Assembly (NCBI RefSeq): GCF_030694575.1
Contig: NZ_JAUYUS010000108.1
Span: 1 to 33,858, forward strand
Direction of reading: 5' to 3'
Source of the DNA: Parvibaculum sp.
GTDB taxonomy: Bacteria > Pseudomonadota > Alphaproteobacteria > Parvibaculales > Parvibaculaceae
DNA length: 33,858 nt
In this document: piece by piece, positions 1 through 33,858 of the stretch
Position numbering within the stretch: the stretch's first letter is position 1
Layout of the letters: each line of letters begins with the position of its first letter
Position numbers and translations under genes: made by a program
The notes under the pieces: generated by a model
Told to the model about the DNA's origin: nothing
Seen by the model: only the letters and a program-made list of their open reading frames with translations
Database searches by the model: none

Positions 1-1
1 C

Positions 2-937
2 CTAGTCGAAGAGGCTCGAAACCGAGCGTTCCTCGGCGGTCCGGCGCATGGCCTCGCCGATCAGCGGGGCGATGGAGACGACCCGGATATTGTGGCTGAC
101 GCGGACGGCTTCCGTCGCCTGGATCGAATCCGTGATGACGAGTTCCTTGAGCTGCGAGGCGGAGACGCGGGCGACCGCGCCGCCGGAGAGAACGCCATGC
201 GTGACATAGGCGGAGACTTCGGTCGCGCCCTGTTTCAGCAGCGCTTCGGCGGCGTTGCAGAGCGTGCCGGCGCTGTCGACGATGTCGTCGACGAGAATGC
301 AGGAACGGCCCTTCACGTCGCCGATGATGTTCATGACTTCGGACTCGCCCGCGCGTTCGCGGCGCTTGTCGACGATGGCGAGGTCGGCGCCGATGCGTTT
401 CGCAATGGCACGCGCGCGCACCACGCCGCCGACGTCCGGCGATACGACCATCACGCCGTTGCTCGTCTTGTAGTGCTGTTCGATGTCGCGCGTAAGGACC
501 GGCGCCGCGAACAGATTATCCGTCGGAATATCGAAGAAGCCCTGTATCTGGCCGGCATGGAGATCGAGCGTCAGCACGCGGTCGGCGCCTGCCGTCACGA
601 CCAGGTTGGCGACGAGCTTCGCCGAAATGGGCGTGCGGGCGCCGGGCTTGCGGTCCTGCCGCGCGTAACCGAAATAAGGGATCACGGCCGTGATGCGCCG
701 CGCCGAAGCGCGCCTCAGCGCATCCATGATGATGAGCGTTTCCATCAGGTGGTCGTTGGCCGGGTAGGAGGTCGACTGGATCACGAAAACATCCTCACCG
801 CGGACGTTCTCCTGAATTTCGACGAAGACTTCCATGTCCGCGAAGCGGCGGACGACCGATTTCGTGAGCGGGAGGTTGAGGTATGCGGCGATGGCTTCGG
901 CGAGTGCCCTGTTGGAATTACCCGCGACCAGTTTCAT
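2..937 (-). CDS. prs: Ribose-phosphate pyrophosphokinase (PRPP synthetase)
   Basis: This enzyme makes PRPP from ribose 5-phosphate and ATP in the cytoplasm, feeding purine, pyrimidine, histidine, tryptophan and NAD synthesis. The 311-residue protein has the usual class I length and is complete, its TAG stop lying at positions 2-4. Visible motifs are the metal and PRPP signature [12 protein letters not shown] at residues 125-136, the catalytic loop KRR at 191-193, and the ribose-5-phosphate loop [10 protein letters not shown] at 216-225. An AGGGG ribosome site lies about 8 bases before the ATG. It follows an unknown lipoprotein gene on the same strand after 181 bases that contain a plausible promoter of its own. 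Identification is essentially certain. Confidence 0.98.
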
Positions 938-1040
938 TCCGACACCCCTGCCATCGCTTCAGGCCCGCCGGAAGACGCGAGCCAATTCCCCAACCCGAAA
1001 TCGCCGGCGGGACGTGACGTTCCGGTGACGGCGCGAGCGC

Positions 1041-1069
1041 GTTGTAACAAGGGGTCCATCCCCTGTAAA
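1041..1069 (-). promoter_or_regulatory. Candidate sigma-70 promoter of prs
   Basis: Read on the minus strand there is a -35 element TTTACA (1064-1069), a 17-base spacer and a -10 element TACAAC (1041-1046). This would start the prs transcript roughly 97 bases before its ATG. The hexamers match the consensus at 5 of 6 and 4 of 6 positions. It is a prediction from sequence only. Confidence 0.4.
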
Positions 1070-1118
1070 CACGCAACTCGCTTTCCGGAATCGCCCTTTT
1101 CGAGGTGACGGTCCGCCC

Positions 1119-2072
1119 TCACGAGTTGGCGGCCATGGTTACCGCAGGCCTCCCCAGAACCGCGAGTACCCCGTCCGCCGCTGCTTCCGCCGCCGTTTCA
1201 GCGACCTCGCCCCATCTGCCGGCGATGCTGGCTGCGTCCAGTGCGTTTTGTTGCAGCACTTCGCCCAGAATTTCGCCATTCACGGATTTTACCTGCCAGC
1301 GGATTGTGACATCCGTCCGGCTGTCGTTCCTCGACGCCGTGACGACGCTGCCTTCGATCCGGTAGCGCGGCGCATCGACCCATGTGGCTGTCGGAACGCG
1401 GCGGGCGAGGGCGCCGTCGAGCGCCAGCGCCAATGCGGTATTGCCGTCGCCCGGTGCCGGTCCGACCGAGATGTCGAAGGGCAAACGGGCTGCAGCTGCT
1501 TCTTCCGCCCGGATGCTGCCGGTAACAATGTCGTCGTTGGATGAGCTCGAGGCGAGCGTCTCTTCCGCGACCGTTACCGAATTCGAATACCAGAGCGCGA
1601 TCTTTCGCGCCGTCGCCGCCGCGAAGCCACGCAAATCCTCGTTGCCGACGGCGTCCCACGGAGCGCCGGGCGCGCCTTGTCCCGCTATCACCGTCTCGTT
1701 GACGACGCGGTGCAGGCGTCCGCCCCGCGCGTCCTCGATGTCGATCACGGCGACGATGTAGGTGCCGTCGGGGTTTTCGCCCGCGCCCATCGCGCCCGTC
1801 ACGTCGAAGGACAGATGGCCTGCGCCGGAATGCTGCGGCGTTGCCTGCTCCACTTCTTCCTTCAACATCTCGGAGAAAAGGTTTGCCTCGGTAGGCGGCA
1901 CGCCGGACAGCGCCGCAATGGCGACGACCGACTGCAGCGGCCTGTTTGTGCCCGCATCGGCTGTGGTCACGCTGTCGCGGGCGGCCTTGTCGGAGGCGGC
2001 ATCGTCCGCACAGGCGGCCATGGCAAAGATCGCAATGGCCGCACCGATCTTCAGCCTGCGCCCGCCTGCCAT
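1119..2072 (-). CDS. Putative lipoprotein of unknown function
   Basis: I do not recognise the family. The frame opens at 2114, but the second ATG at 2072 gives a clean lipoprotein signal: a short basic start (MAGGRRLK), a hydrophobic stretch, then MAAC with Cys21 as the probable lipidated residue, followed by ADD. Met at -3 is not the commonest lipobox residue. From 2072 the protein is 317 residues, with a Ser/Thr/Ala-rich linker after the Cys and mixed alpha/beta sequence beyond it. The C-terminal half alternates short strands and acidic turns. It lies downstream of lgt, midA and pgeF on the same strand, and Lgt is the enzyme that would lipidate it. The start at 2114 remains possible because neither site has a good ribosome site. 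Confidence 0.6.
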   Translation of the reverse strand: MAGGRRLKIGAAIAIFAMAACADDAASDKAARDSVTTADAGTNRPLQSVVAIAALSGVPPTEANLFSEMLKEEVEQATPQHSGAGHLSFDVTGAMGAGENPDGTYIVAVIDIEDARGGRLHRVVNETVIAGQGAPGAPWDAVGNEDLRGFAAATARKIALWYSNSVTVAEETLASSSSNDDIVTGSIRAEEAAAARLPFDISVGPAPGDGNTALALALDGALARRVPTATWVDAPRYRIEGSVVTASRNDSRTDVTIRWQVKSVNGEILGEVLQQNALDAASIAGRWGEVAETAAEAAADGVLAVLGRPAVTMAANS

Positions 2073-2205
2073 CTTCCAATTGCCATTTTTCGCTGTGGCT
2101 GGCCCTGTCGCCATCCGCGCCGCCGATCTGTCCCGCTGCCGCCATTCCCCGTGGCGTGTTTCGAGTTTAACGCGATTCGGCGAAAAGCAGCGCCGCCACG
2201 CTTCC

Positions 2206-2973
2206 TCAGCTACGGAGCATCACGGCCGATATTTGCCGGCCGTAATCCGGCTCCTGGCGATGGGTGGCACGCCGATAGGAAAAGAATCTTTTGCTGTCCT
2301 GATAGGTGCATTGGCCGAGAACGGAGACCGTCCCGATATCGGCCGCCTCAAGCCGCGCTTCGGCGTAGCCGGGCAGGTCGAAAAGGAAATGATCCGGCTT
2401 CCCGGACGGCACGAACCATTTTTCGTTATCGCCGCCCGCGTCCAGAAAGCGTTCGCGGAACTCCGGTCCAACTTCATAGGCATCCCTCGAGATGCAGGGG
2501 CCGATTGCGGCACAGATGGCATTCCGCTCCGCGCCGAGCCGAACCATGGCTTCGATCGTTGCCTCCAATACGCCCGTGAAGGCCCCTTTCCAGCCGGCAT
2601 GGGCGGCGCCAACGACATGCGCGTTCTTGTCGGCGAAGAGCACCGGCGCGCAATCGGCCGCGAGGACGCCAAGTGCGATGCCCGGCGTCGCCGTCACCAT
2701 AGCGTCGGCCTGCGGGGCCGTTTCGGGCGTCCATGGTTCGGTGACCTCGATCACGTCGGCACTGTGAACCTGATAGACCGTCAGAAGCTTTTCCGGTTCG
2801 ACGCTCAGCTTCCCGGCGACGCGGGCCCTGTTCTCGCGGACGGCGGCCTTGTCGTCATTCGAGCCGTAGCCGCAATTGAGCGAGGCATAGATACCTTTCG
2901 ACATGCCGCCTTCGCGTGTGAAGAAGCCGTGCCGTATATGCGTGAGTACGTCGAGAGGCTTCGCCTTCAACAT
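2206..2973 (-). CDS. pgeF: Peptidoglycan editing factor / purine nucleoside phosphorylase, YfiH (DUF152, multicopper-oxidase-like) family
   Basis: This 255-residue protein belongs to the YfiH/PgeF/LACC1 family (Cu-oxidase_4). Members act on purine nucleosides, and E. coli PgeF removes wrongly incorporated L-Ser from peptidoglycan precursors. The conserved zinc ligands are in their usual settings: His70 in VYQVHSADV, Cys108 in LAADCAPVLF and His125 in AAHAGWKG, followed by AAIGPCI. The gene begins 9 bases after the stop of the MidA-type methyltransferase, so the two are co-transcribed. Older annotation as a polyphenol oxidase or laccase refers to this same family. Which activity matters in this organism cannot be read from sequence. 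Confidence 0.93.
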   Translation of the reverse strand: MLKAKPLDVLTHIRHGFFTREGGMSKGIYASLNCGYGSNDDKAAVRENRARVAGKLSVEPEKLLTVYQVHSADVIEVTEPWTPETAPQADAMVTATPGIALGVLAADCAPVLFADKNAHVVGAAHAGWKGAFTGVLEATIEAMVRLGAERNAICAAIGPCISRDAYEVGPEFRERFLDAGGDNEKWFVPSGKPDHFLFDLPGYAEARLEAADIGTVSVLGQCTYQDSKRFFSYRRATHRQEPDYGRQISAVMLRS

Positions 2974-2982
2974 GGAACGGTC

Positions 2983-4059
2983 CTATCCGAAACCGGCGGG
3001 CGAAGGCGCTCCGCGCGGGGTGATCCCCAACACCTTGAAGAGGCTGCCCATCTCGTCCGCCGCGGTCAACCTTCGCAATGCCGCCGCAATATCCTCACGT
3101 TGGGAGGCGGTGGCGTTCCGGCTCAACGCCTCGGCGCGCGCCGCGATCCCGAGCGCGGTGAGAAAGGTGCCTTGAGAGGCAGGCCCGTGAACATCCGCGC
3201 CTCCGGCTCTTATTGCGCGTGAAAGAGCTTCAAAGTCCACATGGACGGTAATGTCCGCTTCGCCGGGTGCATCGAACGGGTCCGCGAACTTGTGATCGCG
3301 GACGGCCTGCAGCGTGTCGCCGGGCGCGCTCGATGCGTGCCCGTAATCGACAATCAGCGCCGCGCCGCCGCGCGATGCAATGCGGACCGAGATTGCCTCG
3401 GCGACGGCCGTGGAGGCGGGAGAGATTTCGGCGATCTCGCCTTCTCGCGCCGCCCGCATGGCAGCCGGGAGTGTGCCGTCGTTCGCAATCGGCACCGGCG
3501 CCAGAATGGGCGCGAAACGGCCCTCAGTACATCCGACAAAGCGCTCGCACCAGCCGCGATCGGTGCGCTGATACTGCGTTACCGGCAGCGCGTCGAAAAA
3601 TTCATTGGCGATGAGGAAAAGCGGCCGGTCGGGCAACTCGTCCACATGCATATGCCAGTTCGCTTGCGGCACACGCTTGCGCTGCGCCGCGCGCAGCACC
3701 GGGCTCGTCTCGACGAGATGCACAGACGCCGCCTCGGCCATGCCCGGCATGCGCCGCATCGCCCGCAAGGCATCCGCCATCAGGGTGCCCCTCCCGGGCC
3801 CCAATTCGGTGAGAGCGAAAGCGCCAGGGGCGCCCTGCCGCTGCCATTGGTCGGCGAGCCAGAGACCGATCAGTTCGCCGAACATCTGGCTCACTTCCGG
3901 TGCTGTGGTGAAGTCGCCTCCCGCGCCGAGCGGGTCACGCGTCATGTAATAGCCGTGATCGGGATGGCCGAGCGCCAGCGCCATGTATTGGGACAGCGGG
4001 ATCGGTCCCGTTTCCTCGATCAGCCGGGCGATATGATGCGCGAGAACGGTCGAGGTCAT
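2983..4059 (-). CDS. MidA/NDUFAF7-type SAM-dependent methyltransferase (DUF185)
   Basis: The 358-residue product matches the MidA family, whose mitochondrial member NDUFAF7 methylates an arginine of the complex I subunit NDUFS2. Family landmarks are the N-terminal LSQYMALALGHPDHGYYMT, GGDFTTAPEVSQMFGELIG, and the SAM loop ELGPGRGT at residues 85-92. The open frame extends upstream to 4431, but the ATG at 4059 overlaps the lgt stop as ATGA, a typical coupled start, and the family begins here. Its position between lgt and pgeF recurs in alphaproteobacteria as I recall it. A role in complex I assembly is inferred from the eukaryotic homologue. Confidence 0.93.
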   Translation of the reverse strand: MTSTVLAHHIARLIEETGPIPLSQYMALALGHPDHGYYMTRDPLGAGGDFTTAPEVSQMFGELIGLWLADQWQRQGAPGAFALTELGPGRGTLMADALRAMRRMPGMAEAASVHLVETSPVLRAAQRKRVPQANWHMHVDELPDRPLFLIANEFFDALPVTQYQRTDRGWCERFVGCTEGRFAPILAPVPIANDGTLPAAMRAAREGEIAEISPASTAVAEAISVRIASRGGAALIVDYGHASSAPGDTLQAVRDHKFADPFDAPGEADITVHVDFEALSRAIRAGGADVHGPASQGTFLTALGIAARAEALSRNATASQREDIAAALRRLTAADEMGSLFKVLGITPRGAPSPAGFG

Positions 4060-4886
4060 TTCCGTTTCATGGCGGCGGCCGGCTTCACTTCCCTGCGCGC
4101 GCAGTACACGGCGAGTCCAGCGCCGACAAGCACCATCGGAACGGAAAGGAGCATGCCCATCGTCAACCAGTCGCCGAAGAGGTATCCGATCTGCTGGTCC
4201 GGTTCGCGAAAGAACTCGACCGTCGTGCGTGCGGCGCCGTAGCCGGCGATGAAGATGCCTGTCGTCATGCCGGGCTTTTTCAGCGCGCCGAGATTGTGGG
4301 TGAGGAGGCGCAGCAGCAGGAAGAGGGCAATGCCTTCGAGCGCGGCCTCGTAAAGCTGACTTGGATGGCGGGGCAGCGGACCGCCCGTCGGAAAGATCAC
4401 GCCCCAGGGTGCGTCGGTGACGCGGCCCCAAAGTTCGGCATTGATGAAGTTTGCGATGCGGCCGAAGAAAAGGCCGATAGGCGCGGCGGCACTCGCAAGA
4501 TCCATCATCGACAAAGGCGGGATGCCGCGCGAGCGGGCAAAGAAAAGGATCGCAACCAGGACGCCGAACGCGCCGCCGTGAAAGCTCATCCCGCCCTGCC
4601 AGACATAGAATATCTCGAGCGGGTGCGAGGCGAAGTAGGCAGGATTATAGACGAGCACATAGCCAAGCCGGCCGCCCAGAATGACACCGAGTGCGGCCCA
4701 GAGCAGCGCGTCGTCAACGTCCAGCTTCGTCACGGGCGCGGCGCCCGGCCAGATGCGGGGTGTCTGCGCCAGCGCGACGACATAGCGCCAGCCGAGAACG
4801 AGGCCGGCGATGTAGGCAAGCGCATACCAGCGGATGGCAAAGGGGCCGATTTGGATCAGGACGGGATCGATGTCGGGAAAAGGCAT
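4056..4886 (-). CDS. lgt: Phosphatidylglycerol--prolipoprotein diacylglyceryl transferase
   Basis: This inner-membrane enzyme transfers diacylglycerol from phosphatidylglycerol to the lipobox cysteine of prolipoproteins, the first step of lipoprotein maturation. The 276-residue protein has about seven hydrophobic segments. It carries the Lgt signature GRIANFINAELWG at residues 142-154, and His103 in MSFHGGAFG; His103, Arg143 and Asn146 correspond to residues known to be important in the E. coli enzyme. A GGAG ribosome site lies 4 bases before the ATG. It is the first gene of the run lgt, midA-type gene, pgeF, lipoprotein gene, and its stop overlaps the next start by 4 bases. Confidence 0.97.
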   Translation of the reverse strand: MPFPDIDPVLIQIGPFAIRWYALAYIAGLVLGWRYVVALAQTPRIWPGAAPVTKLDVDDALLWAALGVILGGRLGYVLVYNPAYFASHPLEIFYVWQGGMSFHGGAFGVLVAILFFARSRGIPPLSMMDLASAAAPIGLFFGRIANFINAELWGRVTDAPWGVIFPTGGPLPRHPSQLYEAALEGIALFLLLRLLTHNLGALKKPGMTTGIFIAGYGAARTTVEFFREPDQQIGYLFGDWLTMGMLLSVPMVLVGAGLAVYCARREVKPAAAMKRK

Positions 4887-5041
4887 GAGGCTCCAGCCTG
4901 AATTCTGCGGCGGGCGCCGCGCCGCCCTTGCCGATGGTGCGTCAGTTTGACCTTGGCGCCCGCGCTGTCAAGAAAGCCCGAGGATTCGCTTTTCACGGAC
5001 GAGAGGCTATGTTTCTCATTGCAGCGCCACGGAGCATTCCC
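4887..5041. promoter_or_regulatory. Divergent intergenic region between lgt and the BMFP gene
   Basis: These 155 bases must carry the promoters of two divergent units, lgt leftward and the BMFP gene rightward. A TTGACC hexamer is present at 4947-4952 on the plus strand, but I see no convincing -10 partner for it. No operator palindrome stands out. Confidence 0.35.
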
Positions 5042-5371
5042 ATGACCCAGACCCAGAATCGCATCTTCGACGAACTCGGCCGGCTCTTCACCAACGCCGC
5101 CGGTGCGGCGCAGGGCGTGCGCCAGGAAATCGAGACCGTTTTGAAGGGCCAGGCGGAGCGGCTGATCGCCGATATGGACCTCGTCACGCGCGAGGAATTC
5201 GAAGCGGTGCGCGCAATGGCGCAGCTCGCGCGCGAAGAGAACGAGGCGTTGAAGGCGCGTGTTGCCGCGCTTGAAGAAGCGGCAAAAAAGAAGCCATCGC
5301 CGAAAAAGGCCTCCATCTCCAGCGAAGATACCGGCCGCGGGCCCGAAGGCGATACCTCGCCGCTCGGCTGA
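5042..5371 (+). CDS. BMFP/UbiK-like accessory coiled-coil protein
   Basis: This 109-residue protein matches the BMFP (DUF526, UbiK/YqiC) family. UbiK is an accessory factor of ubiquinone biosynthesis in gammaproteobacteria and binds lipids through an amphipathic N-terminal helix. Seen here are the opening MTQTQNRIFDELGRL, a central amphipathic region, the family core MDLVTREEFEAV at about residues 45-55, and a C-terminal coiled coil followed by a Lys/Pro/Ser-rich tail. The frame is open from 4928, but the ATG at 5042 has a GGAG site 7 bases upstream and gives the family's start. The function in alphaproteobacteria is inferred from the family only. Confidence 0.85.
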   Translation: MTQTQNRIFDELGRLFTNAAGAAQGVRQEIETVLKGQAERLIADMDLVTREEFEAVRAMAQLAREENEALKARVAALEEAAKKKPSPKKASISSEDTGRGPEGDTSPLG

Positions 5372-5552
5372 GTGTGCTCGCGAGGATTTCCACAGATTCG
5401 ATTGCGATTTCCGTTCTCGCGGCGCCTCGAGGGTTGCGCCGACTCAAAGCATCGGGCAGGTTTGTTTGGTGTTTTGGGGCTGGTTACCCACCAGATATAG
5501 AGGCGGAGGCGCGGGTCCTGCCGTCCGAGGTGGAGCCCGAGCGGGGTACAGG
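5372..5552. other. Spacer between the BMFP and YbjN-like genes
   Basis: These 181 bases contain no supported gene. An AT-richer stretch around 5461-5510 (with ATATAG near 5497) could hold a promoter for the YbjN-like gene, but I cannot assign convincing hexamers. Confidence 0.3.
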
Positions 5553-6056
5553 ATGTCAGGCTCTGTCGCCGAAGCCGAAGAATTCGACGGCAATCCCCTC
5601 GATCTTCTCGAACAGGTCGCCACGGTTCGCGACTGGTTTTTCGAGCGGAGCCACGAGGACGAACTGAATATCTGCGTCGCGGGCGAATGGCGCGATTATC
5701 AGCTCTCGCTGAACTGGCGGAACGACCTTTCGGGGCTTCACATCGCCTGTACGCTCGACCTTCGGGTGCCGCCCGAGAAGCGTCCGGCAATCCGCCACCT
5801 TCTGACCCTCATCAACGAGCAGCTCTGGTCTGGCCATTTCGACATCTGGTCGGATGACGGCGTGGTTCTCTTTCGCAACAGTCTCCTGCTCTGCGGCGGC
5901 GCCGCAGCCACGCCGGAGCAATGCGAAGCGCTGCTTCGTCTCGCCGTGGAAGCCTGCGAGCGCTATTATCCCGCTCTGCAATTCGTCATGTGGGCGGGCA
6001 AGTCGGCCGAGGAAGCCATCGCCGCCGCCATGTTCGAAACGCAGGGTTGCGCGTGA
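5553..6056 (+). CDS. YbjN domain-containing protein
   Basis: The 167-residue product matches the YbjN family (PF10722), an alpha/beta domain related to type III secretion chaperones whose biochemical role is unknown. E. coli YbjN influences motility and stress traits. Visible features are an N-terminal NPLDLLEQVATVRDWFFER helix, alternating strands around CVAGEWRDYQLSLNWR, then RVPPEKRPAIRHLLTLINE and a conserved C-terminal YYPALQFVMWAGKSAEEAI. The ATG at 5553 is chosen because the sequence upstream in this frame looks non-coding and a GCGGGG stretch lies 6 bases before it. proC follows after 50 bases on the same strand. Confidence 0.82.
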   Translation: MSGSVAEAEEFDGNPLDLLEQVATVRDWFFERSHEDELNICVAGEWRDYQLSLNWRNDLSGLHIACTLDLRVPPEKRPAIRHLLTLINEQLWSGHFDIWSDDGVVLFRNSLLLCGGAAATPEQCEALLRLAVEACERYYPALQFVMWAGKSAEEAIAAAMFETQGCA

Positions 6057-6106
6057 TCCTTCTCGCGCCGGGCTTTGGCGGATTTCCGTAAGCGGCGGTT
6101 TCAGAC

Positions 6107-6925
6107 ATGACATTCTCACTCAAGCGTCCGCTCGTTCTCGTGGGTGCGGGCAAAATGGGCGGCGCGCTGCTGGCGGGCTGGCTTGCGGAAGGGCTGGCGC
6201 CCGAGCTTGTGTCGGTGCGGGATCCCGTGCCGTCGCCAGAGGTCGCCGCGCAAAAGGGACTGTCGTTCAATCCATCCATTCACGACCTGGCACTCAAGCA
6301 GCCGGCGGTGGTGCTGCTTGCGGTGAAGCCGCAGGCCATGGCGGAAGTGCTGCCGGAACTGACGCTGCTGGTGCAGCCGGATACGCTTTTTCTGTCCATT
6401 GCGGCGGGCACCAGCCTGCACCGCCTGAAGGAACTGTTGGGGCAGGACGTTCATGCGGTCCGCGCCATGCCCAATACCCCGGCGGCGGTGGGCAGGGGTA
6501 TCACAATCGCCTGCGCCAATGAGCGCGTGACGCTCGAGCAGAAGGCTATTGCGGATAACCTCCTCGCCGCTGTGGGCGAGGTTGGCTGGGTGGAGAACGA
6601 AGCGCAGATCGATGCCGTGACCGCGATTTCCGGCTCCGGCCCGGCTTATGTCTTCTATCTGGTCGAATGCCTGGCCGCGGCCGGCGAAGGCCTCGGCCTC
6701 GATCCGGCGCTGGCGATGAGGCTGGCGCGGCAGACCGTGAGCGGTGCCGGGGAGATGCTGCATCGACTGGAAGAACCGGCTGCCACGCTCCGGGCAAACG
6801 TGACCTCGCCCGGCGGAACCACGGCGGCGGCGCTCGATGTGCTGATGGGCGAGGGGGGCTTGTCGCCGCTGATGCGCCGGGCCGCGCTTGCCGCAAGGGA
6901 CAGGGCACGCGCGCTGGGCAAATAG
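6107..6925 (+). CDS. proC: Pyrroline-5-carboxylate reductase
   Basis: This enzyme performs the last step of proline synthesis, reducing pyrroline-5-carboxylate with NAD(P)H in the cytoplasm. The 272 residues are the normal length. The N-terminal Rossmann fold shows GAGKMG at residues 13-18, followed by LLAVKPQ and AVRAMPNTPA. The C-terminal dimerisation domain has ISGSGPAYVFYLVE and the P5CR signature with TSPGGTTAAALDVL. It is downstream of the YbjN-like gene and 56 bases upstream of a TetR-like gene on the same strand, so the three may form one operon. Confidence 0.96.
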   Translation: MTFSLKRPLVLVGAGKMGGALLAGWLAEGLAPELVSVRDPVPSPEVAAQKGLSFNPSIHDLALKQPAVVLLAVKPQAMAEVLPELTLLVQPDTLFLSIAAGTSLHRLKELLGQDVHAVRAMPNTPAAVGRGITIACANERVTLEQKAIADNLLAAVGEVGWVENEAQIDAVTAISGSGPAYVFYLVECLAAAGEGLGLDPALAMRLARQTVSGAGEMLHRLEEPAATLRANVTSPGGTTAAALDVLMGEGGLSPLMRRAALAARDRARALGK

Positions 6926-6981
6926 CTCTCCGGCTCGCCAAACGTCCGTTGCGTGCCTATGTTCTTCGTCAGGAAGGTTTC

Positions 6982-7596
6982 ATGGCAGCCAAGGTCGATC
7001 CCGAAGAGAAAATCATCAAAGCCGCGCTGCGGCTCGCCGTCACACGTGGATGGCGCGAGCTTTCGCTTGCCGATATTGCGAAGCCGGCGCGGGTAAGCTT
7101 GCCTGTCCTTTCGAAGCTCTTCGCATCCAAAGCCGATATTCTCGCCGCCTATGGCCGCCGCATCGATGCCCAGGTGCTGGAGGCGGCTGCCGGGGAAGAC
7201 ATGACCGGCGAGACGGCACGCGACCGGCTCTTCGACGTGCTCATGATGCGTTTCGATGCGCTTGCGCCGGACAAGGAAGCGTTGAAAAGGATCGCCGTCG
7301 ATTTGCGTCGCGATCCGCTTGCCTCGGCCCCGCTCGCGCGACCGTTTCTGCAGTCGATGGGCTGGATGCTGGAGGCGGCGGGTATCGACTCGTCCGGTTT
7401 GAAAGGCGCACTTCGCGTGCGTGGATTGGCTTTGGTGTGGAGCGCTGCTTTTCGGGTCTGGCTCGACGACAGCGAGGATCAATCGAAGACGATGGCGGAA
7501 CTCGATGGCCGCTTGCGGCAGGGCGAGGCATTTCTCGACCGGGTGACGCGCTTCGCGGCGTCCCGACGCAAAACTGCCGAGAAGGAAGCCGCATAG
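6982..7596 (+). CDS. TetR-like transcriptional regulator with a COQ9-like C-terminal region
   Basis: A 204-residue protein. Residues 8-55 form a TetR-type helix-turn-helix domain (KIIKAALRLAVTRGWRELSL, then ADIAK and LPVLSKLFASKADILAAY). The C-terminal half ends in WLDDSEDQSKTMAELDGRL, beginning at residue 160, which resembles the end of COQ9 proteins; COQ9 has a TetR-like fold but binds lipid rather than DNA. The AGGAAGG site at 6971-6977 sets the start at 6982. It is 56 bases after proC and runs convergently into the SnoaL-like gene, with one base between the stops. It may be a true repressor or a COQ9-like protein; I favour the regulator. Confidence 0.75.
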   Translation: MAAKVDPEEKIIKAALRLAVTRGWRELSLADIAKPARVSLPVLSKLFASKADILAAYGRRIDAQVLEAAAGEDMTGETARDRLFDVLMMRFDALAPDKEALKRIAVDLRRDPLASAPLARPFLQSMGWMLEAAGIDSSGLKGALRVRGLALVWSAAFRVWLDDSEDQSKTMAELDGRLRQGEAFLDRVTRFAASRRKTAEKEAA

Positions 7597-7597
7597 G

Positions 7598-7969
7598 TCA
7601 GAAGTGGAAGACGCGGCAGGCTGTGATCTTGTCGCCGCTCCACTCGATAATCTCGACGACGCGCTTCCGTCCCGTCCGGTCGCCATTGACGGTCCGCCAG
7701 TATTCGACCGAGGCGCGGCCGTCGCTTGGTGTTTCCTCGGCGATGACATTCAGGATGTCGGCCTGAAAACTGTCGAGTTGAGCGGCCGTCGCTTCGGCAT
7801 AGGCCCGAATTTCAGCCGGACCGGTGAGCATTCCATCCGGCCGCTTCATCCGGCTCGCCACTACTGCGCTCATATGTGTGCCCTTCGGCGCATAGAGCTC
7901 TGCGATCGTTACAGGATCGAGGCTTTGCCAGGCATCTCGCCAGCGCGCGACCATTTCCGGCAGTTTCAT
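7598..7969 (-). CDS. SnoaL-like/NTF2-fold protein
   Basis: This 123-residue protein has the alpha+beta layout of the NTF2/SnoaL superfamily. Helical MVARWRDAWQSLDPVTIAELYAP is followed by TGPAEIRAYAEATAAQL and C-terminal strands ending in CRVFHF. Members include small isomerases, cyclases, hydrolases and non-catalytic ligand-binding proteins, so no reaction can be named. The frame also has an ATG at 7981, but the ATG at 7969 is preceded by GGAGAAGG and is preferred. A 5-7-5 inverted repeat lies just upstream at 7986-8002 and may regulate the gene. Confidence 0.75.
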   Translation of the reverse strand: MKLPEMVARWRDAWQSLDPVTIAELYAPKGTHMSAVVASRMKRPDGMLTGPAEIRAYAEATAAQLDSFQADILNVIAEETPSDGRASVEYWRTVNGDRTGRKRVVEIIEWSGDKITACRVFHF

Positions 7970-7985
7970 GGCCTTCTCCATAAAT

Positions 7986-8002
7986 GGTCAATATTACTGA
8001 CC
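7986..8002. promoter_or_regulatory. Inverted repeat upstream of the SnoaL-like gene, candidate operator
   Basis: The site is GGTCA, seven bases, then TGACC, a perfect 5-bp inverted repeat. It lies 16 bases upstream of the preferred start of the SnoaL-like gene, where a promoter must be. The core GTCA-N7-TGAC is shared with the larger palindrome at 10767-10787 next to the MarR gene. Binding by that regulator is inference. Confidence 0.45.
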
Positions 8003-8045
8003 TATATTGGAGAGTGCGGCACGCGACAGTCTTCGGCAAGCAGAA

Positions 8046-9458
8046 TCATACGGGGAGATGGATCACGGCGCGAAGGCCGCCCATCGGGCTGCGGGCGAGC
8101 GTGATGTCGCCGCCGTGTCCGCGAGCGATATCGCGGGCGATGGCGAGGCCGAGCCCGGTGCCGCCCTTGTCGAGGTTGCGCGCGGCGTCCAGCCGATAGA
8201 AGGGGCGGAAGACCTCTTCCAGCTGTTCTTCGGGAATACCCTTGCCGTCATCGTCGACGAATATGTCGATGCTGCCGCCATGACCGTCGGCTTCCACATC
8301 CCTGATCGCTGTCACCCAGACATGAGCGGCATATTTGCCGGCGTTGTCGACGACGTTCGTCAGGCAGCGCTTGAAGGCATTCCGGCGAAGCGGCAGCACG
8401 AGATCGCCGTGCAGTTCCAGCCGCACATCGTGGCCTTTGCGCAGAGCGTCGGTTCGGATTTCATCGATCAATTCGGCGAGGTCGGTTTCTTCCGATGCTT
8501 CGCCTTGATGGCCACGGGCAAATTCGAGATAGTCGTCGAGCATACGCTCCATCTCGTAGATGTCCGCTCGCAGTTCGTCGATTTCGGGACCGTCGCCGAG
8601 CATGGCGAGCTGCAGCTTGAAACGGGTGAGCGGCGTGCGGAGATCGTGGCTGACGCCCGCAAGCATGGCTGTTCGCTGTTCGATCTGACGTTGAATGCGC
8701 GCGCGCATTTCCATGAAAGCTTGTGCGGCGCGGCGTACTTCGGAAGCGCCCTGCGGGCGGTAGCTGGGGACGTCTCGGCCCATGCCGAAAGATTCCGCAG
8801 CCGTTGCCAGGCGCTCGATAGGCCGGATCTGGTTTCGCAGGAAAATGATCGCGACGATAATCAGCACTACCGATGTGCCGAACATCCAGACAAGAAAGAT
8901 GTGGGAATTCGAAGCGTATACATGCGACGCCGGCGAAAGGACGCGCATCACACCGCCATTATAGGCGATGCGTATGTCGACATACTGGGTGTAACGGTCT
9001 GTGTTGAACCAGAAGGGTCGCGAGACGCGCTGACGCAGCTCGTCGCCAAGGGAATCCGCGAGCAGTCCCGTGCTTGACGAAGGCGCGTCCGGCAGCACTT
9101 CTCCATCCAGAAACGCGACAGGCAAGCCGAGATTTTCGTTCGCGCGGGCGGCGATCCGGGTGCCATGCAAGGGGGTCGGATCTTCCTCGTACTCGCTCAG
9201 GAGAAGAGCGATTTCCGCCACCGTCTTGGCGGAGAGGCGTTCGGTCACGAGTTGCCAGTGACGCTCCAGAAAGACATAGCTCACCACGAATTGCAGCAGC
9301 ACCATCGGCGCAACGATGATGATGAGAGAGCGGGCGTAAAGACCGCGCGGCATAAGTCTCTTCAGAAGCTGGAAGGGGTGAAGGGAGTTCGTACCGGAAC
9401 GTGCGTCTCCGCGCGAAGACGTTGTGCCGGCCTGGTCGTTTATGTCGGCGTCCACCAT
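8046..9458 (-). CDS. EnvZ-type membrane sensor histidine kinase
   Basis: A 470-residue sensor kinase with the usual EnvZ layout: TM helix at about residues 45-63, a periplasmic domain of about 120 residues, second TM at about 187-207, HAMP domain, then HisKA and HATPase. The phosphorylated His271 is in GVSHDLRTPLTRFKLQLAML. The ATP site has Asn372 in NVVDNA, the G1 box DDDGKG, the F box VFRPFYR and the G2 box GGTGLGL. The frame starts with TTG at 9467, overlapping the regulator stop. The ATG at 9458 with GAAGG before it is preferred. It pairs with the response regulator immediately upstream. The stimulus is unknown. Confidence 0.93.
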   Translation of the reverse strand: MVDADINDQAGTTSSRGDARSGTNSLHPFQLLKRLMPRGLYARSLIIIVAPMVLLQFVVSYVFLERHWQLVTERLSAKTVAEIALLLSEYEEDPTPLHGTRIAARANENLGLPVAFLDGEVLPDAPSSSTGLLADSLGDELRQRVSRPFWFNTDRYTQYVDIRIAYNGGVMRVLSPASHVYASNSHIFLVWMFGTSVVLIIVAIIFLRNQIRPIERLATAAESFGMGRDVPSYRPQGASEVRRAAQAFMEMRARIQRQIEQRTAMLAGVSHDLRTPLTRFKLQLAMLGDGPEIDELRADIYEMERMLDDYLEFARGHQGEASEETDLAELIDEIRTDALRKGHDVRLELHGDLVLPLRRNAFKRCLTNVVDNAGKYAAHVWVTAIRDVEADGHGGSIDIFVDDDGKGIPEEQLEEVFRPFYRLDAARNLDKGGTGLGLAIARDIARGHGGDITLARSPMGGLRAVIHLPV

Positions 9459-9463
9459 GACCT

Positions 9464-10195
9464 TCAATCCGGCATCAATACGTAGCCTTCGCCACGTACC
9501 GTTTGCAGATAGAGCGGGTTCTTCGGGTCGACTTCCAGCTTGCGGCGCAGTCGATTGATCTGAACGTCGATCGACCGTTCGGCCGCTTCGTTATCGCACA
9601 GATCGAGGCGCGAGAGGGGCTTGCCCGGATTGGCCGCGAAAATGCGCATGAGCTGGATTTCGCGGGTCGTGAGGCGGATCTGGGTATCGCCGTTCCAGAG
9701 TTCGCCGCGCGTCACGTTGAAACGGCAGGGGCCCAGCGTGATTTCATCGTGTCTTTTTGCACCGGACGCCTGTGTGCGCCGGAGAATGGTTCCGATGCGG
9801 AGCAGCAGCTCGCGCGGCTCGAAAGGCTTGGCGAGATAGTCGTCGGCGCCGCGCTCCAGCCCGTCGATGCGATCGTCGGCTTCACCCCGCGCGGTGAGCA
9901 TGAGAATGGGAACGGTAGATCTGCGGCGCAGATCGCGGGTGAGATCGAGGCCGTTCTCGCCGGGCATCATCACATCGAGCACCAGAAGATCGAAAGACAT
10001 GCCCGCAAGCCGGGCGCGAGCATCGGCGGCGTGCTCCGCCGTCGTCACGCGGTAGCCGTTGTCGGAGAGATAACGCTTCAGCAATTCGCGAATGCGGCGA
10101 TCGTCGTCGACAACCAGCACATGCGGTGCGTCGTCCGCAGGCGGTGCCTTGCCGCCGCTCTGCTTTCCCGCCGTTGCGATGTCGTTCACGGTCAC
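9464..10195 (-). CDS. OmpR-family response regulator (PetR-like)
   Basis: A 243-residue response regulator. The receiver domain has acidic residues at 30-32 (VVDDD), phospho-acceptor Asp74 (LVLDVMMPGENG), Thr101 and Lys123 (LAKPFEP). The C-terminal winged helix ends in the standard SIDVQINRLRRKLE and VRGEGYVL. It starts with GTG at 10195, 23 bases after the MarR gene, and its stop overlaps the kinase frame, so the three genes form one operon. The MarR-regulator pair next to this kinase resembles petP-petR of Rhodobacter, where PetR affects cytochrome bc1 expression. That identification rests on gene order and family, so it is tentative. Confidence 0.93.
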   Translation of the reverse strand: MTVNDIATAGKQSGGKAPPADDAPHVLVVDDDRRIRELLKRYLSDNGYRVTTAEHAADARARLAGMSFDLLVLDVMMPGENGLDLTRDLRRRSTVPILMLTARGEADDRIDGLERGADDYLAKPFEPRELLLRIGTILRRTQASGAKRHDEITLGPCRFNVTRGELWNGDTQIRLTTREIQLMRIFAANPGKPLSRLDLCDNEAAERSIDVQINRLRRKLEVDPKNPLYLQTVRGEGYVLMPD

Positions 10196-10218
10196 TTGGC
10201 CCGCTTTCTGTCTTGGCG

Positions 10219-10755
10219 CTACTTACTGCCAGCTGGCGCTCTGGCGATCAGGTGCTCGACCTCGGGCCTGTCTTCCTCGTTGACCAGAGCCAACAGGACG
10301 GTACGCCACGCCCTGTCCGCGTCGGGCCCGGCCTTCTCGAGCGCGCGGGCGACGCGGGCGCGTTGAGGCGCCGCGAGCCGCGCCGCAAGATCGGTGCCTT
10401 CCGCCGTGAGGTAGAGGAGGCGCTGCCGCCGATCCTGCTTGCCCGTTTCCTGCTCGATAAAGCCCCGTTCGATCAACTGTTTCAAGACGCGCGCGAGGCT
10501 TTGTTTGGTGATCCGCAGGATGTTCAGCAATTCGGCGACCGTGATGCCGGGATTGCGTCCGACGAAGTGGACCACCCTGTGGTGGGCGCGGCCAAAGCCA
10601 TACTTCGTCAAAAGCTCATCCGGGTCGCTGATGAAGTCGCGATAGGCGAAGAACAGCAGCTCTATGGCTTCGGTCAATGCATCGGCCGGCGCCGCGGCCG
10701 CGGGGACGGGCCGCGATTCCACGCGGTTTGCGGGAGTTTTCAGAGGTTTCGCCAT
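10219..10755 (-). CDS. MarR-family transcriptional regulator (PetP-like)
   Basis: The 178-residue product is a MarR-type winged-helix protein. After a Pro/Ala-rich N-terminal tail come the dimerisation helix (LTEAIELLFFAYRDFI), the recognition region (ITVAELLNILRITKQSLARV) and the wing (ETGKQDRRQRLLYLT). MarR proteins are usually ligand-responsive repressors that bind palindromes in their own promoters; a perfect 21-bp palindrome lies 12 bases upstream of this gene. Two ATG codons are possible, 10764 and 10755; the second has GGTGGT before it. It leads an operon with an OmpR/EnvZ-type pair, and ilvE diverges from it. Confidence 0.9.
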   Translation of the reverse strand: MAKPLKTPANRVESRPVPAAAAPADALTEAIELLFFAYRDFISDPDELLTKYGFGRAHHRVVHFVGRNPGITVAELLNILRITKQSLARVLKQLIERGFIEQETGKQDRRQRLLYLTAEGTDLAARLAAPQRARVARALEKAGPDADRAWRTVLLALVNEEDRPEVEHLIARAPAGSK

Positions 10756-10766
10756 TACCACCATTT

Positions 10767-10787
10767 TATGTCAGTCATGTTGACATA
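10767..10787. promoter_or_regulatory. Perfect 21-bp palindromic operator between marR and ilvE
   Basis: TATGTCA (10767-10773), seven bases, then TGACATA (10781-10787) form a perfect inverted repeat. Its right arm overlaps the TTGACA -35 element proposed for ilvE, and its left edge is 12 bases from the preferred MarR start. A dimeric MarR protein bound here could repress both directions. Binding is inferred from position and symmetry. Confidence 0.65.
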
Positions 10788-10808
10788 TTTTCCGCCAAGT
10801 GCTACCTC
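10780..10808 (+). promoter_or_regulatory. Candidate ilvE promoter
   Basis: A consensus -35 TTGACA (10780-10785) is followed by a 17-base spacer and a weak -10 TACCTC (10803-10808), which is supported by an extended TGC just before it. Transcription would start near 10815, leaving a leader of about 180 bases before ilvE. The leader holds a small perfect palindrome, GCAGAT-CGA-ATCTGC, at 10848-10862 of unknown meaning. Confidence 0.45.
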
Positions 10809-10995
10809 TTGCACACTGCATGAGACAGACTGGGCACCTAAGGCCGCGCAGATCGAATCTGCCATCTAATATAGTGGATGTTCGCCCGAGAAGATTGTCT
10901 CCCGCAAATCTCCCGTGGGACGGGACCGCGAGCAGCCGGACAGTCACGGTGGCGAGAACCCGGCGCAGCGCGGAAATACACCAGGAAACAGGGTC

Positions 10996-11895
10996 ATGGC
11001 AGACATTCCCTTCGACAAACGCGACGGCTTTATCTGGTTCAACGGAGAACTCGTCCCTTGGGCGGATGCAAAGGTCCATGTGCTCACGCATGGTTTGCAT
11101 TACGCGAGCTGCGTATTCGAAGGATGCCGGATGTATGGCGGCGAGATTTTCAAGCTGCGCGAGCATTCGGAGCGGCTGATCCGTTCAGCCGAGATTCTCG
11201 GTTTCGAAATTCCCTACAGCGTCGAGGAAATCGACGCGGCCTGCATCGCGGCGGTGCGCGCGCAGAAGCTGACGGACGGTTACCTGCGTCCCGTCGCGTG
11301 GCGCGGCAGCGAGATGATGGGCGTGAGCGCGCAGAAGAACCGCATCAACTTCGCAGTCGCCGCGTGGGAATGGCCGTCCTATTTCGATCCCGAGCAACGC
11401 AAGAAGGGCATCCGTCTCGACATCGCGAAGTACAAGCGGCCGTCGCCGGAGACGGCGCCGTCGATGGCGAAAGCGGCCGGTCTCTACATGATCTGCACGA
11501 TCTCGAAGCATGCGGCGGAGAACAAGGGTTATGCCGACGCGCTGATGTACGACTATCGCGGCTATGTGGCAGAAGCGACCGGCGCGAATATTTTCTTCGT
11601 GAAAGACGGCGTCATTCATACGCCGAAGCCGGATTGTTTCCTCGACGGCATCACGCGGCAGACGGTGATCGAGCTTGCAAAGGCGCGTGGCTACGAACTC
11701 ATCGAGCGCCATATCATGCCGGAGGAACTTCCGGATTTCTCGGAGTGCTTCATCACGGGCACGGCCGCGGAAGTAACGCCGGTCGGCGAGATCGGTCCGC
11801 ACAAGTTCACGCCGGGCGAGATCACCGCGACGCTGTTCGCCGACTACATGGCGGCGGTGAACCCGAAGCAGGCAGCGAAAGCCGCCATTGCCTGA
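10996..11895 (+). CDS. ilvE: Branched-chain amino acid aminotransferase (class IV)
   Basis: This PLP enzyme interconverts Leu, Ile and Val with their 2-oxo acids, using glutamate and 2-oxoglutarate. The 299-residue protein is the usual length. Landmarks are FNGELVPWADAKVHVLTHGLHY near the start, the PLP-binding Lys159 in SMAKAAGLY, the substrate-side YVAEATGANIFFV with Glu193, and the C-terminal FITGTAAEVTPV. The frame is open from 10915, but the ATG at 10996 gives the family start and follows AGGAAACAGGG. It is transcribed divergently from the marR-led operon across a shared palindromic operator and is followed by a strong terminator. Confidence 0.95.
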   Translation: MADIPFDKRDGFIWFNGELVPWADAKVHVLTHGLHYASCVFEGCRMYGGEIFKLREHSERLIRSAEILGFEIPYSVEEIDAACIAAVRAQKLTDGYLRPVAWRGSEMMGVSAQKNRINFAVAAWEWPSYFDPEQRKKGIRLDIAKYKRPSPETAPSMAKAAGLYMICTISKHAAENKGYADALMYDYRGYVAEATGANIFFVKDGVIHTPKPDCFLDGITRQTVIELAKARGYELIERHIMPEELPDFSECFITGTAAEVTPVGEIGPHKFTPGEITATLFADYMAAVNPKQAAKAAIA

Positions 11896-11917
11896 CGGCG
11901 ATCCGATATCGATATTG

Positions 11918-11946
11918 AAAGGGCGGCTTTCGAGCCGCCCTTTTTT
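11918..11946 (+). terminator. Rho-independent terminator of ilvE
   Basis: A perfect 8-bp GC-rich stem, GGGCGGCT and AGCCGCCC, closed by a TTCG loop at 11929-11932, is followed at once by six T residues. Three A residues before the stem can pair with the first T residues. It lies between the convergent ends of ilvE and the thioesterase gene. The A-tract on the other side is too short to make it a strong leftward terminator. Confidence 0.92.
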
Positions 11947-11949
11947 GTT

Positions 11950-12375
11950 TCAGCGCTTCAGCACGGAGAAGGTTGCGTTGGCGCGGGCGCAGGCCTTGCC
12001 ATCCGCCTTTACCAGACATTGCGCGAAACAGAGGGTTGAGCCCGCCTTGACGACTTCGGGATGCACCTCAAGCCATTGTCCGATACGCGCGGAGCTGAGG
12101 AAGTCGACGGCGAGGCCGACGGTTACAAGTCCCGCCGCGTTTTCGCGTCCGAGGCCGCAGGAGAGACCCATTGCATTGTCCGCGAGCGCGGTAATGAGGC
12201 CGCCATGCGCGAGGCCGCGCGAGTTGGTGTGCGGTTCCGCGAGCCACAGGCCGATATGGATGGCGGTGCCTGTGTTTCGCGAGTAGAGCGGCTCCCACGG
12301 ATTGGTCAGCGGGCTCTGACGGAAGTGGCGCTCGAAGCCCTCTGCAGGCGGAGCAAGTGTGTTTTCAGAGGTCAT
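11950..12375 (-). CDS. PaaI-type hotdog-fold thioesterase
   Basis: A 141-residue single hotdog domain protein of the PaaI/4HBT family, which hydrolyses acyl- or aryl-CoA thioesters. The hotdog helix carries the diagnostic GLAHGGLITALADNAMG, with HGG at residues 57-59 and Asp66. A beta-rich second half follows (LVTVGLAVDFLSSARIGQWL, then ACARANATFSVL). The frame is open to 12453, but the ATG at 12375 after AAGGACCGG is preferred because the residues before it do not look like protein. The substrate cannot be predicted. It converges with ilvE. Confidence 0.85.
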   Translation of the reverse strand: MTSENTLAPPAEGFERHFRQSPLTNPWEPLYSRNTGTAIHIGLWLAEPHTNSRGLAHGGLITALADNAMGLSCGLGRENAAGLVTVGLAVDFLSSARIGQWLEVHPEVVKAGSTLCFAQCLVKADGKACARANATFSVLKR

Positions 12376-12486
12376 TTTTCCGGTCCTTCGAAATGTCGGG
12401 ATGGACCAGTGGTACAGCGGGGACGGGCCAGGGAGAATGCAGCTTCGGCGCAAATGAGGTCGCGAAAACGCCCTCCAAAGAGGCGT

Positions 12487-12515
12487 CTGTCATCCAACTG
12501 TCACAAAAATGTCAT
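12487..12515 (+). promoter_or_regulatory. Pho-box-like direct repeats
   Basis: Three 7-bp units, CTGTCAT at 12487, CTGTCAC at 12498 and ATGTCAT at 12509, recur at an exact 11-base period with 4-base A-rich or C/A spacers. This is the architecture of PhoB binding sites. It begins in the spacer upstream of the thioesterase gene and ends over the moaE stop. The orientation is rightward, antisense to moaE, so the target is unclear. Confidence 0.5.
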
Positions 12516-12952
12516 GTCTTCCATTTTGCCGTCGCTTCGTCGTCGCTCTCGCGCGCGTCGACCCAGTGCGACTTATCCCCGGTTTCCTCCCGCTTCCAGA
12601 ACGGTGCGCGGGTTTTCAAATAATCCATCAAAAAGGAGGCGGCCTGGAATGCCGCGTCGCGGTGGGAGGAGGCGGCGACGACGAGAACGATGTTATCCCC
12701 GGGGGAAAGCTTGCCGACGCGGTGGACGATGAGCGTTGCCTGCAGCGGCCAGCGGGCGTTTGCTTCCGTTTCGATGCGGGCGAGTTCCTTTTCGGTCATG
12801 CCGGGGTAGTGTTCGAGTTCCATCGAAGAGATGCCGCCGGTGTCGCGGACGAGGCCGGAGAAGGTGACGACCGCGCCGATGCCGGGGCGGCCTTTCGTCA
12901 GAGCCGCCACTTCGGCGCCGATGTCGAAATCTTCCGTCTGTACCCGGATCAT
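12512..12952 (-). CDS. moaE: Molybdopterin synthase catalytic subunit
   Basis: MoaE, with MoaD, inserts two sulfurs into precursor Z (cPMP) to form molybdopterin. The 146 residues are standard. Conserved segments are ALTKGRPGIGAVVTFSGLVR, LEHYPGMTE at 47-54, HRVG at 77-80, SSHRDAAF at 95-102 and KTRAPFWKRE, where Lys113 and Lys120 correspond to the essential lysines of E. coli MoaE. The gene begins one base after the moaD stop. moaA, moaC and the other molybdenum-cofactor genes are not in the window. Confidence 0.97.
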   Translation of the reverse strand: MIRVQTEDFDIGAEVAALTKGRPGIGAVVTFSGLVRDTGGISSMELEHYPGMTEKELARIETEANARWPLQATLIVHRVGKLSPGDNIVLVVAASSHRDAAFQAASFLMDYLKTRAPFWKREETGDKSHWVDARESDDEATAKWKT

Positions 12953-12953
12953 A

Positions 12954-13205
12954 TCAGCCGCCCGTGACCGGCGGGAAGAAGGCTATCTCGGCCGCGCCCG
13001 CGATGGGGGCGTCGAACTCGCTGTGCTCCTGATCGACCGCGCAGCGGATGACGGACAGATCGGAGAAGGCCGCCTCATATCCTTCGCCGCGCGTCTTCAG
13101 CCAGGAGATCAGGTCCGCGACGTCGCGCACGTCGCCGGGCGGCGTTACGTCCTCTTCCGCCGTGCCGGCTTTCTGTCTTACCCATGCGAAATAGAGAAGC
13201 TTCAC
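12954..13205 (-). CDS. moaD: Molybdopterin synthase sulfur-carrier subunit
   Basis: A ubiquitin-like 83-residue protein ending in VTGG. The C-terminal Gly-Gly is adenylated and thiocarboxylated by MoeB-type enzymes to carry sulfur to MoaE. The opening KLLYFAWVRQKAG and the middle VADLISWLKTRGE are typical of MoaD. It starts at GTG (13205), overlapping the pgsA stop as GTGA, so translation is coupled. The open frame runs far upstream inside pgsA, which is shadow sequence. Confidence 0.95.
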   Translation of the reverse strand: MKLLYFAWVRQKAGTAEEDVTPPGDVRDVADLISWLKTRGEGYEAAFSDLSVIRCAVDQEHSEFDAPIAGAAEIAFFPPVTGG

Positions 13206-13825
13206 ATCCGGCCTTCCCGTTCGGCAGCCGCGGCCGTCGCCGGCGCGGGCGGGTTGCGTTCGGGGCGCTCGTCGTCGATATGCCGCACACCGGCGCGGAA
13301 ATAGTCGATGCCCGTATAGAGCGTGAGAATGGCGGCGGCCCAGAGCAGCGTGATGCCGGCTTCGGTCGTGCCGGGCACGATCTTGTCGGCGGCGGGGCCC
13401 GCGAGCAGGAAGCCGAGTGCGACCATCTGGATCGCCGTCTTCCACTTGGCGAGCTGGGTCACCGGCAGGCTGACGCGCAATTCGGCGAGAAATTCGCGGA
13501 GGCCGGAGACGAGAATCTCGCGGCAGAGAATGATGATGGCCGCCCAGAGCGAGAATCCGGCGATGACATCGACCCAGGTGAGGGCGATCAGCACGACGGC
13601 GACCAGAAGCTTGTCCGCGATGGGGTCCAGCATGCGGCCGAGATTGGACTGCTGCTCCCAGGCACGGGCCAGGTAGCCGTCGAAGAAGTCCGTAAGGCCC
13701 GCGATGACGAAGAGGGTCAGCGCCGCCCAATGCCCGGCGTCGCCGGGAATGTAGAAACACATCACTACGGCGGGCACCAGCGCGATGCGGAAATAGGTCA
13801 GGAGGTTCGGCAGGTTCGTCGCCAT
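13202..13825 (-). CDS. pgsA: CDP-diacylglycerol--glycerol-3-phosphate 3-phosphatidyltransferase
   Basis: This membrane enzyme forms phosphatidylglycerol phosphate from CDP-diacylglycerol and glycerol 3-phosphate, the committed step to phosphatidylglycerol and cardiolipin. The 207-residue protein has several TM helices and the full CDP-alcohol phosphotransferase motif: Asp49-Gly50, Ala53-Arg54, Gly63, Asp67 and Asp71 in the correct spacing. The C-terminus is a polar Ala/Pro/Glu-rich tail. It lies 74 bases after uvrC and is coupled to moaD by a 4-base overlap. The product phosphatidylglycerol is also the lipid donor used by Lgt. Confidence 0.95.
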   Translation of the reverse strand: MATNLPNLLTYFRIALVPAVVMCFYIPGDAGHWAALTLFVIAGLTDFFDGYLARAWEQQSNLGRMLDPIADKLLVAVVLIALTWVDVIAGFSLWAAIIILCREILVSGLREFLAELRVSLPVTQLAKWKTAIQMVALGFLLAGPAADKIVPGTTEAGITLLWAAAILTLYTGIDYFRAGVRHIDDERPERNPPAPATAAAAEREGRM

Positions 13826-13899
13826 TCTACATACAACTCCGGTCTGATCGCATCGAGCTTAACACCCACCGGCGACATGTCGCGAGGGGCGAGGGGAAA

Positions 13900-15834
13900 T
13901 CAAGGCGTGCCGTCGGGATTTCCATGAAAATGATCGTAAACCGCGCGCGCCACTTTGGCACTGATGCCTTCCACCGATTCGAGATCGCTCAGGCCCGCGC
14001 GAGCGACGGCGCGGGCGGAACCGAAATGCTGCAACAGGGCGCGCTTGCGGCCGGGCCCGACGCCCGGCACGTCGTCGAGCGGATTGACGCCGATCGCTTT
14101 CGAGCGGCGCGCACGATGGCTGCCGATGGCATAGCGATGCGCTTCGTCCCGCAGACGCTGGAGGTAGTAGAGAACCGGGTTGCGCGGTTCCATCATGAAG
14201 TCGGCCCGGCCCGCCATGAAGAAACGCTCGCGGCCCGCATCCCGTTCGGGACCTTTGGCGACGCCGACGGCGGTTACGCTGTCGATGCCGAGTTCTCCCA
14301 GCACGTCGAGGGCGACCTTGAGCTGTCCGGCACCGCCGTCGATGAGGATGAGGTCCGGCCATGCGTCGTCGGCGGGCTTGCCCTCGCTCTCCTTGAGGAG
14401 GCGGGTGAAGCGGCGCGTCAGAACCTCGCGCATCATAGCGTAGTCGTCGCCGGGCTCGATCTCCTCGCCCTTGATGTTGAACTTGCGATACTGGTTTTTC
14501 ACGAAGCCTTCCGGGCCGGCGACGATCATGCCGCCGACGGCCTGGGAGCCGGAAATGTGGCTGTTGTCATAGACTTCGATGCGCCCGGGCGGCTGTTCGA
14601 GGCCGAATGCCTCCGCGACGCCCTCCAGAATCTTTCGCTGCGAGGAGCTTTCGGCAAGGCGGCGGCCGAGCGCCTCGCGCGCATTCAACTGGGCATGGTT
14701 CACCAGCTCGCGTTTCTCGCCGCGCCGGGGTACGCCGACCGCGACCTTCCGGCCGGCGCGGATGGTCAGCGCCTCGGCGAGCAGCGCCCGGCCCGGCACG
14801 TCATGGCTGAGAAGCACCATGCGGGGTGGGGGACGGTCCTCGTAGAACTGGGCGAGGAAGGCATCCAGCACTTCCTCCGTCGAGAGTTCCTTGTCGTGGC
14901 GCGGGAAATAGGCGCGGTTGCCCCAGTTCTGTCCGGCGCGGAAGAAGAAAACCTGTACGCAGGTCTGGCCGCCTTCGGTCCAGGCGGCGAAGACATCGGC
15001 CTCGGCCACGGTTTGCGGATTGATGCCCTGATGCTGCTGGATCTGCGTCAGCGCGCGGATGCGGTCGCGATAGATCGAGGCGCGCTCGAAATCGAGTTCG
15101 GCCGAGGCCCGTTCCATCAGTTCCACGAGCTGCTGCTGGGTCTTGCGGCTGCGCCCGCGCAGGAAGTCGCGCGCCTCCGTTACAAGTCCCGCATAGGCCT
15201 CGCGATCGATCTCGCCGGTGCAGGGGGCGCTGCAGCGCTTGATCTGGAAGAGGAGACAGGGCCGGGTGCGGTTTTCAAAGACGCTGTCGGAGCAGGAGCG
15301 GAGCAGGAAGGCCTTCTGGAGCGCGTTCAGCGTCGCCGTGACGGCGCCGGCGCTTGCGAAGGGGCCGTAATAGTCACCCGGGCGGGAGCGCCCGCCGCGA
15401 TGCTTCACGACCTGCGGGAAATCGTGATCGCCCGTCAGCAGGATATAGGGGAACGACTTGTCGTCCCGCATCAGCACGTTGTAGCGCGGCTTCAGCCGTT
15501 TGATCAGATTGGCTTCGAGCAGCAGCGCGTCGGTTTCCGTGGCGGTCGAGATGAATTCCATCTGGACCGTGGAGGCGATCATGCGGGCGATGCGGTTCGA
15601 ATGGCCCGCCAGCTTGGTATAGCTCGCCACCCGCTTTTTCAGGCTGCGGGCCTTGCCCACATAGAGGAGATCGCCGCCCGCGCCGTACATCCTGTAGACG
15701 CCCGGACTGTCCGGCAGGTGCTTCACCTTCTCGGCGATCAGCGCCGCGCCGCCGGGTGCCGAATGCGCAGCCCCGTTCTCACCGCCGATCGAGGCGGCGG
15801 GGGTCTCGGAAGAGCTGTTTTTCGTATCGTCCAT
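13900..15834 (-). CDS. uvrC: UvrABC excinuclease subunit C
   Basis: UvrC makes both incisions around bulky DNA lesions in nucleotide excision repair, working with the UvrA-UvrB complex. The 644-residue protein has the N-terminal GIY-YIG nuclease (GVY at residues 45-47, YVG at 58-60). Next come a Cys-containing region ([17 protein letters not shown]) and a UvrB-interacting UVR motif ([20 protein letters not shown]). The RNase H-like second nuclease domain ([29 protein letters not shown]) and tandem helix-hairpin-helix motifs near [17 protein letters not shown] complete it. There is an N-terminal tail of about 35 residues before the GIY domain. No good ribosome site precedes it; a TATAAA sits 7 bases before the ATG. 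Confidence 0.97.
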
Positions 15835-16205
15835 TGATCTTTTTATAGCACTGCCGGCGGTTCCTCCGGCCGGACGAGCGGCGCGCGGGAAGCGCGGCGA
15901 TGATGTGGCCCTACCTGTGGATAAGTTTGTTGAAAGAGTCGGGCCCGTTAACCGCCGGAAATCGTCAAGTTCTTGTAATAATTAGGATTTGTGACACGAA
16001 AGCGAAAGCCGTCTTTTTATAAGACATTGAAACATATGGGTTTTTCTGTCCTATGGAATCCCGATTTCCGGTTCCCATGGTTAACGCCCCAGGCTGCAGG
16101 CTCCCCGGAGCGGCCCACCCGCTGCTGTGCACAAATCCTCCGTGTGCGGCATTTGAAATCGTCAAACCGTTGATTCCATTGTCGCTTTTTCGAGAGCTTG
16201 CCGCA
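15835..16205. other. 371-base intergenic region upstream of uvrC
   Basis: No gene is supported here. The region is AT-richer than its surroundings between about 15960 and 16060. It contains a TATAAA at 15842-15847 (minus strand), a candidate -10 for uvrC 7 bases before its ATG. It also contains TGTGGATAA at 15916-15924, which read on the minus strand is the DnaA-box consensus TTATCCACA. A weaker relative, TGTGCACAA, is at 16126-16134. I saw no LexA-type site with GTTC-N7-GTTC spacing. Confidence 0.5.
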
Positions 16206-16613
16206 TCAGGAATGATGGCGCACACGCTCGATTTCGACGCCCACCCCGGCGGCTTCAGGGATGGCCGCCAGCTTCTCCACACGGATCAGCGCGACCTGCA
16301 CGCGCTCATCCTCGAGGCAGGCGGATGCGATCCGCTCCGCCAGCGTTTCGACGAGCTTCAGATGGCCCTCGGCGACGATGGATTTGATCTTTTCCACCAC
16401 CGTGGCGTAGCAGACGACGTTTTCCAGATTGTCGCTGTGGGCGACCTCCGCGACGGTCAGGTCGACATTCACGCGGATGGGCTGCGTCTTGCCGACCTCG
16501 TGGCGATAGACGCCGATATGGGCGTCGAGAAGGAGGCCGTGGACGAAGACATGACGGATCGCGCGCGCGGCGCTCGCGATTTTCAGGGGCAGGACATTGT
16601 CGGGTTGGGTCAT
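16206..16613 (-). CDS. folB: Dihydroneopterin aldolase
   Basis: FolB converts 7,8-dihydroneopterin to 6-hydroxymethyl-dihydropterin in folate synthesis. The 135-residue protein has the tunnelling-fold core: HVFVHGLLLDAHIGVYRHEV with Glu39, LKLVETLAERIA at about 86-97, and the C-terminal VEKLAAIPEAAGVGVEIER with Lys114 in the position of the catalytic lysine. It begins 11 bases after the stop of a pteridine-reductase-like SDR gene, so the two are probably co-transcribed and both act on pterins. The next pathway genes, folK and folP, are not in the window. Confidence 0.93.
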   Translation of the reverse strand: MTQPDNVLPLKIASAARAIRHVFVHGLLLDAHIGVYRHEVGKTQPIRVNVDLTVAEVAHSDNLENVVCYATVVEKIKSIVAEGHLKLVETLAERIASACLEDERVQVALIRVEKLAAIPEAAGVGVEIERVRHHS

Positions 16614-16624
16614 CGGCGACTGCC

Positions 16625-17395
16625 TTATTCCGAAATGCCGGTCACGTCCGGCGTTTCCCATGCGAGATGCTGACCGCCGTCGAGCGCGATCATTTGCCCG
16701 GTCATGGCGGGCGCCGCAAGGATAAACCGAACCGCGGCGCAAATCTCCTCCGGCGTGGTGCCGCGCCCGAGAATGGTCGCGTTCACCTGGCGCTCGAAAT
16801 CCGCCGCCGACTGGCGCTGGTTCGCGAGGGTGGGGCCCGGACCTATGCCATTGACGCGGATACGCGGCGCGAAAGAGCGCGCCAGTACCTGCGTCATGTC
16901 CCACAACGCCATCTTGCTCAGGGTATAGGAAAAGAACTTCGGCGTCGGCGCCCAGACACGCTGGTCGATGATGTTGACGATGTTGCCGTCCGCACCCGCG
17001 GGGAGCTGGGCCGCGAAAGCCTGCGAGAGGAAGGCGGGCGCGCGCAGGTTGACGTCCATGTGCTCGCTCCATGACGCCACCGTCATCGTATGGGCTTCGT
17101 CGGGATAGAACTCGGATGCGTTGTTGACGAGAAGACTGAGCGGGCCCAACGCCTTCGCGGCGTCAGGCACCAGGGCCTCGGTCGCCGCGCGGTCAGCGAG
17201 GTCGGCCTTGAGGACGACGGCGCGCACGCCTTTTGCCTCGATCTCCCGCAGCACGTCCGCGGCGTCTTCGCCGGAGCGGTCGTGGCGGATGCAGAGCGCG
17301 ACGGACCAGCCGTCCTCGGCCAGGGCGAGGGCGATGGCCCGCCCGATGCGCCGTGCGGCGCCCGTCACCAATGCGTTGCGGCTGTGTCCGGTCAA
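16625..17395 (-). CDS. SDR-family pteridine reductase-like protein (FolM/PTR1 type)
   Basis: A 256-residue short-chain dehydrogenase. The NADPH loop is TGAARRIG at residues 11-18, the TGxxxRxG form typical of pteridine reductases, and NNAS is at 91-94. The catalytic set is Asp144 (in NIIDQRVW), Tyr157 and Lys161. An Asp replaces the usual Ser 13 residues before the Tyr, as in PTR1 and FolM, which reduce dihydromonapterin or dihydrofolate. The next gene is folB, which supports a pterin role. The preferred start is TTG at 17395 with GAGAG 8 bases before it; no ATG fits without running into the antiporter gene. Confidence 0.85.
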   Translation of the reverse strand: MTGHSRNALVTGAARRIGRAIALALAEDGWSVALCIRHDRSGEDAADVLREIEAKGVRAVVLKADLADRAATEALVPDAAKALGPLSLLVNNASEFYPDEAHTMTVASWSEHMDVNLRAPAFLSQAFAAQLPAGADGNIVNIIDQRVWAPTPKFFSYTLSKMALWDMTQVLARSFAPRIRVNGIGPGPTLANQRQSAADFERQVNATILGRGTTPEEICAAVRFILAAPAMTGQMIALDGGQHLAWETPDVTGISE

Positions 17396-17406
17396 GTTGC
17401 GATCTC

Positions 17407-18453
17407 TCAAACGACGCCGTTGACGTGGCCAAAGGCGAACATGGCGTAAAGATACGCGCCATAGGCCGAAAGGAAAACGGCACCCGCGATACGGCCGACC
17501 TTGCCCCCGGTCATGGCCATGGGAAGCAGCATGACGACGGCGCCGAGCATCACCCAAAGGTGGAAGCTCAGAAAGTCCGGCGCGACGGGCAGCGGCGCGA
17601 TGAGCGCCGTGACGCCGAGGATCGCCAGGATGTTCATGATGTTGCTGCCGATGATGTTGCCCACCACCACGTCGTCGTTGCGGCGGAAGACGGCCATGAC
17701 CGATGTGGCAAGCTCGGGCAGCGAGGTGCCGACGGCGATGAGCGACAGGCCGATGACGGCGTCCGACACGCCGAAAGCATGTGCGATTTCGGTGCCGCCG
17801 TCGACGACGAGATGCGCGCCGATGGGAAGGCCGGCAATGCCGAAGAGGATTTTCGCGGCGATGATCCGGCGCGAGAGGTTCAGCGGCTTGACGTCGCCAT
17901 GAGGCAGGTCGTGAGCGGCGGTTTCGGCGCTGAAGCTGTCGCTCGGCGGCGCCGGGGCGGGAATGGCATCCTCGCCGGCGGCGAGCGGCGGCGGATCGTA
18001 GGGGTGCATCCGCGCGTCCCAGCCGGAATAGACCAGATAGGCAACCAGCAGCGAGAGCAGGAGCACGCCCTGCCAGACGCCGAGCGTGCCGACGAAGCAG
18101 AGCACGATAAGAAGGACGCTGGCCGCCATCATGATGATCATGTTGTGGGGCACGGTGCGGCCGGTGCAGGCGATGGGCAGGATGAGCGCGGGCAGGCCGA
18201 GGATGAGCAGGATGTTCGCGACGTTGCTGCCGACGACATTGCCGAGCGCGATGCCCGGCGCGCCGGCAAGCGCGGCGCGGACGGAGACCAGCAGTTCAGG
18301 CGCGGAGGTGCCGAAGGCAACGATGGTGAGCGCGATCAGCAGTGGAGAGATGCCGTAGCGGGTAGCGAGCGAGGCGGCGCCCCTGACCAGAAAGTCGCCG
18401 CAGACGAGCAGGATGACCAGGCCACCGATGAGATAGAGATACATCGCCGACAT
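17407..18453 (-). CDS. Calcium/sodium antiporter (CaCA family, YrbG-like)
   Basis: A 348-residue inner-membrane cation exchanger of about ten TM helices in two inverted halves. Each half has the alpha-repeat: GTSAPEL at residues 48-54 with GNVVGSN at 71-77 in the first, and GTSLPEL with GNIIGSN in the second. A hydrophilic loop rich in Pro, Ala and Asp separates the halves. The ATG at 18453 is chosen; the frame runs further upstream into Arg-rich, non-membrane sequence that does not fit the family. The SDR gene follows after 11 bases, a linkage with no obvious functional reason. Ion specificity is inferred from family. Confidence 0.9.
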   Translation of the reverse strand: MSAMYLYLIGGLVILLVCGDFLVRGAASLATRYGISPLLIALTIVAFGTSAPELLVSVRAALAGAPGIALGNVVGSNVANILLILGLPALILPIACTGRTVPHNMIIMMAASVLLIVLCFVGTLGVWQGVLLLSLLVAYLVYSGWDARMHPYDPPPLAAGEDAIPAPAPPSDSFSAETAAHDLPHGDVKPLNLSRRIIAAKILFGIAGLPIGAHLVVDGGTEIAHAFGVSDAVIGLSLIAVGTSLPELATSVMAVFRRNDDVVVGNIIGSNIMNILAILGVTALIAPLPVAPDFLSFHLWVMLGAVVMLLPMAMTGGKVGRIAGAVFLSAYGAYLYAMFAFGHVNGVV

Positions 18454-18619
18454 CAGCCGCGCCCCGCATGGGGACAAAAGGAGCGGCAAGATGTCACCTC
18501 TGTCACGACGATGCGCGCGGTCACGGTCCGCATATTGACGCTGATCCCTCTGGTTTCTGCTTGGTCCGCCCCCGGCCCCGCCCCGAGGCATATAGGGCGC
18601 GGGCCCCAATAAGGCAAGA

Positions 18620-20461
18620 ATGGCGCAGGATTCCGCCGCGCCGCGCGTGTATATGCGGTACTCTTCAGGCGGTTTACCGAGAGGCGAGGCGGAAGTGCAG
18701 GGCGAGGTGTGGGCCGCGGAAGCGGCTGTCGATGCGGTGACGGGCGGCGTTCACGTTCCCTATCTGAGGGAGGTGATCGTGTTTCTGATTGCCGCCGTGG
18801 CCGTGATGCCGCTTTTCCACTGGTTCCGCGCGAGCACGGTGCTCGGCTATCTGTTCATCGGGGCGCTGATCGGGCCGCACGGGCTCAAGCTGATCGCGGA
18901 GGGCGTGGGCCTTTCCGAGATCGGCGAACTCGGCGTCGTCTTCCTGCTTTTCACCATCGGGCTCGAACTTTCGTGGCAGCGGCTCCGCTCCATGCGGACC
19001 TATGTGCTGGGGCTCGGCGGCGCGCAGGTGCTGCTTTGCGGGCTGGCGCTGGCCGGCATCTTCCTGCTGATGGGACTGTCCGCGCCGGCGGCGACCATCA
19101 TCGGTTTCGCGCTGGCGCTTTCCTCCACCGCCATCGTTACCCAACTGCTGATCGAGCGCGGCGAGTTCGCGGCGCAGCCGGGGCGGATCGCGTTTTCGAT
19201 CCTGCTGATGCAGGACCTGGCCGTGGTGCCGATCCTCGTCATGGTGTCGATCTTCAGCGCCTATGCGCAGGGCGGCGAGGGCGTGAACATTTTCGCGCTC
19301 GCCGGACTGGCGACGCTGAAGGCGGCGGTGGCGGTGCTGCTGATCCTGACGGTGGGACGATACATCTTGCGGTGGATCTACGGCGTCGTGGCGCGGACGG
19401 GGAACCCCGAGCTTTTTCTCGCGCTGTCGCTGCTGGCGGCGCTGCTGACCGCCGTGGCGACCGGGGCGGCGGGGCTGTCGATGGCGCTCGGTGCGTTCCT
19501 CGCCGGGCTGCTGCTGTCCGATACGGAATTCCGGCCGCAGGTCGAGACCGACATCCAGCCGTTCAAGTCGCTGCTGCTGGGGCTCTTCTTCATCAGCGTC
19601 GGCCTCGGCATGGACTTCACGGTGTTCCGCGACAATTTTGTGGCCGTTCTCGGCCTCATCGCGATCTTCATCGCGCTGAAGACGGTGCTGATCGGGCTCC
19701 TGACATTCGCGTTCGGCGAGGCGCGCCTCTGTTCGCTGCGCACGGGATTGCTGCTGGCGTCGGGCGGCGAGTTCGCCTTCGTGGTGATTTCGGCTTCGGC
19801 GGCGGGCGGCGTGGTGCCGCTGCAGGTCGCGCATATCGTGCAGCTTGCCGCGGCCATTTCGATGGCGCTGACGCCGGGGCTCGCGACGCTGGGCGCGTGG
19901 CTGCAGACGCGGTTCGACGGGATGGAGGGCGACCGCGAGCGCAATGCGGACGCGCTGGTGGAAGGGCTCGACGCGCATGTCATCATCGCGGGCTATGGCC
20001 GCGTGGGGCGCATGATCGGCCGGCTGCTGCGGGAGCAGCAATTGCCGTTCGTCGCGCTCGATCTCGACCCGGCGCGCGCACGGGCGGCGCGGACGCGGGG
20101 CGAACTCGTCTATTACGGCGACGCGGCGAGGGCGGAGGTGCTGGAGCGGGTGGGCATCGCGAAGGCGTCGGCCGTGGTCGTGACGCTCGACAACAGCGCG
20201 GCGGCGAGCCATCTCGTCCGGGCGCTGCGGGCGAAGTGGCCGAAGATACCGATCTTCGCGCGTGCCCGCGACCGGGAGCACATGCTGGAACTGGAAGCGG
20301 CCGGCGCGAGCGCGGTGGTGCATGAGGCGCTGGAAGCGTCGCTGCAATTGTCGGGGCATGTGCTGCGGGCGATCGGCGCGCCTTCCGACGCGGCCACGAC
20401 GCTGATCGAGCGCGTGCGCACCGAGGTCTATGAGCGGCAGATCAAAGCCGAGAACGATTGA
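18620..20461 (+). CDS. KefB/C-like monovalent cation:proton antiporter (CPA2) with TrkA-N domain
   Basis: A 613-residue protein with an N-terminal Na+/H+-exchanger membrane domain of about twelve helices and a cytoplasmic RCK (TrkA-N) domain from about residue 450. Landmarks are LGYLFIGALIGPHGL, FTIGLELSW, ALALSSTAIVTQLL, MQDLAVVP, ASGGEFAFVV, and the nucleotide loop HVIIAGYGRVGRMIG. This is the KefB/KefC layout of glutathione-gated K+ efflux systems, although no KefF/KefG partner is adjacent. A hydrophilic stretch of about 45 residues precedes the first helix. AAGG lies before the ATG. It diverges from the Ca/Na antiporter gene across 166 bases. Confidence 0.92.
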   Translation: MAQDSAAPRVYMRYSSGGLPRGEAEVQGEVWAAEAAVDAVTGGVHVPYLREVIVFLIAAVAVMPLFHWFRASTVLGYLFIGALIGPHGLKLIAEGVGLSEIGELGVVFLLFTIGLELSWQRLRSMRTYVLGLGGAQVLLCGLALAGIFLLMGLSAPAATIIGFALALSSTAIVTQLLIERGEFAAQPGRIAFSILLMQDLAVVPILVMVSIFSAYAQGGEGVNIFALAGLATLKAAVAVLLILTVGRYILRWIYGVVARTGNPELFLALSLLAALLTAVATGAAGLSMALGAFLAGLLLSDTEFRPQVETDIQPFKSLLLGLFFISVGLGMDFTVFRDNFVAVLGLIAIFIALKTVLIGLLTFAFGEARLCSLRTGLLLASGGEFAFVVISASAAGGVVPLQVAHIVQLAAAISMALTPGLATLGAWLQTRFDGMEGDRERNADALVEGLDAHVIIAGYGRVGRMIGRLLREQQLPFVALDLDPARARAARTRGELVYYGDAARAEVLERVGIAKASAVVVTLDNSAAASHLVRALRAKWPKIPIFARARDREHMLELEAAGASAVVHEALEASLQLSGHVLRAIGAPSDAATTLIERVRTEVYERQIKAEND

Positions 20462-20464
20462 TCG

Positions 20465-20818
20465 TCAGGCTTCGTAGATCGCGTAGTGCTTGCGGGTGCG
20501 GGTGACGACTTCCCAGATGCCGGTGAAGCCCGCCGGAATGACGAAGGCGTCGCCCTGTTTCACCGTCATCGTCCTGCCGCCGTCCGCGACGATGCGGCTT
20601 TCGCCTTCGAGGATGTGGCAGAACTCGTGCTCGGTGTAGGCGATGCGCCAGGCACCGGGATCGCTTTCCCATATGCCGGAGAAGAACTTGCCGTCGGGCG
20701 AGGCGTAGAGGTTCCAGACGCGGTTTTGCGGCTGGCCGGAGACGATCCGGTCCGGCGCGGGGGCGCCGGTTTCGGGCGCGAGGCCGACGATGTCGAAGGG
20801 GATGAGCGCGTTCGTCAT
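20465..20818 (-). CDS. Cupin-domain protein (cupin_3/DUF861 type)
   Basis: A 117-residue single cupin barrel. The centre has TEHEFCHILEGESRIV and then GGRTMTVKQGDAFVIPAGFTG, the two cupin motifs in DUF861 style, ending in a tryptophan-containing strand (IWEVVTRTRKHYAIYEA). The metal ligands are reduced compared with enzymatic cupins: Glu and His are present in motif 1, but motif 2 lacks its His. It may be a small sensing or binding protein. It converges with the K+/H+ antiporter, with only 3 bases between the stops. No function is assigned. Confidence 0.82.
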   Translation of the reverse strand: MTNALIPFDIVGLAPETGAPAPDRIVSGQPQNRVWNLYASPDGKFFSGIWESDPGAWRIAYTEHEFCHILEGESRIVADGGRTMTVKQGDAFVIPAGFTGIWEVVTRTRKHYAIYEA

Positions 20819-20906
20819 GGAGGGCTCCGTTGTTGCGGCGGCGGGAGCCTAGCACGGGGCGCCGGTCTGGCCGGAAGCTTGCGTGGCTTTACGCCAGAGC
20901 GGACGA

Positions 20907-20925
20907 CTGTTCCAAAAAGGGACAG
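20907..20925. promoter_or_regulatory. Small hairpin ahead of the acetyltransferase gene
   Basis: CTGTTCC and GGGACAG flank AAAAA, giving a 7-bp stem with one G-T pair, ending 8 bases before the AGGAG ribosome site. It could be an operator or a leader hairpin; nothing else supports a role. Confidence 0.25.
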
Positions 20926-20944
20926 ATAGTGCCAGGAGCGAACG

Positions 20945-22177
20945 ATGAGCTTTTCGAGCGACGATTTCCTGTCCCCGATTGCAGCGCGGCGGCGGCCGCG
21001 CGGCACGGCACGATTCCGGGCGGGATACGACGCGCGGCTCGCCCATGCGGCGGGGGTGACGGTTTACGAGAGTTTCGAGGCGGCGGAGCCCCAGTGGCGC
21101 GCCTTCGAGGGGCAGGCCGTGGGGACGGCGTTCCAGAGTTTCGACTGGCTTTCGGCGTGGCACCGGCATGTGGGGGCGGGGCTCGGCGTGGCGCCGGCGA
21201 TCGCGGTGGTGGCGCGGCAGGGCGAGCCGCTGATGCTGGCGCCGCTCGGCATCGACCGGTATTTCGGCCTGCGCCGCGTCGCCTGGATGGGCGGGCGGCT
21301 GGCGGACTACAAGGGGCCGCTCGTCGCCGCCGATTACGCCGCGCGATTGGGCGAGGGCGGCTTTCCGACGCTGTGGCGGCATATCCGCCGCGCGCTGCCG
21401 CGCCACGACCTCGTGATGCTGGACAGCCAGCCGGTGGCGCTCGGTGCGCCTTCGGCGCCGCTTGCCAATCCCTTTGCCGCGTTGAAGGGCGCGCCGGCGC
21501 CGGACGCGGCCTATGTGTTCGACCTGCCTTCGACATTCGAGGAATTCTCGCAACGCTACCGGCCGGAGACGCGGCGCATCGACCGATCGAAGTTCCGCAA
21601 GCTGGAAGCGATGGGCGATGTCACGTTCCGCTTCGCGGAGAGAGCGGACGAGATGGTGGCGATGACGGATGAGATTCTGGGCCGCAAGGCGGCGCAGCTT
21701 GCCGCGCAGGGGATTTCGTCGATCTTCGGGGAAGAGAATTATCGCGCGGCCTGGCTCGACCTCGCGGCGCTGCCGGAGGAGCGGCGGCTGCTCGAAGTGG
21801 CGGAACTGCGGCTCGACGGGGAATTCCTGTCGGGCAGCATCGGCCATCTGTGGAACGGGCGCAGCACGCTGATGGTGCATACTTACGACGCGACGAAGCT
21901 GCCACGGCTTTCACCGGGGCGGCTGCATCTGCTGAAGCTGCTGCAGTCGAGCATCGAGCGCGGCATCGAGGTTTACGATCTTTCGGTCGGGTATCTGCCG
22001 TACAAGGAGAGTTTCTGCAACGCGCCGATGGAGATGCGGAACAGCGTGACGGGAGCGAGCCTTGCCGGCGTGCCGGCGGCGGCCGCGATCCGCACGGGGC
22101 TCGCGGCGAAGCGGTTCGTCAAGAACGACCGGCGGCTGATGGCGCTGGTGCAGAAGCTGCGGGCAAGGCTCGCCTGA
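20945..22177 (+). CDS. GNAT acetyltransferase of the CelD/BcsL (Acetyltransf_6) family
   Basis: A 410-residue protein with the double-GNAT architecture of CelD/BcsL-like proteins. It contains AFQSFDWLSAWHRH at about residues 60-75, a beta-rich first half (LMLAPLGIDRYFGLRRVAWM), ETRRIDRSKFRKLEA, and a C-terminal acetyltransferase region (GEFLSGSIGHLWNGRSTLMV, then YDLSVGYLPYKESFCN). Members are linked to cellulose or other exopolysaccharide synthesis, but no polysaccharide genes are present here, so the substrate is unknown. AGGAG 6 bases before the ATG sets the start. Confidence 0.83.
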   Translation: MSFSSDDFLSPIAARRRPRGTARFRAGYDARLAHAAGVTVYESFEAAEPQWRAFEGQAVGTAFQSFDWLSAWHRHVGAGLGVAPAIAVVARQGEPLMLAPLGIDRYFGLRRVAWMGGRLADYKGPLVAADYAARLGEGGFPTLWRHIRRALPRHDLVMLDSQPVALGAPSAPLANPFAALKGAPAPDAAYVFDLPSTFEEFSQRYRPETRRIDRSKFRKLEAMGDVTFRFAERADEMVAMTDEILGRKAAQLAAQGISSIFGEENYRAAWLDLAALPEERRLLEVAELRLDGEFLSGSIGHLWNGRSTLMVHTYDATKLPRLSPGRLHLLKLLQSSIERGIEVYDLSVGYLPYKESFCNAPMEMRNSVTGASLAGVPAAAAIRTGLAAKRFVKNDRRLMALVQKLRARLA

Positions 22178-22258
22178 GCTTGCTTCATCTATTGACATTC
22201 ATATTGCCAATTTAATGACGGCTGCGTAGTCTTCTCCCGGTTCGTCAGGGAGGAAGAC

Positions 22259-22870
22259 ATGCTGCGCATCACCGGTCCCCGCATTCTCGTTATCGTTCTC
22301 GCGCTTTTCTACGGCGCGTTCTGGATCTGGTATGGCGGCGCGGGGCGGCCGCTTTCGCCGGACGAGATCGACCGTTATTTCGCGCTGCTCGACGAGCGCG
22401 CGGAGGGGAGCGGCACGCTGGGGCTTCGCGCGCCGCTGGAAGCCTGGGCGCGGAAGGATGACGGGCGCGAATTCCTGATGGTGAACCTGATGGATGACCC
22501 GGCCGATCCCAGGGCGGCGGAGGCCTATAATGCGATGATCCTGCCGGCGCTGATCCGGCGCGGCGGCTTTCCGGTGTTCATCTCGCGGCCTTTCGCTGCC
22601 TTCATTCAGCCGGACGGCATGGAGGAGTGGGACCAGGTGGCGATCGTGCGCTACCGGAGCCTGCGCGATCTTTTCGAGATGGTGACGGCGCCGGAGGCGA
22701 AGGACATCCAGCACCTGAAGGAAGCGTCGGTGTCGAAGACGCAGGTGTTTCCGACGCATGTGGTGTTCAGTTTCGTCTGGGTGAGGTTCATCGTGGGCGC
22801 GCTGCTCGTGGCGCTGGGCGCGGTGGTGCATCTGGGGCTGAGGTATTTCCACTGGTACAGGCGGGCCTGA
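22259..22870 (+). CDS. Membrane-anchored protein with a DUF1330-like domain
   Basis: A 203-residue protein with a TM helix at about residues 9-25 and another near the C-terminus (about 175-193), which would place the middle outside the cytoplasm. The middle reads like a DUF1330-type ferredoxin-fold domain: REFLMVNLMDDP, then AAEAYNAMILPALIRRGGFPVF, then EWDQVAIVRYRSLRDLFEMV. DUF1330 proteins are normally small and soluble, so the two TM segments are unusual. A strong GGGAGG/GGAGG ribosome site precedes the ATG. It may be co-transcribed with the acetyltransferase 81 bases upstream, though a TTGACA at 22193 could start its own transcript. Confidence 0.65.
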   Translation: MLRITGPRILVIVLALFYGAFWIWYGGAGRPLSPDEIDRYFALLDERAEGSGTLGLRAPLEAWARKDDGREFLMVNLMDDPADPRAAEAYNAMILPALIRRGGFPVFISRPFAAFIQPDGMEEWDQVAIVRYRSLRDLFEMVTAPEAKDIQHLKEASVSKTQVFPTHVVFSFVWVRFIVGALLVALGAVVHLGLRYFHWYRRA

Positions 22871-22876
22871 GGCTCG

Positions 22877-23076
22877 GAAACTGTTTTGAAAAGTTCAACG
22901 CTCCCCCGACCGTCGACCTCTTCATTCGTCATTGCGAGGAGCACCGAAGGTGCGACGAAGCAATCCAGGGGCAGCAAATGCTGTGCCTGCGGCCCCTGGA
23001 TTGCTTCGCTTCGCTCGCAATGACGGGGTAGGATTCACGGCTCCACCAAAGCAGCGGGAATTTTTCAAACAGTTTC
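22877..23076. repeat. Nested palindromic intergenic element between convergent genes
   Basis: An outer inverted repeat starts with GAAACTGTTT (22877) and ends with AAACAGTTTC (23076). Inside it, CGTCATTGCGAG (22927-22938) pairs with CTCGCAATGACG (23014-23025). Further in, a perfect 16-bp arm at 22957-22972 pairs with 22992-23007. The unpaired segments between inner arms differ (GCACCGAAGGTGC on the left, GCTTCG on the right), so the left arm carries its own small hairpin. It fills the gap between two convergent genes and could act as a bidirectional terminator or be a mobile repeat. Confidence 0.85.
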
Positions 23077-23631
23077 TCAGCGCGGGTGCGCGTCCCACGG
23101 CTCCAGCACGCCCGCGATGCGGCGGGGAAGGGGCATTTCCATCTGGGCGATGGCGGCGGCGGAAATTTCCTCGTGGTTGAGCCAGCGCGAGGTCTCGCCC
23201 TCGCGGACGAAGCCGAGGATCACCTGTGCGTAGACGATGTCCGGCTGGCGGCCGAGCGCCTCGGCGCGGAGCGTGGCGATGGAGGGCGCGCCGTCCTCGC
23301 CGGTGAGGAGCGAGCGGCTGCCCATGATCTCGATCAGGAGACCGCCGGGCGCCACCAGCGCGTCGAGCGCGGCGCGCAGCAGCTCCGCGCGCGGACGAAT
23401 CCAGGTGAGGGCGACGTCGAAGGGGGCGTGGGGCTCCAGCGCGGCGAGGAAGGCGGCTTCGTCGTCATAGCTTTGCGCGACGCGGACGAGCTTCGTGTCC
23501 AGCGTATCGGCGCCGAAGGAGAAGCCGTCGGCACGGCGCGAGGCGAGCACCGCCTTGTCCGAACGGGCGACGGCGTGAGCCGAAGCCGCGTTCAGCATGC
23601 CCGTGGTGCCGAGGAGGAGGGTTGTCGTCAC
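23077..23631 (-). CDS. Rossmann-fold NAD(P)-binding protein, short-chain-dehydrogenase-like
   Basis: A 184-residue protein opening with TTTLLLGTTGMLNAASAHAV, a beta strand and glycine loop typical of Rossmann-fold dinucleotide binding. Later segments are FDVALTWIRPRAELLRAAL and APGGLLIEIMGSRSLL. The C-terminal SRWLNHEEISAA is typical of a small, poorly characterised family often annotated as short-chain dehydrogenase. It lacks the YxxxK catalytic pair of classical SDRs, so enzymatic activity is doubtful. It begins 9 bases after the stop of the 11-residue-repeat protein gene, suggesting co-transcription. Confidence 0.65.
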   Translation of the reverse strand: MTTTLLLGTTGMLNAASAHAVARSDKAVLASRRADGFSFGADTLDTKLVRVAQSYDDEAAFLAALEPHAPFDVALTWIRPRAELLRAALDALVAPGGLLIEIMGSRSLLTGEDGAPSIATLRAEALGRQPDIVYAQVILGFVREGETSRWLNHEEISAAAIAQMEMPLPRRIAGVLEPWDAHPR

Positions 23632-23640
23632 GGGCCCGGA

Positions 23641-23979
23641 TCAGTTGGTGAGGTCGTTCCAGCCGTCGCGGAAGGCGTGGCCGATGCGGGTGAAGAAGTT
23701 GCCGGTTTCCTTCGCGGCGTCGCGCGTGCCGTGGCCGATTTCGGTCGTCACTTCGTCGGCGGTGTTGCCGACGGTCTGAACCGCGTCGCGAGTGCCGTGG
23801 CCGATGGCCTTTGTCGCGTCGCGGGCGCCGTGGCCGATGGTGCGGCCGCCTTCCTTGACGCCGTCCACCGCCTGACCGACGGGCGAGCGCTGGTTGCTGT
23901 CGCCGTCCTTCGCGAAAGCCGGGGCGCCGGGGATCGCCAGCGAAATCGTCAGTGCAAGGATTGCGAGTATCGCGCGCAT
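23641..23979 (-). CDS. Secreted protein with tandem 11-residue repeats
   Basis: I do not recognise the family. The 112-residue protein has a clear signal peptide, cleaved probably after AFA at residue 23. From residue 47 come four contiguous 11-residue repeats (47-57, 58-68, 69-79, 80-90) with the pattern x-IGHGxRDAxK, then a diverged fifth ending in IGHAFRDGWNDL. A looser unit lies at 34-44. Such 11-mers form amphipathic helices in group 3 LEA proteins and synucleins, so membrane or protein protection in the periplasm is conceivable. GGAG lies 8 bases before the ATG. The His and Arg at fixed repeat positions are unusual. Confidence 0.72.
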   Translation of the reverse strand: MRAILAILALTISLAIPGAPAFAKDGDSNQRSPVGQAVDGVKEGGRTIGHGARDATKAIGHGTRDAVQTVGNTADEVTTEIGHGTRDAAKETGNFFTRIGHAFRDGWNDLTN

Positions 23980-24049
23980 GTGTGTGTCTCCATGAAAGGT
24001 CTCGGTCTTGCGGGGACTATAGGCGGGGAATATGGCGAAAGAGTGCAGG

Positions 24050-24529
24050 TCAGAACATGCCTTCAGGTGGCGGTTTCTTCTTCCTTTTCCGCTCGATCAT
24101 GATGCCGGGATAGCCTTTGAGCGGGGCCAGCGGCTCGCCATTATAGGCCCAGTCGGGCATCTCCTTCAGGCCTGCGTGGTAGCGCGGTTCGCGGCCGGTG
24201 CGGGCGGCGAAGAGGGCGCGGGGGAGGTTGATGACGTGGCGGGAACGCTCGCGTTCGTAGAAGAGCGGCGTGCCGCAGCGGCGGCAGAAGCTGCGGGCGG
24301 TGCCGGGCTCTTCGTAGCGGGTGATGTCGTCTTCGCCGGCGGTGACGCGGAAGCGTTTCTTCCAGCTTCCGACCCAGCACATGGCGGCGGCGCCCGTCGT
24401 TTCGCGCGTCGCCTGCGAATGATCGTGCCAGGCCCAGAGGGCGGGAACCATGATCTCGAAGCGGACCGCGCCGCAGCGGCACTTGCCCGGTGCCCACTGG
24501 ACATGGGCGAGGGTGCGCCGCGCGGTCAC
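24050..24529 (-). CDS. GFA/CENP-V-fold protein with altered zinc site
   Basis: A 159-residue protein of the GFA (glutathione-dependent formaldehyde-activating enzyme-like) family. The structural zinc ligands are present: Cys17 and Cys19 in GKCRCGAVRF, and Cys82 and Cys85 in SFCRRCGTPLFYE. Where most members have CHCxxC for the second zinc, this one reads HDHSQATRETTG, with no cysteine until Cys51. It starts at GTG (24529), overlapping the stop of the PAP2-DUF368 gene as GTGA. The long frame upstream is shadow of that gene. Activity on glutathione adducts is doubtful given the missing cysteines. Confidence 0.8.
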   Translation of the reverse strand: MTARRTLAHVQWAPGKCRCGAVRFEIMVPALWAWHDHSQATRETTGAAAMCWVGSWKKRFRVTAGEDDITRYEEPGTARSFCRRCGTPLFYERERSRHVINLPRALFAARTGREPRYHAGLKEMPDWAYNGEPLAPLKGYPGIMIERKRKKKPPPEGMF

Positions 24530-26259
24530 GCGGCCGGCCTTTCCTCCGCCAGCCCGGCATCGTCCTTTTTCGTCAGGCGGTCGAGGAGGTAGAAGAGCGC
24601 GGCGCCGGCGACCATGCCGGCGAGGCCCATGACGAGACCGGCGTCGAAGGTTTCGGGCAGATAGGCTTCCGAGACGACCAGGCGCATCTTGCCGCCGATC
24701 TCCATGTATTCGCGGTTCTGGAACGGCCAGACGGCGAGCAGCGAACCGCCCATGAGGCCCGTCACCGCCAACATCACGGCTTGCGCGTGACGCTGCATCA
24801 GCGCGGTGACGAGGCGCGAGAGCGAGACGGCGGCGAGAAGGCCGCCCGCCGCGAAGGGCGCGAGATAGTCGAAGTCGATATGCGCGAGCGCCTCGATGGT
24901 GGCGGCATATTTGCCGAGGACCAGCAGGATGAGCGCCGCGGAGACGCCCGGCATCATCGCCGCCGTGACGGTGAGCGCGCCGCAGAGGAAGACGAACCAG
25001 ATTTCGTTCGGCGTGTCGACCGGAGTCAAAAGGGCGAAGGCGGCGCCAAAGGCAACGCCGAGCGCGAGCCAGCCCCAGGCGATGCCGTGGGGACGGTGAC
25101 GGCGCAGCAGCGCGACCGTGGCCGCGGCGAGGAGGCCGAAGAAAAGGCCGAACATGATTTCCGGCAATTCCTCGCTCAGGGTTTCGAGCGGCACGACACG
25201 GCTGAAGAAGACGATGGCGGCGGCGCTGCCCAGAAGCAGGGGCACGAGGAAGACGAGATCGGCGCGGCGAAGCGCGGAGACGAACTGGCCGCGCGCGAGA
25301 AGGCGGAGGAACTCCATGTCGAGATGCGCGATGGCGCGCATCAGGCGGCGATAGAGGCCGAGCATCAGCGCCATGCTGCCGGTGCTGGCGCCGGGCATGA
25401 GCTGGGTGGCGCCGAGGCAGATGCCGCGGAGGAACTGGCGCGCGGGATTTGGATTGTCGCTGTCTTCGCGGCCGATGCGGGCGACGATCAGCAGCCAGTA
25501 ATCCACCACGGGGTCCGAGAGGCGGCGAACGCCGCGCTGCAGGTGGTACATGGCGGGGGTGCCGAGCAGGACGCCGGCCGTCAGCAGGGTGACGAAACCG
25601 CCGCCGACCAGCGCATCCGTCATCCAGTGCGCGCCGGCCGCCATGCGCGGCAGGGCAAAGACAAAGGTGAGCGCGGCGGCGAGGAGGCCGAGGCGGCGGC
25701 CGAGACCGAGGCTCCAGGTGAGGGCGAGCAGCATCATCACCGTGGCGTGGTCGCCGGGGAAGCTCGTGTCTGAGCCTTCCTTGGCAAGCGACCAGGGAAT
25801 GTAGGCCTGGATCGAATGAACATGTTCCAGCGCGAAGGTCGGCGAGAGGCGCGGATATTCGATCAGCTCGCGCTGGAGACCGATGACGACGAGGAGGAGG
25901 ATGCCGACGGAACCGCCAAAGGCGAAGCCGTGACGGAAGCGGGGAAGATCGTCGCGGGAAATGACGATCATGTAGATGACGAGGACGATGAGCGCCGAGA
26001 CATAATCGAAGCGGCGGTCGCCCGTGAGTGCCCAGAAGGCGGCGATGACGTCGTTCATCGCGACGGTGGCGTTCAGCAGGCGGAAGATTGCGACGTCCAT
26101 CGCATCCCAAAGGGCGCGCGTCTCCGGCCAGATCCACGAGGCGGCGAGCAGGAGCGCCGCGCCCGTCCAGAGCAGAAGCCGTTTCACATTCCAGCCCGGC
26201 GTGAAAACGCCATAGGGATCGCCGCTGTGCATCGTGTTCATTCCCGTTTGGTGAATCAT
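24526..26259 (-). CDS. Fusion of PAP2 phosphatase and DUF368 (PopT-like) transporter
   Basis: A 577-residue polytopic membrane protein with two modules. Residues about 30-240 are a PAP2 phosphatase: SFPGDHA at 166-172 (BcrC-type variant of PSGH, His171) and RMAAGAHWMTD with Arg205, His211 and Asp215. Residues about 275-565 are a DUF368 domain with its two pseudo-symmetric motifs, GATQLMPGASTGSMALMLG and MMPGVSAALILLVLGKY. DUF368 proteins are reported undecaprenyl-phosphate translocases, and BcrC-type PAP2 enzymes dephosphorylate undecaprenyl pyrophosphate, so the fusion would join recycling steps. Starts at 26259, 26241 or 26232 are possible; a TATAAT lies 4 bases before the first. Confidence 0.88.
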   Translation of the reverse strand: MIHQTGMNTMHSGDPYGVFTPGWNVKRLLLWTGAALLLAASWIWPETRALWDAMDVAIFRLLNATVAMNDVIAAFWALTGDRRFDYVSALIVLVIYMIVISRDDLPRFRHGFAFGGSVGILLLVVIGLQRELIEYPRLSPTFALEHVHSIQAYIPWSLAKEGSDTSFPGDHATVMMLLALTWSLGLGRRLGLLAAALTFVFALPRMAAGAHWMTDALVGGGFVTLLTAGVLLGTPAMYHLQRGVRRLSDPVVDYWLLIVARIGREDSDNPNPARQFLRGICLGATQLMPGASTGSMALMLGLYRRLMRAIAHLDMEFLRLLARGQFVSALRRADLVFLVPLLLGSAAAIVFFSRVVPLETLSEELPEIMFGLFFGLLAAATVALLRRHRPHGIAWGWLALGVAFGAAFALLTPVDTPNEIWFVFLCGALTVTAAMMPGVSAALILLVLGKYAATIEALAHIDFDYLAPFAAGGLLAAVSLSRLVTALMQRHAQAVMLAVTGLMGGSLLAVWPFQNREYMEIGGKMRLVVSEAYLPETFDAGLVMGLAGMVAGAALFYLLDRLTKKDDAGLAEERPAA

Positions 26260-26263
26260 GGCG

Positions 26264-26290
26264 ATTATAGCCGCTCGGTCCGTGCTTCAA
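26264..26290 (-). promoter_or_regulatory. Candidate promoter of the PAP2-DUF368 gene
   Basis: On the minus strand a perfect -10 TATAAT (26264-26269) is preceded after 15 bases by TTGAAG (26285-26290). Transcription would begin at or just inside the first ATG. Either the transcript is leaderless or the true start is the ATG at 26241 or 26232, the latter with GGGA 9 bases upstream. Confidence 0.5.
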
Positions 26291-26400
26291 GGCTTTTCGG
26301 GGCCGGGAGCGGCCATGGCGCGCGCTTCGTAACGGATTATTGATTTGCCGTTGCACAGAGAACACTTTTGAGTTCGTCCGGTTCAACAGGGGAGGCGGCA

Positions 26401-26808
26401 ATGACCGGTTTTCTGGAAGCCTTGCAGGCGGCGAGCGAAGCGCAGGACGCCTATGTGGCGACGCTGCCGCTTTGGGTGCAGTACTGGATGTACTGGATGC
26501 TGGCCGTGCTCGGGCTCGGCAGTCTGGTGTTTTCGTTCTTCCGGGTGGAGGCGCGGTGGCTGTTGCTGTCCTTCGTGGTGACGATCGTCGCGACGATGGC
26601 GCTCGGCATGGCGGTGGGCTGGAACAAGCTCTGGGGTGTCACGCATCTCGTGCTGTGGACGCCGGTGCTCGTCTACTACATCCGGCGCTGGCCGCTGGTG
26701 GAGAAGAAGAGCGTGTTCGGCGTCTGGTTCGTGGCGGCGACGGCGACGCTGGCGGTGTCGCTGGTGTTCGATGCGAAGGATTTCGTGGAGTATCTGTTGG
26801 GGGTGTGA
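26401..26808 (+). CDS. Small multi-pass membrane protein of unknown function
   Basis: A 135-residue protein with about four hydrophobic segments (about residues 30-52, 56-78, 83-96 and 108-125) rich in Trp and Tyr, including WVQYWMYWMLAVLGLGSLVF. I do not recognise the family. The ATG at 26401 has GGAGG 5 bases upstream and is preferred over a TTG at 26368. It diverges from the PAP2-DUF368 gene and its end borders the low-GC gene, so it marks the last core-like sequence before that insertion. Confidence 0.7.
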   Translation: MTGFLEALQAASEAQDAYVATLPLWVQYWMYWMLAVLGLGSLVFSFFRVEARWLLLSFVVTIVATMALGMAVGWNKLWGVTHLVLWTPVLVYYIRRWPLVEKKSVFGVWFVAATATLAVSLVFDAKDFVEYLLGV

Positions 26809-26842
26809 GGGGGAGAAGGGCGATGTTGACACTAAGGTGTCT

Positions 26843-28486
26843 TCAGACTTTCTGCTCCGCGAGATTTAGAGCTCTGTGGAGCATTGGGTGTATGTGAATG
26901 CGTGTATCTGTATCAACCATCTCGACGCTTACCACGGGCGTATCTTGATAGGCATAGATGAAGCGCTCTTGGGCTCCTGTCTTTATACCGATTGCGCCAA
27001 TTCGGTAGAGTTCGCAAGTTACCATTTTTGCGATTCTCAGTAGGTGAGGTATCGTCTGATTTTTCAAGTAGGCTGCGCATTCGTTGGCAATTAGATCGCA
27101 GGGCGGGCATTCAATGCCCGCTATATCGATCACCAAATCCTCTACAAAGTCCTTAGTAGAAACACTACCTAGTGTGAATCGAACGCCGTGCTTGGCAAAC
27201 TTTCGTACCGCAACTGCCAGAGACGGTAAAGCACTCCGCCATTCCTCTTCCAATGCTTGGAGCCGTATGCGCGAATATTCCCCCTCCGCTGCGCGAATGT
27301 CTCGCGCGGTCACTTGGCTATTTCCTTGAGCTTGCGTGAGGCATAAGTTTACGAAGGAAATTATGTCACGAGGGCGATAGAGGGTGCGCTCAACCATATA
27401 ATCGAATGGCTCACGTCGACCAACGTTCGTCGAGAAAACATCACCGAAGTGAATGTTTTCAGATGTATATTTTCGCCGATATAGAAAATTCACCCTCTTC
27501 TCGACCAGCTGTTTTAATTGATCTTTCTTCCACACAATCCTGAGAAAATAGTCGTCGTACTTTTCTCTTTGAAAACCTAAATCCTTAGACTCCTGAATTA
27601 CGCGTTCGAGCACGTCTGCCCTCATGGCCACGGCAATTTTTAGCGACGGAATTTTTCTGAAGGATTTTAGGCATTCGATCAGAGCGCGTATCAACGAAAA
27701 GCGTATTGATTCATCCACCCATTTTTCGTCAAGTCGATCAATGAGAATATAAAACTGCCTGAACTTATCTCCTTGGTCATATTCAGCTAGAAGATCTAGT
27801 ACTTTTGAAAGTTCTGTTAGCTGATCTGCGTTTACAATTTTTTTTGCTCGAGAAGTAACTTCGGCTCTCTTCTCAGCGCTAAGTGTTCTTGAGTAGCCAG
27901 CATTGGCCTTAAATTTTTCAACCTCTAACCCTAGCGATGCTCCAATTTGCGATTCAAGTTTTGATGTAATCTCTCGGATGTTCGTGTCCATCGTAATCCA
28001 AAATTTGTCTTCCCAATTCTCCAGATATTTAATTGCACTATTCTTTCTGTCGTTTTTAGAGAATGCTTCCCGTATGCGGCTGAAGATGCCTCGAGAGTCA
28101 TCTGCATTTTTTACACTAAATCTCATCCTGATAAATTCAATGCACAGGACATGCTTCCACAGAGCTTGAAAGAATAAATCTAGATCTATATCGAGGGCGT
28201 TTAGAAAACGGATAATGTCCGAGTTGGCTATATAATTCAGGGCCAACTCATGTAGATCGATTTTGTCTACGTGGTCTTTCTGATGTTCGACCATTCGAAT
28301 GATAGCTGTTTTGCCGGAGCCGGTGCGTCCAGATACGAGCATCTGCGGACTTGTTGTATCCAACACAGACGCGAGGGCTGGATGGTCAACAAAACAGTTG
28401 AAAAGAAATTCATCGTCGTTTTCGGCGGCAATATTGCCGATCTTTGTGTCCGGTCGAATGACTATAGGATTAGATTTTGCGTTCAT
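26843..28486 (-). CDS. P-loop ATPase resembling the Sll1717 family, low-GC acquired gene
   Basis: A 547-residue protein with Walker A GRTGSGKT at residues 53-60 and Walker B ILIDRLDE at 247-254. An AVAMRAD segment follows at 285-291. The opening (ENDDEFLFNCFVDHPALASVLD) and overall layout recall the Sll1717-type P-loop ATPases, relatives of KAP/STAND NTPases; this is recall, not a search. The C-terminal half is helical with Cys pairs (GIECPPC). The gene is much poorer in GC than its surroundings: the line from 27781 has 20 G/C in 60 bases, against 46 in 60 from 19441. The ATG at 28486 follows GGAGGGGGG. A phage-defence role is inference. Confidence 0.75.
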   Translation of the reverse strand: MNAKSNPIVIRPDTKIGNIAAENDDEFLFNCFVDHPALASVLDTTSPQMLVSGRTGSGKTAIIRMVEHQKDHVDKIDLHELALNYIANSDIIRFLNALDIDLDLFFQALWKHVLCIEFIRMRFSVKNADDSRGIFSRIREAFSKNDRKNSAIKYLENWEDKFWITMDTNIREITSKLESQIGASLGLEVEKFKANAGYSRTLSAEKRAEVTSRAKKIVNADQLTELSKVLDLLAEYDQGDKFRQFYILIDRLDEKWVDESIRFSLIRALIECLKSFRKIPSLKIAVAMRADVLERVIQESKDLGFQREKYDDYFLRIVWKKDQLKQLVEKRVNFLYRRKYTSENIHFGDVFSTNVGRREPFDYMVERTLYRPRDIISFVNLCLTQAQGNSQVTARDIRAAEGEYSRIRLQALEEEWRSALPSLAVAVRKFAKHGVRFTLGSVSTKDFVEDLVIDIAGIECPPCDLIANECAAYLKNQTIPHLLRIAKMVTCELYRIGAIGIKTGAQERFIYAYQDTPVVSVEMVDTDTRIHIHPMLHRALNLAEQKV

Positions 28487-28764
28487 AGTGTCCCCCCTCC
28501 ATACGCTTGCGCAAAATAGCACAAGACGTCCTGAATTTGGTAGGTTGAAAAACTCTGAAAGTTAGTTCGTGGACGGATATTGGGATCGATTTCTAAAATG
28601 CTTTTGGCCTCGAATAAATTCCCTGATCTCCTATTGTTTTGTAAGGAAGCCGGAAAGGGATGTATCGCGGGGCACGGGAAGATTTTTGTGGAGTATTTGA
28701 TGGGGGATGTGGGACGCGGGTATCCCCCGCTTACCCCTCCCCAAAGTTCGCGGGGCGAATTTTG

Positions 28765-28785
28765 ACCCTCCCACAGGGGGAGGGT
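28765..28785. repeat. Short hairpin repeat with ACCCTCCC/GGGAGGGT arms
   Basis: ACCCTCCC at 28765-28772 pairs perfectly with GGGAGGGT at 28778-28785 around a 5-base loop. Elements of this kind are common between genes in alphaproteobacteria. There is no T-run, so it is not a classical terminator. Confidence 0.6.
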
Positions 28786-28826
28786 GGTGGGAGGCGATCG
28801 TTTAGTCCGTTCCTGCCAAACATTCG

Positions 28827-28972
28827 GTGTCATCCCGGCACTTGTTGCCGGGACCCAATCCACGTCGATGCTTGTTGTGCAGGTTGTTGGTGCTCTGGAG
28901 GGCGCCAAGGCGTTTTCCCCCTTCTCTGCTGAGGGAACCAATGGGTCCCGGGCACAAGGCCCGGGATGACAC
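28827..28972. repeat. Two inverted REP-like hairpin elements (BIME-like)
   Basis: GTGTCATCCCGG at 28827-28838 is the exact reverse complement of CCGGGATGACAC at 28961-28972. Each copy carries its own 7-bp hairpin, CCCGGCA/TGCCGGG at 28834-28852 with loop CTTGT, and CCCGGGC/GCCCGGG at 28947-28965 with loop ACAAG. The two copies are thus about 30-base elements in opposite orientation, separated by roughly 80 bases. No REP-associated transposase is in the window. Confidence 0.82.
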
Positions 28973-28999
28973 TGAGATTTTTTGGAGAAGAAGGCCGAG

Positions 29000-31311
<2,312 letters not shown>

Positions 31312-31321
<10 letters not shown>

Positions 31322-31340
31322 GAAGGCAATATGGCGCGAG
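31312..31340. promoter_or_regulatory. Perfect inverted repeat over the uvrB start codon
   Basis: CTCGCGCCAT at 31312-31321 and ATGGCGCGAG at 31331-31340 are exact reverse complements around a 9-base spacer. The uvrB ATG is the outer end of one arm. In an mRNA with a leader this would bury the start codon in a 10-bp stem; as DNA it would be a symmetric protein-binding site covering the promoter. Confidence 0.75.
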
Positions 31341-31355
31341 TCAGGCGCAGTTCAA
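31328..31355 (-). promoter_or_regulatory. Candidate leaderless promoter of uvrB
   Basis: On the minus strand, TTGAAC (31350-31355) and CATATT (31328-31333) are separated by 16 bases. Transcription would start at about 31321, the A of the uvrB ATG. This agrees with the lack of any Shine-Dalgarno sequence. The match to consensus is moderate. Confidence 0.4.
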
Positions 31356-31366
31356 AGGGTGCGGGT

Positions 31367-31621
31367 CTACCGCGACGGATTTTGCACGGGCGCGGGCTCC
31401 TGCCAGTCGGGCGTTTCGACGGGCGGGATGGTGGCCGGATTGTCCTGCGTCACGCCCGTTTGGGCGTTTTCCATGCCCATTTTCGGCGGGCCGAAGAAGG
31501 CCCAGGCGACGGCGAAGAGCAATATGATGACCGCCGCGAACGAGATCGCGAAGACGTAGCGCGTTCCGGTGCCGGTCGTGCCCTGGCGCACCTCATCCGT
31601 TTCTTTCGTGGGGCCGGCCAT
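31367..31621 (-). CDS. Small single-pass membrane protein
   Basis: An 84-residue protein with a polar, charged N-terminus (MAGPTKETDEVRQG), one TM helix at about residues 22-44 (VFAISFAAVIILLFAVAWAF) and a proline-rich outer tail. I do not recognise a family; the layout is that of a small inner-membrane protein with its C-terminus in the periplasm. The start at 31621 has AAGGAG with 5 bases of spacing and is preferred over upstream ATG codons. It ends 45 bases before uvrB, so the two could be co-transcribed. Confidence 0.6.
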   Translation of the reverse strand: MAGPTKETDEVRQGTTGTGTRYVFAISFAAVIILLFAVAWAFFGPPKMGMENAQTGVTQDNPATIPPVETPDWQEPAPVQNPSR

Positions 31622-31739
31622 TTCGTCTCCTTCTGCTTGTCCCATACTCAGGCAGTGAACTAGCGCGGGGAGGAGACGAGGCAAGGCCGGGGGATTCCGG
31701 TGCTTTCCATAGCACGGGCCATCTGCAATTCTCGGGGCC
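31622..31739. promoter_or_regulatory. Divergent intergenic region with small palindrome
   Basis: This 118-base gap separates two divergent genes. It contains GTGCT-N6-AGCAC at 31700-31715. No consensus promoter stands out. Confidence 0.3.
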
Positions 31740-32213
31740 ATGACCGATCCCGCGAATCTCCCCGCCGCAGATCCGGCGCGCTCCGGCGCGCACTGGACGA
31801 TCTATCTGCCGTCGCTGGTCGTGGCTTTCACCTGGGCGGTCGTTTATTTCTGGGCCGAATGGCAGGATCCGCCCCTGACGGCGATCCGGGCGGTGGCGCT
31901 GGCGATCGAGGCGGTGGTGGTGCCGCTGCTCCTTGCCCACGCCTTTCTGCGGGCGCGGGTGCTGCGGGCGGAAATCGCCGGGGACGCGCTCGACATCCAG
32001 TGGGGGTTCCCGTGGAAGCGGCGGCTGCGGCTCGACATGGACGGGATCGCGCTGGCGCAGGTGCGGCGGTCCCATGCCCAGCGGCGGTTCGGGGGCGGGG
32101 CGCTGGCGCTTATCGGGACGGACGGCAAGCGGTACCTCATCCCCGATCTCGCGGGGGCGGAGGAGATCGCGGCGGCCGTCAACAACAGGAAACGGAAGAG
32201 GGACGCCGCGTGA
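31740..32213 (+). CDS. Membrane protein with a PH-like domain
   Basis: A 157-residue protein with two adjacent TM helices (about residues 22-40 and 47-70), then a beta-rich cytoplasmic region: RAEIAGDALDIQWGFPWKRRL, MDGIALAQVRRSHAQRRFG and GALALIGTDGKRYLIPDL. This resembles a short bacterial PH-like domain as in YdbS-type proteins, but the match is by eye. It ends in a basic tail. The next gene, a methyltransferase, starts inside its stop (GTGA), so they are translationally coupled. Confidence 0.65.
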   Translation: MTDPANLPAADPARSGAHWTIYLPSLVVAFTWAVVYFWAEWQDPPLTAIRAVALAIEAVVVPLLLAHAFLRARVLRAEIAGDALDIQWGFPWKRRLRLDMDGIALAQVRRSHAQRRFGGGALALIGTDGKRYLIPDLAGAEEIAAAVNNRKRKRDAA

Positions 32214-33001
32214 GCCAGGCGATCGAATTCGACGAGGCGGCGGCGCGGGCCGTCGAACAGATGTACCTGACGCCGGACGTCGTGGGCCAGCGGGCCCGCG
32301 TGCTGGAGATGCTGGCGCCGAAGCCCGGCGAGCGCATCGCCGATATCGGCGTGGGGCCGGGGCTGCTGGCGCAGGACCTGGCGCGGCTTGTCGGCGAGAC
32401 GGGCCGGGTGGCCGGGCTCGACATGGCACCGGCGATGATGAAGATGGCGCGGACGCGGCTGGCGGCGCTGCCTCAGGCGGAATGCATGACGGGCGATGCG
32501 ACCTCGCTTCCATTCGCGGACGGCTCGCTCGACGCCGCCGTGTCGACGCAGGTTTACGAATATGTCGCCGACATGGGGACGGCGCTCTCGGAGCTGCACC
32601 GCGTGCTGCGGGCGGGCGGGCGCGCACTGGTGCTCGACACCGACTGGCGAAGCGTGGTCTGGCATTCATCGGACGAGGCGCGGATGGGGCGGGTGCTGGC
32701 CTGCTGGGACGGGCATCTCGCCGATCCTCATCTGCCGGCGAAGCTCGGACGGCTTTTCGCGCGGGCGGGCTTCCAGGTGCTCCGGGTCGAGATCGTTCCG
32801 ATGCTGGCGGCCGGATGGCAGCCGGTTTCCTATGCGGCGGGCATCATGCGCGCGATACACGGGTTCGCGCGCAACAATGGCGAAGCGCACGGACTGTCCG
32901 CGGAAGAAATCCAGGCGTGGTACGACGACCAGTTGCGGCTGATCGAACGGGGAGAATTTTTCTTCAGCGTCAACCGCTATGCGTTTCTGGCGGTGCGCTG
33001 A
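32210..33001 (+). CDS. Class I SAM-dependent methyltransferase
   Basis: A 263-residue methyltransferase. SAM-binding motif I is ERIADIGVGPGLLAQDLA at about residues 41-58, motif II is VAGLDMAPAMM, and the acidic DATSLPFADGSLDAAV and LSELHRVLRAGGRALVLDTD follow as in UbiE/methyltransferase_11 enzymes. The C-terminal half is a substrate domain with GARNN- and Trp-containing segments and no assignable specificity. The start is GTG at 32210, overlapping the membrane protein stop. It converges with a TetR gene with 4 bases between the stops. The substrate is unknown. Confidence 0.85.
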   Translation: MSQAIEFDEAAARAVEQMYLTPDVVGQRARVLEMLAPKPGERIADIGVGPGLLAQDLARLVGETGRVAGLDMAPAMMKMARTRLAALPQAECMTGDATSLPFADGSLDAAVSTQVYEYVADMGTALSELHRVLRAGGRALVLDTDWRSVVWHSSDEARMGRVLACWDGHLADPHLPAKLGRLFARAGFQVLRVEIVPMLAAGWQPVSYAAGIMRAIHGFARNNGEAHGLSAEEIQAWYDDQLRLIERGEFFFSVNRYAFLAVR

Positions 33002-33005
33002 CCCG

Positions 33006-33632
33006 TCAGTCTTCCGAACCGAAGATCGCCATGAAGCAATCGATGCAGCGGTGGATCTTTTCGTCCGTATCCGGCGGCAACCCGATCTCCTTGTCGAAGA
33101 GCGCGGGCCATACGAAAATTTCCTTGAGAATACCGGAGCCGATGCGCGCGCTGAAGGCGCTGTCGTGCGGTCGCAGCATGCCTCGCGCGATCATCTGGTC
33201 GACGACGGCCTTGAAGCTGTCGATGCGGCGCGTGCCGAGCTCCGCATAAGTTTCGCGAGCCAGTTGCGGCGCGCCGGGCACTTCGGCCATGACGATGCGC
33301 ATCAGCGCGTTTGCATCCTGCTCGAACTGCGCGGCGAGATAGGTCCGGCAGGCCTTGTAGAGAATATCGCGAACCGTGTCGTTCGGAGCGAAGAGGCCGG
33401 AATAGTCGCCGGCGCTGCGCGCGACCTGCTTCACGACGGCAACGAAGAGCGCTTCCTTGGAGGCGAAATGCTTGTAGAGCGTCGCCGTCGAAACGTCGGC
33501 GTCATGCGCGATTTCGGCCATGCCGGCGCCGGCATAGCCATGGGTCAGGAAATTCTTCCGGGCGGCATCGACGATGGCCGCGCGCTTCATTTCACTGACT
33601 TTTCTCCGATGCGTGTCGGTTCCCGTCGGCAT
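33006..33632 (-). CDS. TetR/AcrR-family regulator with AefR-like C-terminus
   Basis: A 208-residue TetR-type regulator. The DNA-binding domain covers about residues 15-65: KRAAIVDAARKNFLTHGYAG, MAEIAHDADVSTATLYKHFA, SKEALFVAV. The C-terminal region, with MLRPHDSAFSARIGSGILKE and IFVWPALF, is of the AefR/TetR_C_14 kind. ATG codons at 33632 and 33590 are both possible; neither has a strong ribosome site. Directly upstream on the same strand is a second TetR gene with a clearly related C-terminus. The target is unknown. Confidence 0.85.
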   Translation of the reverse strand: MPTGTDTHRRKVSEMKRAAIVDAARKNFLTHGYAGAGMAEIAHDADVSTATLYKHFASKEALFVAVVKQVARSAGDYSGLFAPNDTVRDILYKACRTYLAAQFEQDANALMRIVMAEVPGAPQLARETYAELGTRRIDSFKAVVDQMIARGMLRPHDSAFSARIGSGILKEIFVWPALFDKEIGLPPDTDEKIHRCIDCFMAIFGSED

Positions 33633-33660
33633 GATATCCGGCTGCGCTTTTTATGCGGCT

Positions 33661-33858
33661 TCAGGACCGATACATCTGCAGGTAAGCGTCGATGCATGCA
33701 CCGAGCTTTGCCTCCAGATCTTCCGGCTTGCAGAAATTCTGGGTGAACAGAGCGGGCCAGACAACAAATTCTTTCATCATGCCGCCCAGGTAACGCACAC
33801 CTGCCTCGGTGTCGTGCGGCTTGAGGTCGCCGCGTGCGACGAGCCCGTCCATCACTTT
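33661..33858 (-). CDS. C-terminal fragment of a second TetR regulator, cut by the window edge
   Basis: Only the last 65 residues are in the window; the frame is still open at 33858 and starts beyond it. The sequence (VMDGLVARGDLKPHDTEAGV, then KEFVVWPALF and a final helix) parallels the end of the TetR gene at 33006-33632 almost position by position. It is therefore a tandem paralogue, separated by 28 bases. No start codon can be given. Confidence 0.7.
   Translation of the reverse strand, partial: KVMDGLVARGDLKPHDTEAGVRYLGGMMKEFVVWPALFTQNFCKPEDLEAKLGACIDAYLQMYRS

What the first reader, a model, noticed from the sequence alone, without database searches (positions are those of the whole stretch)
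24526..26259. One protein joins a BcrC-like PAP2 phosphatase to a DUF368 undecaprenyl-phosphate translocase
The N-terminal half shows PAP2 motifs (SFPGDHA and the R-x5-H-x3-D motif) and the C-terminal half has both DUF368 half-repeats (PGAS and PGVS). DUF368 proteins (PopT) are reported to return undecaprenyl phosphate to the cytoplasmic face, and BcrC-type PAP2 proteins make undecaprenyl phosphate from its pyrophosphate outside. A single chain would couple the two steps of lipid-carrier recycling. DedA-PAP2 fusions are annotated; I cannot tell whether PAP2-DUF368 fusions have been described.
Basis: partly seen in the sequence, partly recalled or inferred. Interest (0 to 1): 0.72.

Follow-up and report, generated by a model that had tools for sequence, protein, structure and literature searches.

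The report
LpxT-like phosphatase fused to lipid-carrier flippase
One membrane protein of a Parvibaculum bacterium joins an enzyme half that can make the cell-wall lipid carrier to a half related to proteins that flip that carrier back into the cell; the pairing itself was already reported, but relatives in the genus have repeatedly broken one half and kept the other, which makes the value of the pairing testable.

Summary
The minus-strand ORF 24526-26259 (577 aa) matches PF01569 at residues 147-222 and PF04018 at 282-518. The same fusion occurs 23 times in 16 of 27 genomes of the genus (Parvibaculum), so it is no frameshift. The architecture is not new: Sit et al. 2022 report PAP2-DUF368 proteins. 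Two things change the reading. (1) The PAP2 half is LpxT-like rather than YbjG-like: a profile gives E. coli LpxT 112 bits over almost its full length, YbjG 31, PgpB no hit; LpxT makes undecaprenyl phosphate and can phosphorylate lipid A. (2) The fusion duplicated. In clade B (16 genes) the DUF368 half is canonical, but 11 of 16 PAP2 halves have lost catalytic residues, probably at least three times, without shortening. In clade A (7 genes, window included) the PAP2 site is intact in 7 of 7, but the DUF368 half departs at 20 of 51 family-invariant columns. One-chain coupling is possible but is not what most lineages keep. The window protein is most likely a working LpxT-type enzyme carrying an altered, still constrained translocase half. 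New variant of a known kind.

The parts
24526..26259 (-). PAP2-DUF368 fusion gene, clade A, 577 aa plus stop
25555..26202 (-). LpxT-like PAP2 half, residues 20-235
   Evidence: PF01569; LpxT similarity; PAP2 fold of the model
25849..25872 (-). PAP2 motif 1 region, R130-x6-R137
   Evidence: alignment
25747..25764 (-). PAP2 motif 2, SFPGDH, residues 166-171
25615..25647 (-). PAP2 motif 3, R205-x5-H211-x3-D215
25447..25554 (-). junction, residues 236-271, Arg-rich helix, probably cytoplasmic
   Evidence: model secondary structure H236-262; placement inferred from its Arg residues
24562..25446 (-). DUF368 (VCA0040-like) half, residues 272-566
   Evidence: PF04018
25384..25395 (-). first PGxS motif, PGAS 289-292; usual form is PGVS
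24940..24951 (-). second PGxS motif, PGVS 437-440, followed by AAL where the canonical rows have GSF (G[SA]F)
25402..25404 (-). Q286, where 46 of 46 compared canonical sequences have D
24718..24720 (-). Q514, where 46 of 46 compared canonical sequences have K

Best explanation
The window protein descends from a fusion, found in these searches only in one alphaproteobacterial genus (Parvibaculum), of an LpxT-like PAP2 enzyme with a VCA0040-like (DUF368) undecaprenyl-phosphate translocase. Inferred ancestral working: the PAP2 site, facing the periplasm, takes phosphate from undecaprenyl-pyrophosphate (to water, or to an acceptor such as lipid A, as LpxT does), and the adjoining DUF368 half returns the undecaprenyl phosphate to the cytoplasmic leaflet. 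The fusion gene then duplicated and the copies specialised in opposite directions. Clade A (the window's copy) keeps the complete LpxT-type active site while its DUF368 half has changed around both PGxS hairpins; clade B keeps a canonical DUF368 half, and its PAP2 half lost catalytic residues probably at least three times while keeping full length and scaffold residues. So the window protein most likely works as an LpxT-type undecaprenyl-pyrophosphatase or phosphotransferase carrying an altered, still constrained DUF368 half, and the genome's second copy (contig C79) as the undecaprenyl-phosphate translocase carrying an inactive PAP2 half. Shown by computation: domains, homology, motif states, duplication, likely direction of loss, rates. 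Inferred: the biochemical activities, topology and substrate.
For: Domains. LpxT homology: profile of 15 intact halves gives 112 bits over 218 positions, YbjG 31 bits, PgpB none; LpxT blastp hits 24 of 26 fused or solo PAP2 halves and none of the frames of the 31 other PAP2 loci of the genus that were held. All 32 LpxT-like stand-alone sequences read keep H171, R205, H211 and D215 (30, 2 more), so an intact site is probably ancestral; clade A 7 of 7 intact, clade B 5 of 16 intact and 11 of 16 lacking at least one of H171, R205, H211. Intact G016 is nested among degenerate copies. PAP2/DUF368 branch-length ratio: 0.98 in clade A, 1.52 on intact B branches, 3.89 on degenerate B branches; PAP2 halves are 241-243 aa in 23 of 23. 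DUF368: 20 of 51 columns near-invariant in 46 canonical rows differ in clade A, 0 of 34 differ in the reverse test. Both halves of clade A stay under purifying selection, dN/dS 0.13-0.25 in the 6 pairs taken. PAP2-half fold: B. subtilis PgpB 5jki Z 12.1, LpxE 6ebu Z 11.1.
Against: No activity was measured. The charged residues changed in clade A are not universal in DUF368: the Latilactobacillus, Fusobacterium and Acetoanaerobium sequences lack the D, and a Halomonas one has R in place of the K (read by eye), so clade A may still transport. Degenerate PAP2 halves are still constrained (dN/dS 0.11-0.37 in three of four pairs; 0.68 in one with dS only 0.022), so they are not mere debris. Catalytic columns are not lost significantly more often than other conserved PAP2 columns (permutation p 0.18; three core residues p 0.09). 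Unrooted parsimony needs only 2 changes of state, which would mean one loss and one regain. Seven genomes, two of them under 80% complete, have only a degenerate clade B copy and no clade A partner, so the copies do not complement each other everywhere. LpxT similarity is about 30% identity and does not show acceptor specificity. Foldseek alone gave no PDB match at E 0.001 or better (best 6ebu, E 0.057), and Z values near 12 are not decisive for helical bundles.
Confidence: 0.58

Rival explanations
1. Both halves of the window protein are active and physically coupled: undecaprenyl-pyrophosphate is dephosphorylated and the product handed straight to the DUF368 half. The clade A changes in the DUF368 half would be tuning, not loss.
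For: Both Pfam domains above cut-off; PG and S of both PGxS motifs kept in 7 of 7; purifying selection on both halves; three Bacillota or Fusobacteriota DUF368 sequences also lack D286.
Against: Changes at 20 of 51 otherwise near-invariant columns; 11 of 16 sister fusions dropped the enzyme site, so coupling is dispensable in many lineages; the DedA-PAP2 fusion PA4011 could not replace the flippase PA4029 in P. aeruginosa (PMC12893004, passage).
Confidence: 0.22
2. The fusion serves lipid A chemistry: the PAP2 half is a true LpxT that phosphorylates lipid A from undecaprenyl-pyrophosphate, and the DUF368 half clears the undecaprenyl phosphate released at that site. (Compatible with the best explanation; it differs in the acceptor.)
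For: Specific LpxT kinship; purified LpxT uses C55-PP as donor and makes lipid A 1-diphosphate (PMC2229476, passages).
Against: LpxT itself also has plain C55-PP phosphatase activity that added lipid A did not enhance; acceptor use cannot be read from about 30% identity; the lipid A structure of this genus was not looked up.
Confidence: 0.3
3. The PAP2 half of clade B has become a non-catalytic partner (lipid-binding vestibule, oligomer contact or folding scaffold) of the DUF368 translocase, and the same may be its main role in all fusions.
For: Degenerate halves keep 241-243 aa, 11 of 11 keep W23, W31, W51, D55, N63, W76, P140, G191, P204, G209, W212, G233-T-P, and dN/dS stays under 1 in the 4 pairs taken.
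Against: Rates are nearly four times those of the DUF368 half, which also fits slow decay that topology alone keeps from ending in deletion.
Confidence: 0.35
4. Assembly or frameshift artefact joining two genes.
For: None found.
Against: 23 fused genes in 16 of 27 genomes, with conserved neighbours.
Confidence: 0.01

Closest known systems
PAP2-DUF368 dual-domain proteins of Sit et al. 2022 (PMC9876793, passages seen)
   Same: Same two domains in the same order in one chain; same proposed pathway.
   Different: The passage gives the architecture only; its Supplementary Table 3 was not opened, so I cannot say whether Parvibaculum is listed. The LpxT identity, the duplication and the repeated loss of the PAP2 site are not in the passages I saw.
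E. coli LpxT (lipid A phosphotransferase, PAP2 family)
   Same: 30% identity over 213 aa, SFPGDH and PRxxxGAHWxTD motifs, similar length of domain.
   Different: LpxT stands alone; here it is followed by an Arg-rich helix and a DUF368 half.
VCA0040 and PopT-type DUF368 undecaprenyl-phosphate translocases
   Same: PF04018 at 191 bits, two PGxS motifs.
   Different: Below the NCBIfam equivalog cut-offs (159 and 58 bits against 400); clade A lacks D286, K514 and the GS after the second PGxS that the 46 compared rows have (44 of 46 for the S).
DedA-PAP2 fusions such as P. aeruginosa PA4011
   Same: Candidate flippase family joined to PAP2.
   Different: Another translocase family (DedA) and the opposite order; PA4011 did not replace a flippase (passage).

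Membership tests
PF04018 (VCA0040-like / DUF368) | Pfam gathering score 26 bits | tested here: met
   191 bits, residues 282-518
PF04018 (VCA0040-like / DUF368) | NCBIfam equivalog NF052564 or NF052563, cut-off 400 bits | tested here: not met
   159.3 and 57.7 bits; so related to, but not filed as, the named transporter
PF04018 (VCA0040-like / DUF368) | Residues near-invariant in 30 Pseudomonadota and 16 clade B sequences | tested here: not met
   20 of 51 columns changed in at least one of 7 clade A rows
PF04018 (VCA0040-like / DUF368) | Undecaprenyl-phosphate translocation | not testable with these tools
   needs biochemistry or genetics
LpxT (PAP2) | PF01569 and PAP2 catalytic residues | tested here: met
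   34.2 bits over 27.2; R137, H171, R205, H211, D215 present
LpxT (PAP2) | Closer to LpxT than to YbjG or PgpB over the whole domain | tested here: met
LpxT (PAP2) | Lipid A 1-phosphotransferase activity | not testable with these tools
   biochemical
YbjG undecaprenyl-pyrophosphatase (standing for BcrC type) | NCBIfam NF008813, cut-off 229 bits | tested here: not met
   22.5 bits for the PAP2 half; BcrC itself was not compared
PAP2-DUF368 dual-domain proteins (Sit et al. 2022) | PAP2 then DUF368 in one chain | tested here: met
   architecture in print

The most novel reading that the evidence does not exclude
A bifunctional carrier-recycling fusion duplicated, and its copies underwent reciprocal specialisation: one lineage became an LpxT-type enzyme with a repurposed, non-transporting (or differently transporting) DUF368 half, the other an undecaprenyl-phosphate translocase with a pseudo-LpxT half that was inactivated at least three times yet kept as an obligate non-catalytic lipid-handling module.
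Probability: 0.33. Interest if true: 0.68.

Novelty: new variant of a known kind. Interest (0 to 1): 0.48.

Why it matters
How undecaprenyl phosphate returns to the cytoplasm, and whether phosphatase and flippase hand the lipid to each other, is open. This genus offers a natural series: fusions with both sites (5 of 23), with the enzyme site plus a divergent translocase half (7 of 23), and with only the canonical translocase half (11 of 23). Comparing them in one host would show directly what the fused PAP2 half gives to a DUF368 translocase. It also points to two charged residues that are invariant in 46 compared VCA0040-type sequences (D286, K514 in window numbering) as candidates for mutagenesis. 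Standard models hide the story: only 2 of 11 inactive PAP2 halves reach Pfam's PAP2 cut-off, and NCBIfam does not name LpxT.

Tried and rejected
Artefact of frameshift: rejected (23 fused genes). BcrC/YbjG-type PAP2: rejected in favour of LpxT type; YbjG does find 5 of the clade A halves by blastp, at E 1.6e-4 to 1e-3 over 60-78 residues. D286 and K514 as proof that the clade A half is dead: weakened, since three Bacillota or Fusobacteriota sequences lack that D and a Halomonas one has R for K. Targeted loss of catalytic residues beyond general relaxation: not significant. Mutual exclusion of DUF368 and DedA as reported in Pseudomonas: not seen, since 26 of 27 genomes of the genus have a DedA-domain match, but subfamilies were not separated. 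An operon of LpxT-like and DUF368 genes elsewhere as a source of the fusion: in the 6 sampled genomes that hold both, they lie far apart (3) or on different contigs (3, so not decided). Solved DUF368 structure: none found by sequence; Foldseek and VIA-align gave no convincing match for the DUF368 half, and that half was not folded alone, so a known fold is not excluded. The first AlphaFold model was poor (pLDDT 70.8); the second, with stand-alone DUF368 and PAP2 rows added, was better (86.6). The search for the same architecture outside Pseudomonadota was limited to one genome-contig scan whose two patterns came from the genus, plasmid records and single loci, so fusions elsewhere are not excluded; Sit et al. 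say that some exist.

Slips mended: one search took the wrong strand for L027, L029 and L030; one search reads them rightly. In one search the positions of minus-strand ORFs are in reversed coordinates and are not used; neighbours were checked again. In one search the rows named L149 and L152 are the tandem neighbours of the stated matches; the stated matches were read and keep the same residues. The frame was picked partly by the PAP2 motifs.

Full report
What is there. The finding's coordinates hold one minus-strand ORF of 577 aa. Pfam gives PAP2 (PF01569, 34.2 bits, residues 147-222) and VCA0040-like/DUF368 (PF04018, 191 bits, residues 282-518), both above their curated cut-offs. The PAP2 motifs are R130-x6-R137, SFPGDH 166-171 and R205-x5-H211-x3-D215; the DUF368 half has PGAS 289-292 and PGVS 437-440.

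Who has it. In 61 genomes (own plus 60 relatives) the fusion is found in 16, all of the same genus: 16 of 27 in the genus, 0 of 10 other members of the family, 0 of 24 other members of the class (PF04018 searched again in the 27 genus genomes, 16 of 27). Of the 19 loci of the genome-contig scan, 18 lie on contigs whose lengths equal those of genus genomes; their titles read Parvibaculum sp. (13), Rhodobiaceae (2) or Alphaproteobacteria bacterium (3). The 19th is a Cyclobacteriaceae DUF368 that matches residues 276-565 only. DUF368 is otherwise nearly absent from the class: over the cut-off in 1 of 385 sampled genomes, the own one. In a phylum sample 41 of 398 genomes have it over the cut-off, the own included. 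Of the other 40, I read 30 loci: 30 of 30 stand-alone with canonical motifs, the one 576-aa frame being an open stretch in front of an ordinary gene; the remaining 10 have frames of at most 414 aa and were not read.

Two copies. The own genome holds a second fusion on contig C79. Reading the 23 fused genes and 3 solo PAP2 genes of the genus gives two clades: A, 7 genes including the window's, and B, 16 genes; their parting is fully supported in the full-length tree (100/100), while in the PAP2 tree rooted with LpxT-like sequences clade A is not resolved as one group. Each clade has its own setting. Of 6 other clade A loci, 5 hold a homologue of the window's 146-aa ORF (26368-26808), 5 of its ORF 23077-23631 and 3 of its GFA ORF, and none of the 5 clade B loci tested holds any of them. 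The 5 of 16 clade B loci read lie behind a GH4-like gene (5 of 5) and before an MHYT-like gene (4 of 5) (names recalled, not searched). In three genomes (G010, G011, G021) a solo PAP2 gene follows the clade A gene within 100 bases.

Opposite decay. PAP2 site: complete in 7 of 7 clade A, 3 of 3 solo and 5 of 16 clade B genes; 11 of 16 clade B genes lack at least one of H171, R205, H211. The lesions differ: R205P with H171 kept (G025); H171R with R205Q or R205H (G023, G009, G005); R205P with H171 lost (G013 and the own copy); H211E (G024, G008, G010, G011, G021). Intact G016 lies among degenerate copies in both trees, and the 32 LpxT-like stand-alone sequences read all keep H171, R205, H211 and D215 (30, 2), so loss is the likely direction and at least three losses are then needed, four if lesions are counted. 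The unrooted parsimony count is 2 changes, which would need one regain. With branch lengths fitted on one topology, the degenerate B branches sum to 5.03 for PAP2 and 1.29 for DUF368 (ratio 3.89), intact B branches have ratio 1.52, clade A 0.98; all 23 PAP2 halves keep 241-243 aligned residues. In the pairs taken (17, chosen for closeness), dN/dS of degenerate PAP2 halves is 0.26, 0.11, 0.37 and 0.68 (the last with dS 0.022), of their DUF368 halves 0.09-0.15, of both clade A halves 0.13-0.25. Pfam's PAP2 model reaches its cut-off in only 2 of the 11 degenerate halves (G025, G008), and finds 2 more weakly (G024, G005); the 3 that I scanned as proteins gave no PAP2 match at E 0.01. Most such proteins would be annotated as DUF368 only.

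DUF368 half. Of 51 columns that are at least 95% one residue in 30 Pseudomonadota outgroup and 16 clade B sequences, 20 differ in at least one clade A gene; in the reverse test (34 columns invariant in outgroup plus A) 0 differ in B. Thirteen of the 20 lie around the two PGxS hairpins, which hold 27 of the 51 columns. The only two charged residues among the 51, D286 and K514, are Q in 7 of 7 clade A genes. Against reading this as death: three DUF368 sequences of Bacillota and Fusobacteriota lack that D, a Halomonas one has R for the K (read by eye), and clade A is constrained.

What the PAP2 half is. A profile of the 15 intact halves scores E. coli LpxT at 112.6 bits (218 positions; E 4e-33 for 4000 sequences), YbjG at 31.1, PgpB not at all. 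LpxT finds 24 of 26 fused or solo PAP2 halves (misses: the G011 and G021 clade B copies) and none of the frames of the 31 other PAP2 loci of the genus that were held; more PAP2 matches exist for which no locus was given. In 398 phylum genomes near full-length LpxT-like matches (E up to 1.2e-18) occur in 31 other genomes, none of the same class, all with frames of 214-327 aa, too short for the fusion; five genomes of the class show only weak matches (up to 33.8 bits). NCBIfam has no model that names LpxT: LpxT itself gets 38 bits against the YbjG model's cut-off of 229. The better AlphaFold2 model (pLDDT 86.6) aligns with PAP2-superfamily structures in the first half (B. subtilis PgpB 5jki Z 12.1, rmsd 4.3, 187 aligned; A. 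aeolicus LpxE 6ebu Z 11.1, rmsd 3.8, 162 aligned; the next unrelated row is at Z 6.2), although Foldseek alone had no match at E 0.001. LpxT is reported to dephosphorylate C55-PP and to transfer its phosphate to lipid A, with its motifs facing the periplasm (PMC2229476, passages seen).

Redundancy. BacA is found in 25 of 27 genus genomes (the two misses are 74% and 57% complete), PAP2 in 27 of 27, DedA in 26 of 27, so loss of one phosphatase or flippase should be tolerable.

What is in print. Sit et al. 2022 state that several microorganisms encode DUF368-PAP2, PAP2-DUF368 or DUF368-BacA proteins (PMC9876793, passages; Supplementary Table 3 not opened). DedA-PAP2 fusions are noted there and in PMC10127716 (passages). 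I found no paper on LpxT-DUF368 fusions, on inactive PAP2 halves of DUF368 proteins or on Parvibaculum DUF368 in the searches, which cover open PMC papers only and of which I saw listings, plus passages of five papers.

Verdict. A real fusion of a known architecture, whose enzyme half is LpxT-like, and whose evolution in one genus separates the two activities again. Activities, topology and coupling remain inferred.

Noticed in passing
window 24050-24529 (-): GFA-family ORF (PF04828, E 2e-14) whose GTG start overlaps the fusion's stop by 4 bases; homologues lie beside 3 of 6 other clade A fusions.
   Followed up: partly
window 26368-26808 (+): 146-aa membrane-like ORF, divergent from the fusion; homologues (70-77% identity) lie beside 5 of 6 other clade A fusions and none of 5 clade B loci; no Pfam match.
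   Followed up: partly
window 23077-23631 (-): 184-aa ORF without Pfam match, kept near 5 of 6 other clade A fusions.
   Followed up: partly
window 26843-28522 (-): 559-aa ORF with a P-loop-like motif (GRTGSGKT), next to the fusion locus; not searched.
   Followed up: no
L029, L030, L031: Solo intact LpxT-like PAP2 genes just downstream of the clade A fusion in three genomes, ending near the fusion's domain junction; possibly a split-off copy.
   Followed up: partly
L001 / L025 and other clade B loci: Clade B fusions sit behind a GH4-like gene (5 of 5 read) and before an MHYT-like gene (4 of 5); in the own genome a galactokinase-like ORF lies on the opposite strand beside it (names recalled).
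   Followed up: no
genomes G582, G691, G695, G735, G452, G761: LpxT-like and DUF368 genes both present, far apart in three and on different contigs in three.
   Followed up: partly
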